This document shows, one piece after another, positions 1 to 64,000 of a stretch of DNA of 64,000 bases; position 1 is the stretch's first letter; each line of letters begins with the position of its first letter. The notes beneath the pieces are model-generated. The model made no database searches and was not told the DNA's origin. It was given only the letters and a program-made list of their open reading frames with translations. Origin of the DNA: Apiotrichum sp. Y4204. Lineage: Eukaryota; Basidiomycota; Tremellomycetes; Trichosporonales; Trichosporonaceae. The translations under genes were made by a program, and so were the position numbers. Where the stretch lies: contig JAMYHL010000010.1 of NCBI GenBank assembly GCA_025531455.1, positions 62,001 to 126,000 on the forward strand, in the 5' to 3' direction.

Positions 1-1309
1 CGTTCTGCGTCTCAGTCGTGATCCAGATCTACGCCCTGTGTAGGACGATAACATGGCTTACACTTTGAACTTGATGAGGTCCATGTTTTGCAGCTACAGG
101 AATGGAATCCAGGGCTCTCCGCAGCGGGCAACGTTGGCCGTCAGTTTTGAGGGGGTGGCAACCAGAACCAAAGGGGCCCGCTGTGTGAATAGTAAGATAA
201 AGCGGATGTCCTCCGCTGCTCGAGGACAATGGAAAGGGAAGGCAAAAGGGGGCGCCGTACGGAGAGGGAGGGGGCCCTTTTGCATTAACCTGGGGTCTGG
301 TGTGTGCCAGTGTGGCCGGGAGCGCGGAGAGTCTCGGGCCGGTGCGGAGTCGGCGGGGACTGCAAAATGAGCGCCCTGGATGGGTCGGGGAGTGACGCGA
401 CGGGGACAACAACGACAACAACAAAAGGCGGTGTGCGGGTGTGGATTGTGTGGATTGTTCTTCGGGCGACGGACAGTGTGGCTGTGGCGGGGCTGCGGCG
501 ACGGATAAAACGACAAGAAGACTGACCACATCAGAAAACCTATCATTGAAATGTCTTTGACCCTGGCAAGGGCGGCTTATTTCCGCTGCTGCTCCGATAC
601 CCTCGTAACGGAACCAATTTCCAGCGGGACTATATTCAGTCTGCCTGATCTCTAATTCGCTGGATTAACTGTTGCTTTGGTCAAGTGATGCTCTGTGATT
701 AGGAACAGAGCGGCCGCTAATTAGGTTGGTTGTATGCGTGCGTCTGCCAAAATAGCCGGAATAAGCGGGGTGGCCGGGAGCCCGAGAGCCCGGGAGCCCG
801 ATGGTGGGATCGGGAGATGGGAGGCGAGGTCCGAGGAGGCACAGCCAGTAGTGATGCTGTGATGCTGTGATGAGGTTTTGGTGGTTGCCGAGGAGATCCA
901 GAGTCAGGTTCCACAACTCCGAAAGCGCCAAAGAGGCTGAGCTGTGGGCGGTGTAGCACCAGCAGCAGTGCTACAGTGTTGTTGTAGCCGCGGTGGGTGG
1001 CCACCCACTACTGGGAACAGAAGAGATCGAGTCATTTGCCCAACTTTGTTCGGATTGTGACGTTTCAAGCCAGGGAATATCAATCCACATCCCCGCTGCG
1101 GCGCCCACTCCAAGATCCCTCTGGACCTCCCTCCCCCACCGGCCACCCACTCACATCGATCCATATCCTGCTCTCACGACCACAATCTCTCACTCCTACT
1201 CCTACTCCGCATCTATTGTGCCGAACCAACCACACTACTTGATGGACTCTCGCACCACAGACCTCAACTTCTTCTCTTTTCACTTTCTCTCCCCTACCAT
1301 TCTGTGATC
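1..1309. other. Left-edge intergenic sequence, no gene recognised
   Basis: Only short overlapping open frames of low-complexity composition occur here, on both strands. None resembles a known protein and none has a convincing splice pattern. The last 200 bases or so are C/T-rich and probably form the promoter and 5' UTR of the transacylase-like gene. A gene entering from the left edge cannot be excluded. Confidence 0.5.
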
Positions 1310-2966
1310 ATGAGGCAGCCCATGATCTCTTCCAACGTCACAAGGCTGCTGCAGCCGCAGCGCAGCCAGCTCTGCCGCCAACAACAACAGCTCCATCGCG
1401 CCTTTTCCACCCGTCTCTTCCCTCAGCCACCTCCCGACCCCCGCGGGGGAAAGCTGCGCTCAGCGTCTACACAGGCAAACAACACCGACTGGCTCTCATG
1501 GCTCAAAAAGTCGCCGCTCTCCACCTCGGTCGAGGCCGGCAACACCCGTCGCGCACTCATCTTTGCTGGTATGGTGAGTGGATCTGTTTGGGTGGCGTCC
1601 GCACGAGTAACGCTAACTTTTGCAGGGAAGCTACCCGCACACACCGACGTCACCCACACCGTCGTCCATGGCAGTATGGGAGGCAGCCTCTGAGGCACTC
1701 ATCTCCCCCGATGCGACGATAGGCTACTGGGACGACGGCATGGACGAATTTGCCGGAGCGGTCCTTGGAGGCGGTGGTCGTGGTATCCGCGGATGGCTAC
1801 GAGGCTGGGTTGAGGGGCGCACACTGGTGAGCATCAGCGGAGCTCCGATGGCACGCTGCGGATAATCACTGACACCCACAGGACGAGCTTATGGCACGCC
1901 CCGATGTGACTGCCGCGTTCATTCTCTCGTCCTCGATTGCGATCCTTGCAAGTGAACAGGTGAGTACGAGCGGTAGTCTCTTACCCCAAGAGCTATGGGA
2001 CCCCTCACAGGAGCCTTGACTGACATTGTGTAGGAACGCACGGGTCACTCGTCCCTCCTTCCCGCTGGCACCCACTATCTCGCCGGTCACGGTTTTATCG
2101 GTACTCTCACCGCCATGGTTGCCGCTGGGAGGCTTGACCTCGCGACTGGTGTCCGTCTTGCCCGCATTTACGCCAATCTCCCAGCGGCTCCCCCCAACAC
2201 ACCACCCGGCAAGCAGCGTTTCCTCACCACTGCGCTCTCGGCACGGTACTACCACTCTCTTTCCTCCCCGTCCTACTATGTACCTTACCACGACCCGTTG
2301 ACGACTCTCCAGGACGAGCCTGAGAGCGCGGCCCGCCGCCGCGTCATGCAGCTCATCCTCGATGAGGTGCACGGCCTGCAGCACGAGTGGGAGTTTGAGG
2401 GGAACGGCGAGTGGGCCGAGGCGGGTATCATCAACTCGAGCCGCGTCCTCATCGTCACTGGCACCTACATGGCCGTCGAGCAGCTCGTCAACCGCCTCCA
2501 GGAGTTGACCATAGCAAACCCGGTCATGGACGTCAACATGCCGTGCCCGTACCACACCAAGCTCATGCTCCACGCTGTTCCCAAGTTTATCGACGTTCTG
2601 CAGCGCTGCTCTTTTAACCGGCCAAAGGAGGGCGAGCCGATCATTCTTGACCCCATCACCACCCGGCCCCTTGTTGGACCTCCCGCGCCCGCGCTTCTCG
2701 CTCAGCTCACCCAGCAGCTGCGGTGGCACAAGACGCTTGCCCGCCTGCACAGCCAGCCCTCGCCCCCTGTTGACGAGTTCCTCACCGTCGGCCGCGGCGC
2801 CAAGGGTCTCGGCATCATGCTCCGTGGCGAGATCAAGAAGCGCCCCGACAACGCGCCAATGATCCGCGTCGAGGAGTTTGGTTGCCCCAAGGAGTCCGAG
2901 GCCCCAAGGCATACCGCCACCCGGCCGTGCCGCCCGGCCAACGTCTGCAATGTCGTGAGGACGTGA
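1310..2966 (+). CDS. Mitochondrial malonyl-CoA:ACP transacylase-like protein with altered active site
   Basis: I reconstruct four exons (1310-1573, 1626-1826, 1882-1959, 2034-2966) giving 491 aa. The first in-frame ATG is used; an open frame a few bases upstream begins with GTG and is not a eukaryotic start. The N-terminus is Arg/Gln-rich and ends in RAFSTRLF, a typical mitochondrial presequence. The body follows the FabD/MCT1 fold, which in mitochondria loads malonyl groups onto acyl carrier protein for type II fatty acid synthesis. It shows an early FAGMGS loop, then TAMVAAGRLD after the nucleophile elbow, the CPYHTKLM segment carrying the catalytic His, and a late VGRGAKGLG loop. The elbow reads GHGFIG rather than GHSxG, so the nucleophilic Ser is missing. 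The oxyanion Gln of GQGSQ is Met, and the malonate-binding Arg position appears to be Tyr. Family membership is fairly clear; activity is doubtful. Confidence 0.72.
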
Positions 2967-3956
2967 GCGGGAGTTACAGACCACATTCGCTCGACGCTGC
3001 ATCCCCCTCGACTAAAGTCGCCCATCGCACGGGGCACATGACCGCCTTGTCTGGTCAACCCCCATCACCCATAATCCACCTCGCCCATATTCTCCCCCAA
3101 ACAAACAAACTAACAATCGACCGGTCAGAAGGATGGCAGCGGCTGCGCGAGCCGCGTGTGAAATACTAGTGTTTGTTGCATTAGCATCATGCATTGATGT
3201 TGTACAGTACAGATGAATATTTCTTCTTATGAAAACTCTTGGCTCTGGGCTGTTGGCTGCATTGTGGAGCGCCAGGCTCGGCACCGAGATCTACTCTGGA
3301 GATATGCTCGGAAAAGGCTAAATCCCTGTGGAGAGATAAGATATGCAGCCACCCGAAATAGTGCGACGGCCGATAGAAAGCAGACACAATGGACGCCCCG
3401 TCTTGGGTCTTACGTCTTGGCCTTGGCGAGACCGGGCGGGAGGCATTGTTGAGTGTCCAGGCCGAGATAGGGGGAAGGGAGACATTCAGTAACAATCCAG
3501 TTGATGGAATGGCAGGCAGTGCCGAAGGAGGCGAGGAAGACGAGATGGGCTTGCCAACGTGCCTGCCCATTCAGTTTGACCTTCAGGCGATCAGCCTGCC
3601 GCTGCTAAGATGGACGATGGACCGTGTTAATGATTTAGATAACGCGCTGATCGTGTGGACACAAGTCTTGATCTGTTGTCACACTGGTGATTGCTGTTTC
3701 GTCATTGCTCTGTCTAGTGCGGGTTGTCTTGGCAAAGTTACCGCCGATCTGTTTGTGCTGACCACATGCGCTAATCATGGTCCCTCATCCCTCACAGGGA
3801 GCGTCATTCCCCTGCCGATCCCCAGGCGGATATGCATTTGGGCCTTTAGAAGCTTATGCGGGGGGTACCTAGCGTCCGCGACCTCCCGAGCTCTAAACCC
3901 CAATCACCGCGTTACTATTACGATGCATGATGTATCCAGTCTATTACATGCTGCTC
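2967..3956. other. Convergent 3' intergenic region
   Basis: This lies between the 3' ends of the transacylase-like gene and SEY1. A 226-codon ATG-initiated frame starts at 3389 and runs into SEY1 antisense. Its composition is not protein-like beyond the overlap, so I do not call it a gene. It otherwise holds presumed 3' UTRs. Confidence 0.5.
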
Positions 3957-6629
3957 CTACTTTTCCGGAAACTCCTCCGCCAGGAGATGTCCGCGCCTCT
4001 TCTCGTCAAAGGCGGAGGTACCGTTGTCGCCCGCCCGCGCGGGGACTGGGTTGGCGAGACGGCGGCTAGGGGCCGGAGCGGGCTCAGCAAACGCCTCGCG
4101 GAGCTTCTCGGTGCCTATCCTCTTGACCTCGCCAACAACCGTGCGCGTGACCTGCAGCAGGGGGCCTGCGAGGCCGAGCTGGAAGACAATGTACGCGGTC
4201 GCAATGCCGACGACCAGGAGCGCAAAGTAGATGGGGTTGAAGAGGATCGCCATGGCCTCGTTCCAGCCGAGAACCACGAGAAGACCGTACATCCACACCG
4301 GGATCTGCGCGACGGACGACACCATCGAACGCTTGGCCTCGACAAAGGCGGCGTCCGCCTCGCGCTTAAAACGCCCCTCGAGGGAGTGCAGGCGGGTGCT
4401 GGAGACCAGGGTAAGTGCCGTGTCGCGGTCGAACGCTTCGGGATCGGTCTCCTCTTCCTGTGCATCGGGCTCGGGGATGGTGGGTGCGAGCTCCTCGTCT
4501 GACGGCTTTATAGTGGCGTAGACCGGGAGGAGAACGAGCGTGTCGTCGCGGGCCTTCTTGAACGCGCCGTCCAGGTCGTCCTCCGGCTTCCACACACGCG
4601 GCACACCGGCGTCATCGTAGCGGAACCGTTCCTCGAACACCCCGCGAAGCGTGGAGAGCACGACGGCGTCGGCAGTCTGCTCCAGTAGCTTCTTGCGCAG
4701 CACAAGCCATGAGCGCGAGTGCAGAGTCTTGAGCGCGGCGTCGTTCTCCTCCTTCGTGCAGTTGTAGCTCTTCGCCTTGGTGAGGTAGGTCTTCTCTGCA
4801 GACTTGGTGACGTCGTTGTAGCTCTTGAGGACAGTGTCCCACATGGTGGTCGAGGGCTTGCTGAGCGCGAGCTCGATCGGCTCCAGCAGTTGGCGGCGAA
4901 CAGTGCGCTCGATGCCGTTGACCATCTTCTTGGTCTCATCCGCGCGGCAGCGGTCGCCAATCGTCTTGAGCTCGGCATCCAACAGCTCGAGCTCGCTCTC
5001 GTACTCCCATCCTGAGCCCTCAACGGTGACATCTGGATGTCAGATTATATCATTCACACGAACTCACCCCTGGCAACGGCGATGAACTGCTGGCGCGCGT
5101 TGGCGGTGCAACGCTCGACGACCTCGGCAAAGTCGTATGACGGCGCCTTGAGGGCGGCAGCAATGTCCGTGACAAACTTGTTCGCCGCGTCCTTGTGTGC
5201 ATTCTTCAGCTGGCCGAGATAGATGGGCGACAACGTGGCGTGGAGATTCGCAAGGAGATCGTAGCGCTTGCGCTGGTAGACGCCCTGGTGGTAGCGCGAG
5301 GCAGCCGCGTCAAAGCCGGCAGTTGCGGCCTCGAGCCACTGGATGATGAGCTTCCCGAGACCCTGGACGACGGATCCTGCCTCAACCGGCTTGCGGACCG
5401 TCTTCGCGCTGAGGTTGAAGGCCTCTGTGACTGTCGCAGCGATCTCGTCACAGCGGAACTGAGCGAGGAGCTCCTGCTGCGTCGGGAGGTCGAGGTCCTT
5501 GTTGCTCACGACCTGCTGCCAAATACCCTCCATGTAGAATCCAACGCCGTCGGCAGGAATACGCTTGTGGTACGCCGGCTGGAAGACATAGTCGGACCGT
5601 GACTTGTCGGTGAAGCGCTTGCGAAGGTCGAGAACCGACTCCTCGAACTTCTCAGGCATGAGAATCTTGTGAGGAAGCGTCGCAAACGAGAGGTCAAAGT
5701 AGTCTGTTAGGCGAGTGTCGGCGAGGTGCGCAGGCTGACTGTCAGCAAGTTGGCTTCGGCTGGACCCACCTTTGAGAGCGAGTGCCAGATCTTCTCCATG
5801 TCGGCCGTGAGGGTGGCGGTGAGGTTCGCGACGGGCGTCGCGCCGACGTGGTCGCGGATCACAAAGAGAATCATCGTGCGGTCCTTTGGCTTCGCGGCCG
5901 ATTCGGCGTTGCCACCAAAGAGCCCCAGGTTGACCTCAAACACGGTCTTGAGAAGACCCATGTTGGCGCCCTGGTAGAGGCCGATCTGGTGTTCCCAGAG
6001 GTTGACGATGAGGACCTCGGTAGAGGCGAGGGAGAAGAGTGCGCTTTTTCGCTCAAAGTCCTGGTCCTCGCCACGCTCACGGCCGTCAGTGCCCTCAACG
6101 TCCATCACAAGTGTGGACGAGAAGGCCGACGGACACATCCAGATACCCTTTGTGGTCTGCTGGCGGCGCGACTCGTCCATGACGTCGAACGACGTCCCGA
6201 ACAGGCGGTTCAGCAGCGTCGACTTGCCCGTCGACTGCGAGCCGAACACGGCGACGACATCGTATCCGAACCCTTTGTCGAGCATTCCCCATTTGTCTAG
6301 GTACTTGCTGAGCTCGGGCCTGGCGTCAGTGGTGGAAGGGGAATGGCTCCTCACGTGAACTCCTGCTGCTCATTCACGATCTGGACACGGCCGTCGCCCT
6401 GGCTGTTCATCGCGTGAAGAGGCTTGGTCAAGGCCGCAGCGGAGGGAGGCTGAGAGGGAGCCGCTGAAGGTGCCGAACCCGTAGCGCCGACCGGGGCCAA
6501 GGCCTGAGCGGAGGCGGTGGGAATCGTGGGGACGGGCGCGGACTCCAATGTCGGCGAGACGTCCGGCTTGGCCGCGGGGACGGCAGATAGCGTTGTCTCC
6601 AGCCGCGCCGGTGCTGGCTCCTGGCTCAT
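3957..6629 (-). CDS. SEY1: ER membrane fusion GTPase Sey1 (atlastin/RHD3 family)
   Basis: Four exons (6629-6355, 6319-5770, 5734-5068, 5032-3957) encode 855 aa, the usual Sey1 size. All three introns are exactly 35 nt. After a Pro/Ala/Ser-rich N-terminus comes the dynamin-like GTPase domain. Its P-loop is GSQSTGKST, switch 2 is DVEGTDG, and the guanine-binding site is the family's VIRDH. A helical bundle follows, beginning near YFDLSF. Two closely spaced hydrophobic segments lie at about residues 740-785, followed by a charged cytosolic tail. The protein mediates homotypic fusion of ER tubules and so maintains the tubular network. The splice junctions restore family-conserved residues: [13 protein letters not shown] at the first and [18 protein letters not shown] at the second. 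This supports the model over reading through. Confidence 0.95.
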
Positions 6630-7953
6630 GGTGGTCTAACGAGTGTGGGAGGTCAGTGTGGGGAAGAATTGGTGGGAGGTGGGTATGTAGCCGGTTCCGG
6701 TGGGATGGGGCGGGGCGAGTGGACGACGGGTTTGCGATTTCTGTAACCGTGATCGCAAGATGGGTGTCAAGATGAGAGCTCGGGAGACTGGAGCAGCTTC
6801 TTTCTTGTTTGTGGTCGGTCGACTGTTGTGTCACTCCGACATCTCACATCCACGTCAGGACGCGGGCCGCAGGGCCGCGCAGGGGGCGGGCGAGTACCAC
6901 CACCGTCCATACGATTCACTTTGTCGGGCGGGCGTCATCCATTGACATCACTCCACAACACGTACAACACGTACAACACACCTTCCTCAGCCGCTAGCGG
7001 CGGATCGAATAAGTTCGAGAAGCCGAGCACGTGAGTTCTTTCGGGTATTTTTTTGCGCGTGGATTCCACATGGAATATTCTGAACGCTGATCCCGAACAG
7101 ATCGTCATTTCCCGAACTCTTATGTAAGGCACCCCCCCCCCCTTGGTCCCACTCTTGTGCCTCAACCAGTGCTCCGACCAATGACCACTTGGGTCTTTAC
7201 ACAACTGCCTTTTGGGTCATTGCGACCGTGTCTTGTGCGCCATGCGCCACAGCGTTGCGCGGTTGGCAATGCCATTGTTCATTGTCTCCATTGTCCTCTG
7301 TTCCTCCATGATCCCATGACACTCCTCCCTCTTCTCCTGCCCTGGAGCCTGCAAGTTGCCACCATAACTCTCCCAATTTGGGAGGAGACGATTGAGCCGC
7401 GATGTAGCGAATCTGCACCACCTCTCAACATCGTTGCTGTTATGCACTCGTGCTGGTTTCATCATCTGCGGCCGCCATCTGACATGCTGTACTCGTTCTC
7501 AGAGCTCCCACACGGAAGAGTCTCCCCAACGGTGGACTAACATCTCCGAGGACGGAGAGTGGCGCAGGCCAACTCAGCAGACCCTCAGAGGCGTCGCACT
7601 GAACCAATCCGTTCAGAGGTGACGCAAATTCGGAACAGTCTCTTCTCGCAGTCACATTCTCGCACGCCGCTGGTGACAGCACTCAGGTGTAATCGAGTGC
7701 GTCCGATGCGATCTGGTTGCCATGCGTGCGCATATCAACTCGGTGCACGCGTCCACGAACCACTTCAGCATGACTGTAACAAACAACCGGTAGTCTCGCC
7801 CAGGATCCATCGCGGGCAGTCCCGCACTGACTCCCCCCGCCCCCCAAGGCCGCGATAGATCCATCATCGCGGAAGTGTCGAGCGCAGCGAGATTGCTAGA
7901 TGATATTCATTCCGCTCCTAGTTGTTTGCAGTTCACTGTCTAGGACCAGTTTT
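6630..7953. other. Intergenic region between SEY1 and COX4
   Basis: No gene is recognised. It contains a short tandem repeat of the unit acaacacgt near 6953-6980 and an 11-C homopolymer at 7132-7142. A 127-codon frame at 7157-7540 starts with GTG and matches nothing I know. The left part should hold the SEY1 promoter and the right part the COX4 3' UTR. Confidence 0.5.
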
Positions 7954-8770
7954 CTAGTGGTGGTGCTCGAGGGTGCCGTGGGGCTCGTACTTGAGGGTGT
8001 AGACTGGGTGTCAGCACAGCCGAAACAAAATGGGGCAACGCACCGGAGCCGCACTCGGTGCAGCGGTGGTGCTTGGACTCGGTGTTGAGGCCGATCCAGA
8101 GGGTGTCGTGCGAGTCGGCGGGGACACCGGTGCAGCCGACGAGGCGCTCGGGGAACTGCGCATGGTCAGAACGTATTCAGATATGTAGCAGAATGTTGCT
8201 TTATGACGCACGTAGGAGAACACCTCGACGGGCTCGGCAATGGTGCCGATACGGTCGGAGGGGAGGGGCTTCATGTCGAAAACGTCAACGCCCTCGACCC
8301 GACCGAGGAGCTCGAAGCGCTCGATACCGGTGGCCTGCTGCTTGCTGCGAAGCGTCAGTATATAACTTGGCACGTCTCTGTCTGGCGGGTGGTGCGGGTG
8401 TGTTGCTGCGCGGGATGCCCCGTATTGGAGGTGCGACTTCGGCTATGGGTGCTTGAACATCGGCATTACGGCGCAGATCACCACCACATCCCACAACCGT
8501 TTCGACCCTTTCAACCATCTTCAGACAACTCCAAACGACACTCCGCGCTCCGCGCGCGCCGTCTCCGATGCTTACTCCGTGGGAACTTCTCCGGCGCGTG
8601 TGCCCTCTCCCTGGCTGTTAGCGATGACTGCAACAGTAACCCACGGTCAGAATCGGGAGCTGAGGACCGTCGCCAAGGCGGCGAGCCGAGACCGAGAACG
8701 CGCGGGCGGCGGGGCGGACGGAGAGGACGGGGCGCGCGGCAACGCGGAGCGAGCGGATAAGGGCGACCAT
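7954..8770 (-). CDS. COX4: Cytochrome c oxidase subunit 4, zinc-binding (mammalian Vb homologue)
   Basis: Five exons (8770-8668, 8627-8576, 8344-8212, 8155-8044, 8003-7954) give 149 aa, close to the yeast length. Residues 1-34 form an Arg/Ala/Val/Ser presequence. The core reads VPTD-KQQATGIERFELLGR, then GVDVFDMKPL, then the zinc region: a VGCTGVPADSHDT segment and the CTEC pair. It ends in the His-rich tail found in fungal Cox4. The protein is a nuclear-encoded structural subunit of complex IV on the matrix side. The second intron (8575-8345, 231 nt) is long for this locus, yet both of its junctions fit and restore the conserved PTD...QATG. The first intron has an unusual GTCCTC donor; its branch site and acceptor are good, and I am less sure of that junction. 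COX4 is transcribed divergently from the PIP-box gene. Confidence 0.88.
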
Positions 8771-9466
8771 TGTGACTGCAGCGGACGGCGAAGACGGCTA
8801 GGGGAGTGTAGAGGTAGTGGTGGTGGATACCGAGGTGGTCAAAGGAGTCGGGTTTACGACACAGAAAGACAAAGATGGCGATTGGCGAGGCCGTGTGCGA
8901 GGCTTGTGGCCGTTGCGCCAATTGTTCCCAGGGTGGGACCAGCCAGAGACGAGAGCCTCCGAACCGCACTAGCGGGAGCCAGGCAGCCAGAGCCAGAGCC
9001 AGCGCCAGAGCCAGCCAGCCAGGCTTGCTGGCTGGGCGCACCACTGCGGAGCAATCCGGGTGCCGGGTGGGGGGAGGGGAGATTTGCTAACACCGCGGAT
9101 GTGGCACTCACGTGGCAGTGCCACCGATAGACTTATAGACTTCTGGACATGGAATGCTGAAGGCTGGATGCGTAATTGTCTACGCGTATGACTTTTCGGA
9201 CCCTGGCTGTCCTGGCCGTTCTGGCTAAGGGGCGATTGACGCGACTTGATGACCTCTTCTCTCTCAGCGCGTCCCTCATCTTTTGCGTTTCGCGTTCCTT
9301 CACGGCTGAGAAGGATCCAATCACTCTACGTCTCGACTCGCCACCGCCATCTCTCCGCGTCGAGTATGGAGTAGCAGCGGGCTGCTCTCTCCATCGCGTC
9401 GGGATTAGCGATAACGATAAACCGAGATACACCGTCAGTTCGCCCTCTCACACCGTAAACATCCCC
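8771..9466. promoter_or_regulatory. Bidirectional promoter region, COX4 / PIP-box gene
   Basis: The two genes point away from this gap. It carries a run of AGCC/AGAGCC units around 8981-9035 that ends in a small palindrome (cagccagg, then cttg, then ctggctg). The open frame of the right-hand gene extends upstream to 9176 but contains no ATG before 9467. No specific factor site is claimed. Confidence 0.4.
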
Positions 9467-11784
9467 ATGTCGTCACGCCGCGTTCCCGACCCCGACAAAT
9501 GGGTGTCGGCGAACAAGATCGCCCGCGGTTCGACACAGCGCCCCATTGTCGACGCGCGCTTCCGCGCACACTGCGGTATCGCCACCCCGCCACCATCCAC
9601 GAGCCGAAAGCGTTCCAACCCGCGTCCACCCACTGCCGCGCCGTCGGCAAAGAAGGCCTCTATCGATGTTACGCCCACCGCACCGCAGAAGTCCATTGCA
9701 TCCTTCTTCACCCCGCCGACTACCGGTATCGGACTGCGAGGGAAAGGAAAGGCGAAGGAGGAGGCAGAAGACCCGAGCCCGCTTGTTCGCGACCTGTCTG
9801 TCTTCCCTTCTAGTCTTCCTCGCCGCTCACGCGGTTCTCATCGGCTTTCGCAAGATCAATTCGAGGATGATATCGATAGAACCCCAGTGGCATCTTCTTC
9901 ACAAGTGGAGATCACCCAGGTGCCTTCGCATGTGCTAGCACGGCATGGCAAGATGTGCGGACAGGATGACGAGCGTCCGAAGTCCATATCACCATGGCGT
10001 CGAGAAGCGGGGCTCGTCGACATTGACGAGGAACTGGAGTATCAGAAGGAGGAGAGACTGTACGAGAATAAGCTGCGCGCCGAAGAACGTGCAGCGAAGC
10101 GGCGTGCCATGGAAGAACACGCGCAGGACGTCATAACCGTGCAGGCTGTGGACCGCGTTCGCAGCTCACGGCAGCGACGAAACCTCGGCGAGTTCAAATC
10201 ATTAGTGCACCTCTCGAGCTCCACCGGATCCTCGTCACCCAGACACGAGCGCCAGTCGTCCCCAAGTGAACGTCCAGTGCTCGCGCAGAAGCCGCTCAAC
10301 ACGTTGGCTCGCCACTCGTCAGCCGTCGAGGCGCCAGTGTCGGAGCGGGATGCATTATGGCCGAAGTCGAAGCGATCGGTTTTACCTTCCTTCCCCACCC
10401 GGCCGCGTCGAATGACGCCGCAGACCGCTTCCCCAGGTACTCCGAGGAAGCGACCCCAGATTTCTCTTTCGCCAAAGCATTCTCCGCGGACCGCAAAGAA
10501 GAAACGATCCTTCCCTGTCTCACCCAAAGCACGCTCTCCCCAGGTCACTCCGAAGAAGCGCCGCTCACCTCATCACAAGCTTACTCCCCCGAAATCGCGC
10601 ACACCACAGAAATATGGCAACCAGCAGGAAACTTTGTTTGTCTTCCCGGAGCCACCGTCACAGCCTGTCTTTGAACCAATTACCCGCCAGCGGTCTGTAT
10701 CGGACTGGCAGCCCGTGGACATGGAGGCCGAGACCCTTTTGACGTGGAGCATGGGACCCCAGACCTTGGCCCCCTCTCAGCAAGTTGGCACTCATTCTCC
10801 ATCGCCTGAACCGATTGGCGAGGAGGACGATGACAGTGAAAGCGTGAGTTGTCCTTTCTTCCTTCATGAGCGACCATTAACTCTCAGATTGCTGGATCCG
10901 TGGCGTCCCAGTCATTCCCCCACCTGGTGGAATCGTGGTCACCATCGCGGAGGCTAACCCGCGGTAATCCATCTCCACTGAAGCGTCTTCCATTTGCAAA
11001 TTTCGACAAGATGGACCACTCAAAGTCTCCATCTCCTGTGGTACACCTGTTCCCCCACTCTCCTGAGGCGCCGCCAAAGCAACCCTCGCAGGCAACCATT
11101 CCCAGCTCTCTTCCTTCCGAGCCAGAGTCTCCACCTCCGGAAAGCTCCTCCCCATCCCCCAAGCCTCTTGTGCGCCGCGCCGACAAGGAAGCCGAGAAGC
11201 GTGTCGGCCTATTCTCCTCTGTTTGCGAAGATGGCCTCCCAATTCAACCTCCCGCTTCAGCTCCGCGGCCCCGCTCGACTCCTCGCTCGACGCAGTCCCG
11301 TTCAACCCAATCGCGGGCCAGCTCATCCCGAACGTCACAGTCGACCAACCAGACCAAGCTGGAGGCGTTTGGCTACTTTGCAGGCGACCGCCCCGCGCGT
11401 CCCGACTTTCCGCAGCCCTTCTCAGACGAGGAAGATCTCGATTTTGGCGATGAAGAGCCTCTGTTCTCCTCGCCTCCAAAGGACGGACGATTGGGTCCCG
11501 TACCCGAAGCGCCGCCGCACCCCTCCCTCCGCACCGCGGGTGTTCGTGAGCTAACCCGGCGCGAATCCAAGGCCATGGCGCGCCACCACGCGCAGTCCAG
11601 CCACCAGTCCCACTCCCCGAGCGACCACAGCACGGACTTTGAGATCCCCCACGCCTCGAGCGACTCCGCCGTCATACCCTTATCGACCGACGCGAGCAGT
11701 TTTGATGGCCACGATGTGCCGCGTGTCAGCCGCGACACGAGGGATTGGTGGGACCGCCTTGGCGAGCGCGACGACAGCTTGTAG
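9467..11784 (+). CDS. Large disordered nuclear protein with PCNA-interacting PIP box
   Basis: Two exons (9467-10843, 10888-11784) encode 757 aa. I chose the first in-frame ATG. No catalytic domain is visible. Residues 74-81 read QKSIASFF, an exact canonical PIP box (Q-x-x-I-x-x-F-F) with basic residues upstream, so binding to the PCNA clamp is likely. A second relaxed motif, QTKLEAFGYF, lies near residues 614-623. Between them are an acidic/basic coiled segment (ELEYQKEERLYENKLRAEE) and a dense block of SP/TP sites in Lys/Arg-rich context (for example TPRKRP, SPKHSP, TPKKRR). Such blocks are typical of CDK-regulated, DNA-associated proteins. Regulation by the cell cycle and a role at replication forks are inferences. 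I do not recognise an orthologue, and the family could be specific to this lineage. Confidence 0.8.
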
Positions 11785-12039
11785 TTTTCTGTTGTAGTTT
11801 GTAGTTCATGGTAAGTCAGCAGCTGGTGCAGTTAGAATGTATAGTCCGTGATTGAAGTCTGAGAACAGTCAGCAATTCAGGGTTAGCAATCAGCACATTT
11901 GGAAGTCTACAATAATGTACATTGCATAATTGTGCGGGGTATGTGCTGTATGAGTGCAGGATTCGGGACGAGATGAGCAGCGGCCCAGAGAAGGAGAATG
12001 GAACGCGAAGAATCTAGGAACTCTAGCGTCTGGCAGTCG
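11785..12039. other. Convergent 3' intergenic region
   Basis: A short AT-richer spacer between the PIP-box gene and RPB9. It is presumed 3' UTR for both, and nothing else is seen. Confidence 0.5.
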
Positions 12040-12830
12040 CTAGCGGAGCTTGACCTTTGGATCGCGGAAGAGATGCTTGCAGTGTACGCATAGGTAGAAG
12101 AGCGTCATGTTCGTGGTCTGGCGCTTGGCCTGGTCCTGGTAGAAGACGGCGCCGTTCTTGTCGCAATGCGGGCACTGGATGTCGGAGCGCTGCAGTGTAG
12201 GGTCTGTTTCGAGATCCTTTGTCTCGCCGGCTTGTTCTCTGAGGGGTTAGTCTGAAGATATTGAGCGGTTTGGTGGCAAAGTGTGGATTGTCAGGCTGTG
12301 GGAGCCCCAAAGCCTTCATTGTCACACAAGAAAGGCAGAGCTGGCACTTTCCGACGCAATGTCCGACAGTAGCAGTGAGCTACAGGTGAGAATCGCAATC
12401 AAACCGATCGTGCTCAAGCTGTATCCAAATATGCCCCTCTAGTGGTCCCAATCCCCGGGCATCCATCTTCCACTCCACTGTTTCCAAGATCAGTCTCGGC
12501 ACTCACCTCGCGACAGTCAGCAAGTCATTCTTGTAGACACACGGCGCCCATCCGGGCTCGGCAACCGCGTTCTCCGAGTAATTGCAGTTCCGGCACTGGT
12601 AGAAGAGGACTTTTGAGTTGTTGTCCGACTGCGGTCAGCGTGTGCCCTCCAAACAGTAAGCGGGTGGCGAGGTCTTGCCAGATGTGCCAGTGGTTGGTTT
12701 CATCTGACATCCTCCACTGCGACTCACTCGCGGGTACAGCAGGTTGTTGCTGCCGTCAGCATCTAGTCATCTAGTCATCCAGAGTTGTGCGCTGCACTCA
12801 CCACTCGCCGCAGAACCTCAGCGCCGGCAT
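12040..12830 (-). CDS. RPB9: RNA polymerase II subunit Rpb9
   Basis: Four exons (12830-12802, 12749-12728, 12628-12507, 12238-12040) give 123 aa, against 122 in budding yeast. The N-terminal zinc ribbon is split by introns: RFCGEC-NNLLYPR is made from the first two tiny exons (29 and 22 nt), and CRNC lies in exon 3. The C-terminal ribbon reads DPTLQRSDIQCPHC, then LFYLCVHCKHLF. Rpb9 sits at the jaw of Pol II and acts in start-site choice, proofreading and elongation with TFIIS. The last intron (268 nt) is long for this region. Each junction restores family-conserved residues. Other frames across exon 4 give a Pro/Arg-rich peptide that should be ignored. Confidence 0.94.
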
Positions 12831-14776
12831 CGTGGAAGATGATGTTGTTGTGAGATTTGTTTTGATAGACGAGTTGAACAATGTCCGCAAGTGGTGTCGC
12901 TCGAGTGTTCCACGGATTCCATCATTGATCATGATCATGTCTGCGTGCCTATGTGGTCAACTGAGATACAGTTAAGGCGCCTCACCAGAGATTTCGTCAA
13001 AGCCTAGATAGGCGTCAAGTGTTGGCCTTGTATTTCCGCATTTCCGATCCTCACGTTTGGATTCATCAGATACACCCAACTGGCCAACTGGTCCCTCCTC
13101 AAATCCTCTCAGCCGATCGCCAGTGGCCCTGTTACCATTCCAGCATACCATTCCAGCAATCCTCCAGGACTCTTGTCGATCCAGCGATCGCTTGCACCGA
13201 GGTCTGTGCACTCGGTCTGGACAATTTCCTGTTGGCCCGTTGCGCTGCGAATCCGGCAATGTGGAAGCTCGTCCAGCTGCACAGCTGCTAACTTCTGGCT
13301 CCAAGCTTAGGACCTATAGCAGAGCGTACTAGAGCGTAGATACTCAGTGATCAGTGATCGCCTCGATCGCGTTTAGAACTCCGGACACTGAAAGCTGGAT
13401 GTCGTTGTGATGAGTCTCACAGCTTGATGCATTCCTGATAACATTGCTTTCGACTTGAGCGTCTGATCATTTGATCAAGAGTACGATCGTCAGCGATCCG
13501 CAGTACGCCCGTTTTGCCCAACAGCGACGAGCTCTCAGGATCCAAGATCCTCACGGCCGTCATCAGAGATTTCCTTCGCATGCCCCAGGTGCCGTCCGTA
13601 TAAACCTTGTTTCGCCAAAACCTCCTCCCAGGATGGAGTTCTGGGACAATCCTAGGCTCCTAACTATCCTTGCTTCCTAGCGAGTGGGACCTACTCGCAT
13701 TGCGTGTATTGCACAGAGCACACATGGCCCTTAACTAAATTGAGGTCGCATAGGGATTGAGGAAGTATTGAATTGAGATGCGGGGGCATTGGTCGGCGCC
13801 GACAATGGCACTGGTGAGCCCTGCCTCCATTGTATCCTATGCACAAGCGTTGCACCGTGACCTGCACTCGAGATAGACCTACGCAGGCACACAGCCGAAC
13901 AACAACGATAAACTCCGAGTCAAGCTGCACACCAGCAGAACTGTTGTAGAGCTGCAGAGCTGCAGCAAGACCGACAAGATTGGAGTGCGATTGTGCCTCC
14001 CGTCAGGGCGCTTGCTCTTTGGTTTCTGGGCGTCACGGAAGGCGCACCAGAAAGTTTCCGTCTGTCGCGCTCTGTCGTCTGGTAGATGTAATCACGAACG
14101 GGGAACAGGCCGGTGATGGGCACAGAGACCCGACAGAGCTGCGACGGATGCGGCAACTGTTTGTAATGGTGACAACCCTTACAGCTTGCAGCCAAGGCCG
14201 CAAGACTATATACTACTGTCCCGCGTCCGCCGTACATCAACCGCAGGCCAGGCTTCTGCAGTTTGAGTTTGAGCTTGCCCATTATCGATCAACGCTTTCC
14301 TGCTTTTCTGTCGTTCTGCGTCTGTTCTAATTTTCCTTTGTCCTCATTGATCCACACACTCCTTCGACGCCTCCATACATCATTATCGCTATCTCGCATA
14401 CAGCGCACCAGCACGACCGAGCACAACTTCAGACCAACTAGGATTGCGGACGGCATCGCGGCGGTACGAGCCTTGCCTCACACTCACGCTCGCGCTCTGG
14501 CCGCCGGCGTTTTGGACAACCTCGAGCTCTCCATCGCCTATTGCATGCACTAAGATCAAGAGGGATTGGACGCATCGCACATGATCGTGACTACCGGTCC
14601 AAGTGATTGATTGCAAGCGTATCGACTCCCTCTTCAATCGCGTGCAGGCGACATCGCAGCGACATCCACAGTTGATTCCAACGGAGATATCGATCGCGTA
14701 GAGTTTCGTGTCTTCCCCTGTCCGGCTTCCCCCACTCTTCCGCAACCTTCCCGACCAGGAACGGCCCACGATCGCG
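12831..14776. other. Divergent intergenic region, RPB9 / GT90 gene
   Basis: About 1.9 kb with no recognisable coding sequence, between two divergent promoters. Several GATC-rich stretches occur near 13340-13520. All open frames are short, overlapping and without a family match. Confidence 0.45.
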
Positions 14777-16972
14777 ATGGGCTTCAACGTTCCATTCTCG
14801 TGCAACTCGTTGCCGTTCCCCGTCCCAAGACGGATAGCATACGTCGTCGGCAGTGTCGCTTGCGTCGTCCTTCTATTAAACCTACTCGCACCATCTGCCC
14901 TCCCACCAGCGATATCGCGCTACCCGCATCATGAGCCAGACGCGTCTTATTTCTCGGGCAGCAAATGGATACCCCCGCTGCTAAACCCCAACACGCCAGA
15001 CAGGCCGGCCGAGTGGGATGACAACGGCCACTGTCTCTTCCTCTCGCCATTCGGCGCGTTATCGCCAGCGGAAAAGGCCGCCGCGGAGCACATGCAGCTT
15101 GTCGAGGTGTCGCCCGGTGTGGTTCGGGTACAGAACACGACCAGCCCGTCTGGGAAGAGCCTCAACCCCATCCTGGCACTCCTCCGCGATGGCGAGAAAA
15201 AGTGGAACAACCTCATGTCATCACAGTCTCAGAGCCTGGAACAGGCCGTCAAGAAGTACGAGAGCAAATGGGGGCGGCCGCCGCCCAAGGGCTTCGATGA
15301 CTGGTGCGTACGGGAGGTGTTGAGCAGCGAGGAACGTGCTAACATTATGCAGGTGGCTCTTCGCCCGAGACCGTGACACCCTGCTCATGGACGAGTTTGA
15401 CGCGTAAGTACCACACGCCGAAAGTCACCTAATGTCGCAGCATCATGGATACCCTGCTCCCCTTCTACGGCCTTTCAATCGCGTCGTTAAAGGCCCGGCT
15501 CGAGGAGACCGAGAAGTTACCAGAGACATTCACCGTCATAGTCAACCGCGGCAAGGTTGAGCTCCAGTGGAACGACGACTACAGCCGGCACAAGTGGCTC
15601 GCATCACGCGGTCGCGCAGACAGTCAGATCAACCTCATGGAGCCGTTCCTCAACTTTGTGGGCGACTTCCGGGCCACCTATTCCATTCACGACCGGCCTT
15701 CGATTCTCGTCGACTACGCACGGATGAAGGAGCTTAAAGACGCCGCCAGCAGTCACAAGGGTATGGGCCCCACCGCGATGTTGTACTGACTTGCAGTTTC
15801 AACGCAGCCCGATGAAAAGGATCGTCAGGCCCGGGACTGGCGCAAAGCGTGTTCCCCTGACTCGCCACTTAACAAAGGCGTCAGCGAGGAGCTTGCCTCG
15901 GACACGTTCATCTCCAACCATCTGGCTACCATGGACATCTGTTCTCATCCAGGTCTGATGGACACTCACGGAATCTTACTGGACAAGAAGGACAGCCAAC
16001 CCACAACCCACACCAAGCTTCTACCCCTTTTCTCTTCCTCCAAGCTTACGGTCAACGGGGACATTGCCATCACTCCAGTTGGCAGTGATACACTCCGTGA
16101 CGACGTGGGGCGTGACTTGGCCTGGAGCAGAAAGAGCGGCAAGGTATACTGGCGTGGACATTCCAGCACGATCAACAACGGTAAAGGCAGCGGACCCCAG
16201 TCTCATCACGGGCGGCTTCATGAGATTGCCAACGACAAGTCGAACACGATGGTAGATGTCCTGGCACCTCTCGGCTCTAGCGGCGAAGTCGAGATCAAAT
16301 CCTACCCACTTAGGACTCTCGGCAACTACTACATGAACTCCAAGCTTATTGGCGAGCCGGTTCACTGCGAAGAAGGCGATTTTGCCTGTAAGGAGATGGT
16401 TAGGACGTTGATCAAGAGCGCTCCATTCGATGAGGTCATCAAGCACAAGTACGTTATTGATGTCGATGGGAACCCGTGGACCGCGCGATTCCCGCGTCTC
16501 ATGGCGACTCTGAATGTGGTGATCAAGTCGACAATCCTGCCAGAGTGGAACACGGCCAATCTTCCCGAGTGGTTTGCCTATGTGCCGGCCAAGGTCGACT
16601 ACTCTGAGCTGTATTCGATAATGTCCTTTTTCCGCGGCACCCCGAACGGGAAGGGATCGCACGACGAGGTTGCGCGCCGCATCGCCCTCAACTCGCAGTG
16701 CTGGGCCGAGAGAAGTGAGTGGCATTTCCGAGCTCGGCATTTCCGGTTTCCTTAGAAGAACGCCAACTAATTCAACAGCTTCTCGCCGTGACGACCTTCA
16801 GGTCTACATGTTCCGCCTGTATCTCGAATACGCACGGTTAATCTCCCCGGACCGCGATAACGGGAAGATGGACTTTGTTCTCAAAGACTACCACCGGGAC
16901 AAGCCCGCCCCGGCACGACCGAAAGCGGACACACTGAAGGAGATCGAGGCCTTTCCTGGCATTGACCAGTGA
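14777..16972 (+). CDS. GT90 / CAP10-family glycosyltransferase (beta-1,2-xylosyltransferase-like)
   Basis: Five exons (14777-15303, 15353-15403, 15441-15760, 15797-16714, 16779-16972) encode 669 aa. The start is the first ATG; the frame upstream opens only with GTG. Residues about 15-40 form a signal-anchor helix ([20 protein letters not shown]), so this is a type II Golgi protein with a lumenal catalytic domain. The lumenal part shows family landmarks: [40 protein letters not shown] and [10 protein letters not shown]. The IDVDGN segment with the following Arg is the CAP10/KDELC sugar-nucleotide region. In Cryptococcus the closest known members are Cxt1 and Cap10, which add xylose to capsule polysaccharide and glycolipids. 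Exact donor and acceptor cannot be read from sequence. Confidence 0.88.
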
Positions 16973-17749
16973 AAGCTAGAGGGCCATGCACCGTCTTTGT
17001 AACTTTATTGCAACCCCATCCCCCACGATTCCCCCGTACGACCTCGCCCACGATCCCCCTTTTTCGATTCGGCACTCTCATCCTCCGTCATGAAACAGGA
17101 CAAGTTTTGAACTGTAGACCATTTGGACATTTTGGTATGCATCTCGCATTTCATTGGGCTGTCAGTTTCCGGACTGGTCAGTGAACATCATACACGAGCC
17201 TTCATTCATGTCGCCACCGTGTCAAGCTGGCCGAAATGGTGTTATAATGGTGGCGCGTCGCGCGGCCTTCGGCGGCAGCGGGCGGCTCCCGGGACTCACC
17301 CAGCCGGGCTTTACGTCATTGTTTCGGGGAGGCGGTCTGGGTCTCCTCCGTATTGCATGTTTTTTTTTTTTTTTTTATCGCCGTACCTATCGGTCGTGAT
17401 GATCGTGTCATTCACAGCGTCCACCGCGTCGCGGCCTCGAGGAGACGCAGACTTTTGCATTCTTGTCACAAACATTTGCATTTCTACCTTTTACATCCAC
17501 TGTGCAGGCCCTTCCCAACTAGATTTCTCGACGCCAGCAGCGAACGCGCTGTCTGAGAAACAACGGACCCGTCGTTGATCATCAAAGACTTGACGATACC
17601 AGTACGTGTCGTGAGAGCGTGTTCGACGTGTTACCTCCCTCCCCGTTCACATGTCAATCGCGCATTCCCCCCAACCGGTATCTCATTACAGCTTGGCTCT
17701 TTGTGGACTTTCCTAACGCTCAGCTCGTTTTGTGTCTGGCTCGTGTCCA
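16973..17749. other. Intergenic region with a 17-T homopolymer
   Basis: A spacer between two co-directional genes, holding the GT90 3' UTR and the LRO1 promoter. A T17 tract lies at 17360-17376, followed by AT-richer sequence. It could be a terminator-like or nucleosome-excluding poly(dA:dT) element, but this is only suggestive. No gene is seen. Confidence 0.45.
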
Positions 17750-20525
17750 ATGACGAAGAAGGGGAAAAAGACCGCCGCTGACGCCGGCAACGGCTCGGCG
17801 GCGAAAACGACGGCAGCGGAGCCGCATACCACGGCCGACAATCTGCGGTCACGCTTCAATAAGTTTGCCGACGACGTGTCCAAGGGGATGGAGCAGCTCA
17901 ATGTCATGATTACGAGCAAGGTGCGTGCCGTGGCGGGATTCACAGGGACTGCGCTGACATCCAGGGTGACGGAAACTACAAAGTACGCGTTGATGGCGGA
18001 GGACGTGCTAACCTCAGGTTGATGGTATGTCGCTCGCCCGGCTGTACTGACATTAAGCCCCCGGCACACCATATGACAAGCTCGGTGGGTACTCTGACGC
18101 TTGACACAATCTGACATGTGCTGACATCCAGAACTCCACGAGGCGTGTGACGTCTCACAACCGAAACCGACCTGGCGCAAGTGGATGGCTGGGCGGCGTG
18201 CGCTGCTCCCCATAGCGTTCCTCCTCGGCATCACGGCTATGTGGCTCTCGTCGGGCCCCGACTTGCTCTCGGGTGACCTGAACGATTTGTGGCCGATGCT
18301 CCAGAGTGATATGATGGATTTCGTGGGCAACCTGAGTGTTATTGACTGTGAGTGGCGAGAAGCGAAGGCAGAGGCTTACGGACAGCGGCTCGCAAGACCA
18401 TGTTTGAATCGCGTGACTTTACTGTTGGCGACGATCTCATCGACCAGTACGGCCTGACAGAGAACCATCCCATCATCCTCATGCCGGGTATTGTGACGAC
18501 CGGACTCGAGAGCTGGAGCACCGACTCCGTCGCGCGTAAATGGTTCCGGAGTCGTCTCTGGGGCACCTCGACGATGATTCGTGTGGGTCCAGACAGAGAC
18601 CTTACTTTCAACTATACTGACGCCCAGGCTGTCCTCACTGACAAGGAACGCTGGGTCGAGGCTATGGCTATTGATCTCGAGACCGGCCTCGATCCGGCTG
18701 GACACAGGGTGCGCGCGGCCCAGGGCCTGGATGCTGCGTCCGAATTCATCCAAGGCTACTGGATTTGGCAGAAGGTGGTGCAGAACCTGGCGACGCTCGG
18801 CTACGACACGAACACGATGGACATGGCAGCTTACGACTGGCGACTCGGATTTTACAACCTGGAGACGCGTGACAGTTTCTTCAGCCGCCTCAAAGTGAGG
18901 ATCGAGCTTATGCGCAAACGGACCGGGAAGAAGGTCGTTCTTGCAAGTCACTCCATGGGCGGCTCGCTCGCCCTCTACTTCTTTAAATGGGTTGAGGCGG
19001 AGCCCGACAAGTACGGCTTCGGCGGCGGCGGCGGCAAACACTGGGTCGAGGACAACATTGAGGCGTGGGCGAACATCGCGGGGACTCTGTGGGGTGTTCC
19101 CAAGGCGATGACCGCATTTCTCTCGGGTGAGATGAGGGACACGGTTGAGCTCCATCCTCTGGGATCCTACGTTCTTGAGAAGGTGAGTCACCTGGAGGCT
19201 TTGAGCGTAATGGGCGTCAGGTCGACGACATAAACTGTCATTTCGACCCCAGACGTGACGGTCCGCCCCTTCCTCCTCGACTGACATCAGTTCTTCTCCC
19301 GTCGCGAGCGTGCCCAGCTGTTCCGGAGATGGCCCGGTGCCTCATCCATGTGGATGAAGGGCGGCAACCGCATCTGGGGCAACGACACGACTGCGCCGGA
19401 TGACCCCGCGAACGCGACCGACACGTACGGCCGCCTGTTTTCGTTTCGCCACACGGATGCGCCGACCGACCAGGATAGCTTGGACGAGTCGAATGTCTCG
19501 CCCAACCTCACGGTCTCTACCGCCGTTCCGTACATCCTGACTCACACGGGGCCCGACTACCAGCGCATGTTTGACAGTAACTACTCGGTCGGTTTCGAGA
19601 CCAACGTGAAGAAGCTCAAGGCCAACGCCAAGGACCACCGCAAGTGGTCGAACCCGCTCGAGGTGCAGCTCCCAAATGCCCCGAGCATGAAGATCTATTG
19701 TCTTTATGGACACGGCAAGGAGACGGAGGTGAGTTGGCCGGCACAGTCGGGTCGCGCGTGTGGTTGGCACACGACCGCATAACCCTCGGCATAATACTTA
19801 CGATAGCGCTCGTACTGGTACCAAAAGGGCGAGTACGAAAACGAGGACGGACGCGCGGACGCGGAGGACTCTCAAGCATTCGTGAGTATTATCAGCAATC
19901 ACCCAACTGACCCCAGTGCGAGGCGGATGACGAAGACTGCATCAAGCCGCCGCTTGGCTTCCCTCTCAACCGCGCACACCAGATCGACAATGAGGTGACC
20001 CTCAAGGGTGCCATACCCGAGGTTCGCTCAGGTGTCAAGTTCAGCGACGGTGACGGTACAATCGCGACTCTGTCTTTGGGTGGGATGTGCGCCAAGGGCT
20101 GGAAGGGCAAGACGCCATGGAACCCGGCTGGGATCGAGGTTGTTACGCAAGGTGAGTTGAGTCCGACGGGTGAAATCAGTCTGGGGTCTCAAATGAAGGG
20201 AATGTTGGGGCCTGGTGAAGGACGAGGAACGGGGGCCTGGACTTATCCTGGCGCTACGCACGAGCCAGCTGTCTTGAGAGGCAGAGCTCGGAATGCTGTC
20301 AATGTCAAAGGCAACAAGCATACTGACGATAAAGAATACAAGCACTCGCCGGAGAGCCTGGACCTGCGTGGCGGCCCGCTGACGGCCGACCACGTCGACA
20401 TTTTGGGTTCGTCCCCACTTAATGCCGCCATTCTCAAGATTGCTGCCGGGCGTGGGGACCTCGTAAAGGAACAGTTCGGTTCCAGGATTAAGGAATATGT
20501 TGAGAAGATTGATTGGGGATTCTAG
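17750..20525 (+). CDS. LRO1: Phospholipid:diacylglycerol acyltransferase Lro1 (PDAT)
   Basis: Ten exons (17750-17920, 17965-17982, 18018-18024, 18058-18084, 18132-18347, 18386-19182, 19291-19728, 19807-19881, 19917-20151, 20335-20525) give 724 aa. The protein makes triacylglycerol by moving an acyl group from phospholipid to diacylglycerol at the ER. A basic N-terminus precedes one membrane helix (about residues 98-114). The LCAT-like lumenal domain has the oxyanion/lid region (PGIVTTGLESW), the nucleophile elbow SHSMGGS (Ser near 337) and the late ADHVDILG His. Exons 2 and 3 are only 18 and 7 nt. With them the reading becomes GDGNYK-VDAPGTPYDKLELHEACD, and each phase agrees. The final intron (20152-20334) is 183 nt, a multiple of three without stops. 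Splicing it joins VVTQ to EYKHSPESLDLRGG, matching the family. Confidence 0.92.
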
Positions 20526-23500
20526 GCCTCGACTAGCTCACGGACCGCTCATAGATTGTGACTCTCATTAGATGCATTTGTGCTTCCAGTTGAGGGTAAA
20601 TGGGATTGGGGTCCCAGGATGCCGTCGGAAGGTGCAAGGACAGGACAGTGGGACGGGCTGTTAGGGTATCCGAGTCGAAACAGTCCCGCACCAATATCTC
20701 ACCGTTTCTCCCGCGAGGCACTGCACAACCTTGATCGATTTAGACATGAAACTTTTACTTTCATCCGCACCCACAGTCCCTGCCGCGCCTGGGGTTGTTA
20801 CACGCCTCGGCGAATAGGAGTACCTGGACCAGGAGGCACACTGCCGAGAGAACAACAGTGCTGAGAGGACGGTGCAGCGGTGCAGAGTGCAATATCGGAC
20901 CGCCATACGCCAAGCCTGATTGCTTGATTGAGTGAGGGAAGCTTGATGAGACAGGGCAAGTCGAGTCGCGGCCCGACCTCTTCGCTCCCCCGTTCCCACC
21001 GCAACCCGCTGGGCGCTGCACGACATTCCAAACCCTCCAGACCGTGGTCTCACAAGGATCACAGCGTCTGAACCTCCAGCAATCCTACCGGAAACCGCAA
21101 AACAGGGCCTCACCAGGCGATCGCCGATCAGCTACCAGCCAACGCGGGGGTTTGAGGTGAACGCGTTAACGGCCCGCCAACTCCTATCTTCCGAACGCCT
21201 AAGTTCCAGCTCCATCTCAGCTCCATCTCAGTTTCTCAGCCGCAGCCCAAACTCAGCCCCAGCATCCGGACCGGCCCAAGCACCATTCACAAACTTGGAA
21301 ATGGGGCCTGCGGACCTGGTACTCGGACCTGGGCCTGGGGATCGCAGATCGCACATTGCAGATCGAAGATCGTGAGCTTGAGCTTCGGTCCGATGGCGGT
21401 GCAGCGTCCTCTCACGCGCATCATGATGTGCTGACAGCCCGTTCCACACCCCTCAGAGCGGGCTGAAGACGTACTCTCCAAGCTCCACGGAGACACTGCC
21501 AGCGGCACGCAAACCCCCGAGCTGGATGGCTGTATGTCTCCGCGTTGTGCCCAGCCTACTCTTCACTCCGAGCGGCGCGACATGCTCCCACACATACGCA
21601 CTATATCACTATGGGGCTGGGAGGGGCGTTTCGGATGTGCCGAGCTCCCGGAAACCCGTGATCCGTGCTCTAACGCAGCGACGAGGAACGAGGCACGCAC
21701 CAGACTTAGTAATAAGCGTGAGCAACGGAAGTGTACTGTACCGTCACAACCAGAGCCAGAACGAGTTACAATGGTAGAGTCTGCTGGAGAGGCCAGCAGG
21801 GAGGAGGTGCACGCTCGGAGCCGATGAAGATCGGCCTCACGGGGGGAGATGAAACGGTTGTGCTCCGTCGTGTTGTTACCTGCCACACTCCTCTTCTGGC
21901 CGGTATTGAGGCGGCACAGGGGACGGTATACGGTGGGCCCCGAGATTGGCACAACGCTGCCTGTTCTGGAAAGCTGGACGGTGTCCATTGTGGGTGTCCG
22001 GCTGTGGCATGTGGCAGTGCGGCACACACAATGGCGTGTGGCACTCCCGGCGCCATGGAACGACCGGACAGATGCACAGATGCTGTGCGATGAATATGTG
22101 GCCGTCGCCGTCAAACAAGACTAATGCGAAACACATGCCGCATGGGGAGTTGGCCGAGCTAGCTAGCTGGCCGCGCAAGGCTGGCCGCGCGAGACCAGAT
22201 GGTCCAGCTGGAGCTGTGAGAGTCGGCCGAGTGGGGAATGTACAGAACACCGATGGCAGTTCGGTCATCACAGCGCGACTGGCCGCGAAGGAAAGCGCGT
22301 GACCAGTCCGACCAGCCTCCGCAAATGGCGTGGCGTGGCACACGAGATGACGCACATTCATGCATGCATGGTGTATTGAATCAAACAAGGACCGCCGCGT
22401 CTCACAATTACGGAGTCACGAGACCTGCTCCGAGACACTGCGGTGGGTTGTGGGATGAGCGATGCGATGAGAAACCCATGAATAGTCATTGTTTGATGGC
22501 CTGCGGGCTACACAGAACAGCCCCAAGCTGCGATGATGCGCCTCCAAGAAACAAACGCAGCTCTAGGAAACAGTCGCAGTATCCGGGACGTCCAGCAGTG
22601 TGAAACCGGAACCGGCGCACGTTGTGCTATGGTACTGTGTCGCGCTCCATTGGTCGGCGCAGCAGGTAGCATGCCGCCTTAACCACATCAAACTTTCACA
22701 ATCGTCCCTGTTCCGCGATCGGCCAAGCGCGGAACAAGGAATGCCAAGCGCGGATGCAGCACCCGGCGGCGCCAAGTCCCGCTGGCTGGGCGCGTGTGCA
22801 GCCGCCTCCCGCCACACGCCACGCTGCATCGCTGTGCAAGCCGTCCAGATGTCCTAGTGGCTGGGCGTCACGCCGGTGGCAGCCCCCAATTCACGAGTAC
22901 TCCAGTTCCCAGAGATCGCAGCTCGGCGCCGCGCCACCGAGCTCCGGTAACCCGCCGCCGAGCGCCGAGATAAAAAATTCCTGCCTGCATGCATGCGCAT
23001 CCCCCCGGGTGCCATTGCCGGGTTGCACGTGCCCATGTGCCCGATAGAGTGCGCCGTTGACGTCAGCTCGTTGATCGCGGAAGATGTGGAGGGTAAACGG
23101 GTGAGGGTCATGAGGATCGAGGATCGCTAGGACCCTGGTCTTGTCATTGCACGCACAGCAATAGGGGACTCGAATGAGCGACGTCAACAAACCCAAGCGT
23201 GCGTGTCGCTGGCAGGACGGTGGTGGGGATTTTGATATCTTGCCCTCCCTAGTCTGTTCCCTGTTCGGCGTGCGTGTGTCTTGTTGATCCAGCAGGGGAT
23301 TAGGCTTTTGGAGGACCATGTTGAATAGCAGTTATTTTCAGCTGTGTTTGTGTCACGGCTGTGGCGTCGACTGCTCGGTCCCAAAGTGCTCGGCGCCACA
23401 TCTCACTCGAGCATTGTTTCGACGTTTCGAAAGTCAAGTCTCGTGCGAGTGCCAGCCATCCGGAGATGCCGGCGGTTGTACCGATCTCGACACGGTGTGG

Positions 23501-24940
23501 CATGTGTCTTCGGAGATGAATGGAGACTGGAGGCGATGAAGATGGAGAGATACGCTGGGAACAGGGGGCCAGGACCGAACAAACTTCCCATGCCATGAAC
23601 CACCAGCTGCTACCTGAGATGGAAAAGCGCGGTTACGGCAGAAGTTACGTGCTTTGTGCACATGCTGCTGGTGCCGGTGCCGTGTCCGCACAGGCACACG
23701 CTCAGAGATCACTTCCGTCACTTGTTTGCCCCGCGCGTGTTGCGGCGTGTTTGCGGCCATGTTGTGCGGGCCACACATGCCACCCCGCATGCCACAACGG
23801 CACAATGCACAAATCAAGGCCAGTCACCAACGCCGGTCACCGCCAAGATTCGGTACCATATACAATGTACCATACCTAGCAATGTTGCACGTAGCTCAGT
23901 TATGCATCTACGCCACCAGCTACTACTACCGACCTGAGTCGTGTCAGCCAAGACACAAGACCAGGATCCAAGAGAAGTTTCCAAGAACATGGTCATGCCA
24001 TGGGCTAATCTGTGGTTCTGCCAGTTTTCCCTCGGCCTCGGCATCCTCAGCAGCTCCCTCGGCTTGGGGTTGCTCTTGTTTACTATTATGTTTCTCCGAG
24101 CCCCGCGCCATCCCCGTACCTCTAGGGGGGCTGGCGACGTCGCAGGTCACAGGTCGGAGGTTCACGGTGTGAACATCTTTGCCATTTGGGCAAGTAGGTA
24201 TCAGGACATTTTTCGTGGCTCCTGAGGGTTCCTGTGCTCCCTCCTGAGCAAACGTCGGGAACCGTCCTGCCTGCAGCCCGAACCCAGGGCCGACAACAGG
24301 GCGGTGGGCGCGGCGGACCGGCACGAGTGGATTGGGACGCAAGCTGGGAATCACTCGGAGTCGTCGGCGCTCGCTGCGGCGTCGCAATACATTTAAACAA
24401 TCCGCCAGCAATTGACGGGTGACATGGCAGGCACACGCAAGCCAATTACAGTAGAGGGAGCTCAGCCCTCCTGTTGTCCAAACACACCAGCGGCCAGCCG
24501 AAACCTTGGCTGTGGAGCCGTGGCGTAGTGTGCGAAGTGGGGTGAAAGCAAAACACCTTTCCAGCCATCCCTGATTGCATCATTCTGATAATGGCTGCAT
24601 GTCAGCTGATACGGTCTGAACTCTCCGCTACCACAGCCGCCAACCACTGGAACAGCAATGTCATAAGAATCAACCATATCCTGGAGACATTACATTATTG
24701 AATGCTGTGTGGATGAGAGGACTGTTGTTAGCGGAGTCGTTGGTATCGAGTTTTTTCTTGATGCTATCAGATGGCAGGCGGTGCTTCGATCACTAGCGCA
24801 AGCGCGACGCGCTACGGCAATCAGTACGGCAATCCACACCGAGGATCCATGCGGATCCCCGGCGCTAGAGAGGTGGGCCTGGTGGAGAAGGCAAGCAGTG
24901 CTGGGCGCGCCGCGCGCCGAAGCTGGCGTCGTGATCGGCC

Positions 24941-24979
24941 CTTCTGAACTTCTTATTAGCTTCTGAACTTCTGAACTCG
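24941..24979. repeat. Short direct repeats of ttctgaact
   Basis: Three copies of ttctgaact lie within 39 bases. The last two abut and the first is separated by about ten bases. Confidence 0.8.
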
Positions 24980-25048
24980 GCCGATCTACAGGGGCGGCCA
25001 TCGCGCTTTGACCATTATTGTGGCAGGACAGCGTGACTGTGGCCGCCC

Positions 25049-25068
25049 TGTGGCCTGTGGCCTGTGGA
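25049..25068. repeat. Tandem repeat of ctgtggc
   Basis: Nearly three head-to-tail copies of the 7-base unit. This is one of several small tandem arrays in the gene desert. Confidence 0.8.
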
Positions 25069-25160
25069 CCGCCTTGATACATCGATGCGCTATGCTTGAT
25101 GACCATAATCAGCCGGTCCATCAGCCACCTCGCGCGCTGTTACCCGCACACGGAGATCCT

Positions 25161-25186
25161 CAGATGCCTCAGATGCCTCAGATGCT
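25161..25186. repeat. Tandem repeat of cagatgcct
   Basis: Nearly three perfect head-to-tail copies of a 9-base unit. A related gatccaga/tcagagatc cluster lies about 400 bases downstream, near 25565-25610. Confidence 0.8.
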
Positions 25187-26700
25187 CGCATCGCTTCAGG
25201 CTTCAGGTTTCCAGTTCACGATTGTGCGTCAGAGCGTCAGACACGATCGCTGTTACGCTGATACCCTGGTGCCCCATACGAACCCATGCTCTTGGATCTT
25301 GGATCCATAGCGTATCTCTCCGATTCTTCTACTCATGCTTGCACCGCCTCGCTCAGGCGGCGGACCACTTACTTTCCCGTCGTACCCGCCGACCTGGATA
25401 TTCTTGTTGTCAGGTTGTTGGAGTGTTGTTCAGGTCCGCAAGTACACACCAGAGCTTAGGAACAAACGTCAAACACCACGCAGGGAGGCGCGCACAGTCA
25501 CGTTACCAATGTGTGCGATATGTGCGATGCAATATACATGCATAAGCTACGGTCCCCACCAGGCCATCAGAGATCCAGAGATCCAGATATCAGAGATCGG
25601 AGTACAGAGATCAGCGACCAGCCGCTGCTGCGCCAGCTGATGGCCTGCATCACCATTCACGTTCTGCAGCCTATCATGAAACATGTGAGTGGTCTTGCCT
25701 GTTTCGACAGGATCAGCCCGCTCGGTCAACCAAGCTCGTCATGACGCACACGAATACCGACCAAAGCAGCAACCGGCAGCAGACTCTGTCGTTGTCAGTC
25801 TCGTTGGTCTTACAACACGCCCCTGCAAGCTCTGCAAGGGCTTACCCGAATACAACAGCTCACTGGCGGTGACGACGACCATGATGATGGTTTTTTTGCT
25901 GCCAGCATATTGCCCTTGGGATCCCAAGAGAACGCAAGAAACGCCACCAGCATATAAAATGCCCTTTCGGTGCTTGGCTTCCCAGCCATTGTGCGTTCTG
26001 CCGCGGAGAGGCGGGGGGACGCCAGCCAGTGCTCAGCCCGGCACAGCCAGCACAGCCAGCGCAAGAGCCCCGTGCAGTTGGGTGGCCAAAAGCCTCTTTT
26101 TCTTCGGGTGCTTGGGGAGCCTGGCGGTATACTCTGTGCCTTGGGTCCTGTGCCCCGGGATCCCCGCTGCTGCCGCTGGCCTTCTCCGCCTTCCGCCTAG
26201 AGAGGGCTACGCTTCCCTGAGGGCTTGCCGTAGTCTTTTGGGACCTGCCTTCCCTGCCTTTTCCCTACCCACCTGGTCGCCTTCCTCTCCGGCAGGACTG
26301 GGCATGCAATGGCATTGGCATAGAGCCCCTGCGGTAGGAGGACCTGGTTGCGCAACCCCGCGGCGCCCTGTTCGCCCTGCTCGCCTCGATCAGCCGCTGC
26401 ACAGACCCGAGATGTGCAGATGCCCGGAGGCCCAGAGGCAAGAGGGAAGAATGCAAAGCATCGCCGAGAGCGCCGAGAAGGAAGGAGATACTGGAAGCAG
26501 ACTCCATAAGCTATGGACTGGGTGCAATACATGCTGTACAATAAAAATGCCGAGTCATGGTACCTCGTACGGTGGCGGACTTTGTAAGCTGTCTTGCCCT
26601 CTGCTCTTGTGCATCAAGTGACTAGCTTTTTCATCAACAGAGGCTGTTCAGCTGTCCTCGCTGTCTAGCCGTCTACCCGCGAGCAGTCTTCTGTACCCAC

Positions 26701-27341
26701 ATCGCACACGCCCTCTCACCTCTACAGCCTCTGCCCCGTCTTCCTCTCCTGTTCTTCCTTTCCCCCCCCCCCCGTCTTGACGCACTGTGCATCCCACACA
26801 TGCCTCCATCCATCCACACCACACAGTCTTTCGATCCTATATCTGACTGACCACTGGGCGCCCTCCGTTTTCCCTCCTCCCCTGCCTTCCTGCCTTGCCG
26901 CTTCTGGGCTCTCTCTGGCTCTCTCTTTGCCCCTTCAACCACCACTCTCTCCCTCCCTTACTCCGTCACCTTCCTCCCTTCCCCCTCTTCCCTTTCCCAC
27001 TTCCCCCGCCCCCCTGCCCCCCCCTGCTCTCCTTCTCATCAGGTCATCACAGCCTTTGCCGAGAGGTGCTCTCCCCCGTCCTCTTCCTCACGATACTCTT
27101 AATAAACCCAGTCTGCAGCGCCAACTGCTCAGCACTCCCCGTCCGTTTCCTCATCATCGACTTCAATACCCAGTCCTCCATCAACACTACTTGTCGACCG
27201 TAGTTGTTGGTGTTGAGCAAGTCTCACTCCCCTTCAACCGCCTAACCTTCACCGCGACTGGACAGGTCTCCTTCCACCTTCTTTCCGAACGTCTGTTCGT
27301 ACGACACATTCGCTTCTGACCCCACCGCTGCATCGTTCACC
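26701..27341 (+). promoter_or_regulatory. Pyrimidine-rich promoter and 5' UTR of the glucanase gene
   Basis: The top strand is strongly C/T-biased for about 350 bases and includes a C12 homopolymer at 26762-26773. CT-rich tracts on the coding strand are typical of highly expressed fungal genes near the transcription start. The tract ends about 300 bases before the ATG, which sits in the good context caccATGgc. Confidence 0.6.
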
Positions 27342-29854
27342 ATGGCGGGTGGTTCCAATTACATGGCCGTGCCCAACCCCTCAGGCGAGGCGGATCTTGG
27401 CGCCGACCGCCCGACCTCATACATGAGTGAGGGCTCGATTCTGCACCATGACCAGTTCCTGGGCTCTCAGGATGGCCCCGCACCCTCCATAATGTCGCGC
27501 GACTCGACCTACTCTTCCCTGGCACCTCCTTCTCTCAATGATAACCTCGCCCGCTCCTCATGGGGTAGCAACAAGAACTTTGGCGACGCTGGTGCGCTGC
27601 CTGCTGGTGCTGAAGTGAGTTGTGTGGACTACTTGATGATTGGCTAGCGCTGACCTTTCTGCAGGCTCGCCCTCGTATTCCCTCCACTCTTTCTATGGGC
27701 TACACCAGCCCCTTCCCGGACGACCCAGAGGAGCAAGGTCATATTCAGCCGAACGCTTCCGTTCCGCACTCGGACAAGGAGATGCTTCCTGCGTGGGCTG
27801 GTGGAGCGCCGCCCAAGAAGCGCAAGAGCCGTGCCGTCCTCTGGGCGCTTGTCATCGCCCTCGTTCTCATCTGTCTGGGTGTGGGTCTCGGTGTTGGTCT
27901 TGGTATTGCCAAGCCTTGGGAGAACAAGAATGCCAGCTCCTCAAATGACAAGAGCAATGCAGACGCAAACAAGGATCACAACAACGACCACAAGCCCGAC
28001 ACGCCTACCAAGACCGACCCAACTGCCTCTGCCTCTGCCAGCCCTTCTGCCACTGCCAAGCCTACATGGGGTGGGCAGGGCTCTACCATTCTCCTCTCGG
28101 ATGGCACCAACATGACCTACGAGAACACGTTCGGTGGCTACTGGGTTTGGGACGAGGCCAACCCTCTGAACAACTCGGCCAAGTGCAACTCGTGGACTCC
28201 CGCTCTTGACGAGGAGTGGGACTGGAACAATAACCAGATCCGCGGTGTCAACCTCGGCGGCTGGCTCAACACCGAACCTTTCATTGCCCCTTACCTTTAC
28301 GAGGAGACTCCTACTGGCCCCGCCGGTACCTCCATCGATGAGTACACCCTTTCTGTCAACTTGGGCGACAAGCTCGAGTCGGTCATGACCAAGCACTACG
28401 AGACATTTATCACGGAGCGCGACTTTGCCGAAATTGCCTCCGCTGGTCTCAACTACATTCGTCTGCCTATTCCTCACTGGGCCATTCAAAAATGGGAGGG
28501 TGAGCCCTACCTCGAGGGTGTCGCTTGGAACTACGTCCTCAAGGCTCTCCAGTGGGCTCGCAAGTACGGTCTTCGCGTCAACCTGGATCTCCACACCGTC
28601 CCCGGATCCCAGAACGGATGGAACCACTCCGGCAAGCTTGGAATGACCAACTTTCTCAACGGCTCCCTCGGCTTGGCCAACGCCCAGCGTGCTCTCGACA
28701 CCATGCGCACCATTACTCAGTTCATCTCCCAGCCCCAGTGGTCTCCTGTCGTTACCATGTTTGGATTCATCAACGAGCCGCAAGGAGCCACCATCGGCCA
28801 GGGTACCCTTGGAGGCTTCAACATGGAGGTTTACAACATGGTTCGTGAGATTACTGGTCTTGGCAACGGCAAGGGACCCATCATCTCCATGCACAATGGT
28901 TTCCTCGGCAACGACCCCTGGTTCAACTTCCTCCGTGGTGCCGACCGTCTGGCCCTCGATATTCACCCGTACCTTGTCTTCGACAACCAGATGGGCGCCA
29001 ACCCCGAGACTTTCAAGTACCGTCCCTGCCAGGAGTGGGCTCCTGGCGCCAACCAGACGTCGATGCAGTTTGGCATCAACAGCGCCGGCGAGTTCTCTGC
29101 TGCCGTCAACGACTGCGGTCTGTTCCTGAACGGCGTTGGTCTCGGTACCCGCTTCGAGGGAACGTACAGCGGTTGGGAGGGCAAGAGGATGGGCAGCTGC
29201 GAGATGTGGGACGACTGGACCTCTTGGGACCAGTCGCTCAAGGACACCCTCGCCACTTACGCCGCTGGTAGCATGGACGCTCTCCAGAACTACTTCTTCT
29301 GGACCTGGAAGATCGGAAACTCGACTGGCAAGAACCCCGAGCCCAACCCGCTCTGGCACTACCGTCTTGGCCTTCGTGAGGGCTGGCTTCCCAAGGACCC
29401 TCGTACGGTTGTTGGGACCTGCGTCAGGGAGGGTGGTGTTCAATCCAACCCCTTCTACACGATGGCCCAGCCCTGGATGACTGGTGGCGCCGGTGCGGGT
29501 GAGAGTGTGCAGACCCAGAGCTACCAGTGGCCTCCTACCACGATCGGCACTGGCGGCAATGCGGTTAGCGACATGGGCCGCCTGTATCAGTACACGCAGA
29601 CCGCCAACCCGGTCACCCTTCCGGGTCCTACTTACACCGCCCCTGGTGCCCAGAAGGCATTCGACTTTGGCAACGGTTGGGCAAACGCCAACGACAACCG
29701 CAAGGCTTACGCTCCCGTCGGGGGATGCCAGTACCCTGATGAATACACAGCAGCCGCCAGCCCCATCCCTGGCAACGCCTGTGGAGCTGGCCTCGTTCAG
29801 CCCTCGCGTCGCTCACTGGTGGAGCGCAACCCGGCACCAACCCCCGCCGCCTAA
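27342..29854 (+). CDS. Membrane-anchored exo-beta-1,3-glucanase (GH5 family, ExgD-like)
   Basis: Two exons (27342-27614, 27665-29854) encode 820 aa. A long cytosolic N-terminus precedes a type II membrane helix (about residues 147-173, beginning RAVLWALVIALVLICLG) flanked by KKRKSR. A Ser/Thr/Asp/Lys-rich stalk and the GH5 barrel follow. The barrel has RGVNLGGWLN, YIRLPIPHWA, the acid/base Glu in FINEPQG (near 460) and the nucleophile Glu in AGEFSAAVNDC (near 566). Such enzymes release glucose from the ends of beta-1,3-glucan and remodel the wall from the plasma membrane. Many NxS/T sites are present. The C-terminus is long and not GPI-like. Codon use is strongly biased, which suggests high expression. 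A 500-codon antisense frame here is a by-product of that bias. Confidence 0.94.
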
Positions 29855-30952
29855 GCTCATCTCCAGCATTTTGGGCTCAATGTGTTCGACAAATGGACAC
29901 TGTCGTTATGGACTTTGAATCCTGTCATTCTACCTGTATACCAGTAAAAACATCATCACCACCACACCATCGCAACCTCACCTCCGTAACCAATCCCACA
30001 TTCCGTTCCTTAATCGTCTGCGCATCGTTGAACATACCCTCCTCCCCTTCCATTGCTGCTGTAACCACAAGGCTTGGCACCGCATATGTTTTATATAGTC
30101 TCTTTTCGGCACATGGACACTATGAAGAGAATTCAAAGCCTCCATACGTATGTTTATTGATGCCCTTGCAATGACTGATCAGTGTGGCTGGTGCCACGCA
30201 GGCCCGAACCAACCATAACACAGCATGAGCAATACGTTTGTCAATGTGTGAAGTGGGCAGCTGCCAAGCTCCGCGCCCACCGTTATGCCAAGAAGACAGG
30301 AAAGAGATGATGGGCAAACCGGAGACGCGACCGCGTCGGGATATTCTGCCAGAACAAGATGTGCCGCGTCCCTCACGTTGCTCGATTGCCCAAGGTTCCG
30401 CAGTGAACCTGGGCGCCTGAACAGCCTGACCGCCCGCTGACCGTGGGCTGAGCGCTACAGGCACCCATTCCGCGCGTCGGACATCTCTCCCTGGTGCCCT
30501 GGACAATACCGAGAGACCCCTACGGCGTGCCCCCGCTGTGTAAACTACGGCGGGCACTTGTCCGTTCTCGCAGCAGACTCGCATCATATGTATGTCGAGC
30601 AGGGCGGATATGGCTACGGGATACGGGATGCTTGGGATATGGCGGATCGAGCGGAATGAGCAGAATGGGTGGCGGAATGGACGGAAGGATGCGAGGTGTA
30701 AGAGACTGCTAGGGTCATTCATTGGTCATCGGTCGTGGGACGGAACGGAACTGGAAACTGAGAACTGCGAGCTGGGAACTATGGAAGCGCGAGACACTGA
30801 GCTCATAAGCAAAACGGGCAGGCAGGAGTGTGGCACAAGCAATATCGGGATGAGCTACCATGAACTATACGAGTCGTCTATGAGGAAGTTTGGAGCGGCT
30901 GGAAGTCTCCGGGAGGTGTTGGGGGCAGCGCCGCCTAGGATAACGAGCGAGC
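29855..30952. other. Convergent 3' intergenic region
   Basis: Presumed 3' UTRs of the glucanase and the FAD-protein gene. No coding sequence is recognised. Confidence 0.5.
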
Positions 30953-33109
30953 TCACACGGTGATGCCCTTCCATCCGTTGGCGAGGTCGCGCAGGGTGCG
31001 CTCGAGGCTCCTCCAGCCGCCGAGGCGCGCACTAAAGCCGGCAACAGTGAGGGCGAGGACGATGGGCCACGCCACCCACGGCCAGAGAACACCAGCGCGG
31101 CGGCGGAGAGCCTCCGCAATGTTGATAGCCGCGCGGCCTATGGCGTCTCCGCGGCGCCAGTCGGCATTTGCCTTGGTCTTGATCACCGTGACGGTGTCAG
31201 TGCCATTGCACGTAGTGGTTGCCGTAGTGTTGGTGTCGTTGTTGTGGTCCTCGAACGCGAATGGGGCAATGGCACAGAAGGGGGGAGCAGTTACGAGCGC
31301 CATCGAGCTGCTGAATCCGTCCTCGTGACGTCCGCGGCGGGTCCACGCGCCGACGTACGAGATTCGGCGAGTGTTCTGGATCTCGGGGAGGTGGCGCAGA
31401 CGCGCCGCCGAGGAGGAAATCATGTAGGGCACCTCATACTGCCACCTCGGGGAACTGTCGTCGACTGGCCACGGCGGGTTAAAGGTGACGCGAACTGGGC
31501 CGTACTTGTTCTTGTCCAGGGCCTCTATCGCGTTCATGTCCACCGTGCTGCTCGTCAGTGGGGTCCTAGAAAAGTGGAGACAAGAAACTTACACTGATAT
31601 CTGTTGAGTGCGCCCTGGCGAGGAGGGGTCATAAGCAGGTGGCGCCGGCGTAGTCATGTAGTTGACCGCTGCCGTTAGACTTGAAAGGAGGACCAATAGC
31701 TCACCAGCATCGCCAACTACACCCTTGTCGTCCCGGTGAACTTCACTCTCGATCCGCATCCACTCCATGCAGGTCAACACTTTGCGCTCAATATCCGAGA
31801 CCCAACCGCCACGCTCCAGCATCGACAAGGTAACATGAGCGGGTGTGCTAAGCTGTCAGCTCGCTCTGCGGTTGACACGCTCTGTGGTCGCCACTCACGC
31901 TAGAATCACATGGTCATAGATGTGCTCGGCACCAGACGCTTCAACAAGCTTGACGCCGTACTCGAGGCTCGAGATGGAAACGATAGAGGTGTTGAGGTGG
32001 AGGTTCTCTGGCGGCACAATCGAGGTGATCTGGTCGGTGTATGTCTTCCTATTCTGTGTCAGTTATTCACTCTATATGGTTCTCAGGTTGTCAACTCACG
32101 CGCCGCCCTCCACACTCAAGAAGCGCAGGTGCTTCGAGCTCTGCAGCATGGCGTTATCGGCGAGTGCCGCTATAACCATCTTGGCCGGAAGGTTGAGAGC
32201 GGTGTGGTCATCCGGGACGAGCCAAATGAGGGAGATAAGCGGCTGAGGATGTCAGTATGGGCGCAGAGAAGATGATAGGCGTGAGAAGCACAGGGTTCCA
32301 CTGAGGAACACGGGCAACTTACAAGGAGGTAGTCATTGAAGAATGCGCGGGAGTACCCTTCACGCGCGAGCCACTGCGCGAGCGAGATCTGCTCGTCGTC
32401 GTCGTTGCCCTCGAGGAGGAGGTCGAGAGCGAAGTAGTTGAAGCGGAGTGTGTCGAAGGAAGTGCGCCACCCGCGAGGATTCAGGCTGGGGTGTCAGCTG
32501 TGGTCAAAGGATGCAGGGCACGCCGGAAATCAGTCCCGTCCTGGACAGTGGAGTGGGAACGCGGCCAGGGTTGCCCAACTAAGTACCCACAGCTTGGTGA
32601 GACCGGACAGCGTACCGCCCCCGTTCGTCGACCACTGGTATCTTCCATCGCGGGAAACAGAGAGGGAGCGCTCGGCGCGCACGAGAGGAACACCAAGGAG
32701 CTTGAGGAAGCGGAGGAAGTTCGGCGACGAGGAGGGGTTGAACGACATCTGGCGGGTCAGTACATGTTGAAGAGCTGATTCTCGGTGCTCACAAATCCAC
32801 TGTGGTGTCAGCGCTTGTGAAGACTCGTTGGGCAACGTTGGACTCACGTATCAACAAAGCAGGGGTCCTTGCCGTCGCCTGGAGGTCAGTATCGCAGTAT
32901 TTCCCTTCATGGCTTCCGTAGCGCCAGTCCGAACGTACCGCGGAACTCTACACTGTGCGCGTGTCCGCCGACATAGTCGTTCTTTTCGTATATGTTGACC
33001 TCGTGTTCCGAGTACTGCTTGAGCAGCTGCGGTCAGCAATATCCTGTTATCGACGCACCCAGAGGGCAGAGAGGCCCGACACGCCCGAGCCGACAATAGC
33101 GACGCGCAT
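30953..33109 (-). CDS. FAD-dependent amine-oxidase-like protein (COG2907 type), C-terminal membrane helix
   Basis: Eleven exons (33109-33059, 33026-32939, 32878-32848, 32799-32793, 32748-32591, 32485-32323, 32242-32100, 32048-31899, 31847-31705, 31668-31593, 31565-30953) give 540 aa with every phase consistent. The protein opens with the Rossmann motif VAIVGSGVSGLSA and then GGHAHSVE. The conserved VDTGF is split across three exons: exon 4 is only 7 nt and supplies the last base of the Thr codon plus Gly-Phe. PNFLRFLKLLGVP, VVPPENLHL-type core strands and the diagnostic late YVGAWTRRGRHEDG follow. Bacterial relatives are flavoproteins often linked to cyclopropane-fatty-acid synthase. The substrate here is unknown. 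A tail of about 110 residues unlike the bacterial proteins ends with a probable membrane helix (VLWPWVAWPIVLALTVAGF), so the protein may be tail-anchored. Confidence 0.88.
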
Positions 33110-36100
33110 GGCTTAGTGGGAGCGCGTCCGGTGTATCTAGTTGAGAGATGCAAGTTGATAGTGGCGACAAATTGTCTCGCGTGAACAACAACACCGCAGC
33201 CTTTTATGGGGATGCGCGGGTGAGAGTCGATTGTTGACGTCGTGTGCTGCGCGAGGAATGTCGTATGCTGCGGTCGCTTCTCGCGGTTGCGGTTCCAGTT
33301 GTGGTCGACGCGTCTCGCTCCAATGGTCAGATGATCTGGTGTTGGGCGAATTCAACAACGCGAGATGTGTCCGCTGACGAGCTGCAGTGGGGAGGGGGCT
33401 GGCTTTTTGCGTGACCGATGCGAGTCGCGGTGGGGCAATGTCAGACGGTATGCGAAAGAGAGCGAGACTGCAATGTTCTGGGAACGAGTTGACAGGTTGT
33501 GTTGGGGGGGGTGGGTACCTGTGTGATGGTGGCTGTTCTTTTATTCCCATTACTCATTTTCAAGACATTGCCAGCGAAGAGAGAGGAGCCGCCGGTTATG
33601 GCCCAGACTCGTCCAGGGAAAGCCAAAAGAGCCCCCCATTTCGTGTGGGCGGAGCATTCCGGGCCGTGACGCGGCAGACATTGACAACCATCCAAGACAC
33701 GCCGCGCGTTGTCCCTTCATCCTTTGACCGCGGCGCGTGCATACGCTTCACAAGGCCTCACACTGCCAAGACACAGCCATGGTGCGTCCCACTTCCTCCA
33801 TCGTTCCAAGGATCCAAAACAGAGTTGACACCGACATGCAAAACTTGCTCGATGTCGGCATGTCGGATCAGAGACGGCCGACCGTGCAGCCGCGTGTATC
33901 TTGTGGGGGGACAGAGTTAATGGGGAACAATAGTAATGTGTGCCTCAAGCCGCGCAAGAATGACGTCTGCGGGGTTCCCGCGTTGCTAGCGTCGCCCGCA
34001 TATAAAAACCCCCTACTCACTAAAACCCTGGTACCCTGGTGCCACTCTGGTCTCGTTTCGCAGTTTGTTTTGTGTTGGCACCATTCGAGTAATGTCTGCA
34101 CAATCCCCAACCAGCAATAAGGTGTAACACCTCCAACCTCGATGGCGGAGCGACAAGTCTCTTAGTTGGCTGGACACTCACTTACCTTCCACTACACTTG
34201 CGCTGAGGAGCAACGTACTGAAGAGCGCCCCGCCTCCTTCGACGTCACTGACACTAGTGGCAGCCCCATGCAACTAGCAATCACCGTAGGCTACACAAAA
34301 CGACGGTGCTTATATACTCATTCGCTCCTGACTGGATGCCCCTCCCTGCGTAAGACAGATGATAAGGTATGCTAGGAGCAGAGCGACCTGACCGAGGCTG
34401 GGAGGTATAGGGCGTGGCCAGGACTGTGCATTGCGGGCGCCAGCAGTCACTTGATGGTGCGACAATGATGATACGGGGTCGTGAGGCAACGTGGTGGTTG
34501 TAGCAGGGGTTACGGAGCTACCGATCGGACTGGCAGCCGACAGAAGAAGTGTTCAGAATCACCGAAAGGTTCACCTTGTTCATGGTGATTCAGAGATGGG
34601 CTTCCTATTCCTCACTCACGCCGGAGAGCAAACCAACGAGCGACAGTCGGTGGCCAGACCGATTCGCAACCAAACCACTTCTACCAGTAGTCCTGGCAAC
34701 GTCTAAAGGAGCATCTCTTCTCGTTGAGGAGCTGAATGGGGATTGAAAGATGGTGGACTTGTTTGCTATCGCATCTACAGTACTCTGGTCGCGGCTAGCT
34801 ACAACCTGCAATGGGCGAACTGGATCTGACGCGCAGAGGTGGCTGAGAAGCAAGTCGTGCCCTGTGCAAAACCCTCACGAGTGGCTGCCACACGGGTGCC
34901 ATATGGCGCATGGCAAAGTGGACGCAACGAGGCCACGAGATCACGGGGCATGAGATATGTGATAGCGGTTGGGAGGTTGGGAGAGGAAAGCGCGACGCGT
35001 CGAGAGGCTTTCGTGCCTCATACGAGGACGTGCAGGTCGCAAGGCGTGGACAGCAACGTCTGACAGAATTGCGGCATCTCTGTGATACGACTGTGTCATT
35101 CGAACGGCCGAAGGACGGCGACATTGTGACCTTTCGAGCAATCTCAAGCCGAGTGTCGGGGATCAGAGATCTTGCTCGATCCATTCCGCGGCCAAGTAGC
35201 CCTCCAATCCAATCTGCTGCATTACACCACACGACGACACCCAGTTGCATCCTGCTGACTGAGGCCTGCATTCCAGCCCTTGCGACCGGGCCATCATCCC
35301 TGGCGAGGATGGGGCCACGACGCGTTTTCCTGTTGCGAGATCCAGATGGTTGACTCTCCCCAAGGGCGCTGTCCAATCAGAATGAGCGTATTGCAAATCC
35401 TACGGTGCTTGTTTGCAGCCAGCATTCCGCGATTGTTTATTCGTGCCTGGATGCTGTTTTTGCAGGCAGCGATAGCCGCCCACTAGCGCCCCCCTGTGCC
35501 CCTGCTGCGATCCCAGCGGCGAGGGCCGTAGGCCGTGGTGCCGGCGTGTGGCGCCATCGGTATCGGCAATGCAAGCCAATCCCAGCAGCTGGATTCTCGG
35601 ACGTCGGGCCCGAGCGCTGATTGTGGCACGCTCCGATACAGGGCTTCTTGCTATCTTCGGCTGCGGACTGTATTGTGCATTTGCATTGAACTAGGATCTG
35701 GCCAGAGTGAATGTTCGTCGGCGATGCATGTATTGAACAATTGAACAGAGGATTGCGGTGGTGATTGTGTTGGGTGGAGCTAAGAAGGTCGAGGAATTGA
35801 GGAAGCTGCTAGCTGCAAAAGAAGCCGCCACACTCGTAGCAGAAAAAAGGCAGAAAAAAAAAAATGTCTAAAAAAGGTGACGTACGCGAGCCAGGGGGTA
35901 AAAAAGGTAAAAAGGCAGATTGTCACCGCACGGACCGCGAGCCTGGCTCCGCCCCGTAGAGATCCACTCACTCCCCTCTGCTGATCCGCTGATCCGCTTG
36001 CCCTCCGGCTCGGGGAGTCACAAGCTCCTCTCTCTGGTGTCCAACGTCAGATCCGATTTATAATATTAAATTCCTCACCTTCCACATTTTACTTTCCATA

Positions 36101-36166
36101 CACACTCGTTTCCCATCCTCACCTTCCCTTTCTTTCTTATCTCTCTGATCCAGCTCCTCTTACACA
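33110..36166. other. 3-kb divergent intergenic region, FAD protein / iron transporter
   Basis: No gene is recognised. The longest ATG frames are under 180 codons, lack family features and overlap one another. Toward the right end there is an A-rich strip (35815-35920) with an A11 run and several Lys-codon-like aaaaag blocks. The last 100 bases are C/T-rich and lead into the iron transporter start. Some of this length could be regulatory DNA for iron control, but no specific site is claimed. Confidence 0.45.
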
Positions 36167-37539
36167 ATGGGCAAAGACAACGAGCGCACCCCTCTCCTCA
36201 AGTCTGACGGCTGCTGCGGTGGCAACAAGAGCGGCGGCTGCTGCAAGGGCTCTGGCTCGACCGGCAGCCTCGACCCCAACACTGCCGTCCCCCTCAAGCG
36301 TGGCGACAAGAAGAGCGGCAACGGCGAGACCGTCTGGCCCATCGAGCGCGTCAACTCGCAGTCCTCGATCCGCTCCCACCGCTCCGACGAGCGCCGCCGC
36401 CGCGTTCACGACCTCCTCCAGCACGAGGAGCCCCTCCAGTCCAAGTGTGCGGCCTCGGGCGGCCAGTGCTGTGAGTAACCTCCTTCGCAACCGCGGCCAA
36501 CGTCACGCGGGACGCGTAATCAGCGTGTCACCGCGATGCACTGTACATGTTTGTGTTTGGCGTGTAACGCACAGATCGTGTACATCTGTGCGCATCTTTG
36601 CCAAGCGCTTCCCACGCTGCATACGTCTGCGAGCCGAAGCATATTCCATACCGCCTAACAGAAGCTAACATCACACAGGCAAGGACCTCAAGGGCGACGA
36701 TGAACGCCACCTTATTTCTCCCGAGGTTGTTCGCGATGTGTAAGTTCGGTTGCTGTTGTGCCAATCTGTTCGCGCCATGCTGACGAAGAAGGATCATTGG
36801 TCTCTCCGACGGCCTCACCGTGCCCTTCGCGCTTACTGCCGGTCTCTCCTCGCTCGGTTCGGACATTGTCGTCACTGGTGGTCTTGCCGAGCTTTGTGCC
36901 GGTGCCATCTCGATGGGTCTCGGTGGCTTCCTCGCCTCCCAGGCCGAGCTGGACCACTTCCACTATCTTCGCAAGCAGACCCACGCTCGTGTTCTCCGCT
37001 CCTGCGACGGCGAGATGGAGCGTGAGGTCCATGCCATTCTTGGCCCTCTTGGTGTGAAGGAGGGACTTTCGCGCCTCGTTGCCGAGGACCTCCTCGAGAT
37101 TGAGAACGACGCGTGCCCTGCCATTGAGGGCGTCGAGACGCGTAGCGACATCGAGCACGCTGCCGCGCAGAGCGAGAAGCGCGACCCGAACGTTGGTCTT
37201 ACCGCCTTCCTCCTCAAGTTTGGCGAGGGTATGGAGGAGGTCCCCAAGTCGCGTCTTTGGATCTCGGCCATCACCATCGGCATGTCGTACTTCATTGGCG
37301 GCCTCATTCCCCTTATTCCCTACATGCTCACCGAAGACGCGCTTGTTGGCCTCTTCTGGTCATGCGTGATTACCGGCATTGTTCTGTTCATCTTCGGCGG
37401 CGCCAAGACCTACTTCACTGGTGCGACCGGCGGTGTGGGCGGCTACCTCTACGGCTCGGTCAGCACCATGCTCGTCGGTGGTGTCGCCGCGGCGTCGGCA
37501 TTCGTTCTCGTCAGGTTCCTCGAGGGCGGCGGCGACTAA
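36167..37539 (+). CDS. CCC1: Vacuolar iron/manganese transporter, CCC1/VIT1 family
   Basis: Three exons (36167-36470, 36679-36739, 36792-37539) encode 370 aa. The conserved entry to the transporter domain, VIIGLSDGLTVPFALTAGLSSL, crosses the last junction and confirms the splicing. GGLAELCAGAISMGLGGFLASQAE follows, then a long cytosolic metal-binding helical hairpin, rich in Glu and His, between TM2 and TM3. Three further helices end near the C-terminus. VIT proteins move Fe2+ or Mn2+ into the vacuole by proton antiport. The cytosolic N-terminus holds ERTPLL at residues 6-11, an acidic dileucine signal of the AP-3 vacuolar route. It also has three Cys-Cys pairs (residues 16-17, 25-26 and about 101-102) that could bind metal or be lipidated. 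The localisation signal strengthens a vacuolar assignment. Confidence 0.93.
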
Positions 37540-38089
37540 GAGCCGCTTGGGCTTCGCTGCTTGTGACTACCTTTGTATTATAACGCACCACCACAGCTAG
37601 ACTGTGTTACCTTGTTCCTTGTTCTCCCTCCGCCACTCGCTCTTCTCCAGGGTCTCTGCCCGGATTCCATACTATTCTGCTACTCGCGGCCCGTTAGAGG
37701 CTAGATACCCCTTCTTTCGTTAGTGTATGACCCCCATGGGTCAATGTATGCGTGACACATCCGACGTTCGGTTGCACAGTTGCGAGGTGTGTATCGCCGA
37801 GCGCGCTTGCGGGTCGCCATCCGAACCATTGAGCTGATCACCTGCGCCGGATATATTGGCTTCCGGATAGCCGGATGATCACCGCGCCAATCGTGATAGG
37901 CGGGCTCCATGGGATGGTGAAAGATAGATAGATGCAAACTGTAGAGCTCTCCATATCCCAGGCCCGTCGCTCTTCGCTCGATAGATCGCTATGGATGCAT
38001 ACCTTCCCAGGATGAACTAGGCTACAAAACAACTAATGGATGGGCGTCAAGTACTGTTGGAAGTCGGCGTGTGTGCCCTCGCTATCTGC
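37540..38089. other. Convergent 3' intergenic region
   Basis: Presumed 3' UTRs of the iron transporter and the methyltransferase. A short gata repeat lies near 37922-37934. Nothing else is recognised. Confidence 0.45.
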
Positions 38090-38983
38090 TCAATGCGGCG
38101 AGTACCCGGTGATAGCGTACGCGGGAAGGGCGAGGTTCATCTTGCCCCTTTTGACGTGGTCCACGACATCGAGCTGGCTCGCCGCGAGATCGAGCACCTG
38201 CTGCGGGAGATTCTGCTTCCGGGCCTCGGAGAGGGCATGGCGCGCGGCGTGCAGCTCCCACTCGCCGTCCTGCAGCCCGACGGTATCCACTCCCTTTGCC
38301 GCGACTTTACGCCCGCCAATACCCGCCCATCCCGCGTCGCCCACGAGGCGGAGCACCGCCTGCCTGCTCAGCGGCGTGCGCACGTTCCCCTCGCCCTTGA
38401 GCCCCGCAGCGACGAGCTGGCCCTGCACAATCACACTGAGGAGGTGGGGGAGGTGTGCGCGCGGCTCGCTCGGCTCGAGGTCCCATTCCGCAATACACAG
38501 CCTTCCGCCAGGTTTCACCCAGGGCTTTACGCGCGCGAGCGTGTGTGCAATCGCCTCGGCAGAGTCAAAGTACCATGTGCAGTGGGCGAGGACGACCGCA
38601 TCGAAAATCGCGTCTTTACCAGTCGGGAAATCGGCGGAATCGAGGTCAAAGCCGAGACGAAACTCGATGCGGTCGCCGAGCGGGCCGTTCTTGACGTGCG
38701 TCGTCGCCGTCCCGAGCGTAATTGGCGAACCGTACTCTGGCCCCGCGGGGTCTGTCGCCAGAACGTGGCCCTCGGGGCCCACAGCGTCCGCCAGCGCAGT
38801 CGTCATGTCTGCCTGTCCGCACCCGAGCTCGAGAATCCGCATGCCCGGTTCCAGCAGCCAGCGGTCGATCAGTCGCAGCCGATAGCCCGTCTGCACGAGC
38901 TGGATCGCAAACGCCTGCGGATGGTGCGTGTCGCTGTGCAGGTGCGCGATGCGCGTCGCGCGCTCTTGCCGTGTCTCGGCCAT
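38090..38983 (-). CDS. Class I SAM-dependent methyltransferase, substrate unknown
   Basis: This is an intronless frame of 297 aa, unusual here because almost every neighbour is split. Motif I is ILELGCGQADMT, followed by an acidic loop ending VLATDP. The post-motif VVLAHCTWYF, then GGRLCIAEWDLEP, fit motifs II and III of UbiE/Methyltransf_25-like enzymes. The N-terminal HLHSDTHHPQAF and a His/Trp-rich core suggest a small-molecule rather than protein substrate, but this is weak. It lies head-to-tail upstream of nothing related and directly downstream of SPF1. No targeting signal is seen. Confidence 0.85.
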   Translation of the reverse strand: MAETRQERATRIAHLHSDTHHPQAFAIQLVQTGYRLRLIDRWLLEPGMRILELGCGQADMTTALADAVGPEGHVLATDPAGPEYGSPITLGTATTHVKNGPLGDRIEFRLGFDLDSADFPTGKDAIFDAVVLAHCTWYFDSAEAIAHTLARVKPWVKPGGRLCIAEWDLEPSEPRAHLPHLLSVIVQGQLVAAGLKGEGNVRTPLSRQAVLRLVGDAGWAGIGGRKVAAKGVDTVGLQDGEWELHAARHALSEARKQNLPQQVLDLAASQLDVVDHVKRGKMNLALPAYAITGYSPH

Positions 38984-39360
38984 GGCTGGTGTGAGCTGGA
39001 TCGCGGGAGGGGCATACTCTTGTGATAGGGTTGGGTTGTGAGCGACGATGCAATGTCAAGAGGGTGGGCCAGCATTCCGTTTACACATCACACCATCGAA
39101 GCTTTGGAGCCCCCGACCGTAGCTCGTCACCACTTTTTTTGTCCCTTTCGTGACTCGGCTGTCGGTGTCTCAGGACTGTGTTCCGGCGTTCGGACCGAAG
39201 TAGCCGCTCACCACGAGATTGCCATGCATAAACAGCATCTGATCCTTCAGCTCAGTGCAAAAGATGCATCCGACTCAAAAAATAGTCTACGAGCCGCATG
39301 CAGTGCGTACAGGAGTGTCTACGGTCGCCTCCATCTCTCTACGTCGCTCCATCTCTACGT
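38984..39360. other. Intergenic region, methyltransferase promoter / SPF1 3' end
   Basis: A short tandem spacer on the minus strand. It holds the methyltransferase upstream region and the presumed SPF1 3' UTR. No further feature is seen. Confidence 0.5.
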
Positions 39361-42300
39361 CTACTGGTCCTTCTTCGTGACCTCGTCCAGCTCAGGCAGC
39401 ACGGCCGCTGCCTTTACCTTCTCCTCCTCCGCGCGGCGCTTCTCGCGGCGCTCGCGACCGCGCGTGACCATCTCGGCCGGCTCGAGGTCCGCAAACAGAT
39501 ACTTGCAGACGTTCTCAATGATAAAGCAGCCGCCAAAGTCGAGGACCATGGCGGCGGCAAGGCGGAAGCGGAAGCTCCACGCCATGTCGACAAGCTGCAG
39601 CCACGAGTTGAGCTCGGGGAGAATGTCGAGGGCGCCAGAGTACGCCACGGACGCGGCGCCGACGAGACCGAGGTACAGGGGGCGGTTCTCACGAATACCC
39701 TCACGGAAGGGGCGGCCCTGGAAGTTGAGGACAAAGGTCGACACCTGCTGCGAAAGACCCAGGAGGTAAATGGCGGTGTTGAGGAGGGTGGGCTCAAACT
39801 TCTTCTCGAGATCAATCTCGCCGCGGTCCTCGATCGACTTGGACAGGTCGGTGACGTACATCAGAGCCGCAATGTGGATCGCAAACTGGAGGAGCACCGA
39901 CAGGAGCACATAAAGGTTGAAAATGTTGCCGAGCGGGCGCTCGCGGGAGAGCTTCTCAACCGGCTTGGCGCGCGATATACACAGGAAGCACACCGACATG
40001 AGCATGCCGTTGATGGTGACCTGGTAGTCGCCAAACTTGATGCCGTCGAGGTACTGGACCGAGAGCGAATAGGCGGTAATGAGACAGTTGAGGGCGAGAA
40101 TCTTGTACATCTGGATGGTGGCGACAAGGGTGCAGCGGCCCTGGCGGACAATGTGCGAGATGGCGGCAACATTGGACAGCTTGGAGGTGAAGGGAGCAGC
40201 GCACGAAGCGTCGCCGAGCTTGATCTGAGGAACCTCCTGGCCGTCATCAAGGTCCGCGAGCTTGCCAGTGATGGTGTCGAGGTCAAACTTGGTCATCGGG
40301 TTCTGCTTGCGAGCCTCCTGGTGGTTCGTAGCGACCTCCTCCTGGGCCTTGACGAGCTCGGGGTACACCTCGCGGAGAGCAGCAGGAACAGGCGGAGGAG
40401 GCTGGTTGAAGCGGGCGGAAATCTTGCACTGCTGCTCGTACACCTTCTTGAGACGCTCGTTGCGCTGGTGCTCAGCGATGGCCTTAAGGTCGGCGTCCGT
40501 GCCGTCAAGAAGGGCGACACCGATGTGGGCCTGCTTGAGGGCACCAACATCGTTGGTACCGTCACCGGCCATAAGAGTAGTGTAGCCGAGCTCACGCAGA
40601 GTGCCAACAATGTACTCCTTCTGCGAGGGCGAGACACGAGCGTAGACCCAGGTGTGCGACACGAGGTCCTTCCACGAGGGGAGGAACTCGAACGCGCGAA
40701 CAGCAGCGCCAGTAATGCAAATGTCGTAGTCGCGGAGAATCTCGGGATCAATGGGCTTGGTCGTGTCGACAGGAATGATCTTGGTCTCCTCGACATTCCG
40801 CCAGACAAGGTCCTCGGAGGAGCCCTCCTTGAGGTCCAGGATCATGACGTCGCGGTCGACAATCTCGACATCGCGGGCAACGTGCACGGCCGTGAGGGGG
40901 TTGTCACCAGTGATCATGATGCAGCGGTGCGACGAGTCGGCGAGCATCTTGAGAGTCTCGATGGCGTCGGGCTTGAGAGGGCAGTGGAACACGAGGAATC
41001 CAGCAAACTCGAGCTTGGACTCGACGTCGGAACGGTGAATCTGGTTGATCTTGTCGGGCTGAACGTTCATAGACTTGATACCAAGGGCCAGCACGCGCGA
41101 TCCGCGGCGAGTGTAGTAGCGGTAGGTATCGTCATAGAACTCGGGAACGTGGGTGTACATTGTCTTCAGCGTCTCCGGCGCACCCTTGACGGCAGCAATC
41201 CATTTGCGGCCGCCGGCGTCGGTGACAGACGAGATGGTGGACATGCGCTTGAGGGCAGACGAGAACTGGAAGCGACGACGGATGTGGATCTGATACTTGT
41301 GAACCGCGTCCTTCGAGTTGGGCATAACGTTGTCGGCCCGCGAGAGCTTCCAGTCGAGGGCCTGAAGAGTGGTCTTCTCCATGGGGTCACCAACAATGGT
41401 GTCGTCGTCGAGGAGGACAAGCGCATGGGCAGCAGCGAGGGTGAGCGTCGTCTCCTTCGAAGTGTCGGTGATGTTGACGAGCTTCTTGGGGTCGACGCCA
41501 TCAACACCGCAGACACCTTCAACAACGAGGTCCTCGCCAGTAATGGTACCGGTCTTGTCGAAGCAGCACACGTCCACACGGCCGGCAAAGGGAATGCGGA
41601 ACGGCTCAGTGCAGAAAATGGCGAACTTCTGGAGGGCGACAAGCGAGGCGTTGACAGCAAGCGAGAGCTCCATAGGAAGCTCGGGAGGAACGACCGAGGT
41701 GATAATCAGAACACAGTCGAGAAGGAGCTTGCCCTTGGCCATGCCGCGCCTGTTGCCGTGAATCCAAACATAGGCCGAGGCAGCGATGGCGAAAATAAGG
41801 AGGAAGAGAATGAAGAGGAAGGACTCAAAGTTGTTGGCCGAGACACGCTCCGTAGAGAAGATCATGGTGCGGACGAGCTGTCCCTGGGTGGTGCCAAAGC
41901 CGGTGCGCAGAACAACAGCAAGGCAGCCGCCGTCGGGAGTCTTGATGCCCTCGGCACCCTCAGGCTGCTGCACCTGGAGAGCCTTGGTACCGGAGAAGAG
42001 AACCGAGTTGCGGTCGGCGCCGTTCATGTCAAGAGTGTCAGTCGGCTCACGGAGCTCGATGCTCTCCTTGAGAAGAGGAGTAGACTCTCCCGAGAGCATG
42101 GCCTCGTTGACAATACAGGTTCCGCGGAGGAGGAGAAGGTCGCAGGGAATGCCGGAGTCGGGCTTGGTGCGGAGAATGCTAACGACGTCTCCGGGGACAA
42201 GATCCGACGAGATGACCTCCGTCCACTTGCCGTCACGGAGAGCCTGGACAGGGTAGGGCGTAACGCTCATGGTGCGGAACTCGGTCAGAGTGCGCACACG

Positions 42301-43170
42301 CTGGAACACAACGGTGCACTCAAACACGACGAGCATGAAAGCTGTGAAGAGGGAGTAGTACCAGTACTCGTCGAGGCACCAAAGGGCGACGCAGAACATC
42401 TGGAAGACGAAGAACGGCGCGACGGCGTGCTCGGCAAAGAGCTCGGTGAACTTGGGGATCGGGATATGGCACTCGTTGGGGCCGTACATCGCCTTGAGCG
42501 AGTCAAGCGCAGGCAAGTTGAGCTTGGCAAGCGCGCTGCTCTTCGCGACCGGGTGGGTAAGAATACCCTTGGCGTGCTGGAACTCGGACAGGGGCGGCGA
42601 CGAGTCACACGGGTACGGAATGGGGGCGAAGGAGGGCTCCTCGGAGTTCTCGAGGTAGACATACGTGTCGCGCTGGTAGTTGAACGAGTACGTCGGCTTC
42701 TCCTCGCCGGGCGCGGTCTTCGCGTCGAGTGGCACCATCTCACCCTTGCCGCGACCCTTGGTCGGCACGACGCGCACGTAGCTCGCCGAGGCGAGCGAGT
42801 TTGCGCGGCGGTAGCAGATGTGTGCGCGAACGGCATTGCTCCAGCGCGTGATCAGGAAACTGAGTATGTGGCCGGCGAAGAGGAGGACGCAGTAGATGAA
42901 CGTCCACTCCTCGGACACGACCCAGTCATCGTAGCGGTGGTAGTAGGCGTAGTAGAATACGGGGTAGAGGGCTGATGCGTCAGCAAGCCGATGGGGAACT
43001 AACGCCTCATCACGACTCACAGAGGAAGGGAAGGCCGTAGATGCGAAGATGGATCGGGATGGGGTTCAGTAAGCTGATCCAATCGATCTCGGCGGACGTA
43101 ATGGGCGGCCGCGATGGACTGTAGTCAGTAACTGTGGTTTACAAGTGGGCGCCAGCACTCACTCGCTCAT
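39361..43170 (-). CDS. SPF1: P5A-type ATPase Spf1 (ER transmembrane helix dislocase)
   Basis: Three exons (43170-43163, 43118-43021, 42971-39361) give 1238 aa, near the yeast 1215. The first coding exon is 8 nt and supplies Met-Ser and most of an Asp codon. The second supplies IPIHLRIYGLPFL before the first helices. P-type landmarks are LSGEST (actuator), the P5A-specific PPELPMELS in M4, the phosphorylated Asp in DKTGTIT (near 505) and GDGTNDVGALKQAH. Several C-terminal helices follow, then a basic tail. Spf1 removes mis-inserted or mis-targeted transmembrane segments from the ER membrane. Its loss disturbs ER Mn2+ and sterol balance and protein topology. An antisense frame of 1225 codons spans the gene, but it comes from codon bias and has no protein character. 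Confidence 0.96.
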
Positions 43171-43650
43171 CGTGGGCAGATAGGGAGGCGGGGATGAGCC
43201 GGTCGCGCTACCTGTCAAGGATGTTGGTTCGGGTGGCCAACGGGTTTGGTGTTGTGGGTGATGAAGATGAAGTGCAAATGACAACCCAGAAATAAGTTTC
43301 GACCAATCTCTACTTTTTCCATTCCACAACCGACAGACCATGCAGGCCACCACCAGGGGTGAACGCCGTGGAACCCTCCACCCCCACATGGACCACCTCG
43401 ATCGCCGCCGGCCGGATGGATGAAACGACGGACATCCACCTGCTCTCCGCTTATCCCCAAAGCCACACTCCACGTCGAGGTTCGTCGCCTCACGAGATCA
43501 CAATGCGTCGACACGCAAGCGCACGATCAATCGCCACACCACCGACGACCAGAGACCAAACATACATCGCTTGGTGGCCAGGGTCCCTCGGGCTCGAGAC
43601 TTTTCCATTAGCAGTGTGGATGAGCATATGGACGTCTGTAGGCTATGCGG
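43171..43650. other. SPF1 upstream region
   Basis: The promoter side of SPF1. It includes the beginning of an uncertain plus-strand frame, listed separately. Confidence 0.4.
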
Positions 43651-43967
43651 CGGCTTGGTGGAAACCGTGGGAGCAATACATGATAGGAGATCTCTTTCGA
43701 TATTACTGTGAGCGGCCGGACCACCCGGACATAGGAGATGCAGGGTGGATCCAGGTGGTCCAGCCGCTCACAGTTATATCGAAAGATACGACCTATCATT
43801 GTCTTGCAATCACCGTTTACACCAAGCCGGCCCCGGTCAATCCCCCGCAGGAGCAGATCCTGCAAGAACTGATGAACCCTTCAGCACTGATGACGTGCGC
43901 AACAACGCAATTCCGCGAGGGATTCCTCTCGGGTCGCCACCCACGTTTTGGCGTTCATTTGCTGTAA
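43416..43967 (+). CDS. Uncertain hypothetical ORF spanning a large hairpin
   Basis: An ATG-initiated frame of 183 aa. It has a Trp-rich hydrophobic patch (AVWMSIWTSVGYAAAWW) but no recognised domain. The middle is an inverted repeat, so the opposite strand encodes a mirror peptide (LFRYYCERPDHP on one strand and IFRYNCERLDHL on the other). That makes the frame as likely to be a by-product of the repeat as a gene. No intron is needed and no promoter evidence is seen. Confidence 0.22.
   Translation: MDETTDIHLLSAYPQSHTPRRGSSPHEITMRRHASARSIATPPTTRDQTYIAWWPGSLGLETFPLAVWMSIWTSVGYAAAWWKPWEQYMIGDLFRYYCERPDHPDIGDAGWIQVVQPLTVISKDTTYHCLAITVYTKPAPVNPPQEQILQELMNPSALMTCATTQFREGFLSGRHPRFGVHLL
43651..43829. 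repeat. Large imperfect inverted repeat (hairpin)
   Basis: Two arms of about 80 bases (43651-43730 and 43749-43829) surround an 18-base spacer. The inner 50 bases pair with about seven mismatches: atgatagg, then tctttcgatat, actgtgagcgg and ggaccacc recur in inverted order. The outer part (cggcttggtg near 43651 against caccaagccg near 43820) is more diverged. The arms therefore decay outward from the centre. A transcript would fold into a long stem, as in a hairpin small-RNA precursor. A MITE or an inverted duplication is the alternative. Confidence 0.85.
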
Positions 43968-44508
43968 TCAGCCCTCTGGGCGGTTTGATCGTTTGCAGCT
44001 CACCTGATCCACTGACAGTAGTACTGACAAGGCATTTGGTGGATTTTTGCCATACTGGGTAGCGTACAATGCATTGCGCGCTGGAGTGACACTTGCAACG
44101 ACCCATCTTGCGGGAATCGTCACAGGTTAAGAACAGTCTCTCCCCATTCATCTGACACGAGTACATCCTTCACAGTACAATTCTACGGCACATATTGCGT
44201 CTGGTGTCCAAATCGGTCCGAGCAGAGAGCAGACCCGAATGCGTCAGATCGATATCTTACGGCGGAACGTGTGGGTGCCTACTGACGCCGTTTGAATGTC
44301 GCGAGGTCGTCCGACATCCACTGAGAACCCAGCTCGTCATCCGAGCTCAAGATTCACGTCTATCAATATCAGGCTGGCCGTCTCGGCATAAATCATGCTG
44401 AAGCTGCTCTTCCCCCTAGGTTCATCCATTACAGATGAACGCATCACCGGAAAATACAAAGTGGTACATGGGTCTCTTCCCAGCCGAAGAAGAACTACAA
44501 TAGCTTAT
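43968..44508. other. Intergenic region
   Basis: Nothing recognised between the inverted repeat and the 3' end of the small secreted protein gene. Confidence 0.45.
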
Positions 44509-44946
44509 TTATACAGGTGTGCAAGAGATCACAACACGGCACTGAGTGTTTCCTTCAGCCAACGGGCCGCCTCGGTCGAACGACCTACATTTATGTGTCG
44601 TCGTCTTTCCGCCGGTCGGCCCCTGAACATATCCAACACCGCCATTCTTCCAACCGCCATCGTTGTAGGTGAACTCGAGATTGCGGTGGTCTCCTGCGCG
44701 CTGGTCTCCGGGGACGCTGAACCGCAAACTGTCGACGACGGGGCTCACAAAGCTCTTGTGCTCGGGCCGTGACGGCGTCATCTTGAAGTGCGCATCGAAT
44801 GGCTCGTACCGGTCTGGATTGTTCAGGATGTAGGTGTCGGTGCAGTACAGGACGTTGTATATTGTCTTGTGGCCGCCCCCGCCATCCTGGGGAATTGGGC
44901 CCGCGGCCACAAGTGATGCGCTCATGGCGAAGAGGAGAGCCACCAT
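44509..44946 (-). CDS. Small secreted protein, 145 aa, function unknown
   Basis: I start at the internal ATG that gives MVALLFAMSASLVAAGPIPQ, a clean signal peptide with a likely cut after VAAG. The frame itself runs 41 codons further upstream. The mature part is about 125 aa, with a DGGGGHKT start, YNDGGWKNGGVGYVQG in the middle and four Cys (YCTD, KCRSF, QCRV, SCTPV) that could form two disulfides. There is no intron and no family I can name. It resembles the many short secreted proteins of fungi, and a surface or host-facing role would be a guess. Confidence 0.65.
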   Translation of the reverse strand: MVALLFAMSASLVAAGPIPQDGGGGHKTIYNVLYCTDTYILNNPDRYEPFDAHFKMTPSRPEHKSFVSPVVDSLRFSVPGDQRAGDHRNLEFTYNDGGWKNGGVGYVQGPTGGKTTTHKCRSFDRGGPLAEGNTQCRVVISCTPV

Positions 44947-46484
44947 TCTTCTTTTCCTCCTTCGGGCTCTTGAACTGCGTGACAGTGGGGCCACAGGCCC
45001 AGCTTGTGTTATAGTAACCGTGATAGCTGTGTTGTGGTGTTGTGGTAACTGCCCCTCCCGTCCCATCACACAGATCTCCGCTGTGTCTCAAGATGATAAT
45101 GCCTTACCGCGTACAAGCCACGTACAAGCCAACCAAGCATGCAGTAGTGGGTACAGTACCTGCAGTGCGATTCCGGCCGGCAGTGCACGGTGGTTCGGGC
45201 ACTAATATCTGCAATCCGGGAGGATGACAGGCGAGAGACCGAACTTGGAGCCGTGCTCGCTTCTGACAATCCAACTGTCAGGAAATACAGCGCCCCAGCC
45301 GGCCTCAACTGTAGTACTTCTGATCTTCTGGCTCCTCGCCATCCCTCGCATAATAGTCCACTCTGAGTAGCCTGCACAGGCTCATGGATAGCTTTTTGGC
45401 GCTTTTGGTACACCAGCTGCCATCGGTCTTCCCGGACATCTTCCCGACGATGAGGGCAGTGATAGGAGCTTGCGGATAACCGGGGCGAAGCGAGCGTTAT
45501 CACAGTGCCACACGCATCAAGATGCGCATTGGCCATGAAATCGAGTCCTACTCTATACTCTACCGTTCGTCCCGGAGCGAGGACTGGGCGGGCTGATCAA
45601 TGCCCATTTGCACGTATCCCTTCGCGAGATCACATATCTGACTCGCGGGACAACTTGTCGCAATCCCAGCCTTTCCCCGCTTGACCGCCACAACATACTG
45701 GTTGTCTCGTCGTTTATGGGAACGCGAAACGGCTCCAAGTCCGGCTTGTTGCTCGTGCTTGTATCTGCGTGGCCCGCCCACAAGCGTGTTCGATCAAGGC
45801 ACTTGGACCTTCGGACCTTGCTGAATTGCTGAACGCTGGCCCGCTGGACGCGTGCCAGGCGCGTCGCGTTCAGTTCCAGCCAACATCGAATGACGTATGC
45901 TGTGATACTGTGGGGGCCGTGAGCTCTGTTGGCTGGCGATTTTGTGGCTGGCAGACGCTAATTTGTTGGCAATGCCTGGACAGGCTCCATGATTTAGAAT
46001 AGTTTGCCTCCGCTAATGCCCTATACGCCTCAGCCTTGCTGTGTGCAGCGGTGTTCAGCTGAAACGGTGGGAGGAGCTAATAAGTTTTCGCGTGCCACGT
46101 TTGTATTGGTCTTGTCATTGGGAGTTACTATCAACTTTCTTCTGAAAGCTAATGACGTGATTAGCAGGCCGTAGTATCTATGATCCCCCTAGCCCCTCAT
46201 TTTCCTCTGTCCCTGAGCCATGAGCCAGCTACCATCCTCCCCTCCACATCTCTCACCCTCCAGCACACCACTCGCGTCCCTTCGGCCTCGACATCATCGG
46301 CATCTTTCCATCCTTTCACGTCCATCCCCTAGCTCCACTCTCCATCCATCTCATCTCGGACACTCGACCGCATCGCTCCATCGCTTCACTCGACTCGAGG
46401 ACGAAAACACTCCCGCAGCCAAAGGGATAGACTACTCGCCACAGTTTACCTCCCGTCCCCCTCCACCACACGCTCCCGCCCGCG
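44947..46484. other. Divergent intergenic region, secreted protein / ERD2
   Basis: About 1.5 kb without a supported gene. The final 270 bases are C/T-rich, and a 96-codon frame there lies in the ERD2 5' leader. It is Ser/Pro/His-rich and not credible as a gene. Confidence 0.45.
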
Positions 46485-47766
46485 ATGAACATTTTCCGTT
46501 TCCTCGGTAAGTCGTAACTCCAGACATCGGGTCGAGACAAGTTCCGAAACCGCGCGGCGATGGCGACGATGGGCGCGGATGGGGGATGGAACTCGCGTTG
46601 CGGAGTCGCTGGCGCGAGGAGCTAAAACGCGGCGATACGTGGCAGCGAGAAGGCTGGCAAAGGCGGGCATCGGCCGGCGAACAGCGGACGCGTTGTTGCG
46701 AGTGCGAGCGGGTCAGCGCACTTCGAAGCGCTGCTTAACTGAGAGTCTGGGAACGCACGACTGGACATTTCGCAGAATGTGCTCTGGACTGAAGCGCCGT
46801 GGATCGCTACATTAGTGCGATCATGGATTCAGAGCAGTATGCTTTGCGCGAGGGATCCATTGTTGTGGCCTATCCTACGCGTTCTGGCTGCAATGTCGCG
46901 CCTGGCCACAGGTTTACTTGGCTGCTGTTTGGTGTGTGCTTCCTGCACACTGTCTCGGTTTCAGCGCGATCGAAACGGACATGATAATTTCCCAATTCCC
47001 CATTGTTTGCTCGTTACTAACCCCACAGCCGACCTGTCGCATCTCGCGTCCATCTTCATCTTGTTGCACAAGATGACGAAGACGCGGTCGTGCCGCGGCA
47101 TCTCGTTCAAGTCGCAGGCGCTGTACCTGACCGTGTTCGTGACACGATACTTGGACCTTTTCACATCCTTTGTGAGCATCTACAACACGACGATGAAGCT
47201 CTTCTTCATCGGCTCGACAGCGTACGCGCTCTACCTCATGAAGTTCAAGTTCCGCCCCACCCAGGACCCCTCCCTCGACACCTTTAACGTATGGTACATT
47301 GTCGGCCCCTCAGTTGTCCTCGGCCTCATCTTCAACTACGCGTTTACCTTTATGGAGATCACCTGGAGCTTCTCCATCTGGCTCGAGAGCGTCGCCATCC
47401 TCCCCCAGCTCTTCATGCTCCAGCGCACCGGCGAGGCCGAGACAATTACGACCCACTACATTGCCGCGCTTGGTCTCTACCGTGGTCTCTACATCCCCAA
47501 CTGGATCTACCGGTGAGAAATACAATTTGTTACCAGCGTCTTCTGGTCGCTTACACCCAGCTACTTCACCGAGGGCGCGTTCGACCCCATCGCCGTCACC
47601 GCCGGTATCATCCAGACTGCCATCTACGCCGACTTTGGTTACATCGTGAGTTGCCCCGGAGGACATGGCGTCGCCCGCCTTCAGACGACATCCATGAGCC
47701 ATGCTAACTTGTCCCCAGTACGTCACCAAGGTTCTCCGCGGACAGAAGTTCGAGCTCCCGGCCTAA
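46485..47766 (+). CDS. ERD2: K/HDEL receptor Erd2
   Basis: Four exons (46485-46506, 47029-47512, 47561-47645, 47719-47766) encode 212 aa, the normal Erd2 size. The protein begins MNIFRFLADLSHLASIF; the first 22 nt lie before a 522-nt intron, by far the longest in this window. Seven helices follow, with the family signatures HKMTKTRSCRGISFKSQ, YLDLF and LPQLFMLQRTGEAE. The tail RGQKFELPA keeps the Lys-containing C-terminal retrieval context. Erd2 binds HDEL/KDEL ligands in the acidic cis-Golgi and returns them to the ER in COPI vesicles. The exon 1 assignment rests on the highly conserved MNIFR start and a perfect donor. Confidence 0.95.
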
Positions 47767-48114
47767 ACCGCCGCCGCACTCCTACCGTCGGAAGAAAAGC
47801 GCGCGCGCGGCGCAGAGCACAAGGGCCCAGCGCGCACTGCGCACTTCGCTCGCTCCTTTCCGGAGTATGTGCCGCGTGGACCCCACCCCATCCCATACCC
47901 TCTGCGCCTGTCGGGCGCGACCATAGAATAAATGACAGATGCATGATCGACATGTATGGCATGGAAAATGCAGTGATGAAGTGGAAGAAGTTATAATGCA
48001 ACAACGGCGCGGGCCGTAAGGGCTACAAAATACAGAAGATGGCGTCAGGTGTCGGCAGGGCAAGACATGATTGTTCGGGCAGGGTGCACTTGCAAGGAGA
48101 GGGATACTGCCCTG
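47767..48114. terminator. Convergent 3' region with AATAAA signal
   Basis: This lies between ERD2 and the GATA factor. AATAAA occurs at 47927-47932, about 160 bases after the ERD2 stop, a plausible polyadenylation signal. Confidence 0.4.
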
Positions 48115-50655
48115 TTACTGCGCGGGCGACGCGGCGGGGAACGAGTTGAATAGCGCGAGCAGATCATCATTGTTCGTCTCCCCAAACTTGGCGAGGAGCT
48201 CATGGAGGACATCGCCTTCCTCGGCGCGGACCTCGTTGCGCAGCCCCGAGCGACGGGGCGGGGAAATCTTTCCCTCCGAGGGCGAGTAGTCGTGCGCGGG
48301 GGAGGCAGACGGTGAAGAGAGGAGGAGGACCGAGTGCGGGAGGTTGGAAGGCAATGACGGAGGCGACGAAGGGGGCAGGTTGGAGAAGTCGAACGGCGAC
48401 GAGTGCGAGGCGAGGTCAAAGTCGCCCATTGACGAGGTGCGCTGGAAGAGCTGAGAGAACACGTCGTCGTCAGATGTGGCGCTCGCGAACGGGAGCTCGT
48501 CGCCTTCGTCGGGCTGCTCGCGCACGGCCGAGGACACGTTCAGTTCCGAGACGCGCGGCGTCTCCCGCGTGCTTCCCGGCATGGCGAAGCCGTCGACGTT
48601 GAAAAAGGCCGACAGGTCCGTGTTCCAGTTGACGGTGCTCGGCGGGGCCGGCGCGTCGTCACTGAGCGGCATGGCGAGGGACGGGAGCGAGGTGTCGAGG
48701 AGCCGGCGCAGAGCGGTGTTGGGGCTCTCCGCGACGGCTGCCGAAGTGGTTGACGCCGGTGTGGAAACAGGAACGTCGAGTGGCTGCGCCCATCCGCCAG
48801 GCGAGCTCGCGGCGATATTCGTCGCAGCCGCAAACTTTGCATTGCGGACAGCAGTCTTCGGAGCAGAGGTGGACGGCGACGTCTTCGGGACGACCTTGGG
48901 CGGGGGCGGTGCGGCCTTCGCGCGGGTAGTCGGCGGGGGCGGAGGCGGCGCCTTGGCCTTGCGCTGGTCCGCGATGCGCTGGGCATCCTTCTCGACCACC
49001 TGCGTGAGGGTGCGCTTGAGCCCGCGATCCTTGTTGGCCGCCTCCTTCTTTGCCTTGGCGGCGCGGCCGCGGCGGACGGGTTCTTCGTCGCCGGTCGTCC
49101 AGAACTCTTTGGGGCGCATGGTCCGCGTCTTGTTGTACCACAGCCCACAGGCGTTGCAGACGCGCACGCTTGCGCCGTCGTCGCTCTTTTTCGTGCGCCA
49201 CACGCTGCTCCGCGTCGTGCTGCAGTTCGAGCACTTGAGAGCGCTGTTGTCCTTGTCGTCAAAGCGCGCACGCTTTGTCACGTTCTCCTCGTCCTTCTTC
49301 GCCATCGTCGGCAGCGGCGCGCCCGTGATCTGTTCAAGCATCTGCAGGAACGCGCCGTTCTTCAACAGCTCCTTGACCTTCTCCTGGGTAAGGTCTTCTG
49401 CCTTTGGCAGCGCGACGCCGGAGCGGGTCGGCGTCGAGGACGGGTGCGGGACGTTCATGTCGACGGAGGATAGTGTGCGCTCCTCGTCAGACTTGCGCTT
49501 CCGTGGACGCCCACGCCCAGAGGACGGCATCGGCGCGCGGCTCGAGGCCGATGCGGCAGATGATGGAGGATTGGATGTACTGCATGTGCGTGCTGGCGTT
49601 GTGATGCGCGGGAGGCCGATAGATGGCGCGTGCTGCAGTGGGCGTTGCTCAGTAATCGGGCGGCGGGGTGGATGGGAGGGCGTGGTGGATGGAGCTGGTG
49701 GCTTGGGAGGCGGCGCAAGACAGCCAGCCTGTGCAGCAGCCTGGCCATTCTCAACGGTGGGATGCAAAGGAAGAGGAAAGGTTGCGGGACCTGGCACGGC
49801 CGACTTCAGACCGAGCGATATCTCTATTCCCCACACCTGTCCATCGCTGGCTGCATTACTCCCAATGCAGTCTGCCAGAGCCTGGAGGCCAGATCCAACG
49901 TCAGAGGCTCCGACGGCCGCAAACTCGTGGCGGCGCACAATTCGGCCAGTGATGAGGGTGCTGCCCTGTGAGGGCTCGTCAAGCGCCCAGCTCACGAGGC
50001 CCTTGCCGGTCCACACCTCTCCTGGTGGTGCGCGCGATGGGGATGACCGTATCTCTGAACGTATCTCGGACACTGGGGCGGCGCGTGACCGGCGGAGGTA
50101 CGTTTCGCGGGGATCCAGCACGTAGAGCGAGAGATCTGGTGTGCCAGGGTGGTTGGGGTGGAGTTCTGGGCTGCATGTTAGTTTGAGGACAAGGAGAAGG
50201 CTGGCCGAGGGTGGACGCGTCGGCCATTGACATTGACCCCGTCAGGAGCGGCGTTGCCTCGCACCAGGGCGACATGAAACTGGGATGCGGGTTGGATGCA
50301 CCACCATCAACCACTACTCACCTCGCGAGCATAATCCCCTGAATGACAGTCTTTAGGTAGATTGCCCCCCACGCCTCGTCCTGCCCGTCGACCTTGGAGC
50401 CGGCGTTGGGGTGGACATAAACTTGCTGCTTTGATGTAAAAACGGTGGAGAATGTCTGCGACGACGACTGCAGGTGGTAGGATACCTGGACTGCAGGGCC
50501 GGGTCAGCATCCTGAATGAAGAACTGCGGCCAGCCACGACGCGTATATACACCGTGGAGTCAAGGACGCGTCGTGCAGCATGCAAACACAAAAGACGACT
50601 TACCCGGCAACGAGTGGATCTTGTTCGGAGCCAGCGGCTCGACGGGTTTACTCAT
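48115..50655 (-). CDS. GATA zinc-finger factor with Ams2/Spt21-type N-terminal domain (histone gene regulator-like)
   Basis: Three exons (50655-50604, 50490-50322, 50170-48115) give 758 aa. The first 180 residues match the Ams2/Spt21 N-terminal region: LPVQVSYHLQ, then a segment ending AIYLKTVIQGIMLASPEL, then LSLYVLDPRETY, then GKGLVSWALDEP and TLITGRIV. An AT-hook-like GRGRPRKRK follows near residue 295. Near 386-430 is a GATA-type finger, CSNC followed by CNACGLWYN, with a longer loop than classic GATA factors. The C-terminal half is Pro/Ser-rich with basic and acidic patches. In fission yeast Ams2, and in budding yeast Spt21 (which lacks the finger), this domain goes with S-phase histone gene transcription. 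That role is inferred here. A 549-codon antisense frame is spurious. Confidence 0.87.
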
Positions 50656-51564
50656 CGTGACGTGGACAATGACGGTGAAGGATGGGCAGGTAAGGGGACC
50701 CAGGCCGCGTTGGGGGTTACGCGACTTGACTGGGTGAGGGGAAGGCGAATGGGTGAGTGGGGGGGTGGATGAATTAGGGGTGGGGGTCGCGATTTCGTGC
50801 TCGTCGCTTCTCGGCGCGCGTCGGGGTCCTTATATATGCAGAGCAAGGGATGGATAGTAAAAAGTGTGTGAATGATGCAGCAATGTGCAATGTCGAGATG
50901 CGGATGGATGATGACAAGAATCAAGGATGGGCCAGAATGGACGCGTCGCAAAATGAGTGTTGAAAGGAAACAGGGCGCAACTGGAGTCGGAGCGTCCTGT
51001 CGGATGGACTGGCAGTTGGCTGGGTGGCCTGGGTGCGACTGGGTGCGGTGGGGGTGTGGCACTGCCATATGGCCCCCCTTGGGCACAAGACGCGGTGGCT
51101 CCTGAAAAATGACTTTTCAATAAAATATCAGTCGCGTCGCAAAGTACACAGCGGAAGCAGATTTTTTGGGTACAGGCGTGCCAGTTGTGCGCATTCGGTG
51201 ACGATGTTCTGTGACCTTTTTACCGCTTCGGGAGATGCATGCACTGGCGAGGTGCACTGGCGACAAAGTAGGTCTCAGGGGACGCGTCCCTCTTGTTTAC
51301 TCGAAATGAGATGCTCAGGATGGCCATGTATGCTGGTTGAGCAGCTGATCATGATGTGTTTATAGAGAGCAAACGCAGTCAGTCACACGTGAACTACCAC
51401 AGCTCGCGCCGCGATCAGAAGCCGGGTGTTGTCGGCTCGACGCCCACAAGCTCATCTCGCCCTTTACAGCTCCGCAGCTTGTCGTGTGCGTACATTGGTA
51501 CATCGCAATCCCCGTAGTGTACATATGTCTAAGTCGTCCCCTTGCCCCGGCCGCGCTCTCTTGT
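50656..51564. other. Intergenic region between UTP11 3' end and the GATA factor
   Basis: Both flanking genes are on the minus strand, so this holds the GATA factor promoter and the UTP11 3' UTR. Only short frames with no family match are seen. Confidence 0.45.
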
Positions 51565-52719
51565 TCACTTCCTCCGCTCGAGCTTCCACTTCCATTGCTT
51601 GCCCTGGAACGTCCTCTTCTCGCCGTTCCGATCCTCTGCAGCATTTGCGTCGTCGACAAACCCTGCCTCGCGGACCTTGCGCGCTGCGCCCTTGCCCATG
51701 AGACCCTTGGTCGTCTCCAGGCGCGCCTCCGTCTGGCGAAGAATGCGCACGCGGCCGAGGAGCGCAGACAGGCGGCCCAGCTGCTCCATGCGGTATTCCT
51801 GCTGTCAGCTCTGATGCATTCACAGCTCTTGTCAGAGAACTCACCCTCGCCTCCTCGGTCGTGTCTTCGGGCTCTGGAGACGGCTCCTTCTCCACCGCAG
51901 TCTTGGCCTTCGACTTCTTCTTCTTCTTCGGTGCCTCAGGCTCCGTCCACCCCAGGTCCGCGGCGCCCTCCTCGACCGCCACTGTCTCCTGTGTCTGCTC
52001 CTTTACGGCACCGTAGTCCTGAACTGAAATGTAAGCTAGAAGTCACTTTTGTAAGCTTACAGTCTTTCCGGTCGTCGACGAAGAGCACGTGACCAGAAGG
52101 CACCTGCTTGCCCTTGCCCTTCTTGCTCTTCGTCTGCGAGCCAGGGCGAACAATCACCCCCATCTCAGCAAGCTTCTCCACCTCTGCGAGCTCAGACGCC
52201 GCAGTCCACTCCGAAGGTCCAGCGACGGGCGCAGTGCTCTCGAGCTCGGCACGCAGCTTGGCGATTTTCTGTGAATCAGTATGGGTGCACGGAAGTGATG
52301 ACTCTGGAGAATCGAACATCACTCGCAGATACCCACCTTCTCATCCTGGGCAATCTGAACCTTGATGTACCCAATATCCTGCGTCTTGAGGAGCTTGACT
52401 ACATCGGCGGAGAGCGACTCGTTCCCGCGGTCGCCAAGCGCAACACCGTCCTTGGTGCGCCCCTTGATCATGCCCCAGTAGAACTCGTCCTTGTTCCTAA
52501 ACGCTGCCTTCTCGCGCAGCTTCTTGATGCGCTCCTTCTTGCTCTTGTAGTCGCGCGCACGGTGCACATAGTCCTTGTGCTTCTCGAGCAGACCCAGCTT
52601 CTGGCGGTTCAGCGGCTGCGACCGCTCCTTGTGGTTGCGCCGCGACATGAGGTCTGGCGTTAGAGATGAGCTAACTGGAAGGTAGTCAATAGCTCACTTT
52701 TCCGCATTGCGTTCACCAT
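51565..52719 (-). CDS. UTP11: U3 snoRNP / SSU processome protein Utp11
   Basis: Five exons (52719-52698, 52653-52337, 52268-52061, 52023-51845, 51801-51565) give 320 aa, longer than the yeast 250. The N-terminal signature is clear: [10 protein letters not shown], then [36 protein letters not shown], and a [17 protein letters not shown] helix. The middle carries a lineage-specific acidic and Lys-rich insert ([14 protein letters not shown]). The C-terminus ends [11 protein letters not shown], as in orthologues, which supports the last exon. The protein acts in the nucleolus in early cleavage and folding of 18S pre-rRNA. It shares a 552-base divergent promoter with the ABC-COX10 fusion gene. Confidence 0.93.
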
Positions 52720-53271
52720 CTTGACTGATGTTTTGCGGGGGGTAGTGGAGAGAAAGGTGTCAAGACCGAGTCCAAAGTGCGCGAGTGCGAGTTGATGGAC
52801 GTTTGTGGATCTGTCGAATTTGTGGCCTTTGGCCTTGTGGACAGTCTTTCTTGATCGGCAGGTGGCAACTTTTGAACGTCAGAATCTAACTATTGACGTG
52901 TCATTGATGCCACATGGTCATGGTTGATACGGCTTATCAGATTCTAGACTCTCTCTCTGGCTCTCCAGGTGGATTTCGGGTTGTGGCGGCCCAATTTCCG
53001 CCGATTGGGGCAAAGGCATCAGAGCAGAGGGGAGAGGGAAGACCCGCAATGGACCGATGGGCGATGGGGGGGTCACTCACTCTCCGTTGCTCACTCTCTA
53101 CTCCGCAGGTCGGCTCTGTACGGTGGTGGGTGTTCCTGACTTTTTATCCCATCTTTACCATCCTTGTCATCGTCGTCGTCGCTCTCCACACTCTCTTCAA
53201 TAACCCCACAGCCCAACAGGCTGCGGCCACCCGCCGACCTCGACCACCCCCTCCATTCATTCCGCCGCGCC
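52720..53271. promoter_or_regulatory. Divergent promoter, UTP11 / ABC-COX10
   Basis: The shared upstream region of two divergent genes. The open frame of the right-hand gene continues upstream of the ATG but has no earlier in-frame ATG, and this supports the chosen start. Confidence 0.5.
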
Positions 53272-56200
53272 ATGGTCGTGCTACACCGCGGCGCGGCGCT
53301 TTTGCCCGCTGCGCTGTCATGCTCCCGATCAGCAACGATCGCATCGGCTGTTTCATCGTCGGCCTGGGCAGCGTCCGCACCGACAAGAATAGGCATCGCC
53401 CCGTGTCCGACACGACTGTTCGCGAGCCTTGCCCCGCAGACTCGGATACCGAGGCCTCCGCATCCACGGCCGCATCCCCATCCGCATCCACCGTTTCTCC
53501 GCGCTTTCTCCTCCGCCGCCCTGTCACGACCTTTAGCCGGCCCTGTTTCTTCACCGACCTTCCGCCTCCTCGGCGCGCGCTTCGAGTCCACCCAGACCCC
53601 GAAGCAGCGCGACGATGAGAAGAAGGAAAAGGCCACCGTTCCTGCCCCGGCTGAGATCCACCCCGGCCTTCTGCCCGCGCAGTCCAAGGCCGAGGCCGCG
53701 TCCGTCGTCAAGCTCATCTCCCTCGCCAAGCCCCAGTGGAGGCTGCTGACGGTGGGCGTTGTCTGTCTCGTTATCTCCACCGGTGTCTCGCTCGCTGTGC
53801 CGTACATTATCGGCCGTATCATCGACTTCTTCGCCCCTGGCTCGGAGCAGGTCCTCCTCTTCGGCCTCCCGCTGGAACAGGCCGCATTCGCCCTCGCCGG
53901 GCTGCTCCTTTTCGGCGCGCTCGCCAACTCGGGACGTTCGATCGCTCTTCGTCTCGCTGGACAGCGCACTGTTGCGCAGATTAGGAACAAGACCTACCGC
54001 CAGTACCTTGCGCTCCCGCCGTCGCACATCGAGACCTCGGGCGTCGGTGACGCCCTCTCGCGCCTCGGCCAGGACTCGTCCATTGTCGGCCAGTCGCTGT
54101 CTGAGAACCTCGGTGAGGGCCTTAAGGCCGTCCTCGGAGCCAGTGTCGGAGTGGGTGCAATGTACCTCATCTCGCCCAAGCTCTGCGGCGTCATGGTCCT
54201 GCTCTTCCCGCCTATCTCCATCGCATCGTACTTTTACGGACGCTACATTCGCAAGCTCTCGCTCAACACACAGGAGGCCCTCGGTAACATGAGTAAGCTC
54301 GCCGAGGAGCGTCTTTCCGCGCACCGTACGGTTACAGCGTCCAACACGCAGCCGTACGAGCGCGGCCTGTTTGCTGCGCGCGTGCAGAAGGTCTTCAACC
54401 TTCAAAAGAAGGAGACCTTCGCGAACGGTATCTTCCAGGGTAGTAACGAGGTGGCCGGCGATATTGCCATGATTGGTCTGCTCATCTACGGCGGTATCCT
54501 CGTCAAGGCCGGTGAAATCACTGTCGGTGACATGACGACTTCGCTCATCTACGTCAACTGGATCGAGTGGAGTCTGAACAGTGGGTGCCCGCATACAGCC
54601 TTCACTGACCCACAGCCCTCGCTGGCTTCTTCACTGGTTTGATGCGTGGTGTCGGTGCCTCGCAACGTATCATCTCTCTTCACGCGCTTCCCTCGCCCGT
54701 CCCGCTCTCCATCGGTGCGCCCGTTACCCAGAAGGACATTGGCGCCATAGAGCTCCGTGACGTCGCCTTCGCGTATCCCTCGCGTCCCGACATCCGGGTC
54801 CTTGACGGTGTGAATCTCCGGATAGACCAGGGCGAGCAAGTCGCGCTTGTCGGTGGCAGTGGCTCGGGCAAGAGTTCCATACAGCTCCTTCTGCTTCGCT
54901 TCTACGACCCGACGTCGGGCGCAGTCCGCTTCGGATCCAAGGACATTCGTGACTTTGAGCCCGAGTCGTGGCGCTCCCGTATCGGCTACGTTCCCCAGGA
55001 CCCGATTCTTTTCGGCGGCACCATCGAGGCGAACATCAAGTACGGCCACCCTGACGCGACCCGCGCCGACATTGAGAACGCCGCGAAGATCGCCCACTGC
55101 GACTTTATCGAGCGCATGCCCGAGGGCTACGAGACGGTGATCACGAAGGCGTCGCTTTCCGGCGGCCAGCGCCAGCGTATCGCCATTGCGCGGGCGCTGG
55201 TCGGTCACCCCTCCGTCCTCCTCATGGACGAGGCGACCTCGGCGCTCGACTCCGAGTCGGAGCGCGCCGTCAACGCTGCGCTCGAGTCGCTCTTCCAAGA
55301 CTCGAACATTACCGTCATCCTCATTGCGCACCGTCTTTCTTCGATCGCCGCCGCCAACCGCGTCGTCTACCTTGAGGGTGGCCGCGTCGCCGAGGACGGT
55401 GCGTACGACGACCTCATCGCCCGCCCCCACGGCCGCTTCCGCAAGATGGTCCAGGGTCAGATGGCCAAGATCGGCGAGCCGAGCGACGAGGAGGAGGCCG
55501 CCGCCAATCCCGACGCTCCCCCGCCTCTGCCCGAGGACGGTGACCAGGAGCAGCCACCTGCCATTTCGGTTAATGAGACTGCGACCAAGGCGTCCACCTC
55601 GACCCAGACCACCGGTAAGACTGCCGCTTCGACGACCACCTCCCCTACCGCTGGCCAGCGTCGCGGCATGCACACCCAGGCGCGCCGCGAGCTCTCTAGC
55701 GACGACACCTCGCCTCCGGTTCCTCAGCCCTCCAAGCAGTTCTCGACCGTCTACCAGGCTGCCAACGCTCCGGCCAACCCGCTTGAGGACCTCGGCCACC
55801 CTGTGCCTCCGGCTCCCGCCGCCCCGATCACCTCGTACAAGCCGCTGCCGCCGTTCACCCTCAACCGCCTGATCACCACGTACTCGCAACTGTCGAAGCG
55901 CAACCTGTCGATCCTCATGACTCTGACTGCGACGACTGGTTTCGCCCTCTCGCCCCTGCCGCTTTCGATGCCGGTGCTGCTGTGCCTTACCGTTGGAACG
56001 TTCCTCACTTCGGCCGCTGCCAACACCTTTAACCAGATCCTCGAGGTCCCGCTCGACGCCCAGACACCGCGTACGCGTGTCCGCCCGCTCGTCGCCCGCC
56101 GTGTGACGCCGTTCCACGCCGCCATGTTTGGCGCCACCTCGACCATTCTTGGCGGCACCATCCTCTGGTTCGGCTGCAACCCGACTACCGCGCTTCTCGG

Positions 56201-56900
56201 CATCGGCAACCTGCTTCTCTACTCGGCCGTCTACACGCCCATGAAGCGCTTCAGCGTGTCTAACACTTGGGTTGGCGCCGTAGTTGGCGCCATCACCCCG
56301 CTCATGGGTTGGACTGCCACGGGCGGCTCGCTGTGGCCGACGACTGAGCAGCCGCTAGTCCTACACTCACCCTTCGAGTCGTTGGCTGCCTTCTCGGACC
56401 TCCCGAATCCTCTCACCGCGTGGACTCTCGGTGCGCTGCTCTTCTGCTGGCAGTTCCCGCATTTTAACGCCCTGTCACATATGATCCGGCAGTTTTACGC
56501 CCTCTCTGGCTACCCCATGCTCTCGGTCCTCTCGCCTCGCCTGAACGCCCTCGTGTCGTTGCGGCACGCGCTCCTCCTCGTTCCGATCTGCGCGATCATG
56601 GCCCCGCTGAGCGGCTGCGTCGACTGGAGCTTTGCCCTCACATCCGCGATCCCGAATGCCATTTTCGTCAAGGAGGCGTGGAAGTTCTTCCGGCATACAA
56701 ACGAGGCGACTGCGAAGCGCGTTTTCTTCGTGTCGCTGTGGTATCTCCCTGTCGTGCTGGGATTGATGCTCGTGCACAAGAACCTCGGCGGTTGGATCCG
56801 GAAGGAGCTGGCTTGGGAGGAGAGCGAGGAGGGCAAGGAGACGATCCGCGAGATCGAGGAGAGCAGGGGAAGGGTGCTCACTGCGCCTGTCGCAAAGTGA
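53272..56900 (+). CDS. Fusion protein: mitochondrial ABC half-transporter (Mdl1/ABCB10-like) joined to Cox10 heme O synthase
   Basis: Two exons (53272-54580, 54616-56900; one 35-nt intron) encode 1197 aa in one frame. Residues 1 to about 100 are Arg/Ser/Ala-rich, with RAFSS and RLLGARFEST, a mitochondrial presequence. Six membrane helices follow (about 145-430) and then the nucleotide-binding domain: Walker A GGSGSGKSS (near 514), Q-loop VPQDPILFGG, signature LSGGQ (near 616), Walker B LLMDEATSALD, H-loop IAHRLSS, ending near 715. A Pro/Thr/Ser-rich linker (about 715-840) has an Arg-rich QRRGMHTQARREL. From about 840 a complete UbiA-type Cox10 domain begins: ANTFNQILEVPLDAQ (Mg-prenyl-PP motif), RTRVRPL, YTPMKRFSVSNTWVGAVVG and FCWQFPHFNALSH. 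Cox10 farnesylates heme B to heme O for cytochrome oxidase. Mdl1/ABCB10 proteins are inner-membrane exporters tied to peptide or heme metabolism. The single intron sits inside the transporter, not at the domain boundary. Confidence 0.93.
54581..54615 (+). other. 35-nt intron in the ABC-COX10 gene
   Basis: The donor is GTGGGT and the acceptor CACAG, with a CTGAC branch site about 12 bases before the end. Splicing joins SLN to TLAGFFTGLMRGVGAS, the expected transporter sequence, and shifts frame correctly into the second exon. Confidence 0.9.
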
Positions 56901-57443
56901 GAAGATGAGGCTAGTATGTCTACATCTCGCCACGGCCACATCCAGGCCACCCCGTGAGGACGAGCACCGCTCTCTAATGGCGCCGCTATGGCATCCATTC
57001 AACATGTCCGGCCGCGCTCGCCGCTCCACTCCTCCGTTCCTCGCCTACAGCAGCAATCGAAAATCGGTCACGCATACAGACCAGATCTTGTACCACTATT
57101 CTATACAAATCCATGGCATTCATCCCCTCTGCCGAGAGCGCAACGAGGCTGAAGCAGGCCGTGGGCGCGTTGCACAAAGCTTGAGAGCTGGTGGCGTTTG
57201 GATGATTCATCGTTTGGGTGGCAAGCCCTGAAAGCCAGTGTGGTGCTAAAAGTTTCGCGTTGTTGTGACTCACCGACGACGACGTACTGTGTGTACTGTA
57301 ACCTCCACCGCTCGAGATCACAAGCCCATTCACGCGTCGGCATCTCACCATTTCCGCATCCACCTCGCGCTCACAGAGCATCCACCACGCTGCTCCGCCT
57401 CCCCGTCCCGCCTGCCCTGCGGGGCGGGCCACCACCGCGCCTG
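56901..57443. other. Intergenic region between ABC-COX10 and the helicase gene
   Basis: Co-directional spacer holding a 3' UTR and the next promoter. The helicase frame stays open upstream to 57198 but without ATG. Nothing else is seen. Confidence 0.5.
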
Positions 57444-60400
57444 ATGCTGCTACATCGCGGACTACACGCTACGAGGACCATACGCGCCCCATCCTCGTCC
57501 GCGATCGTCGCGGCGCAGCACGCGGTCCACGAAGTCGACGAGTACCCGTTCGCGTCGCCACCGCCGCCGATAACCAGCTATCCCCACTCCCATCCCTCTT
57601 CACATCCAGATCCCATTTCCTTTGATCCATTCTCCTCCTCACGTCCACAGCGCGCTCCTCCTTCGATAGACCCCGCGTTCGAGCCGCGCGAATCCGACTT
57701 TTCACACGATGACGCGGACGCCGACCCCCTCCCATCCGACCTCACCTACCCCCCTTCTGCCCTCGATCCCCCACATCTGCCGACCTACGAGGCGAGCCTG
57801 AAGAAACCCCGGCGGCGGCGGCGGGCTGCCACCGCCGTCCCCGATCTCCCGCCATTACCCCCCACCGCCTCTGGTCTGAGCCGCTTCGACTGGCGCGCGT
57901 CCGCCCCCCTGCCCTCGCGGCGCGGAGAGCGGTGGTGGTTTCCCGAAACGTGGCGCGCGCGCGTCAACCCCCCCATGCGGCCGCTGACCGAGCTGGACGG
58001 ATACTGGCCCGAGATTAGGCGGTATACCGAGCAGTATGTGGAGTGCACCGAGTCATGCTGATTGTAGTTTCGTTCCGTTGCTTGAGGCGGAGCAGGCGGA
58101 AGCCGAGAGACAGTTCAACGAGCGCTTGAAAGAATGGCCGGCGGAGCAGCTCGCGCGCGAGGGCTTTATGCTGAGTGATATGGGCGCCAGCACGGAGTGG
58201 CAGCCCAAGTTCCGCGTCGAAGGCCGCGTGGTGACCTTTGCGAAGACGGGCGCGGCGGCGACAAGACCGTTACCGATGCACCAGTTCCAGTGAGCTGATT
58301 CTGTCTGTTTAAAGCTGAAACCAGACCCGGATCGACCGTGCTCCTCTCACGGCGCGACCCGCTCGGCGACCCGGTACTGGACGAGTCGGGCACAGCGCTC
58401 AAGGGCAATGTGCTCTCGGCTGCGCGGGGGTTCATCCGCGTCGCCTTCCCCTTTATCCCGCCCGACATTGACATTGGCCACTGGCGTATCGACGTCGGGT
58501 GTAGCGACTTTGCGTTCCGGCGGCAAAAGGAGGCGATTGTGCGGCTCAACCTCGACCCCGTGGCGCAGGACATGGCGGACTTTGCGCACGCGCCCCTTCC
58601 CGCGTCGAACAGCGTCGAGGACGAGGCGCTGCACGCAGCGCGGAAGCTCCGCGACCAGCAGGTCCTCACCGGCACCGCACTGCGTGACCTTCTCCTGCGG
58701 AGGTTCCAGGCAGAGTACGAGCCTGCGGCGTCGGGCGTCGAGGACAACTTTGCCGACGCGGCCGAGATGAAGCCGTCAGACGTGGACGCCGTCGCCTCCC
58801 CGACTGCCCACATCGCTGGCCCAGCGGGGATCCTGCACCAAAACCAGCTCATCGCCAGCTGGGCACAGCGGTACCGCTCCCCGCGGGCGCCCGTTGTCGT
58901 CGAGGGCGACCCGGCCGTACCACTGAACGCAAGCCAGGTGCGCGCGATCGCGCTCATGCTCAGCGAGCGCCTGAGTCTCGTGCAGGGCGTGAGTACCAAA
59001 GTACTGTATATCCTCTGACGGCAGCCTCCAGGGACAGGCAAGACGCGCGTCATTGTCGAGACGATCAAGCTGCTCAAGAAGCACTGGCGCATCCCGCACC
59101 CGATCCTCGTGTGCGCACACACGAATGTGGCGGTGGACAACCTGCTCGACGGATTAAATGCGCACGGCGTCCGAGCCCTGCGCTTCGGGAACGCGGCGCG
59201 CGTCCCCGAGTCGCTGCTGGATCTGACGTTTGATGCAAAGCTCGAGGAGCACCCTCTGTGGAAGACGATGGAGGCGTTGAAGGATGAGCGGACGAGACTG
59301 CAGGAAGGCCTCACTGGTGCGTGAAGAATCTGGGTGGGACTGACGGCAGGCAAGAAGGGTGATGCTGCGCAGAAGCGTATTGGCGCGATCAACTCTCGTC
59401 TCTTCCTCCTCAGGCGGCGGGTGCACTACGAGGTCCTCGCCAATGCTGATGTCGTGAGTCCCATTTCTCTTGTTTGTTGTCCGCGCTCACTCCAGATCTG
59501 CACGACGTGTCTCTCCGCGACGTCTCGCATGCTCGACGTCATCGACTTTCCCTTCGTGTTCCTCGACGAGGCGTCCATGGCCACCGAGCCGCTCAGCCTC
59601 GTGCCGCTCACCAAGGGTGCCGCGCAGGTTGCCATCATCGGCGACCACAAGCAGCTCCCGCCGGTGATTCTGAGCGAGGACGCGCAGGCGGGCGGGCTGG
59701 CAACTAGCATGTTTGAGCGTCTGATCCACGAGAAGCGTAAGAATGAATCCTCAACACGCACTGACAGCAGACATCCCATCCATCATGCTCGACACGCAGT
59801 ACCGTATGCACCCCTCCATATCTTCCTTCTCCTCGAGGACATTCTACAACTCGGCGCTCAAAGACGGCACCGTCGCTCCCGACGGGTCCGTGCGTCCCGG
59901 CCTCGAGCCGCCCGCCACCGCGTTCCTCCGCGACGGCCCCGAGGGCCGCCTCAATGTTACGTTCCTCAACCACGACTTTCCCGAGTCGCCTGCGCACCGC
60001 AGCATTGCAAATTACCACGAGGCCGGGCGCGTGTGCGACATTGTCGCTGATCTCCTGCACAATAATCCGGTACGCCTCGGCTTTTAAAACCCACAATATG
60101 CTAATATCAAGGACCTCAAGGGCGCGGACATTGGCGTGATCGCGCCTTACATCGCGCAGATCCGGACCATCTCCGACTTTCTCAAGGCCGATCCGGAGCG
60201 ACAGGCCGCCTTCCGTACGTGGCTCGGCGACCGGGCAGACGAGGTACACGACATTGAGGTCAAAACGGTGGACGGGTTTGAGGGCCGCGAAAAGGCCGTG
60301 ATCCTCTTCTCGACTGTGCGCTCCAACCCGGGCGGCTATATTGGTTTTTTGGCCGACTGGCGCCGACTGAATGTCGGGCTGACCCGTGCCCGCCGCGCGC

Positions 60401-60546
60401 TCATCATGCTCGGCAGTGCGCGCACGCTGGCAGACGCCCGGGTGGGGCAGTACGCGAGCGACGCGCTCCCCCGTGACGGCGGGCGTGTGTGGCGCGCGTT
60501 CGTGGCGTGGCTCCGGGACCGGGGGATGATCATGGAGGACGATTAG
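57444..60546 (+). CDS. SF1B Upf1/IGHMBP2-like helicase, predicted mitochondrial
   Basis: Eight exons (57444-58033, 58068-58289, 58325-58988, 59025-59316, 59350-59453, 59496-59736, 59771-60069, 60112-60546) encode 948 aa. The start MLLHRGLHATRTIR looks like a mitochondrial presequence, followed by a Pro-rich disordered segment. An IGHMBP2-like beta-barrel region precedes the helicase core. The core shows QG-PPGTGKTR (Walker A, near 492, made by splicing exactly inside the motif), CAHTNVAVD (Ia), FLDEAS (II), GDHKQLPPV (III), DTQYRMHP (IV), VKTVDGFEGREKAVI (V) and NVGLTRARRAL (VI). Substrates could be mitochondrial DNA or RNA; the sequence cannot decide. It lacks the Cys/His domain of Upf1 and the nuclease of Dna2, so it is neither of those. 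Introns are 33-60 nt. Confidence 0.9.
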
Positions 60547-61111
60547 AAAGGAAAGGGGAAAGGGGGTATATCCTGCATTTGTATACAGTACCATCATGCA
60601 TTTCTACACAGCTTCAGTCGTGGCGTTTCTGGTATCACTTACGGCGAAGCAGACGGCGTGTTGGTCGACATGGCGACCGCGACGGAGATGGTGAACGGCG
60701 GATACTCCGCAACCTGTGTGCGGGCCGACTGGCGCCTTGGCAACGAGGTTGAAACAGTAGGGTTACTACCAGATGATCTGATCGGCCCATGCGCCCATGT
60801 TTGTTGTCATCTGATGGAATCTGCACAGTCATCGTCCCCATTCGGACCGTCTAAACACATGCCGAGAGAGAGTTCGAGAATCTGACAGTGCATCGTTCCC
60901 ATCCAGGATTACAACCTCGAGAGGCTTCTATGCACAACCACTTGTCTGCATTTCCAGAGGCGTAATAATCATGTCATATCATAGGTAGCGTGTATGCCAC
61001 ACCCCGAGGTCTACAATAAAAGGCTAATTAATAATGAAGGTGTGGAGGAAGAGAAGAGTGGACAGCTCAAATGTCTAGGTCCAAACAAGAAGCACGGGCC
61101 CACTTCTCAAT
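60547..61111. other. Convergent 3' intergenic region
   Basis: Presumed 3' UTRs of the helicase and the GPI-protein gene. AATAAA occurs at 61015-61020 on the plus strand. No gene is seen. Confidence 0.5.
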
Positions 61112-62280
61112 TTAGAGAAGGGCAGCGGCGGCGGCAGCGATAACGAAGCCAATGGCGGGGACGACACCAGTGGCGCCCGAGTTGCCGCCGCCAGCGGTCT
61201 GCGAAGGGGCAGCGGGGTTCGAGCCGGTAGCCGAGTTCTTGGTGTTGTTGACGACCGAGTTGACAGCGCCGCCGATCGAGTTGGTGAGCGACGAGGCCGA
61301 GGCGGCGACGCCAGAGGCGGTCTGAGAGCCCGAAGGAGCAGCGGTCTCCGAGGCGGCACCACCAGCGGGGGCGTTGGTGTTGCTGGCGGCGCTGGTGGCG
61401 CCAGTGGCATTGGGGTCGGTCGAGGTGGCATTGGCACCACCGGCACCAGCGCCGTCAGTGCCCGAGGCGGCGCTAGCACCGGTCTGGGTACCGCTGGCGC
61501 CGCCCGCGCCGCCGACAACAGGGACGACGTTGCCGTTGGCGTCAGTGGTCTGGGCAGCAGCACCGCCCTCGGTGCCGGTGGGCTGAGCGGTGCCGGTAGC
61601 CTGAGCGTTGCTGCCGGTAGCCTGAGCATCGGTGCCGGTAGCCTGGGCGTTGCCGTTGCCGTTGCCACCGCCGCCGACGACACCGGCGCCCGGAGCACCG
61701 GTACCCTGACCGTTGCCGCTAGTGCCAGTGGCCTGGGCGTTGCCGTTGCCGTTGGAGGTGCCGGCGTCACCGCCAGCAGAGGTGGAAGCGGCGTTGCCGC
61801 CCTCACCACCGCCCTGGTTGCCCTGGCCCTGGTTGTTACCACCCTGGTTGTTGTCACCGCCCTGGTTGTTGTTGCCACCCTCCTTGGGGGTGCCGGTTTG
61901 GCCTTCGATGTTGCAGTTGCCGCCGTAGGCGGCGAGGGCCTGGTGGTAGGGCTCACCCTGGGAGAGTCAGTAGCTGTTTTGAGAACTGAAGCAAAACGTT
62001 GCCGGCGGCATTGGGCCTGTGCCGTAGGTGGCTGGGACCTGGGGGACCCGTGCCATGGCGGCCGCCTCATTCCTCAGATACTCACGTCGCAGAAGTTCCA
62101 GAGACAGCCGGCGAGCTCGTTGCAGTCGCTGATGCCCTGGCACTGGCTCCAGCACTCGGCGAGCTGGCGCTTCTCGACGGCCTGAACGTTAGCTCCTGTA
62201 TGGGGGAGATGTCGAGCTAAAACACATACCGAGGCGGCGGCGAGGATGGGGAGGGTAGCGAGAAGGATGGAGGCGCGCAT
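61112..62280 (-). CDS. GPI-anchored Cys-rich, Gly/Asn/Ala/Thr-rich cell-wall protein
   Basis: Three exons (62280-62230, 62181-62086, 61957-61112) give 330 aa. Exon 1 is exactly the signal peptide (MRASILLATLPILAAAS). Exon 2 begins with a Kex2 site (AVEKR) and then CWSQCQGISDCNELAGCLWNFC. With one more Cys in exon 3 this makes six cysteines, fewer than the eight of a CFEM domain. Exon 3 is low-complexity: NNQGG repeats, then several NAQATGT/DAQATGS units (61587-61752), then Ser/Thr/Ala-rich sequence. It ends in a GPI-type hydrophobic tail (GVVPAIGFVIAAAAAALL). The exon 3 frame contains no Met, so ORF-based searches would choose a wrong Pro/Arg-rich frame. A wall-coat or adhesion role is inferred from composition only. 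Confidence 0.82.
61587..61752 (-). repeat. Coding repeat (NAQATG units)
   Basis: Five or so copies of a 7-residue unit, NAQATGT with variants DAQATGS and TAQPTGT, inside exon 3 of the GPI protein. The codons are nearly identical, so recent slippage or unequal crossing over is likely. Confidence 0.8.
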
Positions 62281-64000
62281 TGTGATTATCTTAGGTGGTG
62301 ATTAAGAGATCCAAGATACGCAGAGTAGGTGGGGGAGAGAAACGAAGAGAGATTGAGAGAAGGGGGAAAAGTGGAGTAGGAAACGTAGCTGAGCTTTAAA
62401 AAGACAACCTTTCGAGCTGAACAGCGGCAGTTCGGAAACGCGGGGGGCAGCAAGCGGGAGGAGGAGGAAAGGGAGCGAGGGTGGACGAGCAAAGGACGGA
62501 GCACTTTTTTCTCCTTTCTTTTTTTTTTCTCCGTCATTCTTGCTTGTTCTCTGTTGTTGTTCTTGCGGCTCTGCGGAGAATGGCCGTGTGTCTCCCGCCT
62601 CGGCACCCTCCCTCCGCATGCCCCCCTGCCCCGCCCCAACGGAACCCCGACCGGCGCAGGCCTCGTGGTGATCGTCGGCGAGGTCCTGGATGTCACGCAG
62701 CTTCCGCAGCAAGTCGTCCTGACCCTAACTGGTTTTAGCTGAATTATTTTCTTTGTGCCCACTCTGCCCCTGCCCAGCTGCCGAGGAGCCGAGAATATCT
62801 GCAGCGCAGCAATTACACTACTGTGCAAAGCAACTAACCTCCGTTCCCCTGACTCTCTCAAGAAGCTCAAGAAACCCTTACACTATCCTTGGCCCTTTGG
62901 GCTTTCCACCTGTTGCCGTCTGACCCGCCTGGCCGCCTGGCCATGAAACGAAACAACCTTCGCCAACAGCCGTCGATCAGATAGGGTTTCCAGAAGGGGG
63001 GGAATGAACGGCCTTGGACGGGGGACCTGGACCCTGACATAAGGAAACGAGTAGTAATGACGAAAGGAGAAAAATAAAAAGGAAAACCTGACAAAAATAA
63101 CACGCCCAAGACCCGTGGCCTCCAGAATAGGCTCAGCACGGAGCTTGGAAGGGGGCAAGGGTTTGGGGGAGTCGTTACGTTTGCAAGTGATCTGGATCGC
63201 GAGCTCACTGTGCTACCCGGCTGCCAGGAATGGTATCCAGGTGAAGATCAGAAAACTCGCCTTACCAAACACCACCGTCTTCCCTAAGGTCACTCCCATC
63301 CTGATAATCTATGGACGGGTCTTTACCGTCGCCTAATCCCTGCAAAGAACCAGCCCGAAGGAATCTAAAAGAGGAAAGCGTCGTAACAACATCCACCGCA
63401 AGGCCGCAAGGGTCATCACATTACAAGAAGCATATGTGATTGCCGCTCGAGCCTCCGGATGCACGCACTCCACTCGCAATCGGACCGATCTAGGGTACTA
63501 GTGCGTTCGCTCTGACGTCAACCCGTCGGGACCAAACGGAGGGAAGAAGTTATCAAGATCGTCAAACCAAACGCACATCAAGGATATCAAAGACGCTTTG
63601 TCAAAGCAATTGATCCACGTTGATGACAATCGGACAGCAGCGCAGCAGCACGAGGCTTACATAGATGGGCATATGGGGCAATTGGGGAAGAGGCGCGGCC
63701 GAAGCGGGCCGCTGAGCACATCGCGGGCCGAAGAGCACATCCCCGCCAGATCGCTCATGGTCCAAAGCGCATAGCGCCAGATCCGAGGTGACTGGATCGG
63801 AGAATGTATTTTGGCGCCACGCGCGCTATATTCTGCACAATGTGTTCTGATCGCAGCTGTAGCGTGCCAATCATTGACACTACATCCTAACGATCCTAAT
63901 CCCTTGCTTCTGATCCCCCCTGGACTTGGTACTCTAGTCAACGAAGCAATCGTGGCGTCAGTGGCGGCCGTAGCGCCTGCGATGGATCTGGATCGCCTTA
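62281..64000. other. Right-edge intergenic sequence
   Basis: The first 350 bases are purine/pyrimidine-skewed promoter and leader of the GPI-protein gene, with a T-rich tract at 62505-62530. The remaining 1.3 kb has no recognisable gene on either strand. Confidence 0.5.

Follow-up and report, generated by a model that had tools for sequence, protein, structure and literature searches.

Organization of the fused gene

The window analyzed here, a 64,000-nucleotide stretch of the Apiotrichum sp. Y4204 genome with a G+C content of 58.9%, carries on its + strand a gene that encodes, in order along the chain, an ABCB10/Mdl1-type half-transporter, a linker of ~130 residues and a predicted heme O synthase (Cox10). 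Splice reconstruction and translation place the ATG at 53272 and divide the coding sequence into two exons, the second of which ends with the stop codon (56898-56900), and the conceptual protein computed from the spliced sequence has 1197 residues and a mass of 129 kDa. Specifically, exon 1 (53272..54580) encodes residues 1-436 and the first base of codon 437, and covers a presequence-like N-terminus and the Pfam ABC membrane domain. Exon 2 (54616..56900) is a single open frame that holds the remainder of the half-transporter, the linker (residues 721-848; 55467..55850) and the COX10 part (residues about 845-1197; 55839..56897).

The locus had been described in an earlier note as one uninterrupted gene, and in this respect the description needs correction. 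A 35-nt intron (54581..54615, + strand; GTGGGT...CTGAC...CACAG) interrupts the transporter half after residue 436, just beyond the Pfam membrane domain; it shifts the frame, such that its removal restores the ABC frame, while the unspliced ABC frame stops at 54642. We regard this intron as credible because it diverges between the two copies of the gene found in the assembly at 5 of 35 sites, as compared to 3.06% in exon 1, and because its branch motif occupies the same position as in the 35-45-nt introns of COX15, COQ2 and the MDL paralogue. The companion claim, that the frame runs from the ABC ATPase into COX10 without a stop codon, was borne out in both of the two genome copies.

The exporter half

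With respect to the N-terminal half, Pfam matches the ABC membrane domain (PF00664) to residues 160-429 and the ABC ATPase (PF00005) to residues 499-645; a sub-threshold match to SMC_N was also observed inside the ATPase. The ATPase motifs (54852..55343, + strand, assigned with the PF00005 match) comprise segments that we take to be the Walker A (GGSGSGKSS, residues 516-524), the Q-loop (PQDPILF, 563-569), the signature (LSGGQ, 617-621), the Walker B (VLLMDE, 637-642) and the H-loop (IAHRLSS, 673-679), and all five are intact, in keeping with the earlier description of a complete ABCB10/Mdl1-type half-transporter. The first 110 residues contain 11 Lys/Arg and a single acidic residue, a composition that is presequence-like. 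One membrane domain, one ATPase and a presequence-like N-terminus are features that the fused protein shares with ABCB10/Mdl1 half-transporters, the cargo of which is still debated.

Searched on its own, exon 1 gave human ABCB10 as its top PDB match (E 1.9e-50). When the 611-residue ABC part was compared to solved structures, ABCB10 scored 420.7 bits in a single stretch, and the matches listed above it were all two-domain transporters, with the halves of the top one scoring 242.5 and 238.5 bits; yeast Mdl1 was absent among the matches listed in this structure-database comparison. Judged by sequence, the exporter half is nearest to ABCB10 among solved half-size transporters, among the matches listed, and we infer that it is a mitochondrial inner membrane protein.

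A check for a second, stand-alone MDL1 was positive. Contig C1 carries a stand-alone Mdl1-type half-transporter that aligns with the ABC half of the fusion over 527 residues at 54% identity, and contig C129 holds a copy that is 99% identical to this paralogue, with one TAA within the matched stretch. The C1 protein terminates 12 residues beyond this alignment, whereas the fused protein runs ~480 residues further into Cox10. Given this stand-alone paralogue, the exporter half of the fusion may be partly redundant, and the suggestion that exporter function is obligately linked to Cox10 is weakened. According to the fungal survey PMC2848647, most fungi have a single MPE transporter, whereas Rhizopus oryzae, Cryptococcus neoformans and three hemiascomycetes have two, and the survey attributes these pairs to duplications that arose independently. 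A possible common origin of the Mdl1-type pair observed here with the Cryptococcus duplication is offered as a lead.

The heme O synthase half

In terms of the C-terminal half, Pfam matches UbiA (PF01040) to residues 873-1144 of the fused protein, and the NCBIfam heme O synthase model TIGR01473 scores 227.7 bits against a cut-off of 210.3 (233.7 and 233.3 when the two genome copies are scored). Another model of the same enzyme, NF003349, gives 150.1 where its cut-off is 246. The catalytic motifs are kept, with N-x3-E-x3-D...RTxxRP at residues 909-928, YTPxK at 976-981 and WQFPHF at 1047-1053, and an alignment of the fused protein with 12 bacterial CtaB sequences (12 of the 23 CtaB loci from a bacterial and archaeal scan) contains 27 invariant columns, among them those of N-x3-E-x3-D and RTxxRP. 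Comparison of the predicted fold identifies a UbiA-type fold in this half, while a sequence comparison to the PDB yielded no meaningful match (best E 0.52). The catalytic motifs, the UbiA fold and the curated score are thus those of Cox10/CtaB/CyoE, and the description of a full Cox10 prenyltransferase with its motifs holds. We predict that the C-terminal half is a heme O synthase that would carry out heme b farnesylation. Elsewhere, Cox10 is reported as a 46-kDa enzyme (PMC7140478), whereas here it makes up the C-terminal portion of a chain that starts as an ABC transporter.

Three whole-assembly searches of the 48.9-Mb assembly (182 contigs), run exon by exon on an assembly that may be incomplete, found no COX10 outside the fused copies. 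Specifically, a UbiA profile search returned four places, namely two fused copies and two others; TIGR01473 exceeded its cut-off at the two fused copies alone, with 44.3 and 40.6 bits at the remaining two places; and the COX10 half used as a query returned the two fused copies, with next best E values of 0.014 and 0.016. The two non-fused UbiA places look like COQ2 by sequence. A second stand-alone COX10, for which the earlier note had advised a search, was therefore not found in the assembly, and both COX10 matches are fused. As these are the only COX10 genes found, the fungus seems to rely on the fused frame for making heme O. COX15 occurs separately, in two copies on contigs C113 and C68, and Pfam gives no match to heme A synthase (PF02628) in the fused protein.

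A second genome copy and the reality of the frame

The second fused copy resides on contig C112, where an 8.9-kb alignment to the window shows 94% identity. This copy has the same intron and likewise encodes 1197 residues, with 13 amino acid differences and no coding indels. The possibility that an assembly or base error erased a stop, and that the true genes are separate neighbors, has no finding in its favor and is extremely unlikely given that two contigs agree on the same open fused frame and diverge in the linker in the manner of coding DNA. An assembly error of the kind raised at the outset is by the same token improbable.

Most of the comparisons that follow use these two closely related copies, with dN/dS estimated by the NG86 method. 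The ratio is 0.044 for the whole fused gene, 0.023 for the COX10 part and 0 for the ABC core, where 42 synonymous and no nonsynonymous changes were counted. In the linker (residues 721-850) it is 0.092, from 14 synonymous and four nonsynonymous changes, and both parts of the linker show a synonymous excess; the first 110 residues of the protein evolve faster (0.352) than the second part of the linker (residues 776-850; 0.147). Of the linker differences, 14 of 18 fall at third codon positions, and there are no indels, as compared to 12 indel events in 1,068 sites of two flanking non-coding stretches. Without constraint, the probability of four or fewer nonsynonymous changes among 18 is 6e-6, and that of zero indels in the 383 linker sites is 0.014. 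Based on the third-position bias and on the absence of indels relative to the flanking non-coding DNA, the linker is very probably translated in the fused frame in both lineages. These patterns support purifying selection on the fused frame, and we are highly confident that it is a real coding unit.

With respect to the origin of the two copies, the duplicated content and the G+C content are consistent with a Trichosporonales-type hybrid or diploid. Hybrids in the Trichosporonales have been described (PMC7026411, PMC6642101), although the 48.9-Mb assembly exceeds the range of 16.4-42.4 Mb given for the 33 strains in PMC7026411. As an alternative to a hybrid, the two copies could be diverged haplotypes.

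The linker and the number of products

The linker begins, from residue 721, with an acidic and Pro-rich first third, and its C-terminal end is also Pro-rich. Compared to the assembly, residues 721-848 gave no convincing match besides the second copy. A match on C105 (E 0.022; 0.0043), considered as a sign that the linker is a piece of another gene, was set aside as an apparent chance match to non-coding DNA; other weak matches were seen on C133 and C35 (E 0.5-0.6) and on C112 and C182 (E 0.69 and 2.15). In the structure model, which was built with three ATPase sequences in the alignment, nearly all of the ATPase and linker have pLDDT <50, and the model carries no information about the tether.

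An explanation that bears directly on the linker is that the locus yields two products through alternative promoters, poly(A) sites or splicing, the fused frame being a by-product. A good-looking donor (GTAAGA) at 55615 could pair with an acceptor ending at 55658, after which the ABC frame would end 13 codons on, and in-frame Met codons at positions 714, 719 and 788 are available as internal starts. To judge such splice sites, we drew on seven introns from four genes, including the fused one, a small sample chosen by eye in which a YTNAY motif starts 10-11 nt before the 3' end in every case (7/7). Candidate linker introns with GTRNG donors and lengths of 30-160 nt amounted to 14 pairs, 10 of which were tested directly, and none of the 10 has the branch motif at the usual distance (four have one, at 42 or 48 nt). 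The remaining four pairs end at 55547 or 55553, and a scan of 55466-55900 shows no rightly placed branch motif for them. The branch-site test accordingly speaks against a linker that conceals an intron or a stop, and the earlier claim of an intron-free linker is supported, as the donor-acceptor pairs considered all lack a branch site at the place that is usual in this genome. In terms of the internal starts, Met714 and Met719 lead into the acidic stretch and Met788 into MHTQARRELSSDD, and a Cox10 initiated at any of them would have no presequence-like N-terminus. The synonymous excess in both linker parts also speaks against two products, and overall we consider this explanation quite improbable.

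A second feature of the linker concerns the fate of the translated chain. Residues 758-794 (55578..55688, + strand) form a candidate internal presequence or cleavage region that is free of acidic residues, basic and rich in Ser, Thr and Ala, with six Lys/Arg in 37 residues, and that ends in GQRRGMHTQARR. This stretch may be what is left of the original presequence of Cox10. It raises the prospect that the fused protein is a mitochondrial polyprotein, in which the mitochondrial processing peptidase would cleave the imported precursor within the linker to release an exporter of ~77 kDa and a Cox10 of ~45 kDa. The candidate stretch differs between the two copies at just one of 37 residues (position 778), and there are precedents for such a route in Arg5,6 of yeast (PMC8835746) and, as cited in PMC10450427, in Arg5,6 and rice RPS14-SDHB. 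Against this, stretches of this type are common, in that a crude acid-free/basic rule passes 4 of the 15 long open reading frames of the window, the fused one included and some of them possibly non-coding frames, and the helical hydrophobic moment of the candidate stretch is low (0.16-0.35 for windows starting at residues 755-785). We view cleavage as a real prospect that falls somewhat short of an even chance.

A tethered exporter-Cox10 pair as a proposed mechanism

For the mature state, we favor a tethered pair that would fix Cox10 to the exporter over a cut polyprotein, and give this reading roughly even odds. In outline, a single spliced mRNA would be translated into a single precursor composed of the MPE half-transporter, the linker and heme O synthase, and the N-terminal presequence would bring the whole chain into mitochondria. 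Both halves would then reside in the inner membrane, and the ATPase and the active site of Cox10, as well as the linker between the two halves, would face the matrix. In ABC transporters of this kind the ATPase lies on the matrix side, as does the N-terminus of Cox10. The active site of Cox10 has also been predicted to be on the matrix side (PMC7140478). Since the ATPase, linker and active site would all be on the same side, the two halves could be tethered without an extra membrane crossing. A dimeric exporter would bear two Cox10 units in a 1:1 ratio, and the supply and location of Cox10 would be tied to the transporter. The single mRNA, import, topology and tethering, together with any help that the arrangement might give to heme supply, are steps that we infer.

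Two observations run counter to the tethered pair. The basic, acid-free stretch of the linker contains RRG and ARR as possible cleavage sites of the mitochondrial processing peptidase, and with the stand-alone Mdl1-type paralogue present, the cell may not require the exporter half. If the pair is indeed tethered, channeling of heme b would be possible; channeling had been suggested in the earlier note alongside co-assembly, and both are conjectural. In this context, PMC7140478 names ABCB10 as a reported partner of ferrochelatase, and a passage of the same article states that there is no information on the route by which heme b reaches Cox10. An extension of the tethered pair is that the whole chain would serve as a dedicated inner-membrane heme unit, in which an exporter dimer with matrix-side Cox10 physically couples substrate handling to heme b farnesylation; we consider this extension speculative and rather unlikely.

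Relation to known fusions

Of the fusions known in related settings, Arg5,6 of fungi (PMC8835746) resembles the fused gene in that two mitochondrial enzymes are encoded in one frame behind one N-terminal presequence, which in the present case is assigned by composition. Internal cleavage of Arg5,6 after import has been demonstrated (PMC8835746), whereas cleavage of the fused protein is putative, and both parts of the latter are membrane proteins, unlike those of Arg5,6. The bacterial CtaA-CtaB fusion (PMC9145763) likewise joins heme O synthase to another heme-handling protein. In that fusion the second protein is heme A synthase, which acts next, whereas the partner here is an ABC exporter, and COX15 lies elsewhere in the genome.

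In the bacterial and archaeal scan, none of the 23 CtaB loci has an ABC match within the CtaB frame (the frames of L053 and L067 being cut by the locus end), while five of the 23 have an ABC ATPase match elsewhere in the locus. One locus, L052, is itself a CtaA-CtaB fusion, and the long CtaB frames of L047 and L050 appear by eye to be non-coding upstream extensions. A scan of a viral collection gave six pattern matches, none of which is a relative.

The earlier note knew of no described fusion of this kind, and, similarly, none of the papers listed in our search of the literature describes an ABC-COX10 fusion. The terms "fusion", "protoheme" and "Cox10" are absent from the main text of two fungal ABC surveys (PMC2848647, PMC4692070), and the passage of PMC12136443 on Aspergillus fumigatus COX10 mutants contains nothing on gene structure. 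The sequence collections compared were those of bacteria, archaea and viruses, and the fusion may stand annotated but unnoticed in fungal relatives. Taken singly, the halves are unremarkable representatives of known families, and the combination of an exporter with Cox10 is new as far as we are aware.

Taken together, a natural fusion that occurs in both genome copies and constitutes the sole COX10 found there offers a "Rosetta stone" hint that the two proteins act in one common process, and it provides one construct with which the relation between the exporter and Cox10 could be tested in laboratory yeast. Should the chain be cut in the linker, the fusion would secure co-expression and a single import signal with no physical tether, and would represent a further natural mitochondrial polyprotein, built from two multi-spanning inner-membrane proteins. 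Should it instead operate as a dedicated heme unit, the Mdl1/ABCB10 family would be directly involved in the supply of heme A.

Two-Copy Genes and Intron Structure

Most of the genes that we looked for in the whole assembly of the source fungus were present as two near-identical copies on separate contigs, with the pairs including C2/C112, C1/C129, C94/C139 and C68/C113, among others. For the fused transporter–COX10 gene, the two copies of the locus align over 8.9 kb at 94% identity, and the two-copy pattern as a whole resembles that of an assembly from a hybrid or a diploid. A stand-alone MPE/Mdl1-type half-transporter was located at C1:706000-710500 (locus L041), and the ABC half of the fused gene is 54% identical to it. 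This transporter gene carries two short introns, identified by eye, of 37 and 41 nt. Across the seven intron sequences examined from four genes (window 54581-54615 and loci L039, L040, L001 and L041), lengths ranged from 35 to 45 nt, and in all seven a YTNAY motif starts 10-11 nt upstream of the intron 3′ end.

Neighboring Genes

Immediately downstream of the fused gene lies a gene at window about 57446-59018, with an apparent N-terminal presequence-like stretch (MLLHRGLHATRTIRAP...) followed by LNASQVRAIALMLSERLSLVQG, which we take to resemble a helicase motif; a Pfam scan of one piece of this gene returned no matches. Among the other neighbors, Pfam identified genes for a GH5 cellulase-family protein (window 27614-29851), a P5A-type ATPase (39364-43065) and, barely above the cut-off, a GATA zinc-finger protein (48118-50241).

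Bacterial CtaB Loci

From our reading of the sequence, heme A synthase and heme O synthase share one frame of 584 residues (CtaA-CtaB) in an Omnitrophota MAG (L052:4086-5837). Two acidobacterial loci contain ABC ATPase matches on the same strand as CtaB (L055:1748-2413 and L062:5930-6586). These begin 9 and 51 bases, respectively, past the end of the CtaB frame and in a different frame; the arrangement is a possible operon and not a fusion.
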